Virus record (IMG/VR): IMGVR_UViG_3300022198_002861
Span: 1 to 37,054 of that record
DNA length: 37,054 bases
Direction: 5' to 3' (one strand)
Origin: a virus
Under the pieces are notes generated by a model, which was not told where the DNA came from, did no database searches, and saw only the letters and a list, made by a program, of their open reading frames with translations. Both the position numbers and the translations under genes were made by a program. This document shows, piece by piece, positions 1 through 37,054 of this stretch; position 1 is the stretch's first letter; the number at the start of each line of letters is the position of its first letter.

Positions 1-1066
1 ACCACCTCCGCCACCTCCTACTCAAGAAGGTGTACCACCAGGTGAGTTAGGTATGCCACCAATGGCACCCCCACAGCCCGACCCGTTGCAACTAATCGAC
101 GAAATGAAGCAACAGATTATTGCAATCTTTAGAGATAGTACGAAACGTAACTATCGCATTGAAATTGCTTCAGACTCTATGGTCGCAATAGACCAAGCAC
201 AACAGCAGCAGGAAGGCACTATGCTTATCCAAGCTGCTGGAGGTTTCTTTGAGCAGATGAAAGGGCTTATTGAACAGTACCCTCCCCTGGCTCAATTTAG
301 CCTCTCCCTCTTCCAAAACTTTATTAAACGCTTTAAGGGCGGGAAAGAAATTGATGGACTATTCAGCAAAGCATTCAAAGAGATTGAAGCTATTGCCAAG
401 GCAAAAGAAGAGGCCGCTAAACAACCTCCACCACCAGACCCCAAGACGCTTGAAATACAAGGCAGGATGCAAATTGCTCAGGTGGAGTCGCAAGCTAGGC
501 TGCAAGCTACTCAGATGGAGATGCAAGATAAGGCCGTAAAGAATCAGCTAGCCTACCAAGACCAGCAGCTTAAAATGCAGCGCGACCAGCTAGAAGCTCA
601 GCTCCGCGTACAAGAGCAACAGTTTAAAGAATACTTAGAGCAGCAGCGCTTAGCTTTAGAACAGCAAGACATGCAAATCAAAGCACAGGCCGTGCAGGTT
701 GATATGCTAAAGGTTCAGTCATCCGCTCAGACTGAAGCTGATAAAAACCTTATCAAGCAAGAAACTAGCCAGATGGCGCATATCTTAGAGATACAAAAAC
801 TAGAGCTTGAAAACATGCGGATACGGCTATCCGAATCAGAAAAGCTAATGGAAGAGCGCAGGTTAGCATCCGACCAAGCTTTAGAGCGGGTTCGCTTGCA
901 AATGGAACAGGTAGCTACTCCTAAAGAAACTAGCACCGCTACTCAACAGCCTGTAGTTATCAATAACATCATACCAAAACGAGGAAAAAGAGTCGCTAGC
1001 ATGATAAATGACGAGCTAGGCAACTTATCGGGTATTGAGGTAAATGATGCTGATGAGGAGGATTAA
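1..1066 (+). CDS. Portal protein, C-terminal part (gene continues from the right edge)
   Basis: The frame read from base 2 has no start of its own and continues the open frame that leaves the right edge at 37054. The last two bases there plus base 1 make an ATA codon. This part gives about 354 residues. It opens with a proline run, then a segment (IEIASDSMVAID) typical of the end of the portal clip/crown region, then about 200 residues of Gln/Glu/Lys-rich heptads. Those heptads predict a long coiled coil, like the helical barrel of P22-type portals. An ATG at 53 lies in frame but has no convincing ribosome site, so a separate protein is less likely. The stop is followed by GGAGG and the next gene. 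Confidence 0.85.
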   Translation, partial: PPPPPPTQEGVPPGELGMPPMAPPQPDPLQLIDEMKQQIIAIFRDSTKRNYRIEIASDSMVAIDQAQQQQEGTMLIQAAGGFFEQMKGLIEQYPPLAQFSLSLFQNFIKRFKGGKEIDGLFSKAFKEIEAIAKAKEEAAKQPPPPDPKTLEIQGRMQIAQVESQARLQATQMEMQDKAVKNQLAYQDQQLKMQRDQLEAQLRVQEQQFKEYLEQQRLALEQQDMQIKAQAVQVDMLKVQSSAQTEADKNLIKQETSQMAHILEIQKLELENMRIRLSESEKLMEERRLASDQALERVRLQMEQVATPKETSTATQQPVVINNIIPKRGKRVASMINDELGNLSGIEVNDADEED

Positions 1067-1068
1067 CA

Positions 1069-1617
1069 ATGACAGGTCCCCCAGGAGGAGGAGTTACTCC
1101 ACCACCATTAACACCGCAAGCGCCACCAGACGGATCTATTAGTATAGATACTACTCCAGTATTACCATCAGCCTTGCTATCCTATTTAAGCACTACAGCG
1201 CAAACAGCTTTGTTGTCAGCTTCTAATATTGGCACCGCAACTACTTCACAGATTAAAACTGCATTAGAAAGCATACAAAATTTAAGTAATTTAACAGCAT
1301 ATCAAATTGATGCTAGTGGATTAGATAGTTTAGCAGATGGGGCGACAAGCTCTGCTTTTACCGTTACGGATGTAGGCGATTCGTTATTTGTACGACTTGT
1401 TATCTTACTTGCTGAGTTTCAACCAACAAGCGGAGCAGAGATTGTTGTCAGCGATGGTACGATAGCTTATGAGATAAATGTACCTACAACTTTAAGCGAG
1501 AAAAGAATAGAATTTAACAATCTTGCCGCAGCGTTTGTTTCTAGTTTTACCGTAACAAATTCAACAGGTGCAGCTTTTCCTTCTTACGGCAATAGTATAG
1601 TGGTGGTACCGTTATAA
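1069..1617 (+). CDS. Putative virion protein of unknown function
   Basis: 182 residues. The start has a GGAGG site in the portal end, two bases after the portal stop. The first 25 residues are Pro/Gly-rich. The rest is Ser/Thr/Ala-rich with alternating hydrophobic residues, suggesting a small beta-rich domain (roughly residues 100-182). No enzyme motif is visible. Its place between portal and a large appendage gene suggests a structural or adaptor role. I do not recognise the family. Confidence 0.7.
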   Translation: MTGPPGGGVTPPPLTPQAPPDGSISIDTTPVLPSALLSYLSTTAQTALLSASNIGTATTSQIKTALESIQNLSNLTAYQIDASGLDSLADGATSSAFTVTDVGDSLFVRLVILLAEFQPTSGAEIVVSDGTIAYEINVPTTLSEKRIEFNNLAAAFVSSFTVTNSTGAAFPSYGNSIVVVPL

Positions 1618-1620
1618 GCT

Positions 1621-4600
1621 ATGGCTAATATTACCGTTTCAACAAGCAGCAATTATGACGCTACAGCGAATTTAGCGCTAAACCATAACGAGAATGTTAC
1701 CGTCACCTCTGGTGCCACACTAACAATCAACTCCGATACTCGTTACGCACAAAACGCAGCCGCTCCTCAAACCATCACCATTAGCGAAGGCTCAGTAATT
1801 GTAGACGGCACTGAAGTTTGGTGGGTTCCTTTTGATGCTTCCACAGGTAATGTTCCAGCACTAGATGCACAAGGAACGCTCAACGTTACAGTGGGCGGTG
1901 TTGATGTGGGCGAACTGCTGGGCGTGTGGGACGCTTATGCAGTGGCAAAACCGCTAGTAGCAGGCGTGGCAATGCCCGCAAGCGGCTACGTAAAGTTTCG
2001 CAGGAAAGTGGCAACGATTGCCGATAATGACGTGCTTACGTTTGGAAACGGAGCAACAGCCACAGTAGATTCAGCTACAGGTGGGCAACGTGGCTGGATT
2101 GATTTATGTGGCACAGCACTTTACACCGCCAACTTCTCCACTGGAGGAATATATTGCAACGCTCGAAGCCAGCTTAGAGTGCAGGGCGATTGGTTTGAGA
2201 TTGGCGAAACTACAGGTGTGGCAAATCAAGTGTTGCAGCATTACTTACCTATTTATTGTTCAGGCGTACAGATTGAAACAGCAGCAGGAAGCGGAGTTTA
2301 CGAGTGGTACGTTTCATTTCCATTTAACAACAATCCAAGCGCAACAGTTTCAACAAATCTATTTAACAGCACGTTTGGTAGATTGTTTACTTCAACTACC
2401 ACAGGTCAAATCACACTCGGATATAATTCCCAGTTCAATATCCCGCCTGCTGGCTGTAAAGTGCGAGTGCCTAATGTTTGTCTAACTACAGTGTTGGCAG
2501 GCTCATACGACACTTACGCAACAACTTTAGCCGACACGCAAACATGGCGATTGTTTGGTCAAGATTATGCCGATGTGGAGATTGACAAGCTGATTATCGG
2601 CGCAGGACGTTTCCATAGCCGCAACACAGCAAAGTATTACATCACCAACAGCACATTTATGAGCGGGTGCATGAGCTGGTACATGCAGCTCAATCCGTCA
2701 TCATCAAAAGATTGGAAGTTTGAAAATATTACGGTGGCTCCAGTTTCTGCAACCCAACAAAACGCCATGCTTAATGTGTATGGCGATAAGATTCGCATCA
2801 AAGATGTATTCTTTCCCGTGTCGTCAAGCTCTTTTCCTTATTTCTACTCATCGACAAATGTTGACATAGAAAACATAACGATCATTTCTTGGAATCTAAT
2901 TGGCTCTAGCAATACATCGCCAATCAATATCTCCAACTGCAAAGATGTGACAATAAAAAACCTGCGAGCTTATGCGCCAGGACAGCAGATGTTTACTTTG
3001 AATAATATCGAAAACATTGATGTTGATGATGTGGGAATTGTCAATATCGACATAGTAAACAGCGCATACACTGGTACTGGTATTGGCATGACCGGAACGG
3101 TCAGAAAGGCGCGCTTCAACGATTTCAAAGCCATTCTTGGAAAGATGGGCGGCAGCGGCTATGACTACATGGCAAATTTGTCGGGTGAGGAAATTATTTG
3201 GTCAAACTGGGGGTCGTTTAGTGTTCCGTATGACGTAAACAATACAACTTCTTATCGAAATAGAACATGCCCCCAATACGCTTGGAATAGCGGTTCTGTA
3301 AAAAAGCAAAGTCTATTCAATATCTGGCTGTCGTCGGTCACGGGAAGTGACCTTTATACGATGCAAAGCACTTCTACAGACATAATCTACAATTACTGCG
3401 GTCAAGTGCATACAGTCACGCCAGCGATAAGAAATATCAATCCGTTATTGCCAAATAGTAGAATCAGAAATGCGGTGGCAAATATCCAAAGTGGCACGGA
3501 ATACTTGCCATATCAGCATGTAGTCAATTCGCTCAATCAAACCACTTCACAGATTAGATTTGCGTTTTTCGTCTTTCCTGTAAGTGATATTAGATTTGCA
3601 GATTCGGTGGTGCAATCAGGCGCAGAGCGAGACGGAACAAATCTTTATCTTCCAACATTAGGTGATTATTATGAAATCACAACTGATGAAATCTTAGGCG
3701 TTACAGCTCTTACCACTACAACGATAACATCAACTGGCAGTTTGGATATTACTTACGATATCGACACAGGAACTGGTTTTACTGGGACGTACAAGACACT
3801 AAACAACACCAACCTCGCCGCTGAAACTGTATCAGCCGCAGGTTTTAGGCTTAAAGTGAAAGCAGAAGCCACAGCCACAGGAAACAATTACATTTCGCTT
3901 GCACTGATAAACGCAACTACCTCAACAGCAGATATTCAAGCTAACTACTATCCAATAGCGGAGCCAATACTAACCATTACAAACACGGAAGTGGGTAGCA
4001 CACTAGCGGCAATAAGAACCACAGATGGAAAGGTATTGTATTTAACAAACGCAGCGACAAGCTCCCAAGATTTGCGGCCAGGGTGGTCAGCGGACACTGG
4101 TATTGTTTTGCGTATAAGAAAAGCGGGATACGCTTCTTTTTCACTGCCATACACACTAACATACAAAAACAACTCGATTCCAATTGCGCAAGAGCTAAGC
4201 GCAATTCCAGCAAGCAATCCAGGAGCGTTAAGTATTACTGTTACAAATCACGGAGCCAGCCCTGTCACATGGAACGGTAAGACCTGGTCAATTACAATCA
4301 CAGCCACAGGGGGAGAAACGGCAGCGCAAATTGCAAACTTTATCAACTACAATTTAGCTAATAACTCTCGTAGTTTTGATTCTGCATTTTACAACATGCA
4401 ATGGCCCGAGATGGTTTTAGCGGTGGGCACAAATTATGAAACGGCAAGAGGTACGCTATACGGCTCCGCTGGCGCAGCGCTAAAGGGTGTTCGTGTTGTA
4501 GACGGCTCAGGCAACGAGGTGCCAGGTTTTGCTCGTATGCAGTCGGATGACGGAACGTATTATCAGCCAGCAGTTACCTCGACCATTACAGTCGGAAATT

Positions 4601-5049
4601 TAGTATCCGGCGATAGAGTTTTAGTAGCTCGTGATGATGGAACTGGAGAAATACTTAAAGATGAGTATACCCCTAGCGCAGCATCATTAGGTGCCACATC
4701 AATAACTGTAGCAGAGACTATTAAAGCAGAAACTCCATCATCCGGAGTAATTCGCATTAAAAACGCTAGGTATACTTATTCTAGCGTAAATACTTCTACT
4801 AAAACATTCTCTGGGTTATCGCCAGCTCTAATAGAAAACATAGTATCCGGTGATGATGTATTCGTTCCGTTTATTGACAAGGTTACTACTAGCACTTCAG
4901 AAGCAGTAACAATACTTTTTAATACTACTTTTGACTGTAGGGTAGATGTTAGAAATGGTGGAGCAACTCCTATCTTACCATTTGATTCAATTATATCCGT
5001 AGTAGCCCCTGCAACTACTATTAACGCATCAAGAGTGAGTGACATCTAA
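1621..5049 (+). CDS. Large tail appendage or fibre protein, beta-helix-like
   Basis: 1142 residues, the largest gene in the window. It starts four bases after the previous stop. Residues 1-60 repeat short Thr/Asn/Val strands. About 85-160 holds a module with VKFRRKV, NDVLTFGNGATATV and GQRGW, which I associate with phage appendage proteins. Residues 300-560 contain many short Asn/Ile strands (for example ENITIISWN, CKDVTIKNLRAY), the look of a right-handed parallel beta-helix as in spikes. The C-terminal third looks like several Ig-like or beta-sandwich repeats. No catalytic residues can be assigned. The position between portal and scaffold is unusual for a receptor-binding protein. Codon usage in the middle differs somewhat from both ends, which suggests mosaic origin. 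Confidence 0.75.
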   Translation: MANITVSTSSNYDATANLALNHNENVTVTSGATLTINSDTRYAQNAAAPQTITISEGSVIVDGTEVWWVPFDASTGNVPALDAQGTLNVTVGGVDVGELLGVWDAYAVAKPLVAGVAMPASGYVKFRRKVATIADNDVLTFGNGATATVDSATGGQRGWIDLCGTALYTANFSTGGIYCNARSQLRVQGDWFEIGETTGVANQVLQHYLPIYCSGVQIETAAGSGVYEWYVSFPFNNNPSATVSTNLFNSTFGRLFTSTTTGQITLGYNSQFNIPPAGCKVRVPNVCLTTVLAGSYDTYATTLADTQTWRLFGQDYADVEIDKLIIGAGRFHSRNTAKYYITNSTFMSGCMSWYMQLNPSSSKDWKFENITVAPVSATQQNAMLNVYGDKIRIKDVFFPVSSSSFPYFYSSTNVDIENITIISWNLIGSSNTSPINISNCKDVTIKNLRAYAPGQQMFTLNNIENIDVDDVGIVNIDIVNSAYTGTGIGMTGTVRKARFNDFKAILGKMGGSGYDYMANLSGEEIIWSNWGSFSVPYDVNNTTSYRNRTCPQYAWNSGSVKKQSLFNIWLSSVTGSDLYTMQSTSTDIIYNYCGQVHTVTPAIRNINPLLPNSRIRNAVANIQSGTEYLPYQHVVNSLNQTTSQIRFAFFVFPVSDIRFADSVVQSGAERDGTNLYLPTLGDYYEITTDEILGVTALTTTTITSTGSLDITYDIDTGTGFTGTYKTLNNTNLAAETVSAAGFRLKVKAEATATGNNYISLALINATTSTADIQANYYPIAEPILTITNTEVGSTLAAIRTTDGKVLYLTNAATSSQDLRPGWSADTGIVLRIRKAGYASFSLPYTLTYKNNSIPIAQELSAIPASNPGALSITVTNHGASPVTWNGKTWSITITATGGETAAQIANFINYNLANNSRSFDSAFYNMQWPEMVLAVGTNYETARGTLYGSAGAALKGVRVVDGSGNEVPGFARMQSDDGTYYQPAVTSTITVGNLVSGDRVLVARDDGTGEILKDEYTPSAASLGATSITVAETIKAETPSSGVIRIKNARYTYSSVNTSTKTFSGLSPALIENIVSGDDVFVPFIDKVTTSTSEAVTILFNTTFDCRVDVRNGGATPILPFDSIISVVAPATTINASRVSDI

Positions 5050-5723
5050 TGAGTTATTATATCGCTCCATTTACATTCAATTTTGACACTACGTTGATAG
5101 ACATAGATCCTGGTGTGGTCGATATAGACTGCGCTACGCTTTATGACTCAATTAAATTAGCACAAGCATCAGAAGAAGGGATTTTATATGACAGAATCGG
5201 AAAAGGATCAGGTCTCGACCAACTCGGTCCAGGTGTCCAGGTCGGTATCACCGTCGAGCTTTTGGGGGCGTGGCAACTTAAATTTCCAGCAGGCAACTAC
5301 GTCGCCCGTATCGCCGGAGGTAACCTTATCGGAGGGCCAAGCGGAGACCCCATCGCCTACTCAGCCGGAGTCCAAGCCCTCCTCATCCAATCCGCAAACT
5401 CAACCGTAGTCAGCACCTCCGGTTCTGGCGCAACAGCAGCAGAGGTTTGGAGTTATACTTCTCGCAGTTTATCTACCGCTGGCAATCAGAATCTTGCTGA
5501 TACCGTAATGAAAAGGACCACAGCAGACGTAGAAGCAAGCCCCGTAGGGGGTAATGAGTCCTTGCGTAGTTTGTATGGTATGGTAGCTCAAGGCGTACAT
5601 AATACGCAGGTTAGTGCCAATAGTTTGACAGTAACCAAGTCAGATGACACTACAGTGTTAGGCACTAGAACGGTTACTACCAATTCAGAAGCGCAGCCTA
5701 TAGTAGGAATAAACAGTGACTAA
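5049..5723 (+). CDS. Appendage-associated virion protein
   Basis: 224 residues. The start shares one base with the previous stop (TAATG), so the two are translationally coupled. Residues 70-120 include PAGNYVARIAGGNLIGG and GDPIAYSAGVQALLIQSA, a segment I associate with phage proteins that accompany large fibres or baseplate-like appendages. The C-terminal 90 residues are Ser/Thr-rich and probably beta-structured. Bases about 5205-5430, which encode the conserved segment, use C-ending codons (GTC, ATC, GCC, CTC) much more than the flanks, so this part looks acquired separately. Role inferred: partner or attachment domain for the preceding protein. Confidence 0.7.
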   Translation: MSYYIAPFTFNFDTTLIDIDPGVVDIDCATLYDSIKLAQASEEGILYDRIGKGSGLDQLGPGVQVGITVELLGAWQLKFPAGNYVARIAGGNLIGGPSGDPIAYSAGVQALLIQSANSTVVSTSGSGATAAEVWSYTSRSLSTAGNQNLADTVMKRTTADVEASPVGGNESLRSLYGMVAQGVHNTQVSANSLTVTKSDDTTVLGTRTVTTNSEAQPIVGINSD

Positions 5724-6015
5724 TGCAGGGTTTCAAAACTACCTACATGCTATTTATGGCCTACCAGGTGGATGGGTCTACCCCGCTACTGATACCTCTG
5801 ATATTCTTTCTAAAAGAAGGCGTAAAAAGCGCAAAACAGAAGAAGAGTTATTAGAAGAGTATTTAGCTGCTCAGATATTATTAGGCAGACAACAGGAAGC
5901 TTTAGAAGCAAAACGAGCAGCAGAAGATGCCGTTAGGCGACAAGAAATAGCAGGTCAAGAACGATTCCGACGCATCAGATTGCTAATGATGGTGCTTATG
6001 ATGGAGGATGACTGA
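5716..6015 (+). CDS. Small basic, helical protein of unknown function
   Basis: 99 residues, starting at GTG with an AGGAA site upstream. The start overlaps the previous stop by eight bases (GTGACTAA). It has a short hydrophobic/aromatic N-terminus (YLHAIYGLPGGWVYP), a strongly basic patch (KRRRKKRK, residues 34-41) and then an alpha-helical Glu/Ala/Arg-rich region that would form a coiled coil. It ends in a Met/Leu stretch. Likely a small head-assembly or DNA-contacting protein by position, but the family is unknown to me. Confidence 0.65.
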   Translation: MTNAGFQNYLHAIYGLPGGWVYPATDTSDILSKRRRKKRKTEEELLEEYLAAQILLGRQQEALEAKRAAEDAVRRQEIAGQERFRRIRLLMMVLMMEDD

Positions 6016-6329
6016 TGAAAAATAAACTATATCAATACTGCAAAATACAAAACAAAGTAGTCCCAATAGAAGAGATTGTGCGTGAGAAATACGCAAGGGA
6101 CTTATTTATCCAAGATGAAATGGAGCCTACTCGCAATCCATTAAATCCCAAAGAAATCTATACCAGTAAATCAAGGCTTAGAGCAGCTTATAGAGCCGCT
6201 GGAGCTATTGAGGTTGGCGATGCTTACGATAGAGGGTACATCCCAGATCAAGAATCTGGCGCATCCACTCGCAGGCTAGCCAAACAACTAACTAACCAAA
6301 TAATAGATAGGTATAGACATGGAAGATAA
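6015..6329 (+). CDS. Small conserved head-region protein
   Basis: 104 residues. TGATG overlap with the previous stop and a GGAGG site at 6004-6008. It is a mixed charged protein with a segment SKSRLRAAYRAAGAIEVGDAYD. This resembles the SKSAYR..L+..G pattern of small proteins often found between portal and scaffold genes. Its end overlaps the scaffold start by 11 bases. Function unknown. The second Cys of a zinc site is absent, so I do not call it a zinc protein. Confidence 0.65.
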   Translation: MKNKLYQYCKIQNKVVPIEEIVREKYARDLFIQDEMEPTRNPLNPKEIYTSKSRLRAAYRAAGAIEVGDAYDRGYIPDQESGASTRRLAKQLTNQIIDRYRHGR

Positions 6330-7344
6330 AGAAATATCAACCCCAGAAGATACGCAAGTAACAGTCAATCGTGAGCCTGCCAATCTTTCAATTAGAGAAT
6401 CGCTGAAGCAGCAGTTTAGTAACGTTACTGACGAGAACGGCAGTGATGATAACACTAGCAAGACAGCAGAGCCTACCAAGAGCGAGCCCGTAGCGGTCGA
6501 AAAAGCTGAGACGCTTACTCCGCTGGCTCCTCCTGCTGATATGAATGCTGCGGAAAAAGAGGCGTTTCTGAATCCAACTGCGGCTAATGCTCATATCTTG
6601 CAATCCTATCTAAACCGTAGAGCTTATGAAACACGGTCTGATTATAGTCGCAAAATGCAAGAGGTTGAGCAACTAAAAAAGCATACCGCTGGTTTATACG
6701 AAACTATCAAGCAGTACGAGGATGAATATGCTAAAGATGGCATATCCATAACTGATGTCACTAAGCGGGCTATCGCCTGGGATAAGGCGATGCAGCAGGA
6801 CCCAATAGCTACAGCCCTAGACTGGCTAGACTCCTATGGGGTGCGTCTTGAAGATTTACAAGGCTATCAACCACAAGAGCAACAGGCGCCACAGTACCTA
6901 ACCAGGGAAGAGGCTGAACGTATCGCAGAGGAGCGCTATCAGAAAATACAATCGGAACAACAAAAAAAGGCTGTTGATTATTACAACCAACAAGTTGTAA
7001 CATCATTTATGAATAGCAAGCCGTTATTCAGGGACCCAGAAACAGCGTCTCAATTAGAGGCTGAGATGGCTCCAGTAGTTCAGGCTTTAAATGCTACAGG
7101 GCGGTATTCCTCCCCTGAGCAAGTACTAGAGACTGCATATAACTACGTTGTTAACGGCAATCCGACTTTCTCCGGTCTTGTTCAAAAAATGACCGCAAAG
7201 CCGGTAATCGAACAGCAGCAGGCCGTGGTTCAAAAGGCTAAACAAGCTGCCAAATCAATATCTGGCTCCGCCGGTAGCGGGACTCCCAGGCTAAACTCCA
7301 AATCATTAGGGGATAACCTGCGGCGTCGTTTTCACGGCGAATAA
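6319..7344 (+). CDS. Capsid scaffolding protein
   Basis: 341 residues, highly charged and predicted mostly helical, directly before the coat protein as in most tailed phages. It has an acidic, disordered N-terminus (1-75), then PLAPPADMNAAEKEAFL, and a region around 150-170 (AWDKAMQQDPIATALDWLDSYG) typical of podovirus scaffold proteins. The C-terminus is basic (LRRRFHGE), which in P22-type scaffolds is the coat-binding end. The scaffold would guide coat assembly and leave the procapsid. No protease motif is seen. Confidence 0.85.
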   Translation: MEDKEISTPEDTQVTVNREPANLSIRESLKQQFSNVTDENGSDDNTSKTAEPTKSEPVAVEKAETLTPLAPPADMNAAEKEAFLNPTAANAHILQSYLNRRAYETRSDYSRKMQEVEQLKKHTAGLYETIKQYEDEYAKDGISITDVTKRAIAWDKAMQQDPIATALDWLDSYGVRLEDLQGYQPQEQQAPQYLTREEAERIAEERYQKIQSEQQKKAVDYYNQQVVTSFMNSKPLFRDPETASQLEAEMAPVVQALNATGRYSSPEQVLETAYNYVVNGNPTFSGLVQKMTAKPVIEQQQAVVQKAKQAAKSISGSAGSGTPRLNSKSLGDNLRRRFHGE

Positions 7345-7381
7345 TGCCAACGGGTTATCCTAATTTATAAAGGGTAACACA

Positions 7382-8338
7382 ATGGCAAATTTAGAAGAGT
7401 CAATCGTTGCAACCCTTTGGGATCAGTCGGATGAGATTGCTGATGTTGTGCTTCATCACAACCCAGTAACTTCTACTCTTGAGTCCAAGGGTCGTATTAA
7501 AAAAATCGGTGGTGGGGATGAGCTGCGTAAGCCTGTTATGTACAATGACGTGGCAGTAGGCGGTTTCTATCAGGGCTACCAGTCACTAGACCTAGCATCC
7601 ATAGATGACCTAACTGCGTTCCGCTTCAAGATTAAGCAGGCTTACGAGCCAGTAGCTATGAGCGGACGCGAAAAGCGCGCCAACAGAGACGAGCAAGCTC
7701 TTCTCGACTTGGCAGAGGCTAAGATGGAAGCTGCAATCGAGCGCCTAAAGAACACAGTATCAACCTCCCTTCGTGGTGATGGTACTGGTTTCGGTGGAAT
7801 GGAGTTTGACGGTATTAAAAAGGCTGTATCGACCTCCCCTTCTTCCGGCACTTATGGTGGAATTGATAGGGCTAGTAACAGTTTCGCTAGAAACTACGCA
7901 CTAAACCTAACTCTCACAGCAGCAAATGTTCAGGAGACCATAACTGATGTCATCAGCCGCCTAACTCGTGGTTCTGAGATGCCAGACCTTGGCCTTATGG
8001 ACCGCACTGCATGGAAGCTCCTCCATAGCTCAATGACTGCAATTCAGCGTATTCAGCTTCCTACTAAGAAGGCTGAGGCTGGATTCCGTGTTCTTAGCTA
8101 TGACGGGTGCGACTTTGTGTTTGACGGAGGGTTTAACTCTTCAGTTCTAGAAACTAACTCATGCCGATTGCTCAATACTAAGTATTGGACCTTTGACATG
8201 GTTCGTGGAGCTGATTTCAAACCATTAGCACCAACTATGGATCGTCCAGTAGATCAGGATGCTTTCTTCACCATAATCTTGGTTGAAGGAAACCTATGCT
8301 GCTCTGCTCCGGCTCTCCAGGGTGTAATTTACGCTTAA
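7382..8338 (+). CDS. Major capsid protein
   Basis: 318 residues, the usual size for an HK97-fold coat protein without a cleaved delta domain. Features include the N-terminal helix MANLEESIVATLWDQSDEIA, an extended-loop-like region (RKPVMYNDVAVGGFYQGYQ), a long helix around residues 95-125 (REKRANRDEQALLDLAEAKM) and a GxGTGFGGMEFDGIKKAVS segment before the A-domain. It lies between scaffold and decoration genes. The ribosome site (AAGGG, about nine bases upstream) is weaker than that of the following gene. Confidence 0.9.
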   Translation: MANLEESIVATLWDQSDEIADVVLHHNPVTSTLESKGRIKKIGGGDELRKPVMYNDVAVGGFYQGYQSLDLASIDDLTAFRFKIKQAYEPVAMSGREKRANRDEQALLDLAEAKMEAAIERLKNTVSTSLRGDGTGFGGMEFDGIKKAVSTSPSSGTYGGIDRASNSFARNYALNLTLTAANVQETITDVISRLTRGSEMPDLGLMDRTAWKLLHSSMTAIQRIQLPTKKAEAGFRVLSYDGCDFVFDGGFNSSVLETNSCRLLNTKYWTFDMVRGADFKPLAPTMDRPVDQDAFFTIILVEGNLCCSAPALQGVIYA

Positions 8339-8353
8339 TAGGAGGATTGGAAT

Positions 8354-8839
8354 ATGTCACAGGTAGGATCATTTGGTGTTAATTACAAGAAAATCTTCAC
8401 AGGGGTAGATGTTTCTCTTCCAACTCCGGTTGGGACTGTAGGCTCTCTCCCAGAGGGTGACTTTGTATTTGTTCAGGCTGATGGAGCTATTGACCAGTAC
8501 GCTTTCGTTAAAATCGAAGCTGATGGTCAGGCTGCTATGCTAACAACTACAAACGCTGGCTCTCAGGGGCTTCTTGTTGGCGTAGCTCAGGTAGCTGCCG
8601 CTGATAACGAGTACCTTTGGGTATGGGTTGGTGGACTTCATGGAGGTGGAGCTGGTAAGGGAATTAAGGGTAAGGTAGCCGCAAGCTACGTTGCTAAGAA
8701 TAACCTTAACACCACTGCAACTGCTGGAGTAGCTGACGATGCTTCAACAACTAAGATTGCTTATGTTGTTGGCGTAGAGGCTACAACTGGCGCAGCGGCT
8801 ATAGAGCTCTTTTCTGTAGGTCACTTAAAGGTGAACTAA
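8354..8839 (+). CDS. Head decoration or capsid cement protein
   Basis: 161 residues with an AGGAGG site. Small beta-rich protein with a segment DGAIDQYAFVKIEADGQAAMLTT and LLVGVAQVAAADNEYLWVWVGG, the pattern of phage head decoration proteins whose strands resemble DUF2190-like cement. It is immediately downstream of the coat gene and followed by a strong terminator, so head genes may form their own transcript with high yield. Function is by context and pattern only. Confidence 0.7.
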   Translation: MSQVGSFGVNYKKIFTGVDVSLPTPVGTVGSLPEGDFVFVQADGAIDQYAFVKIEADGQAAMLTTTNAGSQGLLVGVAQVAAADNEYLWVWVGGLHGGGAGKGIKGKVAASYVAKNNLNTTATAGVADDASTTKIAYVVGVEATTGAAAIELFSVGHLKVN

Positions 8840-8845
8840 TTAACT

Positions 8846-8876
8846 GGAGGGGGTAGCAATACCCCCTCCTAATTTT
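8846..8876 (+). terminator. Intrinsic terminator after the decoration gene
   Basis: GGAGGGGGTA pairs perfectly with TACCCCCTCC across a GCAA tetraloop, followed by TAATTTT. The GNRA loop and 10-bp GC-rich stem make this strong. Confidence 0.9.
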
Positions 8877-8886
8877 GTGAGGGTTT

Positions 8887-9192
8887 ATGCCAACAGTTAC
8901 TAACCTTATTGGACTTGGTATGCCACCTGAGCATGCAGTGCAGATATGCGACGGGGTACAACCTGCCGTAGTAGATGCTACAACTGCTGGTGTTCGTACC
9001 AAGATGGCCATAAATAACGTAAACGACACTACCCCAACCGCAGCAGAGCTAACCACCTCTTTTGGTGCGCCAGCTACTGTAGGCACTGGGTTTGTAGGTA
9101 TAGTTAAGGATGCTGATGCTGATACTAACTGCTTTGTAGTAGTATCAAACGGGACCTCTTACTTTTACCTAAAGTTTACTAAGGCTACCTAG
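8887..9192 (+). CDS. Small virion protein, unknown
   Basis: 101 residues between two terminator hairpins, with a weak TGAGG site. The N-terminus (NLIGLGMPPEHAVQICDGVQP) looks like a short amphipathic helix. The C-terminal half is a beta-rich stretch ending DTNCFVVVSNGTSYFYLKFTKA. A small capsid, cement or appendage-related protein is likely by position. I do not recognise the family. Confidence 0.65.
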   Translation: MPTVTNLIGLGMPPEHAVQICDGVQPAVVDATTAGVRTKMAINNVNDTTPTAAELTTSFGAPATVGTGFVGIVKDADADTNCFVVVSNGTSYFYLKFTKAT

Positions 9193-9201
9193 TCTTTTGA
9201 A

Positions 9202-9227
9202 AGGGGGGAGCAATCCCCCCTATTTTT
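9202..9227 (+). terminator. Intrinsic terminator
   Basis: AGGGGGGA pairs with TCCCCCCT across a GCAA tetraloop and is followed by ATTTTT. It has the same architecture as the hairpin 350 bases upstream. Confidence 0.9.
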
Positions 9228-9238
9228 ATAGGTGATTT

Positions 9239-9556
9239 ATGCCTGTTCTTGCTGGAAATACTACAACCGCTACTCCTACAATCGCTACTGCTACTAGCAC
9301 TACTATCCTTGCAGCTAATAGGGAGCGCAAGTTTTTACTGGTTCAAAACAACTCTGCTGCTGATGTAGCTATAGGACTGGAAGGACAAACCTTAACTGGA
9401 ATAGCCCCAACTTCTACCAATAAATGCTTTGTACTTAAAAGCACAGCAGGGCTAAACATAATTCGTTTTGAGGCTGGATTTGTTCCTGCCGGAGCTATTA
9501 CAGCCTACCAAACCTCTGGCTCGCCGATAAATACAGTGGTCGTCGTTGAAGGCTAG
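9239..9556 (+). CDS. Small virion protein, unknown (beta-rich)
   Basis: 105 residues, AGGTG site. The protein is almost entirely Thr/Ala/Val-rich with strands such as ERKFLLVQNNSAADVAIGLEG and ends INTVVVVEG. This resembles small beta-sandwich proteins that decorate heads or cap fibres (RKFLLVQNNS is typical of such folds). It is bounded by a strong terminator upstream and a weak hairpin downstream. Confidence 0.65.
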   Translation: MPVLAGNTTTATPTIATATSTTILAANRERKFLLVQNNSAADVAIGLEGQTLTGIAPTSTNKCFVLKSTAGLNIIRFEAGFVPAGAITAYQTSGSPINTVVVVEG

Positions 9557-9570
9557 TGCTATAACTTAAG

Positions 9571-9586
9571 TAGGCAATAAAGCCTA
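9571..9586 (+). terminator. Weak hairpin, possible partial terminator
   Basis: TAGGC pairs with GCCTA across AATAAA, followed by TTTA. The stem is short, so this may only attenuate or stabilise a transcript end. Confidence 0.35.
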
Positions 9587-9602
9587 TTTACGGAGACAAG
9601 TT

Positions 9603-10283
9603 ATGCCACAAGTAGATTGGAGCGAAATAATGGCAAGGGGCCAGCAGAAGAAGAGATACGCTGGCTTAAATGTGCAATTTTTTAATGCTTACAACGAAAA
9701 TGAAGAGAAATCGCTAAAAGAGGGTCGTCCAATATTTGACGAGATACCTTCAATAAGCATCCAGATACCAGGCGGCGACACTACGGTTAGACGTATAGAG
9801 CCGCAGGATATTCAGGATTATCCAGAAAAGTATGCAGCTTTCAAGGCAGGTTCAGAGCCTGTAACTGACGGCACACCTCTTTCAGAATGGCCTATGATGC
9901 CTGGCTCCGCTATGCGTGAGTTTCAGTACCTTGGTTTTAAGACCGTAGAGCAGGTAGCTAACGCTTCAGATGAAGCTCGCAGAAAGCTAGGCACTTTAAG
10001 CAAATTTATCAAAATGGCTAAGGAGTATTTAGACGCTGCTAATTCAGACCAGAATAGTGTAGCTAAACTCCGTGTTCAGTTAGATAATTACAAAGAAAGA
10101 TACGCTAAGCTTGAGGAAAGAGTAGAGCTTTTGATGCAGCGTATTGAAGCCAATGAAGGCACCGATCTTCGTTCAGAACGGAAGTCAACCGCTATTGATG
10201 AAGAGGAGGTGATCCAAGACGATCTAGACGAGGATGAGGTGGTAGCACGTCCTAGACTAAGGGGGAGGGCTAAAAGGATATGA
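9603..10283 (+). CDS. Conserved head-tail region protein with coiled coil
   Basis: 226 residues, GGAG site seven bases upstream. The N-terminal half has an ordered domain (FFNAYNENEEKSLKEGRPIF, then IPGGDTTVRRIEPQDIQDYP) followed by WPMMPGSAMREFQYLGFKTVEQVAN, a motif I associate with a conserved protein lying just after the coat genes in several podovirus-like phages. Residues about 155-195 form a coiled coil. The C-terminus is acidic then basic (RPRLRGRAKRI), suggesting DNA or capsid contact. The exact role is unknown. It overlaps the tail adaptor start by four bases (ATGA). Confidence 0.7.
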   Translation: MPQVDWSEIMARGQQKKRYAGLNVQFFNAYNENEEKSLKEGRPIFDEIPSISIQIPGGDTTVRRIEPQDIQDYPEKYAAFKAGSEPVTDGTPLSEWPMMPGSAMREFQYLGFKTVEQVANASDEARRKLGTLSKFIKMAKEYLDAANSDQNSVAKLRVQLDNYKERYAKLEERVELLMQRIEANEGTDLRSERKSTAIDEEEVIQDDLDEDEVVARPRLRGRAKRI

Positions 10284-11143
10284 CAATAGCCTCGATAATA
10301 CGCAACGTAGCTAATGAAGCTGGTTATACGGTAGAGTCAAACATACTTACTTCTACAGAAACTACTACAAAGCAGCTACTAGCTATTGCACAGCGTATCA
10401 ATCGAGACATCTTTGAAGCCTACCCCTGGCCTAAATGTTTTGCTGCGGGGTCGATTACGCTGGTAGCGGGTCAGGCAACTTATCCGCTGCCAGCTGCTTT
10501 TTCTCAATATCAGTACGACACTTTTTGGAATCAAAGCACCAGATGGCGAGTCCTTGGACCAATGTCAGAGCAGGACTTTGCAGAGATTAGAGGCTACGGC
10601 GTACTACCTAGAGTATATCAGCGGTTTCAAATAAGGGGATTAACCAACCAGGAATTGTTTATAAGCCCTACCCCTGATGCTGGGACCAATGGGCAAATAA
10701 TTATCTTTGAGTATATTGCAGACCGTTCAGTAGTCCCTAAAACATGGACTACAAGCACACTGTTTGCAGCCAATACCTACTGCTTTTACAACGGCAATTA
10801 TTACCGCACTACAGCAGGTGGCACTACAGGCGCTACTCCTCCTACGCATACTACGGGGAGCGTATCTGATGGCGGTGTAACTTGGACCTATTATGATGGG
10901 GCTTACAGCGAGTTTCTTGCTGATACTGATACAAGCATATTCCAAGAGAAACTAGTAGAGCAGGGAATATTAGAGCGATTCGCTCAAATACACGGCCTAG
11001 AAGGGGTAAGGCCACAGTTTGATACGCAACTACACGAAGAGTTTGGGCGCACCAAGGGCGGCAAAGTATTGTTTGCTGGAGGTATTACACGGCCTACTCA
11101 GTTTGGGCGTAACGGTACAGTTACTTTTGGAGGATGGATTTAA
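10280..11143 (+). CDS. Head-tail adaptor / tail tubular protein A-like
   Basis: 287 residues. The N-terminal helices (IIRNVANEAGY and LLAIAQRINRDIFEAYPWPK) followed by YPLPAAFSQYQ and LFISPTPD are characteristic of T7 gp11 / P22 gp4-type adaptor proteins, which dock the tail on the portal and stabilise packaged DNA. About residues 155-208 hold an insertion (NTYCFYNGNYYRTTAGGTTG to GGVTWTYYDG) of the short carbohydrate-binding-like repeat type found in many phage structural proteins. The C-terminal part returns to helix. ATGA overlap with the upstream gene. Confidence 0.8.
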   Translation: MTIASIIRNVANEAGYTVESNILTSTETTTKQLLAIAQRINRDIFEAYPWPKCFAAGSITLVAGQATYPLPAAFSQYQYDTFWNQSTRWRVLGPMSEQDFAEIRGYGVLPRVYQRFQIRGLTNQELFISPTPDAGTNGQIIIFEYIADRSVVPKTWTTSTLFAANTYCFYNGNYYRTTAGGTTGATPPTHTTGSVSDGGVTWTYYDGAYSEFLADTDTSIFQEKLVEQGILERFAQIHGLEGVRPQFDTQLHEEFGRTKGGKVLFAGGITRPTQFGRNGTVTFGGWI

Positions 11144-12318
11144 TGCAACCTAACGCACAAAACTTTCACCCTGAAGCGCCAGAGTTTGCAAGAAGCAGGC
11201 CAGATGCTTATTACGCTTGGCTGACAAGTAATGGATTTCCTCCGCAGGTAGCATACGACCAAACTACTGCTATCTTTGGAAAGCCTAAATCACCAGAAGA
11301 GCAGCAAGCAGACGCAGCCGCAGCGAAACAGAAAGCCGGATTAGCACAAGCGGTGGGATCTATAGGCGGTACGCTTGCTACTCAATACGCAATAAGTAAA
11401 CTAGCTGGCGGTGGAGCCGCTGCTGCAACTGGAGCTGGAGCCGCTGGAGCTGGAGCGGCTGGAGCTGGAGCGGCTGGAGCTGGAGCGGCTGGGGGAGCTG
11501 CGGTTGGTGGTACGGCAGCTGGCGCAGGCGCAACAGGGGCAGCGACTACAGGGGGCACGTTAGCTGGATTTGGTTCTGTAGCTTTGCCCGTAGCATTGGC
11601 AGCAGCAGCAGCTAGTAATATGTGGGAAACTGGCATGAAAGATATTGTTCGTGGCCGTGGTGATAGGGCCGATTGGGCAAACCAAGCAGTAAACGTGCTT
11701 GGAGGAGGATTGCCAAATATGGCTTTGCGATTAGCTGGTAAACGCTCTATCGGCGCTATGATGAAATCTGGCAAGTCTAATGCTCAAGCTTTGCGAGATG
11801 ATTTTAGGGGCGACCTCAAGGAAACAGGCGTAGCAGATAAAGACTATATGGTTACTCTTGCTGACGGGTCCAAGTTTAATATAGGGCTAGACGGCAAAAC
11901 TAAATATAAAAACACAGATGAAAAGACTACTAGAAACGCTTGGGATGTAGACTTTTCAAACCCTTTAGCTAAGTTTGCTACTGATAAAATTGACCCAATG
12001 ATAAGGGGAATCTACGGCGCAGACGACCCAAAAAAGAAATTCTTTCCTGGTCAATACACTGGAATGTTAGTTAACGCAGCTACTAGTAATGCTAAAAGCG
12101 AAGCTGACGTATTAGCTAATATAGAAACTATGCTAGGCAAATCAAAGTTTGCACAGCAAGCAGGAGTAGGCGTAACTCCTCCTAAGCCACCTAAGCCACC
12201 TAAAGGGGAAGTGGTTCGTGTTTCTCCTGGTATGTATATGAACGACAAGGGAGAGGTTGGGCCAGCTAAAACAGTTGGAGAAGCTTTACGAATAAATTAC
12301 GATAAAAAAAGAAAGTAA
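11143..12318 (+). CDS. Putative internal virion (ejection) protein
   Basis: 391 residues from ATG 11143. An in-frame ATG at 11134 directly abuts the GGAGG at 11129-11133, whereas 11143 lies nine bases from it, so 11143 is chosen. It overlaps the adaptor stop (TAATG). Residues about 70-160 are Ala/Gly-rich with long hydrophobic stretches, including four 15-bp repeats encoding GAGAA, suggesting membrane insertion during DNA ejection. The middle has MWETGMKDIVRGRGDRADW. The C-terminus has PPKPPKPPKG and VSPGMYMNDKG, a motif repeated in the next gene. An ejection role is inferred. Confidence 0.65.
   Translation: MQPNAQNFHPEAPEFARSRPDAYYAWLTSNGFPPQVAYDQTTAIFGKPKSPEEQQADAAAAKQKAGLAQAVGSIGGTLATQYAISKLAGGGAAAATGAGAAGAGAAGAGAAGAGAAGGAAVGGTAAGAGATGAATTGGTLAGFGSVALPVALAAAAASNMWETGMKDIVRGRGDRADWANQAVNVLGGGLPNMALRLAGKRSIGAMMKSGKSNAQALRDDFRGDLKETGVADKDYMVTLADGSKFNIGLDGKTKYKNTDEKTTRNAWDVDFSNPLAKFATDKIDPMIRGIYGADDPKKKFFPGQYTGMLVNAATSNAKSEADVLANIETMLGKSKFAQQAGVGVTPPKPPKPPKGEVVRVSPGMYMNDKGEVGPAKTVGEALRINYDKKRK
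11431..11490 (+). repeat. Four tandem 15-bp repeats (GGAGCTGGAGCSGCT)
   Basis: Copies begin at 11431, 11446, 11461 and 11476. The first differs from the others at one base. They encode GAGAA units inside the ejection-like protein and are a likely site of copy-number change. Confidence 0.95.
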
Positions 12319-12320
12319 TT

Positions 12321-12863
12321 ATGGCAAGAAAAACAGCATTAAACAAAAACCCACGAGTTAGGACTCAGCCAGTTACTACAGGCAGCGAACAAGCTAGGGG
12401 CAAAGTAAATCCTGCTAAAGTAGCCATGGAAAGGCTATCCCCTGGCGTATATCGCAGCGCTAGTGGTGGACTTGTTTCTGGGCAGGGCAGGCCAATAGAA
12501 CGGCAACCGCAAGCGCCTATGCAGCAACCGCAGGGACCTATGCCTAATATGCAAAATCCTTGGCGCAGTCCTGTTGATGATATGGTGGGAAGGTATTCCC
12601 CTGGGGCAATACAATCACCAATAGGTTTTGTCCCTGGCTTTGGCCCTGGGCAACCAAATATGCCAATGGATAAGATGTATCGTGAACTTCCAATGTATCA
12701 GTGGAATGGCATGCCTCAGATGCCACAGCCATCAGCTAACATGGGAGGTCAGTATCGTTTGAGTCCTGGGATGTACGGCAGCAGAGAACAGGCCATGCAG
12801 CAATACAACGATCAGTTGCGGCAAATGGAGTTAACCGCCATGCCACAATACAACAAAAGGTAA
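12321..12863 (+). CDS. Pro/Met/Gln-rich virion protein with SPGxY motifs
   Basis: 180 residues and largely low-complexity. It has a basic N-terminus (1-35), then long Pro/Gln/Met stretches. Three related motifs occur: RLSPGVYRS, GRYSPGAIQS and RLSPGMYGS. A fourth copy ends the upstream protein. No known fold is visible. It sits between an ejection-like and a tail tube gene and is spaced two bases from the former. It could be a linear linker or internal protein. Confidence 0.65.
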   Translation: MARKTALNKNPRVRTQPVTTGSEQARGKVNPAKVAMERLSPGVYRSASGGLVSGQGRPIERQPQAPMQQPQGPMPNMQNPWRSPVDDMVGRYSPGAIQSPIGFVPGFGPGQPNMPMDKMYRELPMYQWNGMPQMPQPSANMGGQYRLSPGMYGSREQAMQQYNDQLRQMELTAMPQYNKR

Positions 12864-12866
12864 TTA

Positions 12867-14396
12867 ATGGCGTTCCAAGGTTTTACAATGCCACCCCCTT
12901 ATGCGGGGTTGGACTTGGTGAGCCCCATTGATAACATGGAGCCGCAGTACGCCTTGGAGCTTACAAACGTATTCCCAGGGGCGGGCGCTCCTACAATTAG
13001 AAATGGCTATACCAGGTTTGCAACGATAGGCACTACTAATGCCATTAAGTTAATTACGACACTGCACCTAGCTAATGGGACTAGTCAGCTGGTAGCCTGC
13101 ACAAATAACAAAATTTATTCCGTATCCGAATCAGGTACGGTAACAGATGTTACTGGAACTACCCTACCAACAAGCGGGGATTGGCAGACTGTAACCTACG
13201 CTAATAGGTTATACCTATGTAACGGGGTAAATAATGCGCAGGTGTTCAACGGAACTACCTGCTCTGATGTTACCTTTACTGGCGTAGCTAAATCATCGCT
13301 AATTAACGTAACTGCACACAAAGAGCGGTTATACTTCATAGAGGCTAATACCCTAAAGGTTTGGTATGGTGGATTACAAGTTACTGGCACAGGTGGCACT
13401 CCTGCTCTTACTTCTTTCGATTTGCAATATGTTTGCACTAGAGGCGGTTATTTGGTTGGTATCGGCAGCTTTACGAATAGCGCCAATCTAGCTACCCAAG
13501 AATACTTTTGGGCCTGCACCTCTGAAGGAGAGATAGTCTTTTACACAGGAACTTATGCCGGAGACCCTGGGACTTGGGGAATAGTCGCAAGATACTATAT
13601 CGGCAGACCGCTAGGTTATAGGGCTTTTGTCAGGGTTAACAATGATATATGGGTAATTACAGAGCAGGGCATAGTACCTTTATCTGGGCTTTTTCAATCT
13701 GACCCTGAAGCCGCACTAAACATTGTTAGCCAGCGAGTTAATCCGCTAATCAGCCAGTACGCTCTATCTACTCCATTTGACCATCAATGGACGGGTTTCT
13801 TTTGGCCACAAGGACGCAGAGTTTACTTAAGTATTCCTACTACAGGTAGCGGCTGCAAGTTTCTTGTTTACAGCATCGACACTAAAGGTTGGACCGTGTT
13901 TGAGCTTTACAGTGATACTCATGCACTAGCTGCAACAGCGTTTAAGAATTTACCTTTTTACGCTTCTTCTATTGGGGAGATTTGGCAGGGCGAGACTGGT
14001 CAAGCAGATGCGGTAATCGCTTCAGCAGGGCAATCAATCTTGTTTAACGGTCGCACTGCATTTAGCTTCTACGGCTCTCGTAGCAACTACAAAGCATTCA
14101 AGGATATTAGACCTATCATGCGAGTAAGAAGAGGGGTTACTCTTAACTTAGGGTTAGATACTGATTTTAGAAGACAGCCGACAGTGTCTTCCGTAACTAC
14201 GCTTCCAGGAAACTTCACTCCTTGGGGCAGTCCTTGGGGCAGTCCGTGGTCGTCAGATATAGAATATGTTTTTGACAGGTTTGCGGTTAAAGGCCAAGGG
14301 CATTGTGCTGCTGTAAGATTTGGTGGTTCGATTAAGAATACAAGTATGCAAATTCTTGGGTTTGAGATACGTTATGATATAGGGGGACAGGTATAA
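12867..14396 (+). CDS. Tail tubular protein B-like / tail hub (gp10/gp12-like)
   Basis: 509 residues with AAAAGG six bases upstream. The start YAGLDLVSPIDNMEPQYALELTNVFPGAGAPTIRNGYTRFATIG is the hallmark of the T7 gp12 / P22 gp10-like family, which forms the tail nozzle below the adaptor. Repeated strands such as LVACTNNKIYSVSESGTVTD, RLYLCNGVNNAQVFNG and FLVYSIDTKGWTVFEL fit a beta-propeller. A short repeat WGSPWGSPW occurs near residue 455. Length and context agree with the family. Confidence 0.85.
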   Translation: MAFQGFTMPPPYAGLDLVSPIDNMEPQYALELTNVFPGAGAPTIRNGYTRFATIGTTNAIKLITTLHLANGTSQLVACTNNKIYSVSESGTVTDVTGTTLPTSGDWQTVTYANRLYLCNGVNNAQVFNGTTCSDVTFTGVAKSSLINVTAHKERLYFIEANTLKVWYGGLQVTGTGGTPALTSFDLQYVCTRGGYLVGIGSFTNSANLATQEYFWACTSEGEIVFYTGTYAGDPGTWGIVARYYIGRPLGYRAFVRVNNDIWVITEQGIVPLSGLFQSDPEAALNIVSQRVNPLISQYALSTPFDHQWTGFFWPQGRRVYLSIPTTGSGCKFLVYSIDTKGWTVFELYSDTHALAATAFKNLPFYASSIGEIWQGETGQADAVIASAGQSILFNGRTAFSFYGSRSNYKAFKDIRPIMRVRRGVTLNLGLDTDFRRQPTVSSVTTLPGNFTPWGSPWGSPWSSDIEYVFDRFAVKGQGHCAAVRFGGSIKNTSMQILGFEIRYDIGGQV

Positions 14397-14398
14397 GT

Positions 14399-15352
14399 AT
14401 GGCTAGAAAAGGTGCAACCACAAGAGATCCAAAAAAGACTACAACTCCAACAAAGGGAGCGAAACCAGGCACTTCTACGCCGACTGACACTAAATTCAAG
14501 TACGAGGAAAACAGGGCAGCTTTCGAGGGGCTAAACGCTCAGCAAAAAGAGCGCTATCAACGGGTACTGCAAAACAAAGGGAGAAAAGCTGCTAATGAGT
14601 ACTTAGCTAAAACATCTGGTGGACAGGTTAGAATGCCTGGACAAAAAGGGCCAGCAGCTCCGGCAGCACCTACTCCTGAATCGGTTACTGAAGAGGGTTT
14701 TCTTGGAGCTGGGGCGGTTTATCAAGATATGCTTAAACGGTTTCAAGGAGAGCAGTATCAGCCTAACTTTGAGCCGGAGATGGAGCGAGCTAGACAGAAC
14801 GTAATGCAACAGTTTGAGCGTCGTAACGCTGAAGAATTTGGCCGCCAGCAGGTAGACGTACAGCGACAGATTGCAGAGCGTGGCCTAGACCCTAACTCAG
14901 AAGCAGCGCAAGGGCTATACAAGCAGTTAAATCAGCGTCAGGACCTAGCTAGGCAAGAGGCTATGAGCGCAGCAGAGCAGGCAGCTTATGGCGTACGGCA
15001 ACAGCAATTTACCGAAGCTAATACCTTAGCTATGCGACCTTACGAGCAGTTTGGAGCATTGTTACCGCCATATATGGCAGGTGTAGGGGCTCAGTATCAA
15101 AATCAACAACTACAACAGCAGCAGGGTTGGGAAGCTAAACAAGCCGAGCTTGAAAGACAAAATAGGTTGCAGATAGCAAGAATGTCTCAAGGTGGGGGAG
15201 GAGCGGCAGGGCCAACTCCATACGATAGAATGTTGGCAGGTGAAATTGCAGGAGGGTACAATCAGCAGCCACAACCAAATCCTTGGGCAGCTGGGATAGC
15301 AAGTTTTATAGGCGCCGCAGGTAACGCTTGGGGCCGCAGCATGGGTAGCTAA
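14399..15352 (+). CDS. Putative internal virion protein
   Basis: 317 residues. Disordered N-terminus (KKTTTPTKGAKPG) and then a helical Gln/Arg/Glu-rich body from about residue 100 (ARQNVMQQFERRNAEEFGRQ, QIAERGLDPNSEAAQGLY) to 240. This pattern fits internal core or ejection proteins of podovirus-like phages. The C-terminus has a hydrophobic Ala/Gly/Trp stretch (WAAGIASFIGAAGNAWGR) that could insert in a membrane. It forms a tight set with the next two genes. Confidence 0.65.
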   Translation: MARKGATTRDPKKTTTPTKGAKPGTSTPTDTKFKYEENRAAFEGLNAQQKERYQRVLQNKGRKAANEYLAKTSGGQVRMPGQKGPAAPAAPTPESVTEEGFLGAGAVYQDMLKRFQGEQYQPNFEPEMERARQNVMQQFERRNAEEFGRQQVDVQRQIAERGLDPNSEAAQGLYKQLNQRQDLARQEAMSAAEQAAYGVRQQQFTEANTLAMRPYEQFGALLPPYMAGVGAQYQNQQLQQQQGWEAKQAELERQNRLQIARMSQGGGGAAGPTPYDRMLAGEIAGGYNQQPQPNPWAAGIASFIGAAGNAWGRSMGS

Positions 15353-15353
15353 T

Positions 15354-16580
15354 ATGGCAACACTAGAAGAGGCATTGCAAGGTTTAAACTACACTGGTGC
15401 TGATACTGGGTACGGTATTGCTGCACAAACATTAGGCCAGGTAGCTCCTACCCTAATTAACCCTTACGGCTCAACAGGGCAGGCCATTGGTATAGGTTTA
15501 GGTTCAATATTGCTTCAATCGTTGTTAGGCTATCAAGCTAGGCAGGAAGCCGCTAGAAGTACGCTAGAGCTTAATACGCTGGCTAATACAATGCAGGGGC
15601 TTTCCACACCACAAGCTCGCACTGATTTTATTGGCGGCGTATCTGACCCAATGTATCAGTCTAGGCTTTCTACGTTAGCTACTGCATTAACTCAGCAGGA
15701 GCAGGCCAGAAAGGCAGACTTGCTTACAAAGCGTGGACTAGCAGAGCTCGATGTTGATTTGGCTCGTGCAAAGGATATGGGAGTTCCTTTGTCACAATTA
15801 AGCGAGCTTGATAAGCAAAGAGAAGCTAGAAGGGCAGCTTTGTTTGGAGGAGCTCCAAGTGTAGCGGGAGAAATGTTTACGAGTCCTGAACTAGCGTCAC
15901 AAAGAGACCCAGCTAGCATACTTGCTCGGCCTGAAGCACAAGAAGTTTTAACAAAGCCAGAAAGAGATGCTTTAACAGCACAAGCTAAACTTACAGCCGA
16001 TCGTCGTGGCGAAGCGGACGCTTTACGCAAAGAGTTTAATACTTTGCCAGAAGTAAAAAACTTTAGCCTAATTGATACCGCAGCTAAGGTAGTTATTAAA
16101 GCCGTTCAAGACCCTAGCGCCGTAGCTACTCAGGAATTAGTGCGCCGTGCTGTTCAGTTAATAGAGCCAGGCATGGCAGTTAGGGAAGGTGAACAAGCTG
16201 CAATTATGGCAAGTCAAAGCATTCCAGATCGCTTTAAGGGTGAACTTGCTACTGCACTATCTGGCCAAGGAGGATTGCAAGAAGAGACTCGTCAAGGAAT
16301 TATGCGAATTGCTCAACGTGCTTATGAAGCTCAAGCCGAACGCTATAAAACTACCAAAGATTTTTATGAGGGCATAGCAACGGATCGCGGTATTCCTAAA
16401 AAAGCTATTTCGTATATTGGAGAGCCCGAGCCTTGGGCAAAGGTTGCTGGCGAACAGAAGCAATCAGAAAATAAACAAAGTCAATTAGCTAGCATTTTAC
16501 AACAGTTAAAAAGCACAACTGACCCAGCTAAAATTAACCAACTAAAGCAAGAAGCAGCAAATATTTACGGCGCAAAATAA
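15354..16580 (+). CDS. Putative internal virion / ejection protein
   Basis: 408 residues, ATG two bases after the previous stop. A hydrophobic N-terminal part (QAIGIGLGSILLQSLLGYQA, about residues 42-61) could span a membrane. The rest is helical and Ala/Gln/Glu/Arg-rich, with a motif ELDKQREARRAALFGGAPS in the middle. There is no enzymatic motif. It is immediately followed (TAAATGG) by the large ejection protein, consistent with a three-protein ejection apparatus such as T7 gp14-16 or P22 gp7/16/20. Confidence 0.6.
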   Translation: MATLEEALQGLNYTGADTGYGIAAQTLGQVAPTLINPYGSTGQAIGIGLGSILLQSLLGYQARQEAARSTLELNTLANTMQGLSTPQARTDFIGGVSDPMYQSRLSTLATALTQQEQARKADLLTKRGLAELDVDLARAKDMGVPLSQLSELDKQREARRAALFGGAPSVAGEMFTSPELASQRDPASILARPEAQEVLTKPERDALTAQAKLTADRRGEADALRKEFNTLPEVKNFSLIDTAAKVVIKAVQDPSAVATQELVRRAVQLIEPGMAVREGEQAAIMASQSIPDRFKGELATALSGQGGLQEETRQGIMRIAQRAYEAQAERYKTTKDFYEGIATDRGIPKKAISYIGEPEPWAKVAGEQKQSENKQSQLASILQQLKSTTDPAKINQLKQEAANIYGAK

Positions 16581-19148
16581 ATGGCAACAGCAGAAGAGTT
16601 ATTTGCACAAATACAAAGTTACGAGCCTCCAGCTATTCCAGCAGACAAAGCTGCTGAATTTGCAGCTGCTCGGCAGGCTGTGCAAGAAGCTCAAAGCAAT
16701 GTTGATTTATATGGCAGATTAGGGACCGCTCTTTCATTTGGTGCGCAAGGTTTAAGCCTCGGGTTGTCAGATGAGGCATTGGCAGGGTTAGGGGCACTTA
16801 CTGGCGGCCCTTCTTATTCAGAGCGACTTGCTGCACAACAAGCAGAGCGAGAAGCCATGCGAACTGCTTATCCTGGGACTGCATTAGGAGCGGAAATTGT
16901 TGGGGGGATAGCTGGAACTATTCCAGCAGCTACAATGGCAGCGCCTGGTCTTGCGTCTAGATTGTTATTAGGAGCAACAGGCAAGGCAGCCCCCACGGTT
17001 GGGCAACTTGCAGCAATAGGAGCTACGCAAGGTGGCATATACGGCGCAGCTTCAGCAGAGCCAGGACAGCGATTGGCTGGGGGGTTAATGGGTGGCGGGA
17101 CCGGTGCTATTGCTGGCCCTGTGATTGGTAAGGCTGCTCAATATGCTACCGAAACACTTGGAGGAGCGCTGGCAAAAGCTGGAACTACATTAGGTAGCGA
17201 GCGTGGAGCGATTACTTTAGGCGGGGCAAGGTACACGCCAGAAGAGATTCAGCTTGCTAAGGTATTATCGCAAGCCGCACCAGAGACAGTACCGACAGCA
17301 GAGCAAGCATTACGAAGGGCGGGAGAGCTTGGGAAGCCAGTGTTTATTCCTGAAGCTGTAGGCTCTCCATCGTTATATCAACAAGCTAAATTAGTAGCTA
17401 ATTATCCAGCTTCTATTGAAGTGGCAAAAACAGCTATTGAAGAGCGTGCGGCTAATGCGGTTAATCGCATTACTGAAACCCTAGACAAGGTAGCTCCAGT
17501 CCGCAACGTAAACGCTGGAGCTAATAGACTTGTAGAAGGCGCAAAGTCTTTACTTGAGGATTTGGGCGTAGCTCGGAAAGAAGCTACTAAAGGATTATAC
17601 GAAGCGGCTTTTGAGCGGACTCCACAGCTAACCGCAGATAATGCAGTAGAGCTGGTACAAAGCAATCCAAGAATACAGCAAGCCATTAAAGCCGTTAGGA
17701 AAGAGCTTCCCGAGTTTGCAGATAAGCCTGATACTAGCTTGGAAGTATTGCATCAAGCGCAACAATACTTAAGCGGCAAAGCTAGATCGCTAAAAAATAA
17801 ATTTACTGCTGGTAAAGTTACCGATGCTCGCAATGCTTTAATGAAAGCAATTAAAGACGAGTCCCCTGATTATGCACAAGCTACTAATACCTTTGCACAA
17901 ATGTCTAAGGGGCTGACGGCTAAAGAGCAAAGCAAAATAGGATTTCTAGCTAATGTTAGCCCTGATAAGCCAGAAACTATCGGGAGAGTATTTGTCCTCG
18001 ACCCTGATGTTATTTCTAGCTTACGCGATGATTTTGTCGCCGCTGGTCGTCTTGATGAATGGGAATCTGGTGTTCGTGCCTACCTACAAAGATCGGTAGA
18101 AAAAGCACAGGACGAGCGAAACCCAATTAACAAGATTATTGGGTCACCTGCTTTACGGGATAAATTGCGTGCTGCTCTTGGTGATAAGTATGATGCTATT
18201 ATTGAGCCGCTAACTATAGAGCAAAAGATTCTTAAAGGGCAAAGGGAATATTTTGCGGGCAGTCCTACAACTCCGCTTAGACAAGCAGAGGAGGCTCTTG
18301 GGGAAAGTGTTGGCGCAATTAGAAGCGCAATTCAAGCTGGCAAAGACCCAGTTAATGCTGCTGGTAAATTGTTGTCTAAAATGCTTGGCGGTCGTCAAGA
18401 TGATGAGTTTTATAAGAATTATGCCAAGTTATTATTCAGAGAGCCAGAACAGGGCTTAGAAACTCTTGGACGCATTAGCCAACTAACTTCTGCTTTGCGT
18501 GGCGCTAGACAAGCTGGAGAGGCGGTCGGTGGCGTTGCTGGGACAGCAGCAGGGCGAGAAACTGCGGCGGGGTTAGATATTATTCAGGAGCAAACAAAAG
18601 CTAGGAGAGGAGAGGTGCTTGGCGCTGGAGCTATTGCAACTACAGCAATCAGTCCAGAAATGGACGATCTGTTTCGTCAAATTCAAGAGTTTGAGCCAAA
18701 TACGACGTCTGTACCAGCCCAAGAATCAGTTAAAGTAGGCAAGCAAAACATCAGCATCCCTACAGGTGAAGAGTATGCGCCACCTGCGCTAGTTAAAGCT
18801 GTTATGCAGGTAGAGTCAGCTGGCAAGACTAACGCTGTTAGCGGGAAAGGAGCTACAGGCTTAATGCAGCTTATGCCTGCTACAGCTAAAGAGTTAGGCG
18901 TAAACCCTAAAAACCCTGAACAGAATGTAGAAGGTGGTAGCAGATATTTGCAGCGAATGTTAAATAAGTATGATAGCCAAGAGATTGCATTAGCTGCATA
19001 TAACTGGGGGCCAGGTAATATTGATAAGGCTATTAGAAAGGTTAGAGCTGCTGGCAAGAGGGTAACTTGGCCTAATATTCTTAATGAAGTAAGGGTGCCT
19101 AAAGAAACTAGGCAATATGTATCAAAGGTAACTAATTTAATTGGATAG
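16581..19148 (+). CDS. Large internal virion protein with C-terminal lytic transglycosylase domain
   Basis: 855 residues. N-terminal 200 residues have several hydrophobic Gly/Ala stretches (ALGAEIVGGIAGTIPAATMAAP). The middle 250-650 is helical. The end (about 735-850) is a soluble lytic transglycosylase domain: PPALVKAVMQVESAGKTNA with the catalytic Glu in VES, GKGATGLMQLMPATAKELG, then ALAAYNWGPGNIDKAI. It would open peptidoglycan and form a channel during DNA entry, like T7 gp16. The domain is C-terminal here, whereas in T7 gp16 it is N-terminal. Confidence 0.85.
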   Translation: MATAEELFAQIQSYEPPAIPADKAAEFAAARQAVQEAQSNVDLYGRLGTALSFGAQGLSLGLSDEALAGLGALTGGPSYSERLAAQQAEREAMRTAYPGTALGAEIVGGIAGTIPAATMAAPGLASRLLLGATGKAAPTVGQLAAIGATQGGIYGAASAEPGQRLAGGLMGGGTGAIAGPVIGKAAQYATETLGGALAKAGTTLGSERGAITLGGARYTPEEIQLAKVLSQAAPETVPTAEQALRRAGELGKPVFIPEAVGSPSLYQQAKLVANYPASIEVAKTAIEERAANAVNRITETLDKVAPVRNVNAGANRLVEGAKSLLEDLGVARKEATKGLYEAAFERTPQLTADNAVELVQSNPRIQQAIKAVRKELPEFADKPDTSLEVLHQAQQYLSGKARSLKNKFTAGKVTDARNALMKAIKDESPDYAQATNTFAQMSKGLTAKEQSKIGFLANVSPDKPETIGRVFVLDPDVISSLRDDFVAAGRLDEWESGVRAYLQRSVEKAQDERNPINKIIGSPALRDKLRAALGDKYDAIIEPLTIEQKILKGQREYFAGSPTTPLRQAEEALGESVGAIRSAIQAGKDPVNAAGKLLSKMLGGRQDDEFYKNYAKLLFREPEQGLETLGRISQLTSALRGARQAGEAVGGVAGTAAGRETAAGLDIIQEQTKARRGEVLGAGAIATTAISPEMDDLFRQIQEFEPNTTSVPAQESVKVGKQNISIPTGEEYAPPALVKAVMQVESAGKTNAVSGKGATGLMQLMPATAKELGVNPKNPEQNVEGGSRYLQRMLNKYDSQEIALAAYNWGPGNIDKAIRKVRAAGKRVTWPNILNEVRVPKETRQYVSKVTNLIG

Positions 19149-19156
19149 GAGTCATT

Positions 19157-20074
19157 ATGTGCGCTTGGGCTGGAGGGCAATTCACAAGAGCGAATGGAGC
19201 TACAGAATGGCAGGATGATGCTAATTTAGGTATAGGCATAGAACCTGGCCTACACGATGCTCAGGACAATGATTTAGCCACTGGCATCAATCAGTGCATC
19301 AACAAGGATGGCTCTAATGCTTTTACTGGGAATGCTAACCTTGGTGGGTTTAAGGCTACAAACATAGCTGCTGCGACTCTTAGGACTGATGCTCCTCAAG
19401 TAGCGCAAGTACAGGACGGAGATTATATCTGGTTAGGAACTACAGGTGGAACGGCTACAGCTCAGACTGCGACTGCGGCTCCAGCGATAGCTGCATATAA
19501 AGCTGGGCAAAAGTTTAGGATGAAGATAGGAGCTGGGTTAGGCTCTACAACAGCGGCAGGCGCATTGCATACTCTTAATATAAATTCATTAGGAGTTAAG
19601 GCTATTTTGGACCAAGAGGGCGCAAATCCTTCAGCAGGAAATTGGATTGCTGGGGCAATTATGGAGGTGGTTTATGATGGAACCGCATTTATAATTACAA
19701 ACGACCCTGGCGGCTGGCAAACATGGAGTCCTGTTTTAGCTTTGAGCACTGGAACTGTTAGTAATGCTACGTTCCCAGTGGCAAGATATAGAAAATTAGG
19801 CAAAGTAGTTACTTTAATTTTATATGCTCGCTTTGACACTAACGCTGGAGGATCGTTCTTAGAAGTTACTGGATTGCCAGTAAATATACAATCTCCTGCG
19901 GCTGGACAATTAAGTTGGCCTTCAATAAGTGCCGTCGCTGGAGTTGGCTATATAGCAAATTCTTATAATAATAGCGCAACTAATATTGGGAATTTAAGAG
20001 ATTTTAGTCTGACAGCGTGGGGAACATATACAGATTCCCGATTAGGTTGGACCTTAAAATATCAAGGAGTGTAA
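19157..20074 (+). CDS. Tail fibre protein
   Basis: 305 residues with a GGAG site. The start FTRANGATEWQDDANLGIGIEPGLHDAQDNDLATGINQCINKDGSNAFTGNANLGGFKATNIAAAT is the N-terminal pattern of small podovirus tail fibres that anchor to the tail. A central module (DYIWLGTTGGTATAQTATA) with strands follows. The C-terminal 100 residues (WSPVLALSTGTVSNATFPVARYRKLG) look like a trimeric receptor-binding beta-sandwich. It is followed by a fibre assembly chaperone, which supports the call. Likely the host-range determinant. Confidence 0.8.
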   Translation: MCAWAGGQFTRANGATEWQDDANLGIGIEPGLHDAQDNDLATGINQCINKDGSNAFTGNANLGGFKATNIAAATLRTDAPQVAQVQDGDYIWLGTTGGTATAQTATAAPAIAAYKAGQKFRMKIGAGLGSTTAAGALHTLNINSLGVKAILDQEGANPSAGNWIAGAIMEVVYDGTAFIITNDPGGWQTWSPVLALSTGTVSNATFPVARYRKLGKVVTLILYARFDTNAGGSFLEVTGLPVNIQSPAAGQLSWPSISAVAGVGYIANSYNNSATNIGNLRDFSLTAWGTYTDSRLGWTLKYQGV

Positions 20075-20076
20075 TT

Positions 20077-20316
20077 ATGACTTGGGAAGAAACTATTAAT
20101 CCATTGCTTAAGCAAGAGCCAATATCAGATGAAACAATTAGATCTTGCATCAAGGCTTGGCGCAATCGTCAGCTAGAAGCTTCAGATTGGACGCAATTAG
20201 CAGATGTTACTATCTCTAATAAGGATGCGTGGGCAGCATACCGCCAAGAGCTTCGTGATATGCTTAAAGGCGTAACTGACCCTAAATTAGTAATCTTCCC
20301 TGAGCCACCAAAATGA
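20077..20316 (+). CDS. Phage tail fibre assembly chaperone-like protein
   Basis: 79 residues from ATG 20077 with AAGGAG seven bases upstream. A longer frame from 20017 would lie inside the fibre gene and is rejected. The segment IKAWRNRQLEASDWTQLADV and then WAAYRQELRDM match the phage tail assembly chaperone pattern (RNRLL..sDWTQL.D.....WA.YRQ.LRD). It would help the preceding fibre to trimerise. ATGA overlap with the next gene. Confidence 0.75.
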   Translation: MTWEETINPLLKQEPISDETIRSCIKAWRNRQLEASDWTQLADVTISNKDAWAAYRQELRDMLKGVTDPKLVIFPEPPK

Positions 20317-20729
20317 AACTACGCCTAGTCAGAATATCCGAGTATAACGGGGCAACATTAGGTGTGCTTTGCGTTAATGACATGCCTGAGTTTGTCACGT
20401 TAGAGGATGCCTGGCGAGATAATGAGAGGATGATAAGTTGCATTCCAGTTGGTAGGTATAAGGTCAAGCCAAGGAATAGCCCTAAGTTTGGTCAGACCTG
20501 GCAGGTTATAGACGTACCAGAACGGGACCATATCTTATTCCATGCTGGTAATACGCATAAGGATACGCATGGCTGCATCCTGCTTGGTATGCAATTTGGT
20601 AAAATTGGAGACGAATCGGCTATCTTAGCTAGTAGGTCAGCGTTTAATCGCTTTAAGGACCTAATGGCGGGTGCTCCCGAAGCAGAATTGATTGTTATTG
20701 ATTCTTACGGAGGAGGCCGAGTCCATTAA
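20313..20729 (+). CDS. DUF5675-like protein, possible peptidoglycan-related enzyme
   Basis: 138 residues. It has GVLCVNDMPEFVTLEDAW (T-LE), a central CIPVGRYKVKPRNSPKFGQ and then HILFHAGNTHKDTHGCILLG. The His-x-Gly-Asn...Asp-Thr-x-Gly-Cys arrangement is the signature of the DUF5675 family, often found near phage lysis genes. It superficially resembles the His/Cys centre of L,D-transpeptidases. A wall-active role is a guess from context, and biochemistry of this family is not something I can assert. Coupled by TAATG to the next gene. Confidence 0.75.
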   Translation: MKLRLVRISEYNGATLGVLCVNDMPEFVTLEDAWRDNERMISCIPVGRYKVKPRNSPKFGQTWQVIDVPERDHILFHAGNTHKDTHGCILLGMQFGKIGDESAILASRSAFNRFKDLMAGAPEAELIVIDSYGGGRVH

Positions 20730-20968
20730 TGTCAGGGGATATTACAGAGCTTAAATATTGGCTGGATATTATCATTAAAGCCGCTATCGGCGTGTTAATA
20801 TCCATTATTGGCCTAGACTATAAGGCAGTTAAGAATAGTTTACACGAGCTAGAGACGCATAAGTACACCGTAACTGCGGAGGTGCAGGTAATCCAGACAG
20901 AGCTAGCCTACATTAAGGGTCGCTTGGATAAGATTGATGCCAAGCTAGATAGGGCACTAGACAGATGA
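20729..20968 (+). CDS. Small membrane protein with coiled coil, holin-like
   Basis: 79 residues. One predicted membrane segment (about residues 12-30, LDIIIKAAIGVLISIIGLDY), then a helical, heptad-like tail (VQVIQTELAYIKGRLDKIDAKLDRAL). One membrane helix plus coiled coil is seen in XhlA-type holin-associated proteins, though XhlA has the helix at the other end. Overlaps its neighbours by 1 and 4 bases, so it belongs to the lysis-like group. Confidence 0.65.
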   Translation: MSGDITELKYWLDIIIKAAIGVLISIIGLDYKAVKNSLHELETHKYTVTAEVQVIQTELAYIKGRLDKIDAKLDRALDR

Positions 20969-21771
20969 AAGCGGCACTAGTTGTGCTAATGCTCCTACTC
21001 TCAACAAAGGCATGGGCAGCACCTAGCTTACTAGCCTTATGCCACAAAGATTTTAACTGTGCTGGCGTAAAGAGGCTTTATAGAGAGCAGGAGACTCTAG
21101 TTATTAGCTACCTAGAAAATACCTTTGGCACGAGATGTAAATGCCTAAATACCCTTTTAGACGACCCTAGACCAAAGGTTATACGAGCTCACCTGATACA
21201 GAGCCCATGCATGAGAAACAAGCGCTGCGGTCGTTATGAGGCGCTCTGGGGCTATACTGCTGCATCAGCTAGTAGGGCAGCTAAAAACCCTAAGAGTAGG
21301 CTAAGAAAACGGTTTAATGTCATCCTGGAGCGATTTAAGAAGCGATTAGAGGGGCGTAACCTTACTTGTTATGTTAGCCCGTGTCTGGAGTGTGATTTAT
21401 ATGAACCTGCTAGAAAGATATTATCTGCTTTGGTATCTGATAGTTTGCCTACTTGTAACCTTGTTGATAATCCTTACAGACGCAAATGCCTACCAGGAAT
21501 GGTGTGTGAGAAGCACGGACTTAACCCCATCTTATCTAGGCCGTGTATAGTCGATTTAGACGGGTACGATGGTAGCCTGGTTAACGTAAAAAAATGGATG
21601 GCAAAATATGCTCACTGTGATTTAAGATATTATTGGGAGCCTTGGATGAATTGCATCCGTGGCGAGTTTGTAGATCCCAGGAAGCGAGATTGTAAATACG
21701 ATAACTCTATATTTGAAGGTGCTTTATGCCGTTCTTTTTGGCCTCAATCATCCGTCATCTGCTCACGTTAG
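20965..21771 (+). CDS. Secreted cysteine-rich protein of unknown function (possible lysis or wall enzyme)
   Basis: 268 residues. The N-terminus MKAALVVLMLLLSTKAWAAP is a Sec signal peptide with a likely cut after AWA, so the mature protein is periplasmic. It has 18 cysteines, all in the mature part and even in number, so disulfides are expected. Motifs in order: KVIRAHLIQSPC, LTCYVSPCLECDLYEPA, CIVDLDGYDGSLVNVKKWM, and CDLRYYWEPWMNCIRGEFVD. The alternation of beta-like strands with acidic loop residues (SPCLEC, DLDGYD) is reminiscent of a TIM-barrel hydrolase, but this is weak inference. It overlaps the holin-like gene by 46 bases. I do not recognise a named family. Confidence 0.8.
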   Translation: MKAALVVLMLLLSTKAWAAPSLLALCHKDFNCAGVKRLYREQETLVISYLENTFGTRCKCLNTLLDDPRPKVIRAHLIQSPCMRNKRCGRYEALWGYTAASASRAAKNPKSRLRKRFNVILERFKKRLEGRNLTCYVSPCLECDLYEPARKILSALVSDSLPTCNLVDNPYRRKCLPGMVCEKHGLNPILSRPCIVDLDGYDGSLVNVKKWMAKYAHCDLRYYWEPWMNCIRGEFVDPRKRDCKYDNSIFEGALCRSFWPQSSVICSR

Positions 21772-21914
21772 CTGCTGGCTCTCTAGTTACCCTTGGCGTA
21801 GCTGAAAGCGATGCTCTTAACCTAGCCTCTGCTGCTGAGCCTGTAGTAGGCGGTGCCATCCTTTATGGAGCTGCTCAAGCTTGGTCTTTAGTCGAAAAGA
21901 AGAAGAAGCGCTAA
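21726..21914 (+). CDS. Holin-like small membrane protein (Pam3-gp28-like)
   Basis: 62 residues, GAAGG six bases upstream, start inside the preceding gene. The first helix (IIRHLLTLAAGSLVTLGVAES) and second hydrophobic stretch (VVGGAILYGAAQAWSLVE) end in a basic tail KKKKR. RHLLT..GG.LVTLGV and the WS..KK ending are the pattern of the Pam3-gp28 holin family. It would permeabilise the inner membrane at lysis. It converges with the leftward operon, overlapping its last gene by four bases. Confidence 0.7.
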   Translation: MPFFLASIIRHLLTLAAGSLVTLGVAESDALNLASAAEPVVGGAILYGAAQAWSLVEKKKKR

Positions 21915-22249
21915 GGCCGCTTGTGCATCCTAATAGGCTTTTCTTCAGGATTAATCTCCCTTAGCCGCTCCCTTATAGTCCGCACTACGTCGTCACGCTC
22001 AAAAAGCATATTGCAGATATACACTAGGTTATACGGTCTAGGCGTATCTTCAAAGAAAAAGCGGTGCAGGTCCACCTGGAAGAACGCTGTTAGCCCTTGT
22101 GTGGGTAGGGAATAGTCGCAAATGGCTCTTTCAATAACAGCAAGCCACAAAGCCGTCTCTGGGCAATTTGGAGAGGAGGTTATTTCCATCTCGTAATCTA
22201 CTTCTGGTGTAACTTTAGAAAGTCTTCGAGAAACATAGTTACTAGCCAT
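21911..22249 (-). CDS. Conserved phage protein of unknown function
   Basis: 112 residues, last gene of the leftward operon. The pattern ALWLAVIERAICDY, then FFQVDLHRFFFEDTPRPYNLVYICNML, is the same as a widely spread small phage protein (WLAVI..AI.D......A+.FF......F..IC.+L) whose role is not known to me. It starts 52 bases inside the resolvase gene. No other good start is visible, because the next Met is residue 21. End is basic (MHKRP). Confidence 0.65.
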   Translation of the reverse strand: MASNYVSRRLSKVTPEVDYEMEITSSPNCPETALWLAVIERAICDYSLPTQGLTAFFQVDLHRFFFEDTPRPYNLVYICNMLFERDDVVRTIRERLREINPEEKPIRMHKRP

Positions 22250-22509
22250 GGCCTATTATTTTTCCTGTGGCAGACGATTGGTGTGTTGTCTCCGCAGTCT
22301 CTAGTAGCCTGGTCTATAGCCTTGTCTACGTTAAGATTTTGGACTCTTTTTACTTCGATGTGATATTGGCTCAATTCGGTGCAAACTACGTCCGAATCGC
22401 CAGCCTTGCCACAAAACTGCTGCGTGCGTCTAGCTGTGAAGCCGTTTTCTTTTAGCTTATTAGCAAGCTCTCTCTCGCCTGCTGCTCCTTTAGCTCTTGA
22501 GTTTGTCAT
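22198..22509 (-). CDS. PD-(D/E)XK nuclease, Holliday-junction resolvase-like
   Basis: 103 residues, start coupled to the preceding gene by TAATG. The core is typical of Hjc-like resolvases: RAKGAAGERELANKLKENGF (Glu12), GKAGDSDVVC (Asp38/Asp40), YHIEVKRV (Glu52-x-Lys54) and a conserved helix with DKAIDQATRD. These are the metal-binding and catalytic residues of the PD-(D/E)XK superfamily. It could resolve branched DNA before packaging, next to Bet and the ssDNA-binding-like protein. The size fits the family (100-150). Confidence 0.8.
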   Translation of the reverse strand: MTNSRAKGAAGERELANKLKENGFTARRTQQFCGKAGDSDVVCTELSQYHIEVKRVQNLNVDKAIDQATRDCGDNTPIVCHRKNNRPWLVTMFLEDFLKLHQK

Positions 22510-23114
22510 TAGTAAAATACCTTATCTGAGTTAGCTACTGACCAGCGGTTGCAATCCTCTGCTGACCAGATTGTGTCCAGTGTAGCATATTCCTTTGTTG
22601 CTGCGCTCGGCCTATTTCCGATAAAGAAGGCGTCTTTGAAAAGGATTCTGTTGGTAGGCAAAGCTGCAACTTGTCCGTTATCCAGCAGAATGACGTGTGC
22701 ACATTTGTTTTGATCGGGCTGGAGCAGGAAAGCAGACTCAGAATCAGAATCAGGCAACCAATCGACCGTAAACCAATAGGTGCCAGAAACTTTAGTTTTG
22801 TCTTTAAGGATTGCATCACATTGATAACCTTTAAGCATATCAAAGGTAGTTACTATGGGGCGATAACTGAAACAATCCCATAATTGAAGAAGTTCCAAAG
22901 AGTACTTAGAACAGTCGCCGTCAATATCATCATGCCAAAGCCAATGCAGAGGGATATGACGAAAGTGAGCGCCTGATTCAAACAGCACATGAAACTGTAG
23001 CGCTCTTGCTTTGTATGATTGTATTGCAAATGCGTAGCCATGTTCAAACCCTTCTTTGCCGTTTAAGTTCTTGTTTTCTATCCAGACTTTTAGGGGTGGA
23101 ATATTTGCGTTCAT
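22509..23114 (-). CDS. Hypothetical protein
   Basis: 201 residues with GGAGG four bases before the start, which overlaps the previous stop (ATGA). It has a mixed alpha/beta composition with many aromatic residues. Recognisable local motifs are LQFHVLFESGAHFRHIPLHW and FLLQPDQNKCAHVILLDNGQ. There are no membrane segments or signal. I do not recognise a domain. It may be specific to phages of this type. Confidence 0.7.
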   Translation of the reverse strand: MNANIPPLKVWIENKNLNGKEGFEHGYAFAIQSYKARALQFHVLFESGAHFRHIPLHWLWHDDIDGDCSKYSLELLQLWDCFSYRPIVTTFDMLKGYQCDAILKDKTKVSGTYWFTVDWLPDSDSESAFLLQPDQNKCAHVILLDNGQVAALPTNRILFKDAFFIGNRPSAATKEYATLDTIWSAEDCNRWSVANSDKVFY

Positions 23115-23710
23115 TCTTCCTCCTTCGGTGGCTCAGGTAGCGGTTGCCAGTGAGTGACATTAAGATGTTCAGTGCCTAGCGTATTAGTCCATTGTCCTTT
23201 GCCGTAATTGCCATAATAGGCCAGCTCGTAACCGTCAATGCACATAGCTAATACCATTGGCGTACTATCCGGCAACCTATCCTTTACGCTAATCCAACCA
23301 TCTGAATTATTCAAAGAGTTCATCACCTTGTCGGCATCAGCAAGCTGATCCTGTAGCTCCTGTATTCTAGCCTCAGCCTCTTCCAGCGCTGCGTGTGCGT
23401 GTTCTTGTGCGGCTTGGTAGCCAGCGAGGAAATCATCCTTACACATGCACCAAACGATAAACTCTGGCCCTTGCTCTGGACACCGCCAGTTTGCGTGTTC
23501 CTCTGCTAACTCTTCATAAGCCTCGTGCCTAGCCTCAGCCTCTTCTAGTGCTGCGTGAGCATGCTCTTGTGCTGCTTTATAGCCAGCGAGGTAACAGCTT
23601 TTCATTTGCTTTTTAACGCAATATTCCAAGCTCTTTACAAATTGCTGGGGCATCTCATAGAGTCTTTCAGCGCATTTCTCCGCTGCGAATTCTTCAGGTG
23701 TTTTACTCAT
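23111..23710 (-). CDS. Paralogue A of the MSKTPEE array, with DUF551 tail
   Basis: 199 residues from the ATG at 23710. The longer frame from 23746 lies inside the neighbour and lacks a site. Begins MSKTPEEFAAEKCAERLYEM. Two copies of the array module (YLAGYKAAQEHAHAALEEAEA and FLAGYQAAQEHAHAALEEAEA) flank a Cys-rich spacer (RCPEQGPEFIVWCMCKDD). The C-terminal 65 residues have WISVKDRLPDSTPMVLA and VTHWQPLPEPPKEEE, the DUF551 pattern common in phage proteins. Translation starts within the GAG/AAG-rich end of the upstream gene by an 8-base ATGAGTAA overlap. Function unknown. Confidence 0.75.
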   Translation of the reverse strand: MSKTPEEFAAEKCAERLYEMPQQFVKSLEYCVKKQMKSCYLAGYKAAQEHAHAALEEAEARHEAYEELAEEHANWRCPEQGPEFIVWCMCKDDFLAGYQAAQEHAHAALEEAEARIQELQDQLADADKVMNSLNNSDGWISVKDRLPDSTPMVLAMCIDGYELAYYGNYGKGQWTNTLGTEHLNVTHWQPLPEPPKEEE

Positions 23711-23948
23711 TTTCCTTCTCCTCCTCTTCTGACTCCCAGGTGACATCGGCTAGTCGCTCGCGCAAAGATGCAATTCTTGCCTCAGCCTCCTCTAATGCTG
23801 CGTGCGCGTGTTCCTGTGCTGCTCTGTAGCCAGCTCTATAACAATCCATACCAACATAGTATGAAACGTCATTTCGAGCTTTAAGCGAAACGTACAGAAT
23901 TGCTTGGCAATCAAGTTCCTCCGCCAATTCTTCAGGTGTCTTATTCAT
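23703..23948 (-). CDS. Paralogue B of the MSKTPEE array
   Basis: 81 residues, MNKTPEELAEELDCQAILYV. One module (YRAGYRAAQEHAHAALEEAEA) then ASLRERLADVTWESEEEEKENE, which also ends paralogue C with one change. The acidic tail codes for the next gene's ribosome site (GGAGGAGAAGG). The stop overlaps the next start by eight bases. Appears a shortened copy of C. Cytoplasmic and helical. Function unknown. Confidence 0.75.
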   Translation of the reverse strand: MNKTPEELAEELDCQAILYVSLKARNDVSYYVGMDCYRAGYRAAQEHAHAALEEAEARIASLRERLADVTWESEEEEKENE

Positions 23949-24375
23949 TTTCCTTCTCCTCCTCTTCTGACTCCCAAGTAATATCAGCTAGTCGCTCGCG
24001 CAAAGATGCAATTTTAGCCTTAGCCTCTTCTAGCTCTGCGTGAGCGTGCTCTTGTGCGTCTTTATAGCCTTCGTTATAACCAGCAATAAAACTATTCTCT
24101 GTCCAGAGTCGAACTCCAGCATCATCGCTTTTATTTTTGGCGTGTTGCGCTGCTTTTACTTGCACCGGATGTCCGTGGTTAAAACACTCAGTTTCGATAA
24201 TGTGCTCTGCTACTGCATCGTGTATTTTCATAGCTGAGTCAAATCCATTGGAATGTCCCGCCTTAAATCCAGCGAGAAAAGATTGATTAACCACACCATA
24301 ACAATAGGCTTGTGTTGCTATGTCAATGTTCTCTTTAGCCCATTCTTTGCATAATTCTTCAGGTGTCTTACTCAT
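23941..24375 (-). CDS. Paralogue C of the MSKTPEE array
   Basis: 144 residues from ATG 24375 with GGAG ten bases upstream. The longer frame to 24480 is rejected. Begins MSKTPEELCKEWAKENIDIA. Contains a degenerate module (FLAGFKAGHSNGF) and a second one (FIAGYNEGYKDAQEHAHAEL), separated by a His/Cys-containing stretch. It ends LRERLADITWESEEEEKENE, nearly identical to B. The stop overlaps B's start by eight bases. The family probably arose by duplication. Function unknown. Confidence 0.75.
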   Translation of the reverse strand: MSKTPEELCKEWAKENIDIATQAYCYGVVNQSFLAGFKAGHSNGFDSAMKIHDAVAEHIIETECFNHGHPVQVKAAQHAKNKSDDAGVRLWTENSFIAGYNEGYKDAQEHAHAELEEAKAKIASLRERLADITWESEEEEKENE

Positions 24376-24649
24376 CTTGTGGAATACTCCTAACTTTATG
24401 CCAGTTGCAATTGTCGGAAACTCCCTTAGGGTCATAAGCTCGCTCATTAAACCAAAGCGTTCCATCATCACACAGCGCAATTAAATCTTGGGTAGTTCCG
24501 GTAATTTGTATAATTTTACGGCCATTAATTAAAGCCTGTGCTGCTTTGTAACCAGCGAGGAAGCAACTACGAGCGAGAGGATGTTCGCTTTTATAAATAG
24601 CAAGGTTATTAATATAAATTTGTGCTAATTCTTCAGGTGTTTTACTCAT
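24368..24649 (-). CDS. Paralogue D of the MSKTPEE array
   Basis: 93 residues from ATG 24649. The longer frame to 24691 is in the acidic gene. Begins MSKTPEELAQIYINNLAI with one module copy (CFLAGYKAAQALING). The rest is a different C-terminal domain (DLIALCDDGTLWFNERAYD and NWHKVRSIPQDE), a DDG..W pattern with a closing W..V+.IP that recurs in small phage proteins. Thus the shared N-terminus is joined to unrelated C-terminal parts. Function unknown. Overlaps C by eight bases. Confidence 0.75.
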   Translation of the reverse strand: MSKTPEELAQIYINNLAIYKSEHPLARSCFLAGYKAAQALINGRKIIQITGTTQDLIALCDDGTLWFNERAYDPKGVSDNCNWHKVRSIPQDE

Positions 24650-24797
24650 CTTCTTCCTCCTCTTCTTCCTCAGCCTCTTCTTCAACCTCAAAATCTACGT
24701 CATCATCATCAGGAGCAAGGTAATCATCCTCAGCCCTGGCGTAATCCTCAGCTGTTTGCCTATCTTCTTCTATCCTCATATCTCTGTAATCTTTCAT
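24642..24797 (-). CDS. Very acidic small protein
   Basis: 51 residues from ATG 24797, which has AGGAG four bases upstream. Frames starting earlier lack a site. More than half of the residues are Asp or Glu, ending in a nearly pure Glu run (EEEAEEEEEEEDE). The first 25 residues are mixed (MKDYRDMRIEEDRQTAEDYA). The charge is that of DNA-mimic or chaperone-like proteins, but no known anti-restriction sequence is recognised. The Glu codons (GAG/GAA) also supply the ribosome site for paralogue D, and the stop overlaps its start by eight bases. Confidence 0.6.
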   Translation of the reverse strand: MKDYRDMRIEEDRQTAEDYARAEDDYLAPDDDDVDFEVEEEAEEEEEEEDE

Positions 24798-24807
24798 ATA
24801 TCTCCTA

Positions 24808-25176
24808 TTAAAAAGGTAGATCATCGAAGTCTATTTCTTTCTCTACTACTGGCTGAGCTACTACAGGAGCTCGCCCGCTTAGCCAGCCTGAAGCCTCCTG
24901 AAGGAGCGCAATTAAGCTATCTACCTCTTCCTTGTAGAGATTTTTTGTCTCTTTCCAGGTGTTGGTCTGCTTATCTTTATATGTTTTCCTGATGGTTACG
25001 GTATGAGCTCCCTTAGCGGTCTCCCATATAGCCACATCGATACCCTTATTTTTAAATGTTTGAATTGGTCTGCTCACGTTATTTGCTCCTAACTTAGTTA
25101 ATAAACTGCTGACTACGTTGCTTATCTTTTCTGGTTGCTTGACATACTTGGTTTTGTTAAACTTATCATATCTCAT
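24808..25176 (-). CDS. ssDNA-binding-like protein with SSB-type C-terminal tail
   Basis: 122 residues. The central part (VAIWETAKGAHTVTIRKTYKDKQTNTWKETKNLYKEEVDSLIALLQEASGW) resembles small phage proteins with a WE...HTVT..++YKD....W..T....+..L+.L..LL+EA..W pattern, usually annotated as ssDNA-binding. The final residues (EIDFDDLPF) match the acidic Asp-Asp-x-Pro-Phe tip of bacterial SSB, the docking site for RecO, PriA, Exo I and other partners. The N-terminus is basic, as expected for DNA binding. Upstream lies the RHH protein and Bet, downstream the acidic protein. Inferred role: coat ssDNA and recruit host repair/replication proteins. Confidence 0.7.
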   Translation of the reverse strand: MRYDKFNKTKYVKQPEKISNVVSSLLTKLGANNVSRPIQTFKNKGIDVAIWETAKGAHTVTIRKTYKDKQTNTWKETKNLYKEEVDSLIALLQEASGWLSGRAPVVAQPVVEKEIDFDDLPF

Positions 25177-25190
25177 ATTTTCTCTGTTTT

Positions 25191-25229
25191 CCCGCCGCCC
25201 CTTAGCAATAAGAGACGGCGGGTTTTTTT
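25191..25229 (+). terminator. Intrinsic terminator reading rightward, inside the leftward operon
   Basis: CCCGCCG pairs with CGGCGGG (18-base loop) and is followed by seven T on the + strand. On the - strand the stem is not followed by U, so it should stop rightward (antisense) transcripts and not the operon itself. Confidence 0.75.
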
Positions 25230-25437
25230 ATTCGTCAAAATTGTATCTCTTCTCAGCGCCAGCCAGCCAATGCCTTAGCCCATCTGTTACAAACGTGGTA
25301 ACAGGCAGGTAATTATCGTGGCAAAACTTGCGGACACCGTCGATGACATCTTTATCGACCACAGCAGAGAACCTATCAGCTCCCTCCCTTGGTTTATTAG
25401 ATTTAGGTTTCTTAAATCTCTTTCTTGCTCCTCGCAT
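25228..25437 (-). CDS. Ribbon-helix-helix DNA-binding protein
   Basis: 69 residues from ATG 25437 (AAGGAG site seven bases upstream, inside the end of the Bet gene). Basic N-terminus (RGARKRFKKPKSNKPREG), then RFSAVVDKDVIDGVRKFCHDNYLPVTTFVTDGLRHWL. This is a short beta-strand, helix, turn, helix, the CopG/Arc ribbon-helix-helix pattern. It probably represses the leftward operon or acts as a small DNA-binding factor. The size fits RHH regulators. Confidence 0.65.
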   Translation of the reverse strand: MRGARKRFKKPKSNKPREGADRFSAVVDKDVIDGVRKFCHDNYLPVTTFVTDGLRHWLAGAEKRYNFDE

Positions 25438-25439
25438 AC

Positions 25440-26201
25440 TTACTCCTTGTTTACTACAACATCCTCGGTTAGACATTGGGTTAGTTTCTGAAGCCGACAC
25501 GGCGCTCGCCAAATAGTCCCAGTGACATGTTTAGCAGCACAGGCGACCAAATACCGCTCCGCTGCTTCACGGTGCTCACCTTCTACCTTGCTAACATCGT
25601 AGTAGGTAGGAGTCGCTTTAGGCTTTGGCTCATCAAATGGTCTAGGCTCTATGATGTCACCATGCACTGTATGGTCTATAGGTGGTGCCTCGTACGTCTT
25701 AGGTGGCGCAAACTCGTTTGGCATCTCTTCAGCCGTATAAAGCCCGCCTAGTTCGTTGATAAATGCTTCCCTTATGGCCAGTGACTTCGCGCACTTTGAA
25801 AGCATTATACTGGGCATTTGTTTCCATATAGGCGTGTTTCGATTATATTCTCTCCAGAAAGCCGTAGCCACAGAGGGAAATCTTCTGTCTTTGCGATACA
25901 CCTTCGCCGTCGCTGCCACAAGATGACCGCTTTCTTCCTCTGGTCCCCAATTAAACTCAATTTCCATCCCATCAAATTGCGGGTGACTATTAGCAATCTT
26001 CAGAAACCCATTGATTCCCGTCATCAGCTGGAGCCGTCCACCTGCTTTGATGGCCCATATCTCTTTAGTAGCTGGATTAAGTCCGGTCGCCCGACACATC
26101 TCGGCAAACAGCATAAACTCAGGGTCAGTCAGCCCAGGAGCTACAGTGTTACGGAGCGCAGCTAGCATCTCTCCGGTGTTAGTTGTTAGTTCTTTACTCA
26201 T
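25440..26201 (-). CDS. bet: Bet/RecT-type single-strand annealing protein
   Basis: 253 residues. The N-terminus matches lambda Bet: LTDPEFMLFAEMCRATGLNPATKEIWAIK (compare GLNPWTKEIYAF), LQLMTGINGFLKIANSHPQFDGMEIEF (VGVDGWSRIIN...QFDGMDFE) and VYRKDRRFPSVATAFWREY. A positively charged patch (KCAKSLAIREAF) is also conserved. Length is close to the 261 of Bet. It anneals complementary ssDNA, here probably with the downstream SSB-like protein. I see no adjacent Exo-type nuclease. The only nuclease is the resolvase-like protein. Confidence 0.9.
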   Translation of the reverse strand: MSKELTTNTGEMLAALRNTVAPGLTDPEFMLFAEMCRATGLNPATKEIWAIKAGGRLQLMTGINGFLKIANSHPQFDGMEIEFNWGPEEESGHLVAATAKVYRKDRRFPSVATAFWREYNRNTPIWKQMPSIMLSKCAKSLAIREAFINELGGLYTAEEMPNEFAPPKTYEAPPIDHTVHGDIIEPRPFDEPKPKATPTYYDVSKVEGEHREAAERYLVACAAKHVTGTIWRAPCRLQKLTQCLTEDVVVNKE

Positions 26202-26226
26202 ATTTATCCTTTAATTAGTTAAGTTA

Positions 26227-26712
26227 TCAGTATACAAGTGACAACGCTAGTACCTTCTTTGCGTATTGCTGACCTTCAGCGCATTTAACCCGCCCACAGT
26301 TGTAGACGGTTAGAGCACGCTTCAAATCGCCATGCGCATCTAGTTCTTCGCGCAGTATTTTTGCTCCGCACCTTACGTTGTAGGTTGGGTCCCAGAGATG
26401 CTTAGCTTGCAAGCCACACCGTTTAGCATTAAACGGCATTACTTGCGCTATGCCTCTAGCCCCTACTTTACTTACAGCCGCTGGATTGTATGCGCTCTCG
26501 ACTCGTACGAGAGCTTTAAGCACTCGCCTAGATAGCCCATACGCATCAGCCGCCCGCTCCACCTCTGCCTCTAATAAGCTCTTAGAGGCCCTCACGGGGA
26601 GCCGTAACAAGCGCCCCCCGTGATAGGTTAGAGTTTCCGGTAGTGTGCAGAAGCACGCCAGTATAACAAAGCCGGCGACTATTATGGCGCCAGCTGAGTT
26701 ATCGTTACTCAT
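26227..26712 (-). CDS. SLT-type lytic transglycosylase, membrane-anchored lysozyme
   Basis: 161 residues. The N-terminus has a hydrophobic segment (about 9-24, IIVAGFVILACFC), which may be an uncleaved signal anchor. Residues 55-160 are an SLT domain: LVRVESAYNPAAVS with the catalytic Glu, VGARGIAQVMPFNAKRCGL, WDPTYNVRCGAKIL and LTVYNCGR. It is the common VirB1/conjugation-like variant. It cuts peptidoglycan glycan strands. Its ATG overlaps the stop of the small membrane protein (ATGA), and a lipoprotein gene follows further upstream. This suggests a lysis cassette, though it sits in the leftward operon. Confidence 0.85.
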   Translation of the reverse strand: MSNDNSAGAIIVAGFVILACFCTLPETLTYHGGRLLRLPVRASKSLLEAEVERAADAYGLSRRVLKALVRVESAYNPAAVSKVGARGIAQVMPFNAKRCGLQAKHLWDPTYNVRCGAKILREELDAHGDLKRALTVYNCGRVKCAEGQQYAKKVLALSLVY

Positions 26713-26873
26713 TTACGCCCCACAGTCTGCTTTACCGCTACAGTTGGGTCATCTCCCAGGACATAGACTCGAACGCCTATAAACATGGTTACGACACCAA
26801 CAAAGAAACAAACATGCAGCAGGGTCACAGCAATTCCAGTGGGTGTAAATAAAAGTTCTTTTATTTTAGTCAT
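26709..26873 (-). CDS. Small membrane protein, possible holin or lysis accessory
   Basis: 54 residues. It has an excellent AAGGAGG site five bases before the ATG and its stop overlaps the lysozyme start (ATGA). One hydrophobic segment (about residues 13-36, GIAVTLLHVCFFVGVVTMFIG) with a basic end on both sides. The first seven residues are charged. A single helix plus direct coupling to a lysozyme suggests a holin or pinholin, but a one-helix protein could also be a spanin-like or regulatory subunit. Function is inferred from position only. Confidence 0.65.
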   Translation of the reverse strand: MTKIKELLFTPTGIAVTLLHVCFFVGVVTMFIGVRVYVLGDDPTVAVKQTVGRK

Positions 26874-26882
26874 GGCGCCTCC

Positions 26883-27074
26883 TTATTTAAGGTTTTCTAT
26901 TGGTTGCGAGCAATCGGCCCAAAGATAGCACTTTAGGGGTACGTTGTGGGTACGTTGCGATTCTTGCCGCTCGTCTACTCGAGACACCCATAACTTGCCA
27001 CCTACTTCCATTCCAGTACAGCCGCTTAAAGCTGCAACGAATAATCCCAAGATGCTTAACATTAGTTTTCTCAT
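26883..27074 (-). CDS. Lipoprotein, possible outer-membrane spanin
   Basis: 63 residues. Signal MRKLMLSILGLFVAALSGC with lipobox LSGC, so lipidation at Cys19 and a mature part of 45 residues. Ends with KCYLWADCSQPI, giving a likely disulfide. Short lipoproteins with this layout serve as o-spanins (Rz1-like) in Gram-negative phages, although Rz1 is usually Pro-rich and nested. Here there is no clear i-spanin gene beside it. The RBS is CGGAG. It confirms a Gram-negative host. Confidence 0.7.
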   Translation of the reverse strand: MRKLMLSILGLFVAALSGCTGMEVGGKLWVSRVDERQESQRTHNVPLKCYLWADCSQPIENLK

Positions 27075-27098
27075 ATTTTCTCCGTTTTTAAGGTTTAA

Positions 27099-27419
27099 CT
27101 ACCAATTAAGATCTAAACCGCGCATAGGTTGCCCCAGCGCATCGTTAGGCACCACTCGCTGAACAGTCTCTGAGCCCGTCAGGTCACGGTCCCAGAGGTT
27201 GCGCTTAGGTTTCGTGGTGGTCACTATCGAATAACCCTGCCCCCAAGGCCCCCTATCTTGTGGGATAGGTAGCCCAGGAGCCGCTGGAAGCCCGTAGACT
27301 TGAGCGGGACTCGGCAGAGGGATGCCCATCTCCTGCCTAAATATCTGACAAGTCGGATCGCACTCCTGAGCTGTTACGCTCAAGGGAATTAAAATTAAGG
27401 TTAAAAGTAATTTTTTCAT
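27099..27419 (-). CDS. Secreted Pro-rich protein of unknown function
   Basis: 106 residues with AGGAG seven bases upstream. MKKLLLTLILIPLSVTAQ is a Sec signal peptide with likely cleavage after VTA. Two cysteines follow (ECDPTC), then a proline-rich region (GIPLPSPAQVYGLPAAPGLPIPQ) and a basic region TKPKRNLWDRD. No enzymatic motif. Lying beside the lipoprotein and lysozyme, it may act in the periplasm, perhaps as a spanin-like or wall-binding protein. Confidence 0.65.
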   Translation of the reverse strand: MKKLLLTLILIPLSVTAQECDPTCQIFRQEMGIPLPSPAQVYGLPAAPGLPIPQDRGPWGQGYSIVTTTKPKRNLWDRDLTGSETVQRVVPNDALGQPMRGLDLNW

Positions 27420-27429
27420 GGCTTGTCTC

Positions 27430-27672
27430 CTATTTGTTGTTAATAACTGCTGTTAAACGTTGCTGACGCTGTTCTGGAGTAAGCCAGTCTAAGCTTGCAA
27501 CGTGCTCAATCTCGCACATTAAACGCCGGTGCGAGACTTTATTCTGATAAGCACGGTAGAAGTCTACCGTGTTTAGTAACATGCTAAACGATAGTGTTTT
27601 AGGGCATAAACGCTTACAAAACGATAGCCATTGCGCCCAACTGTATTTATCTGCTGTTTTTTCGTCTCTCAT
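27430..27672 (-). CDS. Small protein of unknown function
   Basis: 80 residues from ATG 27672 with AGGAG four to five bases upstream. An in-frame ATG at 27696 overlaps the previous stop by eight bases (ATGACTAA) and would add eight residues, but it has no good site. Helical and basic (WAQWLSFCKRLCPKTLSFSM, EQRQQRLTAVINNK). No recognised domain. It lies near the promoter end of the leftward operon, where host-takeover proteins often are. Confidence 0.6.
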   Translation of the reverse strand: MRDEKTADKYSWAQWLSFCKRLCPKTLSFSMLLNTVDFYRAYQNKVSHRRLMCEIEHVASLDWLTPEQRQQRLTAVINNK

Positions 27673-27688
27673 ATCTCTCCTACTGGTT

Positions 27689-27898
27689 TTAGTCATTCTT
27701 TAAGCTTGCTATATAGTCATCCCACGCCACTTCGTCAGCTGAGACGTCATCATTAGCCCACGTTTTAGGAGCTACTAACTTGCAGGCCTTCTGCCAGTTT
27801 TCTACACCAACCACGCCTGACATCGCTTCGAATACAGGCCCACCGTTGGCGATATAGTTAAGTATCGCTTGAGCTGTTTTTTTATTATTGTCGCTCAT
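27689..27898 (-). CDS. First gene of the leftward operon, small acidic protein
   Basis: 69 residues with AGGGA upstream. Its helical N-terminal half has KTAQAILNYIANGGPVFEAM. The C-terminal half is Asp/Ser-rich (WANDDVSADEVAWDDYIASL). It is the first gene after the leftward promoter at 27953-27981, so it is likely expressed early. No domain recognised. Confidence 0.65.
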   Translation of the reverse strand: MSDNNKKTAQAILNYIANGGPVFEAMSGVVGVENWQKACKLVAPKTWANDDVSADEVAWDDYIASLKND

Positions 27899-27952
27899 AT
27901 TCTATTCCCTATTTAAGGTTATTAAAGAGTACTTTTTTAAGCACCCCCTCCA

Positions 27953-27981
27953 AATGTAATAACTAGGATGCATTAAGTCAA
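27953..27981 (-). promoter_or_regulatory. Leftward promoter P1
   Basis: On the - strand TTGACT (27976-27981) and TACATT (27953-27958) are separated by 17 bases, close to sigma70 consensus. The spacer contains GCATCCTAGT, which recurs in the second leftward promoter at 32003-32032. It drives the 17-gene operon starting at 27898. Confidence 0.7.
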
Positions 27982-28030
27982 GTGTTTTATTCGGCACTTT
28001 GAAAAAAAACTTGAGGGTTTCTTTTTTGAT

Positions 28031-28080
28031 TGATATTGGATAATATAGGGCAACCCCCTTTGATATAGGATGATACTATG
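28031..28080 (+). repeat. Direct repeat pair next to the excisionase-like gene, possible operator
   Basis: TGATATTGGATAATATAG at 28031 and TGATATAGGATGATACTATG at 28061 are 30 bases apart and agree at 14 of the first 16 bases. The second overlaps the ribosome site and start codon of the regulator. Spacing and position suit autoregulation by a small HTH protein. Confidence 0.6.
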
Positions 28081-28263
28081 ACTAAAACACATGATCGAAC
28101 AAAAACTTGGCTAACTTCTAAGGAAATGATGCATTACTTGGCGCTTCCCAAAAGCACTTTTGAGCTTCTAATAAAGCGAGGAATGCCGTTATTGCGAATT
28201 GGTAAGATTCGCCGCTTTAAAATTCAAGAAGTGGAAACCTGGCTTAAAAATTTGGAGAAATAA
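28078..28263 (+). CDS. Excisionase/AlpA-type HTH regulator
   Basis: 61 residues with AGGA seven bases upstream. WLTSKEMMHYLALPKSTFELLIKRG is the helix-turn-helix and PLLRIGKIRRFKIQEVETWLKN the wing and final helix of the AlpA/excisionase (MerR-like) fold. There is no integrase in the window, so a transcription factor role is more likely than excision. First gene of the rightward replication operon and divergent from P1. Confidence 0.75.
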   Translation: MTKTHDRTKTWLTSKEMMHYLALPKSTFELLIKRGMPLLRIGKIRRFKIQEVETWLKNLEK

Positions 28264-28265
28264 CA

Positions 28266-28547
28266 ATGCTATATTTTGAGGAAATCAGAAAGTTAAACAA
28301 ACATGACGTAAAAAAGTATGGCCCTGTGGCTGCTGCGGTCTTGGACCGCATCATGCTTGAAGAAATTAACGGCTATTGTTTCAAATATCCACCCAAAAAA
28401 GCTGCTGCTTTGGTAAATCTGAACGAAAAACAATTCAAAGCCATTATTGATTTTCTTGCTGCGGTCGGGGCGTGCTGTGTGGCTGGGAACGCGATAATTA
28501 CCAACCCGCACCGAACACGCTTTAAAAAATTAAAAACATTAAAATAA
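28266..28547 (+). CDS. Small helical, possibly winged-helix protein of the replication operon
   Basis: 93 residues two bases after the regulator stop. Helical stretches YGPVAAAVLDRIMLEEINGY and EKQFKAIIDFLAAVGACCV and a basic end (HRTRFKKLKTLK) fit a small DNA-binding winged helix. GPVAAAVLDRI resembles replication-associated HTH segments. I do not recognise a family. It precedes the terminator/attenuator and initiator. Confidence 0.6.
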   Translation: MLYFEEIRKLNKHDVKKYGPVAAAVLDRIMLEEINGYCFKYPPKKAAALVNLNEKQFKAIIDFLAAVGACCVAGNAIITNPHRTRFKKLKTLK

Positions 28548-28584
28548 AAAAGCCTCTTCACCGACCAAGGACAAAGAGGCTTTT
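28548..28584 (+). terminator. Hairpin, terminator or attenuator before the initiator gene
   Basis: AAAAGCCTCTT pairs with AAGAGGCTTTT over a 15-base loop. The T run ends at 28584 and the initiator ribosome site (AGGAG) begins at 28585-28589, so the hairpin abuts the site. It may reduce read-through or influence initiator translation. Confidence 0.65.
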
Positions 28585-28596
28585 AGGAGCATATAC

Positions 28597-29199
28597 ATGA
28601 CTAACTTAACACAACCTGGGTTCTTTCGCCAAGTCTTTGATGTCTATCTTGACTTGGGACTGAGCTATCACCAAGCAGCTTTAGTAAATTATATCCACCG
28701 CTGGAATGATACCGGCCAAGAATGTTTTGCCGCTGTAGAAACCATAGCGGCAGAATTACGGCTTCCACTGAGAACAATGAGGCGAGTTATCGACCGTTCC
28801 ATAGCTGAAGGCATCATTGTAGGTAGCAGTGGAAAAGGTAGGGCGCGAGTCCTTAAAGTTACCGATACATTCCTGGAGCGAGTAAAATCACAGCTAGAAA
28901 CCCAAGTGGCCAAAGTGGACACCTTAAGTGTCCATTCTGTCACTTCAAGTGGCCACTTTGTCACAGTAAGTGGCCAAAGTGGACACCTATCTAGATCTAT
29001 ATCTAGATCTATACCTAGATCTACTTATCCAAACTTACCTTCTACTAAACTTGATCTAGTTAGTAACAAACTCGATCTAGTTAGTAAAAGTAATGATCTA
29101 GATCTAGAGCAACTAGATCAGTCTAGTAACAAATTAGATCAGTATACTATGCACTGGGATGAAGAAAGAAAAGCTATGGTGAGGCGAAGATGCCGATAA
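28597..29199 (+). CDS. Replication initiator-like protein (lambda O-like organisation)
   Basis: 200 residues with AGGAGC upstream. N-terminal 1-90 is a winged HTH: FFRQVFDVYLDLGLSYHQAALVNYIHRW, then CFAAVETIAAELRLPLRTMRRVIDRS. This resembles replication initiator/HTH_36 proteins that bind iterons. The rest (about 100-180) is low complexity (Ser/Thr/Leu/Asp-rich), being encoded by dense DNA repeats (28904-29140). The organisation, HTH domain followed by origin-like repeats within the gene, is that of lambda O. It ends with a short basic tail RRRCR. Function is inferred. Confidence 0.7.
   Translation: MTNLTQPGFFRQVFDVYLDLGLSYHQAALVNYIHRWNDTGQECFAAVETIAAELRLPLRTMRRVIDRSIAEGIIVGSSGKGRARVLKVTDTFLERVKSQLETQVAKVDTLSVHSVTSSGHFVTVSGQSGHLSRSISRSIPRSTYPNLPSTKLDLVSNKLDLVSKSNDLDLEQLDQSSNKLDQYTMHWDEERKAMVRRRCR
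28904..29145 (+). other. Candidate replication origin: iterons and GATC/CTAG-rich repeats inside the initiator gene
   Basis: First part (28904-28988): the tandem 9-mers AAGTGGCCA and AAGTGGACA occur as an identical pair at 28904 and 28968. Extra copies are AAGTGTCCA at 28926, the palindrome AAGTGGCCACTT at 28947-28958 and an inverted TGTCACTT at 28938. The two pairs are read in different codon phases, so the DNA and not the peptide is conserved. Second part: CTAGATCTA three times at exactly 12-bp spacing (28991, 29003, 29015), GATCTAGTTAGTAA at 29053 and 29074, and nine GATC and nine CTAG sites in about 150 bp. Such clustering suggests initiator sites and an unwinding or methylation-sensitive region. 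Confidence 0.7.
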
Positions 29200-29248
29200 A
29201 TCGGCCAAGGATGGTCAGGATTGAACGATCTAAGTGTAGGGTAGGGTT

Positions 29249-29290
29249 ACCCCTAGACTGAGATAGATATCGCAATCTAGGGGTGTTTTA
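29249..29290 (+). terminator. Terminator between the convergent rightward replication operon and the leftward operon
   Basis: ACCCCTAGA pairs with TCTAGGGGT across an 18-base loop, followed by GTTTTA. It overlaps the end of the leftward gene at 29288 and would stop the rightward replication transcript. Confidence 0.7.
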
Positions 29291-29548
29291 GAGGCCGATC
29301 TTTTCAATCTCTTTTAAGAGATCTCTGCCCTGTTCAGTTATCCAAATAATCCCAATGCCGCTGCCATGAGTGACCAGGCCTGCAGCGTCAAGCACTTTAG
29401 CCGAGAGTTCAACATCAACAGAAGCATAGGCCGTCCAATCTTCATTAGAGGCCGCCAAGCGTAACACGCTCAAAAGCAAATTCGCTGGCGAATCGGTCCC
29501 ACAATCGCAGAGACCGCATCGGCTGTAAATTAACTGCGCTTTTGTCAT
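29288..29548 (-). CDS. Small winged-helix-like protein, unknown
   Basis: 86 residues. Four N-terminal cysteines or so (SRCGLCDCGTD) may bind a metal. The C-terminal half (LSAKVLDAAGLVTHGSGIGIIWITEQGRDLLKEIEKIGL) has the helix-strand layout of a small winged-helix domain (a LxAAGLV ... W.T..G...L pattern). Last gene of the second leftward operon, close to a convergent terminator. No clear ribosome site, so it may be coupled to the upstream interrupted frame. Confidence 0.6.
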   Translation of the reverse strand: MTKAQLIYSRCGLCDCGTDSPANLLLSVLRLAASNEDWTAYASVDVELSAKVLDAAGLVTHGSGIGIIWITEQGRDLLKEIEKIGL

Positions 29549-29557
29549 GCTGATGGC

Positions 29558-29791
29558 CTAGCTACATGAAAGGTTAAAAGTAACGTTGATTATATCGGCG
29601 AGGCTTTTCGTGCGAGGTCTCCAACCCCAGCACTTTTGACCATCAATTTCAACAGTGCCAAATTGATATTTGCAGCGGACGCCTTGCTTAGCTGCTACCC
29701 TTGAGACTCCAACACTAGTAGCAGCTTATGAAACCATGCAAAGTAAATTACCGAGTTTGTCTACTACTGGGACCTTTGTTTTGTTTCTCAT
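29558..29791 (-). pseudogene. Interrupted small gene with in-frame TAA
   Basis: From ATG 29791 (AGAGGAATAT site, as in neighbours) the frame encodes 21 residues (MRNKTKVPVVDKLGNLLCMV) to TAA at 29726-29728. It then continues open in the same frame for 55 codons to TAG at 29558-29560. The second part is coherent (GVSRVAAKQGVRCKYQF, EIDGQKCWGWRP) and resembles a small NUMOD-like DNA-binding motif. CAA to TAA would be one base. It could be a nonsense mutation, sequencing error or regulated read-through. TAA is the normal stop elsewhere. Confidence 0.6.
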
Positions 29792-29810
29792 ATATTCCTC
29801 TATGTTAACG

Positions 29811-30215
29811 TTAAAAGTCAGAAAAGAATTCCTCAATAATCATCCTTTGATCTATCTCGGCCGGTTCCTCGCATTCCTTATAAAACGGAGACCACGGTGG
29901 TGTAGGTTGGTACCAACTGTAGTGAGCTTTAAAGCCGTCACCCTCCCAAGTAAGCAGGTTTCTTTCGTCGAACCAACCCACCGCTTCAACCTCGGCGCGT
30001 TCAGAGAGAGCGCGGATAATCGTCTCGGCAAAGTCTTCAGTCTCCGACTCAAACTTAACTAGCCTATACCTACCGTTGCGTGAGTCATAGCCCGTTGCCA
30101 GCACCTCAAAGTAGTTACCGGGGTATTCCTCCCGGTAGCTAGCAAGTAGATCTGCTACCGCTACTGCGCCAGTCAGGTGGTTAGTAATTTTAAGTATAAA
30201 GTTGTAATCGCTCAT
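29811..30215 (-). CDS. Hypothetical protein of the second leftward operon
   Basis: 134 residues with the common leader and AGAGGAATAT before ATG. Acidic with many aromatic residues. Begins MSDYNFILKITNHLTGAVAVADLLASY, a DxNFxLKITN pattern shared with several unknown phage proteins. It ends in an acidic tail (EIDQRMIIEEFFSDF). No membrane segment. A putative gene on the other strand (29670-30062) is a shadow. Function unknown. Confidence 0.7.
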   Translation of the reverse strand: MSDYNFILKITNHLTGAVAVADLLASYREEYPGNYFEVLATGYDSRNGRYRLVKFESETEDFAETIIRALSERAEVEAVGWFDERNLLTWEGDGFKAHYSWYQPTPPWSPFYKECEEPAEIDQRMIIEEFFSDF

Positions 30216-30239
30216 ATATTCCTCTGTTTTAAGTTAAAG

Positions 30240-30521
30240 TTAGTAAATCCCGCCTAGGTCGCTATCGCTATCGAATTGTGACCAATAGGCCTCCTCTATC
30301 TCGGCCTCATTACCATCCAGTCTGTTGGCCTCATCCCATAGCTGTTCTAACTCCTGTTTGCTTAAGTGTATACAGTTACCATCCGGCTCTATAAGGTCGT
30401 AATCTGCTAATTTGCCGTTGGTTATAAGGTAGTCAAGTATGCAATCGACCGTGTAGCACTCTGCCTCAAACTCATCGACTGTTACGTTTTTACTGTTTAT
30501 AAGTAGGTATTTATCACTCAT
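30240..30521 (-). CDS. Small acidic protein, unknown
   Basis: 93 residues. Strongly acidic in the C-terminal half (LDGNEAEIEEAYWSQFDSDSDLGG). Begins MSDKYLLINSKNVTVDEFEAECYTV. It follows the repeated leader AGGAAATATATG. The palindrome at 30555-30579 is 34 bases upstream. Could be a protein mimic or interaction domain. No family recognised. Confidence 0.65.
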   Translation of the reverse strand: MSDKYLLINSKNVTVDEFEAECYTVDCILDYLITNGKLADYDLIEPDGNCIHLSKQELEQLWDEANRLDGNEAEIEEAYWSQFDSDSDLGGIY

Positions 30522-30554
30522 ATATTTCCTATATTTTAATTTAAAGTTAGTACG

Positions 30555-30579
30555 AACTTGTAAGTATTATTTACAAGTT
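30555..30579. repeat. Perfect inverted repeat AACTTGTAA-N7-TTACAAGTT
   Basis: Nine-base arms separated by seven bases, located between the small gene at 30583-30726 and the acidic gene at 30521. There is no U tract, so a terminator is unlikely. A protein-binding site or RNA processing signal is possible. Confidence 0.65.
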
Positions 30580-30582
30580 AGT

Positions 30583-30726
30583 TTATTCAAATAAATCAGC
30601 GATATAAGCCTCAAAAGCCGCTATCGCCTCGTCTAGCTCATAAAAGTAGTAAACCTGCTTAATATACTCGCCGTTTACTATGTCCGTTATAAGTATACTT
30701 CCGTTGTGTTGGTGTTCTACTGTCAT
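30583..30726 (-). CDS. Small protein, unknown
   Basis: 47 residues, MTVEHQHNGSILITDIVNGE then YIKQVYYFYELDEAIAAFEA. It starts after a weaker form of the shared leader (ATAGGGTAAAATATATG). A small compact fold with strand-strand-helix is possible: ILITDIVNGEYIKQVYYF then DEAIAAFEAYIADLF. The reading frame fits the otherwise empty gap between the acidic gene and the clamp-like gene. Confidence 0.6.
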   Translation of the reverse strand: MTVEHQHNGSILITDIVNGEYIKQVYYFYELDEAIAAFEAYIADLFE

Positions 30727-30759
30727 ATATTTTACCCTATTTTAAGTTAGCGGAATTAC

Positions 30760-30806
30760 TAACTATAATCGGGTAGCTACTCTCACTAGCTACCCTGTTA
30801 TAGTTA
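30760..30806 (-). terminator. Large hairpin after the clamp-like gene
   Basis: TAACTATAA / TTATAGTTA outer arms and GGGTAGCT / AGCTACCC inner arms, separated by a 2-base bulge on each side and a 9-base loop. It lies just beyond the clamp-like stop. Without a U run it is more likely an RNA end-stabiliser, processing or weak termination site. Confidence 0.6.
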
Positions 30807-30807
30807 C

Positions 30808-31368
30808 CTATCGCAACGGCATGATAATAGCCATGAGGTTGTCGCAAGTTATATAGACACCAGGGTAACGTAGATCTAGATCACTATTGCGGCTTAAGGT
30901 CTGCTGATGGTCAGCGATTAAGGCATCAATGAAATAATCTAAGTTAATCTTTACACTATAAGGCTCAAATACTTCACAAGCGAGAAAGTTAAATTCGAAA
31001 CTTAGCTCCGGAGTAGTAAAATTAATACGCAAGTTGTTCGCGGCGAAAGTAAATAGGATGCTTGCCTCTTGGCCTCTTGGTATAAGAGTAGCTAGCTTCC
31101 TAAGCTTGGCTATCTCTTTCTTGCTAAAACGAAAGCTTGCTATAGCTACTGTAGTTTTGGGTAGTACGGCATCAATGCATGGCGCTGAGTCAATAGTTAA
31201 GTCACTATTGAGATAGTGAGGTGTAGCAGTCGGCAAGTCATTAGCTAAGTGCAGTCTGTGTCCGTCGGTACCGCATAATCTATTGGCTTCCCTGAAGGCT
31301 GATATCAGGTTATAGCGACCTTTGTCTGTACTTACCGCGCGATTGCAATATTCAGTGTAATTTATCAT
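30808..31368 (-). CDS. DnaN-like sliding clamp fragment (putative)
   Basis: 186 residues from ATG 31368. The longer frame to 31392 has no better site. CGTDGHRLHLANDLP matches the ATDGHRLA signature of the bacterial beta clamp. SVKINLDYFIDAL matches the NxxYLLDAL helix, and the extreme C-terminus DNLMAIIMPLR matches the VVMPMRL end. This is about half a normal DnaN (about 370), so it holds only one and a half to two domains. A ring would need a different stoichiometry. Next to a J-domain and initiator gene. It may tether host polymerase to phage DNA. Homology is inferred from motifs. Confidence 0.6.
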   Translation of the reverse strand: MINYTEYCNRAVSTDKGRYNLISAFREANRLCGTDGHRLHLANDLPTATPHYLNSDLTIDSAPCIDAVLPKTTVAIASFRFSKKEIAKLRKLATLIPRGQEASILFTFAANNLRINFTTPELSFEFNFLACEVFEPYSVKINLDYFIDALIADHQQTLSRNSDLDLRYPGVYITCDNLMAIIMPLR

Positions 31369-31405
31369 ATCTTTATTTCTCTGTTTTAACACACCAGCTT
31401 AATTG

Positions 31406-31456
31406 CTAGTGATCAATCGGTAGCTAGTAGTTAGCTAGCTACCTGTTGAGCACTAG
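31406..31456 (-). terminator. Long hairpin after the J-domain gene
   Basis: 22-base arms 31406-31427 and 31435-31456 pair with three mismatches over a 7-base loop. The inner part GGTAGCTAG/CTAGCTACC resembles the hairpin after the clamp-like gene. It overlaps the J-domain stop codon (31453-31455). No clear U run. Confidence 0.6.
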
Positions 31457-31944
31457 TGTATGGCCTTGCGCTTATCACTATCTTTAAATTCCTTATAACC
31501 ATACCTCATGGCTAAATGAGATAAGCCATATCGACTAGGTCGACCGTAGTACTTCGTTGCGGTGTAGTACCAACAAAGCCTATTTGGGTTCCATTTAAAG
31601 CCATTAGCTTTTAAGAGCTCTTTATATGGTTTGGTGTCACCTGTTACCCATAACCATGTCCCTATCAGCGCAACATTCACCCCGGGAAGCCTTGCACCGA
31701 CAATAAAAGCTATCTTATCTATTACAGATTGCTCTAAATTCTCATCATAATTATAGCGGTGATCCTTACCTGACTCACCTTTACTAGTGCTACCGTGTAG
31801 CCGCTTTAAGGCTTCGTGGTACTGATAGTTAATCGCTTGCATGGTAGCAGTCTCACCGCCTAAATCGGGATGGTGCTTAAAAGCTAAACGCTTATACTCG
31901 CTCTTAACGTGTTCAACACTAAATAAGTCATCAAAGTATCTCAT
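31453..31944 (-). CDS. J-domain protein with C-terminal Trp-rich domain
   Basis: 163 residues, first gene of the second leftward operon. N-terminal J domain (about 1-55): YFDDLFSVEHVKSEYKRLAFKHHPDLGG with the HPD tripeptide needed to stimulate DnaK, then ATMQAINYQYHEALKRL. After a Ser/Gly linker comes a second domain (about 95-130) with LIGTWLWVTGDTKPYKELLKANGFKWNPNRLCWYY. This is the W.tG.T.P+..LK..GF+W....CWY pattern found in other phage J-proteins. Like lambda P/DnaJ dependence, it may help remodel a replication complex. CGGAG site. Confidence 0.85.
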   Translation of the reverse strand: MRYFDDLFSVEHVKSEYKRLAFKHHPDLGGETATMQAINYQYHEALKRLHGSTSKGESGKDHRYNYDENLEQSVIDKIAFIVGARLPGVNVALIGTWLWVTGDTKPYKELLKANGFKWNPNRLCWYYTATKYYGRPSRYGLSHLAMRYGYKEFKDSDKRKAIH

Positions 31945-31981
31945 ATTATCTCTCCGTTTAGTTTAGTTAAGTTCAAATAGC

Positions 31982-32005
31982 ACAGTTAACTGTATAAAGT
32001 ACAGT
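31982..32005. promoter_or_regulatory. Operator candidate with three ACAGT/ACTGT half-sites
   Basis: ACAGTTAACTGT (31982-31993) is a perfect palindrome and ACTGTA-N5-TACAGT (31989-32005) a second, sharing a half-site. The second overlaps the -10 box of the leftward promoter (32003-32008). The divergent HTH gene at 32137 is the likely repressor. Confidence 0.65.
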
Positions 32006-32032
32006 ATAAGTACTAAGATGCTACTTAGTCAA
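32003..32032 (-). promoter_or_regulatory. Leftward promoter P2
   Basis: TTGACT (32027-32032) and TATACT (32003-32008) on the - strand, 18-base spacer containing GCATCTTAGT. This nearly repeats the spacer of P1 (27953-27981), and the bases before the -35 (AAATAC versus AAACAC) also agree. It drives the J-domain and clamp operon. Confidence 0.75.
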
Positions 32033-32136
32033 GTATTTTATGCAAATAGTTTCAATTATTTTATGCGGCTAGTAATATCGGGTAGTTATAAATAGGGGCT
32101 TGCGTTAGAGTATAGTGAGAGATTAGCTTAGATAAT

Positions 32137-32436
32137 ATGTGCAATATTGTCCGCCATTCGCCTAAACGTTCGCAATATAATCCAGCTCCGGCGAAGATAC
32201 TTGAAGGGTATCGGCACACGTTGCCTAGTGCGAGGGGGAACCTATATCTAGCAGTAAGGAAGGCAATGGGATTAACTCGCAAGCCGTTCGCTGATGCGCT
32301 AGGGATTAATGTGGCATCATTACGGTACCGTGAGCGAGCTAAGCAGCTGTATCATCCACTGGAAGTGTTGGTGTTATATCAGGTCAGTGGTATGACATGG
32401 GACGAGTTTGGTAAATTACTTAATGATATCGCATAG
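32137..32436 (+). CDS. HTH transcriptional regulator, divergent to the J-domain operon
   Basis: 99 residues. The middle (about 43-70, AMGLTRKPFADALGINVASLRYRERAKQL) has a Xre/Cro-like helix-turn-helix. It is followed by YHPLEVLVLYQVSGMTWDEFGKLLNDIA, where conserved Trp/Phe in a closing helix resemble small phage regulators. The ribosome site is poor, so expression may be low or start at another codon. Its position across from P2 and the operator suggests repression of the leftward operons or a switch. Confidence 0.65.
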   Translation: MCNIVRHSPKRSQYNPAPAKILEGYRHTLPSARGNLYLAVRKAMGLTRKPFADALGINVASLRYRERAKQLYHPLEVLVLYQVSGMTWDEFGKLLNDIA

Positions 32437-32669
32437 TTATATCAGAGTGACTGATAACAATACTTATCGGGCACTTTGTATGTTGGATATGGGTTTTGGT
32501 TTTAGGTAGTAAATTCAAGGGGATAAGCTGGAATCGTAGGCATAAAAAACTTATAGCGTAAAAAAATCGAAAACGGGCAGGGTACCGGTTAAATATATCC
32601 TTCACCTCCCACAAAAATTTCCAAATTACCTTTATTCAACCAAAGTTCTACTAATAGGCTATAAAAAGT
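32437..32669. other. Intergenic region upstream of the late operon
   Basis: 233 bases without a supported gene. A near palindrome (GTTATATCAG with CTGATAAC) follows the regulator stop. No convincing sigma70 promoter pair was found. TATAAA at 32660-32665 is only four bases from the methyltransferase ATG, so it is too near for a normal leader. The late operon must have a promoter, so it may be activator-dependent or lie further upstream. Confidence 0.5.
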
Positions 32670-33389
32670 ATGAGCGATAGCGATTTAAAACAGGACTCGG
32701 ATACAGAGGCTGACCCAATTTTAAAAAATCCCGAATTACCCAAGCCGTATTACCAGGACGATTATGTAACGCTGTACCACGCTGATTGCAGGGAGGTGTT
32801 GCCGTTATTAGAGCCTGTAGATTTAGTGCTTACTGACCCGCCTTATGGGATAGGGGAAGCTAGAGATAAAAGCAAAAGTCGAAATAGAGGAATAAGACTA
32901 GCCGTACAAAAAGATTACGGCAATTTTGACTGGGACGATAAGCCAATAGACCAAGACTTAATCAATCAGCTAATTACTCAACCAGCAATAATCTTTGGGG
33001 GTAATTACTATACTATGCCACCTTCAGCTTGTTGGTTAGTTTGGGACAAACATCAAACAGGGGATTTTGCTGATTGTGAATTAGCCTGGACTAATCTGCC
33101 TGGTGCTGTAAGGCGTATTAATTACCTTTGGAATGGGATGATTAAACAACGTCCAGAGCAAAGATGGCACCCTACACAAAAGCCATTGGACGTTATGAAA
33201 TGGTGTATTACTCAAGCTGATACTAAACTTAAAAACAAAATAACTACTATTTTAGACCCGTTTGCTGGTTCAGGAACTACGCTTAGGGCGGCTAAAGATA
33301 TGAGCCGTAAGGCTATAGGTATTGAGCGAGAAGAACAGTATTGCGAGGTAGCAGCAAAGCGATTGCGTCAGGAGGTATTAGGTTTATGA
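32670..33389 (+). CDS. DNA methyltransferase, beta-class (N6-A or N4-C)
   Basis: 239 residues. Motif IV TDPPYGIG (residues 55-62) comes before motif I-like ILDPFAGSGTTLRAA (about 194-208) with HPTQKPLDVMKW between, the order of beta-class enzymes (N6_N4_Mtase). DPPY indicates adenine-N6 or cytosine-N4 methylation using S-adenosylmethionine. No recognition domain allows prediction of the site. Probably protects phage DNA from host restriction. The weak ribosome site makes the start uncertain. The stop overlaps the next start (ATGA). Confidence 0.85.
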   Translation: MSDSDLKQDSDTEADPILKNPELPKPYYQDDYVTLYHADCREVLPLLEPVDLVLTDPPYGIGEARDKSKSRNRGIRLAVQKDYGNFDWDDKPIDQDLINQLITQPAIIFGGNYYTMPPSACWLVWDKHQTGDFADCELAWTNLPGAVRRINYLWNGMIKQRPEQRWHPTQKPLDVMKWCITQADTKLKNKITTILDPFAGSGTTLRAAKDMSRKAIGIEREEQYCEVAAKRLRQEVLGL

Positions 33390-33811
33390 GTGATGAAAAG
33401 ACGCCCGAAGTTGAGGTATTGCCGCCAATTATGCGGGAGATACCCCAAACTAGGGAGCATCAGAGGGATGAGCAGCTAGCCTTACAGATTCGTGATTTAG
33501 GCCGCCTAGGACTGTCAAAATCAAGCGCAGCGCTAGCAGCTAGGATTACCCCTTACCTGCTGGATAAGTACTATTCTGAGGCGTTTTTGGAGGGCCAGAG
33601 CCAGATGCAGAAGGGGTTGGCTACGGTAGCGTTAGAGGAGGCTATGAATGGAAATACCCCTATCCTGTTACACCTACTTAAGACTAAACTAGGCTGGAGC
33701 GAGCAGCAGACTCTTGAGATAACGGGTGAGATTAGGAGCGTGGTTAGTGCCAAGCCGATGTCGAAAGAGGAGTTTGTCCAGAAATACCTTACCCAAGACT
33801 CCGACGATTGA
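33386..33811 (+). CDS. Terminase small subunit-like protein
   Basis: 141 residues from ATG 33386 with GGAGG ten bases upstream. The earlier start at 33341 lies within the methyltransferase. It has a helical HTH-like core (LALQIRDLGRLGLSKSSAALAARITPYLLDKYY) and the segment GNTPILLHLLKTKLGWSEQQTLEI, a phrase common to small terminase subunits. It lies three genes before the large subunit, as usual, with two zinc-ribbon genes between. It would recognise the packaging site. Confidence 0.75.
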   Translation: MSDEKTPEVEVLPPIMREIPQTREHQRDEQLALQIRDLGRLGLSKSSAALAARITPYLLDKYYSEAFLEGQSQMQKGLATVALEEAMNGNTPILLHLLKTKLGWSEQQTLEITGEIRSVVSAKPMSKEEFVQKYLTQDSDD

Positions 33812-33959
33812 GTATTATATCTGCCCGCACTGTAGGGGTAGCGGGGTAGCTGTTACCAGCACGGAGTATGTCTTTTGTGGTAGGCGTTTTTGTGAGCGTA
33901 GGTTTAGGGTTGTTAATTATCGTATAACAGAAAAGGAATATTTAAGGATATGGGGGTAG
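33747..33959 (+). CDS. Small zinc-ribbon protein 1, start uncertain
   Basis: About 70 residues if translated from GTG 33747, which has AGGAG eight bases upstream. GTG 33726 is longer, and ATT 33807 would overlap the previous stop. The supported part is YYICPHCRGSGVAVTSTEYVFCGRRFCERRF, a zinc ribbon with Cys-Pro-x-Cys and a later Cys pair, then RVVNYRITEKEYLRIWG. Probably DNA- or RNA-binding, perhaps a late regulator. The 65-base overlap with the terminase gene is a reason for caution. Confidence 0.5.
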   Translation: MPSRCRKRSLSRNTLPKTPTIEYYICPHCRGSGVAVTSTEYVFCGRRFCERRFRVVNYRITEKEYLRIWG

Positions 33960-34159
33960 AACACTTCTTTAAGGATGAGCCAGGGCCAGAGGTTATGAGG
34001 TGTCCTAAGTGTGAGCATTTGAGCACAAAAAAAATTGGTGTAGATATGCCCTACACTAGCTTTTTTCCTGGCTTATCTGATGAGTATTTTGTTTGCCAAA
34101 ACCCTAAATGTAATGTAGAAAGAATTTACGGGGAAAACGCTATAACTTTACGCAAATGA
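33950..34159 (+). CDS. Small zinc-ribbon protein 2
   Basis: 69 residues. CPKCEHLSTKKIG and YFVCQNPKCNVERIYG form a two-CxxC-type zinc ribbon (Cys-x2-Cys ... Cys-x4-Cys), similar in layout to Ogr-like phage activators and Zn ribbons of transcription factors. Overlaps the previous gene by ten bases and the large terminase by four (ATGA). A late-gene regulatory role is possible but inferred. Ogr proteins differ in their spacing. Confidence 0.65.
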   Translation: MGVEHFFKDEPGPEVMRCPKCEHLSTKKIGVDMPYTSFFPGLSDEYFVCQNPKCNVERIYGENAITLRK

Positions 34160-35565
34160 GTGAAAACTTAGACGTAAATGTAGTATGGGCTCCTCAACCT
34201 GGTCCGCAAGAGGCGTTGGTAAATTGCCCTATTACGCTAGTAGGTTATGGCGGTGCCCGAGGTGGAGGTAAGACTGACGGAGTTTTAGGTAAGTTTGCAA
34301 TTAAGCAGGAACAGTTAGGGGCTGACTTTAATGCTATCTTTTTTCGTAAAGAATTACCCCAGGCTGATGACCTTATTGAACGTGCCAAACAGATATACTT
34401 ACCACTTAAGGCGCATTACCAAGACCAGAAAAAACAGTTTACCTTCCTCTCGGGTGCTCGCTTACGTTTTAGACCTCTAGCAAATGATGCTGATGCTGAA
34501 AAGTATCAGGGCCAGAACCTCTCAGATTGCGCTATAGAAGAGGCTGGTAACTATGCTGACCCAAGCTGTATCTGGAAGTTATTTGGAGCTCTACGAGGCA
34601 AAGGCGGCGGTCAAATCATCCTTACGTTTAACCCTGGTGGTATTGGGCATGGCTGGTTAAAGGCTTTGTTTATTAAGCCGGCACCTAAGGGAATGAAGCT
34701 GCTCAGAAAGGAGCTCCCTAACGGCGCTAGTTTTGATTATATTTACATCCCTAGTAGGGTAACTGATAATCAGATACTTTTAGCTAGAGACCCTGAGTAT
34801 ATTAACCGCCTACACATGGTCGGTAGCCCTGAGTTAGTACGGGCCTGGCTAGAAGGAGATTTTGAAATCCATGAAGGAAGTTACTTTCCTGAGTTTAGCT
34901 CTAAACATATCATTAGTCCTTTTAATGTTCCCAAGCATTGGCCTCGTTATTTGGGCTATGATTGGGGTTATCACAGTCCTTTTGCTGCTATCTGGGGTGC
35001 TGTTAGTTCTGGACGTACTGATGATGGTAAGGAGGTACCGTACCCTAAAGGATCCGTCATCATCTACCGAGAATTATGGGGTAAAGGAGTTGATAACATT
35101 ACTCAAGCAGAACGAATCGCTTCCCTTTCACTAAATGAAAACCCTATCTGCGTTGCTGACCCTAGCATCTTTAACAATCAAGGTGGTCCTACTATTAACG
35201 ACCAGTTTAATTCTATTTTTGTTAAGTATAAGCATCCTAGTTTTAGACAAGCCGATAACGACCGTATCTCCGGATGGTCGCAGATACGACAAAGGTTAGT
35301 AGCTAGCCCGCCGCTAATCTATATTTTTGCCACTTGCCCTTACTTGCTGGAAACCTTACCATCAATGTCAATAGACAAACAAAAACCAGAAGATTTGGAT
35401 ACTAGGGGTAACGACCACGCTGTCGATGCTTTACGCTATTTGTGTAAGGCAAGGTTAATTGATTCTAAATGGGAGGAGCCGGAGCAGATGTTACATTCCG
35501 GTATGATTAAGCTGCAAAGTTATATATCTAAGATACGAGCACGAGCTAAAAGGCCGCAAATATGA
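34156..35565 (+). CDS. Terminase large subunit
   Basis: 469 residues. ATPase domain: Walker A GGARGGGKT (residues 32-40) and an acidic Walker B (CAIEEA, about 125-130). Nuclease domain: RYLGYDWGYHSPFAAIWG (about residues 263-280), CVADPSIFNNQ and HAVDALRYL, with Asp residues for metal binding. Packages DNA through the portal, whose gene overlaps by four bases (ATGA). This is the best phylogenetic marker in the window. Size is normal. Confidence 0.95.
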   Translation: MSENLDVNVVWAPQPGPQEALVNCPITLVGYGGARGGGKTDGVLGKFAIKQEQLGADFNAIFFRKELPQADDLIERAKQIYLPLKAHYQDQKKQFTFLSGARLRFRPLANDADAEKYQGQNLSDCAIEEAGNYADPSCIWKLFGALRGKGGGQIILTFNPGGIGHGWLKALFIKPAPKGMKLLRKELPNGASFDYIYIPSRVTDNQILLARDPEYINRLHMVGSPELVRAWLEGDFEIHEGSYFPEFSSKHIISPFNVPKHWPRYLGYDWGYHSPFAAIWGAVSSGRTDDGKEVPYPKGSVIIYRELWGKGVDNITQAERIASLSLNENPICVADPSIFNNQGGPTINDQFNSIFVKYKHPSFRQADNDRISGWSQIRQRLVASPPLIYIFATCPYLLETLPSMSIDKQKPEDLDTRGNDHAVDALRYLCKARLIDSKWEEPEQMLHSGMIKLQSYISKIRARAKRPQI

Positions 35566-37054
35566 AGCAAAAAACACCAAGGCCATTGATAAAGAAATAT
35601 TCCTCTACTTGGTGGAAAAAGCAGATAGATCAGGCTAATACTCGCTACGAAAAGTTCATTAAAACAGCAGATGAATCCATAAAGGTATTTAACGCCTATA
35701 AAGAGGTTGATACCCTACGAGATGCTCCACGCCGCCTAAACGTATGGTGGTACTGCATAAATACGCTATTACCTGCCTATTACAGCTCTACACCAAAAGC
35801 TGAGGTAAACCTCCGCAAACGAGCTGGGGGGCTACCTTATGAGCTAGGGAGCGTCATCCTTGAGCGTAATACTCAGTACTCAATGGATTGCCATTTTAGC
35901 TTTGATAAGGTCGGCTATAACGCAGCATTACAGTTTCTTTTAACAGGTCAGGCGGTTCTTTGGGCTAGGTACGAGCCTAAGTTTGAGAAAGTCTTTCAAG
36001 AAATCGCAATAATTCGAGACCCTAACGGCAATTTTATTCAAGGTGACGGTAGTCCTTATGATGGCGATACGGAAAGTTTGCAGGAAGCTAGCTCTGGTAT
36101 TTTTATATCGTCTGTTGAGGTCGAGCGTAAAGTTAGCGAAAAAGCTATACTTGAGGTTGTCCAATTCTCAGATTACCGTGCTTCAGATGCTAGAAACGAG
36201 TCAGAAATTGAATGGCAAGCCAAAAGAGCCTACCTGGATAGGGACCAAGCAACGGCATTATTTGGCGAAGAAAAAGCAGATAAGCTTAGTTATGACAGTG
36301 TCCCCGAAATCAGAAAACGAGAGGCCAGCAAGGACGGAAACAAACTAGAAGGTAAGGCCGAGGTTTGGGAAATCTGGTGTGAAGCTACCAATAAGGTATA
36401 TTGGTTACAGCTTGGTTTTGATGGCGAGATTATAGAGGAAACAGAGCCACCAATTAAGTTTGAGGGTTTTTATCCTTGCGCTGTTATACGCCAGACTCAA
36501 GACCCTACAAGCATTGTCCCAACGTCAGATTACGCTCACGCTAAAGACCAAATACTAGAGGTAGAGCGCCTCACGACTCGTATCCATGCCCTAACTCAAG
36601 CCATTAGGCCAAACTTTCTGTTTGATGCTGCTATGGGTGATTACCTTGAGCAGCTTTTCCAGGATGACCTTAAAGGTATTAGCGTAACCGGCTGGACCGC
36701 TAACAAGGGGAGAGGCGGGTTACAAGGTGGAATGGAATTCCTGCCCGTAGAGCAGTTTGTAAACGTACTTAACACCTTACAACAGAACAGACAAAACGCT
36801 TTACAGCAGCTTTACGAGACTCTAAAGGTATCAGACCTCTTACGAGGCACCTCAGAGCAGTACAAGTCCGCTACGGCTAATAGGCTAGAAAATCAATGGT
36901 CCAGCCTTGGACTAATCGTGCGCCAAAACATGTTTAGCAAGTTTATATCTGATGCAATTATGCATCTTGGCACGATTATTGCGGAGCAGTTTGACCCAGA
37001 GCGCATCATGGAGACCGCAGATGCAGACGCTCTTATAGAGCCTACCATTTACAT
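35562..37054 (+). CDS. Portal protein, N-terminal and central part (continues across the window edge)
   Basis: The ATG at 35562 overlaps the terminase stop. 497 complete codons follow, then AT. The gene continues at base 1 to the stop at 1066, giving about 852 residues. The first part has KKYSSTWWKKQIDQANTRYEKFI, LPAYYSSTPKAEVNLRKRAG and the stem and wing segments (FDGEIIEETEPPIKFEGFYP, QDPTSIVPTSDYAHAKDQIL) typical of large podovirus portals. QNRQNALQQLYETLKVSDLLRG is the usual portal helix. It forms the dodecameric DNA entry vertex. Confidence 0.95.
   Translation, partial: MKQKTPRPLIKKYSSTWWKKQIDQANTRYEKFIKTADESIKVFNAYKEVDTLRDAPRRLNVWWYCINTLLPAYYSSTPKAEVNLRKRAGGLPYELGSVILERNTQYSMDCHFSFDKVGYNAALQFLLTGQAVLWARYEPKFEKVFQEIAIIRDPNGNFIQGDGSPYDGDTESLQEASSGIFISSVEVERKVSEKAILEVVQFSDYRASDARNESEIEWQAKRAYLDRDQATALFGEEKADKLSYDSVPEIRKREASKDGNKLEGKAEVWEIWCEATNKVYWLQLGFDGEIIEETEPPIKFEGFYPCAVIRQTQDPTSIVPTSDYAHAKDQILEVERLTTRIHALTQAIRPNFLFDAAMGDYLEQLFQDDLKGISVTGWTANKGRGGLQGGMEFLPVEQFVNVLNTLQQNRQNALQQLYETLKVSDLLRGTSEQYKSATANRLENQWSSLGLIVRQNMFSKFISDAIMHLGTIIAEQFDPERIMETADADALIEPTIY

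Follow-up and report, generated by a model that had tools for sequence, protein, structure and literature searches.

In bacteriophage lambda, the replication origin contains four iterons, and both the iterons and an AT-rich tract are situated inside the initiator gene (PMC7466680). Rki, a J-domain protein of phage RB43, recruits the host DnaK (PMC3486835). For the beta sliding clamp, 18 residues have been listed as forming the pocket (PMC11139829), and in a review of jumbo phages the term 'clamp homolog' occurs once (PMC7824862).

The window analysed here, 37,054 nucleotides in length, corresponds to positions 1–37,054 of the IMG/VR record IMGVR_UViG_3300022198_002861 and is the DNA of a freshwater phage. 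An earlier note had proposed that an O-like initiator, a J-domain protein and a clamp-like protein (the mini-clamp) encoded in this DNA may act as one host-dependent module by which the phage captures the replisome of its host. The features of the region are collected in Table 1. The locus was compared with 47 of 122 loci, giving a set of 48 with the window, in which L028/L030, L090/L091, L110/L112 and L115/L116 are near-duplicates. Thirteen records including the window are near-complete, and thus provide 12 relatives. The closest isolate as judged by TerL is Pseudanabaena phage Pam5, for which the identity of only 41.6% is too distant for host assignment; no relative of either TerL or the mini-clamp was returned from genome_contigs.

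Table 1. Features of the replication region of the window
Feature	Position	Strand	Details
Small HTH protein gene, upstream of O	28078..28263	+	Pfam HTH_17, E 1.4e-5
93-aa protein gene, upstream of O	28266..28547	+	No function assigned; ORF list, locus comparison
O-like replication initiator gene	28597..29199	+	200 aa; winged helix at the N-terminus, then a linker encoded by the repeats and a short tail
Four iterons in O gene	28904..28986	+	Starts 28904, 28926, 28947, 28968; spacing 22, 21, 21 bp
AT-rich tract, probable unwinding element	28990..29156	+	68–70% A+T versus 47–57% before; CTAGATCTA-type repeats
C-terminal tail of O, type B	29137..29196	+	Pattern MxWdExxxxMVRRK
Inverted repeat between convergent O gene and minus-strand block	29249..29284	.	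Repeat search; absent from terminator scan
Terminator-like hairpin just 3' of mini-clamp gene	30771..30795	-	Weak: 5 found versus 3.2 expected in shuffles
Mini-clamp gene	30808..31392	-	194 aa from GTG (alternative start ATG at codon 9); accessory cassette
J-domain protein gene	31453..31944	-	163 aa; accessory cassette; C-terminal domain conserved
Promoter-like site upstream of J	32003..32032	-	10/12 matches; weak
Conserved XRE-like gene, boundary of variable block	32137..32436	+	Family scan, locus comparison

The O-like gene contains iterons and an adjoining AT-rich tract

The O-like gene belongs to the core of the freshwater phage clade, being found in 43 of the 48 loci. Taken alone, the window protein gives weak matches to phrog_391 ('O-like', E 0.01) and HTH_36 (E 0.0011). 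Among 34 aligned members of the family, 30 reach E<=1e-3 against a replication-initiation PHROG, a threshold at which the window protein has no such match, and 28 match an O-like PHROG. HTH_36, which covers the winged-helix region, is matched in 21 of the 34, the window member by itself being sub-threshold. A role for O as a DnaD-like loader was considered and rejected: phrog_186 is matched by 22/34 members (E<=1e-3) and Pfam DnaD_N by 6/34, and since the DnaD C-terminal domain is absent among the Pfam families listed for the O members, these matches are read as reflecting a shared winged helix.

The iterons of the window are AAGTGGCCA-like units, and a 19-nt repeat occurs within the gene at 28904 and 28968, with 0 expected in 100 shuffles; the initiator with embedded repeats is thus present as had been claimed. 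An AT-rich tract of about 160 bp adjoins the iterons. The arrangement recurs across the family, as at least three iteron copies (12-mers with <=1 mismatch) are found in 39/45 O reading frames versus 8/213 control genes, and at least four copies in 25/45 versus 0/213. The spacing is 21–24 bp in 67 of 99 cases. Past the repeats, the A+T fraction rises from 0.55 to 0.69 in all 35 genes of a set from which duplicates, genes with fewer than three copies and genes without a run had been removed from the 45. In this analysis the first 'iterons' coordinate of the window gene, and of a small number of other genes, is that of the CTAGATCTA block and not of the GC-richer iterons. The order within the genes of the family is a winged-helix region, in-frame iterons, an AT-rich stretch and a short tail. 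From its sequence, the O-like gene is predicted to be a lambda-type initiator with its origin, in which both the binding of the iterons and the origin function are putative.

Exchangeable tails and probable dependence on the host replisome

The C-terminal tails of 36 O proteins were sorted with self-written patterns into types A (14), B (11), C (4), D (2) and other (5), the last including L099, whose tail by eye is shared with L043 of class D. A single winged-helix group of 11 O proteins bears tails of types A, B, C and D, and the tails are freely exchanged among phages of the clade, independently of the DNA-binding part and iterons. The tail probably serves in docking to the host helicase. 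Such short tails are candidates for the direct recruitment of a helicase without a loader.

Searches of the 13 near-complete records, the window among them, gave no match to DnaB_C (PF03796), to IstB/DnaC (PF01695, E<=0.1) or to the lambda-P loader (PF06992, E<=1), and no helicase or loader was identified in family scans of the non-structural reading frames of the window. The earlier statement that the phage brings no loader or helicase that could be seen agrees with these searches, and dependence on the host replisome, also suggested there, is likely given the lack of DnaB, DnaC-like and lambda-P homologues in all 13 records and is supported by the lambda-O type of the initiator and origin. 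A loader of an undescribed family may be encoded among the conserved uncharacterised genes, for example 22509–23114.

The proposal for replication is based on the iterons, the AT-rich tract, the family-wide order, the swapping of tails and the missing DnaB, DnaC and lambda-P homologues. The winged helix of the O-like protein would bind the in-frame iterons of its own gene, and the adjoining AT-rich tract would melt. Since the phage itself supplies neither helicase nor loader, those of the host would be recruited, one or the other, by the short exchangeable C-terminal tail, and host primase and Pol III could then replicate the genome.

The J-domain protein and mini-clamp genes behave as accessory cassettes

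The J protein conforms to its earlier description as having an intact HPD: residues H25-P26-D27 are invariant in all eight aligned sequences. It matches phrog_15863 with E 1.4e-28, and Pfam DnaJ with E 0.0014 at 19.2 of 27.8 bits, which is under the curated cut-off. This protein probably steers the host DnaK to a client of the phage or the host.

Between the O and XRE genes, J is present in 5 and the mini-clamp in 2 of the 39 loci in which both boundary genes could be read; both together occur in the window only (1/39). The count of J in 9 of all 48 loci is inflated, as L082, L085 and L088, which lack an O gene and are not among the 39, were included because they carry J. In the 12 near-complete relatives neither J nor the mini-clamp is found. 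The segment with the mini-clamp has its match in L018, where J is absent from the interval from O to XRE, whereas that with J has its match in L023, where the same interval is free of a mini-clamp. J and the mini-clamp behave as swappable one-gene accessory cassettes in a hypervariable minus-strand block; they are read as early cassettes, independent of each other and outside the replication machinery proposed for O.

The mini-clamp retains the peptide pocket of DnaN

The reading frame on the minus strand described earlier as clamp-like is present, and its relation to DnaN is evident from a profile–profile comparison (E 1.2e-6) and a predicted structure. Matches to single families are modest: phrog_947 at E 1.2e-4, the NCBIfam DnaN model at E 4.6e-4 and Pfam beta_3 only at E 0.15. 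The AF2 model superposes on DnaN with Z 16–17 over 169–179 residues, though the underlying alignment held full-length DnaN proteins and the model may lean towards that fold; from the two sequences alone, the only copies of the window-type mini-clamp known, the pLDDT is 40. The protein is composed of half of DnaN domain II and of domain III, with the domain III fold and peptide pocket both present. Only 2 of 125 positions of domain I and 5 of 51 in the second half of domain II are represented, so that the three-domain layout of the closed dimeric ring is missing and a normal ring is impossible. For this reason the 'processivity-like factor' of the earlier note is doubtful.

Of the pocket residues, 14/18 are identical to those of E. 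coli, against 20/157 elsewhere. Full-length clamps keep 15–17/18, so conservation of the pocket is high there as well and indicates retention as opposed to a special decoy design. In five named phages, mini-clamps with a deletion unlike that of the window protein keep 12–15/18. Mini-clamps L126–L142 were retrieved with the pattern GTDGHRLH and their identity at residues 172–177 is therefore not independent; without these residues, the window mini-clamp keeps 9/13. The pattern for clamp-binding motifs occurs among window proteins only in ORF 10280–11143 and TerL, which is not informative. Most likely, the mini-clamp would serve as a decoy or adaptor that biases the host replisome by binding those proteins of the host in which clamp-binding motifs occur.

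Alternative explanations

The repeats in the O gene could conceivably be operators, with O an autoregulating transcription factor and the origin located elsewhere. The winged helix of a few O members does match transcription-factor families, and the terminator scan places a hairpin directly before the O start. We consider this improbable, however, as the repeats lie within the coding region and not at a promoter, the AT-rich tract follows them in every gene of the 35-gene set, and replication initiators are the most frequent family matches of O. The lambda-type initiator and origin is thus the favoured reading of the gene. Still less credence is given to O, J and the mini-clamp as a single co-adapted module for taking over the host replisome. 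The three genes do lie inside 3.4 kb, and J and the mini-clamp are neighbours on one strand, 60 bp apart, with a promoter-like site before J, itself weak since such sites are fewer in the region than in shuffles, and a hairpin after the mini-clamp. Yet O sits on the opposite, plus strand, convergent with the other two, and relatives of the J protein, of a family combining J with the C-terminal domain, occur in 2,695 of 72,556 plasmid records. When the co-occurrence suggested earlier was examined, all three genes were together only in the window itself, and an obligate module is rejected, because J and the mini-clamp occur apart and are mostly absent beside the conserved O.

For the mini-clamp, a rather unlikely but serious alternative is a true processivity factor that tethers the host Pol III as a monomer or an unusual oligomer with three half-domains per subunit. 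Domain III is complete, the hydrophobic pair matching I272/L273 of E. coli is kept as L-I, and the best fold matches include small clamp-like phage proteins of about 210–220 aa. Against this, the protein lacks domain I, and with it one face of the dimer contact, as well as the greater part of domain II's second half; the net charge is just +1, and in other mini-clamps it is the first half of domain III that has been lost. Among these differently cut proteins no ring interface is shared and the pocket alone survives; that at least two different deletions have the same outcome may reflect selection on the pocket. We can give hardly any credit to the mini-clamp being a decaying leftover of a captured dnaN, as its large deletions relative to DnaN and its rarity within the clade might imply: the two copies differ with dN 0.109 and dS 1.86, a ratio of about 0.06 with dS near saturation, the pocket is kept while the remainder diverged, and similar proteins are found in 294 phage records. 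Binding of clamp motifs by a decoy or adaptor is retained as the preferred function. Its extension, that phages repeatedly carry ring-less fragments of the beta clamp which consist only of the two pocket half-domains and which, in soluble form, soak up motif-bearing host proteins or act as their adaptors, is offered tentatively, as less likely than not.

Comparison with known systems

Our overall explanation, which we regard as probable, comprises a lambda-O-type initiator with an inner origin, and J and the mini-clamp as independent accessory cassettes, the latter a decoy or adaptor. Phages that are not related to one another have mini-clamps in which the beta-clamp pocket is kept although the normal ring cannot be built. 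Two labels seem to have hidden the class, namely 'DNA polymerase III beta subunit' and the 'RusA-like Holliday junction resolvase' of PHROGs, and part of it is misnamed in a widely used library. No paper describing a ring-less phage clamp was found among the open PMC papers listed, and a prior description is possible. If mini-clamps do bind clamp-binding motifs, phages would possess in them an easy means of acting on the host's Pol III, its repair and its control of initiation.

In comparison to DnaN, the mini-clamp shares domain III, half of domain II and residues of the peptide pocket, but domain I is missing from it, as is the larger part of domain II's second half. The small phage proteins annotated 'DNA polymerase III beta subunit', for example the 178-aa protein of Klebsiella phage 6991 and phrog_3007, are likewise DnaN derivatives in which domain I is gone and the pocket kept; these have instead dropped the first half of domain III and not the second half of domain II, and show no BLAST-level similarity to the window mini-clamp at E<=0.01. 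The J protein resembles Rki of RB43 in being a phage-encoded J-domain protein, and differs in belonging to the J-plus-C-terminal-domain family common on plasmids.

The O gene corresponds to that of lambda in having iterons and an AT-rich tract in mid-gene, with four iterons in both. In contrast to lambda, the phage has no recognisable P-type loader partner, the iteron sequences and tails of the clade are different and are swapped within it, and the window protein by itself has no significant family match. Since a P-type partner was not found, O is classed as working like lambda O and not as a member of an O/P system, and a lambda-like initiator with an inner origin would be shared by the whole freshwater phage clade.

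The window and its relatives

The window, a virus record 37,054 bases long, derives from a freshwater-type tailed phage, and the nearest isolate relative of its TerL is Pseudanabaena phage Pam5 (41.6% identity). Relatives were gathered by an IMG/VR scan with the window TerS and RecT as queries, and 47 loci were compared together with the window (n = 48). One gene seems to be divided between the two record ends, since the first ORF groups with relatives' proteins whose median length is 856; the record may thus represent a whole circle opened within the portal gene. The O-like gene (O), the J-domain gene (J) and the DnaN-like mini-clamp gene are all present where the earlier note had placed them. 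O lies downstream of two small genes, and J and the mini-clamp belong to a block convergent with it.

Coordinates of the features in the window
Feature	Position	Strand	Remark
ORF at record start	53-1066		
Record ends	1-1066; 35566-37054		One gene apparently divided
SSB-like gene	24808-25176	-	122 aa, conserved
Hairpin	28548-28584		15 pairs, between small genes and O ribosome-binding region; may attenuate O or switch its translation
O	28597-29199	+	
Iteron units in O	28904, 28926, 28947, 28968		
Hypervariable block	29200-32136	-	Small genes from O to XRE; differs in nearly every relative; most gene families small, matching nothing
Mini-clamp	30808-31392	-	
J	31453-31944	-	
XRE	32137-32436	+	
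DNA N6/N4-methyltransferase	32670-33389	+	Pfam E 3.2e-22; in just 9/48 loci

A candidate origin within O

The position of O is conserved in 43 of the 48 loci. The N-terminal half of the compared O proteins can be aligned, and the remainder is highly variable. PHROG matches of the family refer to replication initiation in 30 of 34 members ('O-like' in 28); the window O alone has no family match reaching E 0.001. The embedded repeats that the earlier note described are borne out, as the window gene contains four AAGTGGCCA-type units, among them an identical 19-nt pair that chance would not be expected to produce, followed by ~160 bp of 68–70% A+T. Repeated 12-mers with at least three copies occur in 39/45 O ORFs versus 8/213 control genes from the same loci, and with at least four copies in 25/45 versus 0/213. 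The repeat spacing in the O genes is 21–24 bp in 67 of 99 cases. Upstream of and across the repeats A+T averages 0.55, and over the following 100 bp it climbs to 0.69, a rise seen in 35 of 35 distinct genes.

The AT-rich tract is followed by a short C-terminal tail of few kinds. Among 36 classified O proteins, 14 end in (Y/W)xD(I/L/V)PE (type A), 11 carry MxWdExxxxMVRRK, four FGLRRRFGDA and two a longer WW-type tail, with other kinds in five. One winged-helix group of 11 O proteins includes four tail kinds and each member of the window's own group (n = 4) has a different one; the DNA-binding part and iterons are thus swapped independently of the tail. Thirteen near-complete records gave no match to DnaB_C, IstB/DnaC or lambda-P, in agreement with the earlier remark that no loader or helicase was evident, and for this reason we propose that the tails would be docking points for the helicase of the host or for its loader. 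Most likely, replication would start at a lambda-type origin within O and require the host helicase, primase and polymerase.

Bacterial SSB has an acidic tip like the IDFDDLPF end of the SSB-like protein, which is probably a phage ssDNA-binding protein and has no Pfam match; D(I/L/V)PF ends are found in 25 of the 38 ORFs of its cluster. Tail type A resembles the SSB tip with E replacing the final F (e.g. NYDDLPE). Ends of the form D(I/L/V)P(E/F) occur in O and in the SSB-like cluster and in no other ORF cluster of the comparison.

A clamp probably without a ring

Sequence families match the mini-clamp weakly (Pfam E 0.15, phrog_947 E 1.2e-4, NCBIfam E 4.6e-4), and profile–profile comparison relates it to DnaN at E 1.2e-6. 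Residues 8–194 of an AF2 model (13 IMG/VR sequences; pLDDT 73.6, pTM 0.74) superpose on E. coli beta 132–365 (Z 16–17, rmsd ~3 Å); as full-length DnaN was included in the input alignment, the model is not fully independent. Relative to E. coli DnaN, the mini-clamp has a whole domain III but lacks domain I (2/125 positions) and nearly all of the second half of domain II (5/51). Of 18 clamp pocket residues taken from a review (PMC11139829), 14 are identical to E. coli DnaN, versus 20/157 elsewhere (Fisher p 1.5e-8); a second alignment gives 14/18 versus 26/165. The two known copies (dN 0.109, dS 1.86) are under purifying selection.

Klebsiella phage 6991 encodes a 178-aa 'DNA polymerase III beta subunit' (L145:2686-3222) with matches in 294 phage records, 281 of them covering at least 80% of its length. 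Domain I is gone from five named mini-clamps (173–206 aa), as is the first half of domain III (6–8/62 positions), but they retain 12–15 of the 18 pocket residues. The Klebsiella type is IIa+IIb+IIIb and the window type IIa+IIIa+IIIb; the two are thus truncated differently, leaving in common the two pocket-building half-domains. The 6991 protein aligns to DnaN (TIGR00663, E 3.2e-10) and also matches, over its full length, phrog_3007 (E 1.7e-59), named 'RusA-like Holliday junction resolvase', a name that sits over mini-clamp matches in several RefSeq phage records.

Full-length clamps conserve the same listed pocket residues at 15–17/18, so the argument concerns what survives loss of the ring rather than extra conservation. 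Most simply, a clamp that has lost the ring and kept the pocket would bind host proteins that carry clamp-binding motifs, and the mini-clamp could act as a decoy or adaptor for them. The main rival is that it serves as an unusual processivity factor.

J and mini-clamp as add-on cassettes

The earlier note had joined O, J and mini-clamp in one possible host-dependent replication module, a grouping that co-occurrence does not uphold: in 39 loci with both O and a downstream XRE gene, J lies between them in five, the clamp in two and both solely in the window, and neither was detected in the 12 near-complete relatives searched. At the DNA level, the window clamp segment matches a locus whose interval has a clamp without J (L018) up to ~31410, and the J segment matches one with J without a clamp (L023) from ~31404, as expected under single-gene exchange. 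J and mini-clamp thus behave as add-on cassettes.

Relatives of J, aligned over most of the protein, occur in 2,695 of 72,556 plasmid records (2,202 typed conjugative) and in just 15 of 50,697 phage records. The family of J, with a J domain plus a C-terminal domain, is common to Cellulophaga, Fusobacterium and Enterococcus phages (L162, L161 and L163, in no set order) and thousands of plasmids; this domain carries G-x-W-x-W-V-T-G-D-T and is without a named function here.

Comparison with known systems

The mini-clamp genes of Shewanella phage 1/41 and Escherichia phage fBC-Eco01 each stand alone on the opposite strand amid structural genes, a placement resembling that of a moron. For a J protein encoded by a phage there is a precedent in Rki of RB43, which recruits DnaK (PMC3486835), but no result links the window J to replication. 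Gene O of lambda, as described in PMC7466680, has iterons and an AT-rich tract mid-gene, and the O genes of this clade share that layout, with both elements inside the gene.

Follow-up and report, generated by a model that had tools for sequence, protein, structure and literature searches.

Standard sliding clamps are rings built from repeated modules, four per protomer in the trimeric PCNA and T4 gp45 (PMC4858162, PMC11139829) and six per protomer in bacterial DnaN (TIGR00663), whose E. coli representative, the beta clamp, has 366 aa. For the latter, PMC11139829 lists both the residues of the pocket that receives clamp-binding motifs (CBM) and those of the dimer interface, and a beta clamp lacking its five C-terminal residues (the MPMRL end) is reported to lose both loading and Pol III replication (PMC3022782). 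Phage proteins that interfere with the host clamp system are exemplified by Gp168 of Staphylococcus phage Twort, which, according to PMC11139829, blocks loading by occupying the DNA channel of beta and not by imitating the pocket. Much shorter clamp-like proteins are annotated in several phages, among them AH2 gp20 (209 aa; PMC3483164) and R6L gene 2 (151 aa; PMC5463345), in contrast with the 346 aa of phiAxp-1 gp63 (PMC4764938); PMC7472734 contributes a figure label only. In the literature searched, which mostly left aside subscription journals, we recognized no functional or structural study of these half-size clamps.

Half-Size Clamps Are Common in Phages

By searching IMG/VR DNA for the pattern TDGHR ... 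MP, with about 145 residues between the two elements, we found at least 119 such stretches. Among 80 listed loci, all except L109 and L113 contain an ORF of the sought form, mostly of 190–240 aa; these 78 ORFs were reduced to 36 sequences at 85% identity, 35 of which constitute alignment A2. Using two half-size clamps as tblastn queries, matches were obtained in 222 and 244 phage records, in which the genes are labelled either "DNA polymerase III beta subunit" or "RusA-like resolvase". BFVD also contains many half-size clamp entries (163–215 aa), and a further member is encoded by the E. coli K-12 phage TheodorHerzl (bas14_0007). The ten family members that we tested all match phrog_3007 over most of their length (E 3.6e-18 to 2.6e-34), as well as the DnaN-type phrog_947.

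A RusA resolvase identity was rejected for these proteins, because the members so labelled match DnaN in Pfam, NCBIfam, and PDB, with no RusA family listed. In Bcep781, gp15 bears the RusA label and is described, in a note to the same gene, as a "DNA Pol III b subunit fragment", and the Rus protein of this phage is annotated separately as gp22. The family phrog_3007 is itself named "RusA-like Holliday junction resolvase" despite its DnaN-like members (e.g., NC_004333.2 10433–11014), a misnomer that is found in many phage records.

The genomic company of half-size clamps varies. They adjoin a DNA polymerase gene in BcepC6B and in Acinetobacter phage 4316; in Serratia phage Eta, a primase and a helicase gene are annotated, and the whole record gave no match for Pol A, Pol B, or Pol III alpha. 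Across 37 records (the one under study here, 31 of the 78 IMG/VR records, taken among the longer ones and many of them possibly fragments, and five named phages), we found a Pol A match in 16 and none for Pol B or Pol III alpha; DnaN domain I had no match in any of the 37. Half-size clamps are thus frequent in phages whether or not a Pol A gene is present, and the rarity implied by the sequence-only reading, which had singled out such a clamp in a phage devoid of DNA polymerase, does not hold.

The A2 profile retrieved 55 distinct PDB sequences, all of at least 366 aa. On the top E. coli entry it covers residues 139–290 and, separately, 315–367, the tail of the former stretch reusing profile positions of the latter. 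A structure model of one member, L143 (pLDDT 90.7, pTM 0.87), could be aligned to residues 127–366 of E. coli beta over 175 of its 195 residues (Z 15–17, rmsd ~2.5 Å); as it was built from an alignment of half-size clamps only, it represents this family and not the protein described below. Given the profile coverage and this model alignment, we assign the common half-size clamps to domain II plus the second half of domain III (IIIb), in a beta-like layout without domain I and IIIa. Because the L143 model keeps domain II and IIIb arranged as in E. coli beta, the pocket should form. The pocket residues listed in PMC11139829 all fall within the part kept by the common family, and the interface residues listed there all belong to domain I or IIIa. 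In the 36 half-size clamps, the E. coli residue occupies 73% of cells at the ten pocket positions that are free of the search pattern, versus 16% at 157 other positions, which shows continued selection on the pocket, not a new property, since ordinary DnaN conserves the pocket too.

A Divergent Clamp-Like Gene in an IMG/VR Phage

The window, that is, the whole stretch of DNA that was analysed (37,054 nucleotides), corresponds to the entire IMG/VR record IMGVR_UViG_3300022198_002861. The clamp-like gene lies on its minus strand at 30808–31368 (ATG at 31368, stop codon 30808–30810), and is corroborated by a relative in contig L002, by purifying selection, and by Foldseek matches to beta clamps. 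The translation has 186 residues, about half the length of E. coli beta, as the sequence-only reading had stated, and the three clamp signatures that this reading pointed out are all present in it. TDGHRL (residues 34–39; 31252–31269, minus strand) aligns with the beta pocket residues T172–L177 (pocket list of PMC11139829); NLDYFIDAL (residues 142–150; 30919–30945, minus strand) includes N142 and Y145, the equivalents of pocket residues N320 and Y323; the terminal MPLR (residues 183–186; 30811–30822, minus strand) is the counterpart of pocket residues M362–R365. Upstream of TDGHRL, R18 and L21 align with R152 and L155 of E. coli beta.

Considered by sequence similarity alone, the clamp identity of this protein is marginal. 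It matches Pfam PF02768 (domain III) only marginally (E=0.14), phrog_947, a DNA polymerase processivity factor family, with E=1.1e-4 over residues 65–186, and NCBIfam PRK14946 and TIGR00663 with E=4e-4 and E=0.019, respectively, the TIGR00663 score of 13.9 bits being far under the curated cut-off of 137.65 bits. The phrog_947 match is weakened by the fact that the L002 protein matched no PHROG family at E<=1, phrog_3007 included; phrog_3007 was likewise not listed for the window protein at E<=1, and a PDB sequence search with the latter gave no match. Its score with the HMM of 36 half-size clamps was 24.8 bits (the highest among 2000 shuffles was 7.0) but leans on TDGHRL, because the member sequences were chosen for that motif: with TDGHRL masked it fell to 2.9 bits, which 1 of 1000 shuffles matched, and with both TDGHRL and MPLR masked to -0.4 bits, matched by 44 of 1000.

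The L002 contig provides a relative across the whole protein, with 85% identity. Between the two genes dN is 0.096 and dS is saturated at 2.2; over the first 152 aligned codons, the proteins are 92% identical, yet 70% of synonymous sites have changed. The reading frame is open in both copies, and the indels are in frame. The gene is under strong purifying selection. L002 was the sole close relative recovered by IMG/VR scans with the window protein and with the two-sequence alignment; a tblastn search of INPHARED with the window protein gave no match at E<=1, and GTDB gave none for the clamp or for the terminase. The gene was also absent, by phmmer, motif, and HMM, from 80 TerL-related loci, many of them short and 27 of them spanning the interval, so that among the 28 loci of this phage group that do span it, only L002 has the gene and 27 lack it. 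Its surroundings, a variable cluster of small genes on the minus strand, are flanked by an initiator-like gene and an XRE-like gene. This scattered occurrence fits an accessory role.

An AlphaFold2 model of the window protein was computed from an alignment containing only this protein and its L002 relative, and has a pLDDT of 42; as no other clamp was included, its fold matches were not steered by known clamps. The sequence-only reading had taken a model unlike the clamp fold as grounds for abandoning its clamp assignment; such a model was not obtained. In spite of the low confidence of the model, all 50 PDB matches listed by Foldseek are bacterial beta clamps (best E 5e-3 with a probability of 1.00; none at E<=1e-3). 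With VIA-align, residues 72–186 were superposed on residues ~250–365 of E. coli beta (Z 5.2–5.7, rmsd 3.2–3.7 Å), with the caution that a Z below 8 may indicate only a common arrangement. The titles identify 49 of the 50 VIA-align rows as sliding clamps or processivity factors; a de novo design ranks first, and five mycobacterial rows place the model on domain II, not III. In BFVD, the model had no match at E<=1e-3; of the 50 rows listed, 18 by manual count bear the name of a clamp, PCNA, or a processivity factor, the others being without a functional name. The model matches suggest a better structural case for a clamp than the model confidence implies, and we consider a clamp ancestry of the window protein likely.

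A Probable Second Pattern of Module Loss

Residues 1–45 (31234–31368, minus strand) correspond to the first half of clamp domain II (IIa), according to the HMM alignment of residues 4–73 and to the alignment with E. coli beta. They are followed by PCIDAVLPK (residues 63–71; 31156–31182, minus strand), the probable counterpart of PDYRRVLPK (242–250) in E. coli beta, that is, of the linker into domain III; this pairing comes from the global alignment and the register of the fold alignment, and the MAFFT alignment with E. coli beta places the segment otherwise. Residues 72–186 (30811–31155, minus strand) are probably domain III (IIIa and IIIb), as indicated by the fold alignment and by the phrog_947 and NCBIfam alignments, the pairwise test described below being indecisive. 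The model and the fold alignment give one complete domain within residues 72–186, including a basic helix (82–98, +5), and no confident model for residues 1–70. Four library models place residues 65–152 at the start of domain III, and most rows of the fold alignment agree; L210 and L217 display a similar shortcut, from TDGHRLH to the FPDW segment. For these reasons, we favor the composition IIa plus whole domain III, and the window protein probably results from a deletion unlike that of the common family, whose motifs RYYLNGV and FPDWRRV it lacks.

Pairwise alignment failed to decide which middle module, IIb or IIIa, is present, because its z values conflict. IIa + III scored 5.2 versus 4.0 for II + IIIb with the window protein (2.4 versus 3.0 for the C-terminal part alone), 4.0 versus 3.8 with its L002 relative (1.6 versus 3.1 for the C-terminal part), 4.7 versus 5.2 with L210, and 7.5 versus 4.8 with L217; in the control, all 36 common half-size clamps preferred II + IIIb (IIa-IIb-IIIb). 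A further alignment, A3, intended for remodelling the window protein, was dropped owing to inconsistencies in its middle region. Under either composition, the protein likely consists of three clamp modules. The clamp domains are reduced even more in the 205-aa product of the L217 ORF at 1189–1806 (plus strand), which contains TDGHRLH, FPDWRRV, and, at its C-terminus, IIMGMRD.

In the MAFFT register, 12 of the 18 E. coli beta pocket residues are identical in the window protein (R152, L155, T172, G174, H175, R176, L177, N320, Y323, M362, P363, and R365); pairing PCIDAVLPK with PDYRRVLPK as in the global alignment adds P242 and V247, which brings the number to 14 of 18. Two changes are conservative (V360I and M364L), and R246 and V344 are not kept.

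Compared with known systems, the window protein shares with the phrog_3007 clamps (Bcep781 gp15, Serratia phage Eta Eta_0010, TheodorHerzl bas14_0007, and the similarly sized AH2 gp20; ~190–240 aa) a TDGHRL motif near residue 40, an MPxR motif near the C-terminus, the pocket residues, and the absence of domain I from the record, but differs from them in its missing family match and motifs and in the probable loss of IIb rather than IIIa. With bacterial DnaN it has in common the C-terminal fold, as seen in a low-confidence model, and 12–14 of 18 pocket residues; its half length, its lack of domain I, and its score well below the TIGR00663 cut-off set it apart. It resembles PCNA and T4 gp45 in subunit size and in its probable clamp fold, with likely three modules in place of their four. 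Half-size clamps were already known from annotation; what is new is a divergent protein with a probable second deletion pattern.

Replication Genes of the Window Phage

The first and last bases of the window are 6 bp apart in the near-identical contig L006; the genome is practically complete, with 6 bp missing, and the absence of a polymerase gene is therefore not an edge effect. In agreement with the sequence-only reading, which had seen no polymerase, helicase, or primase, the record contains no match for PF00476 (Pol A), PF07733 (Pol III alpha), or PF00136 (Pol B), nor for the two helicase families searched, DnaB_C and ResIII, and no primase was found among the genes compared with Pfam or PHROGs. 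Domain I of DnaN (PF00712) had no match anywhere in the record. Genes were found for an annealing protein of the RecT type (PF03837, E 2.2e-29) and for a small protein that weakly resembles the replication initiators of phages (phrog_270, E 0.005; phrog_391, "O-like", E 0.01). Phage lambda relies on the host replisome, and by analogy the window phage would do the same. No CBM stood out above chance in the 56 gene models of the phage, which makes a host partner of the clamp-like protein likelier than a phage one.

Several neighbouring or distant genes deserve mention. The gene directly upstream of the clamp-like one (31453–31944, minus strand) has a product that resembles J-domain proteins and contains an HHPD motif (PF00226, E 1.4e-3, below the cut-off; phrog_15863, of unknown function, E 1.4e-28); within this phage group, it is also present in L008, L017, and L024. 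Speculatively, a phage J-domain encoded beside a clamp-like protein could target host DnaK during replication. An N4/N6 DNA methyltransferase gene (32670–33389, plus strand; PF01555, E 3.2e-22), present in only some related loci, adjoins the small terminase gene. The ORF at 22198–22509 (minus strand) is a candidate PDDEXK-type phage endonuclease or Hjc-like resolvase (PF24608, E 5e-6, just short of the cut-off), and the region 23111–24691 (minus strand) encodes neighbouring small proteins with common repeats (GYxAAQEHAHAxLEEA, MSKTPEE-like starts) that resemble a local duplication.

Possible Function of the Window Protein

We tentatively favor, with slightly less than even confidence, a role of the window protein as a clamp mimic whose pocket binds the clamp partners of the host, rather than as a processivity ring. 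The phage gene product would be a reduced DnaN-derived protein of three modules that has kept the CBM pocket and lost domain I. Acting as a soluble mimic in the infected cell, it would bind through this pocket the CBM peptides of host clamp partners, putatively the clamp-loader delta subunit, Pol III alpha, repair or translesion polymerases, MutL, or Hda, and the partners thus diverted or restrained would be of benefit to a phage that depends on the host replisome. In favor of this reading, we count the pocket residues kept in the window protein and across the 36 half-size clamps, the beta-like arrangement of the L143 model, the lack of a domain I match in all 37 records, the accessory occurrence of the gene, and the selection acting on it. 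The non-ring state, the binding of peptides by the pocket, and the relevant host partner are what we infer here. Because the pocket residues come from IIa, the IIb–III linker, and IIIb, IIa and IIIb should be spatial neighbours, and under either composition the three modules would curve as an arc about the pocket. Should intradomain and interdomain contacts alternate along a ring, a three-module protomer would be unable to close it symmetrically, whereas protomers with four (PCNA) or six (DnaN) modules can. The clamp-loader delta subunit is reported to bind a monomeric beta variant ~50 times more tightly than the dimer (PMC11139829), so that a pocket outside a ring would be a good competitor. 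Like Gp168, the window protein is proposed to interfere with the host clamp system, but would do so by a different route. Several observations speak against such a mimic: the pocket is also kept in ordinary DnaN, so its retention may be mere descent; the window protein lacks RYYLNGV, FPDWRRV, and R246, and its model is of low confidence; the basic helix 82–98 suits a contact with DNA, and the polymerase neighbours of its relatives suit a role in processivity.

The sequence-only reading had offered two functions, a mini-clamp redirecting host Pol III to phage DNA and a decoy for host factors. The decoy would fit better than the redirecting ring because the partner-binding pocket appears to be kept; for the ring, we found nothing in support beyond the fold, domain I being absent and the modules apparently numbering three, versus four or six per standard protomer. 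It is in our opinion unlikely that the protein is a mini sliding clamp, self-assembling (e.g., as a tetramer with 12 modules) into a ring or partial ring that would be loaded on phage DNA and tether host Pol III or another polymerase. The probable clamp fold, the basic helix, the polymerase genes next to relatives in BcepC6B and Acinetobacter phage 4316, and the Pol A match in 16 of the 37 half-clamp or window records are consistent with this possibility, but the common family lacks, in addition to domain I, the IIIa region of known dimer contacts, three modules would misfit the alternating contacts of a symmetric ring, and none of the polymerase families searched occurs in the window phage, which belongs to a group where 27 of 28 related loci do without the gene. 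A different use of the dimer contacts, in which domain III of the window protein would replace the second protomer by pairing with domain I of host DnaN, thereby blocking or altering loading, appears quite improbable: the module that contacts domain I in beta would be available if the IIa + III composition holds, but, when the fold alignment is read by eye without gaps, the window protein has A93 and T94 where beta has the interface residues I272 and L273, and such a poison or partner subunit could not be formed by the common half-size clamps, which are without IIIa.

The high divergence of the protein (15–24% identity to other half-size clamps) and its variable accessory location would also suit a clamp fold turned to another use, such as DNA binding, a structural part, or a ligand for a defence or repressor protein, the pocket then being simply part of the fold core; this we regard as improbable, although less so than the poison subunit, as solvent-facing pocket residues (the equivalents of H175 and R365) are kept while most other positions change. 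Finally, half size and a single close relative might be expected of a decaying, functionless fragment of a captured dnaN, but with its frame open in both copies, its in-frame indels, and a low dN against a saturated dS, this explanation is largely refuted and has very little chance of being correct.

Extending the clamp mimic to the whole family, it is possible, if on the whole doubtful, that phages reduced the clamp to a "portable CBM pocket" that forms no ring, by at least two module deletions (IIIa in most; IIb in the window protein, L210, and L217); it would act in trans as a decoy or adaptor that seizes host clamp partners without encircling DNA. Whichever reading holds, the RusA label needs correction in annotation pipelines. 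If rings do form, a three-module clamp would represent a new ring architecture. If the pocket is their purpose, half-size clamps would provide a minimal scaffold for CBM-binding studies, the occurrence of a "clamp" in phages without polymerase would be explained, and these proteins would compete naturally with the central hub of replication and repair in bacteria.
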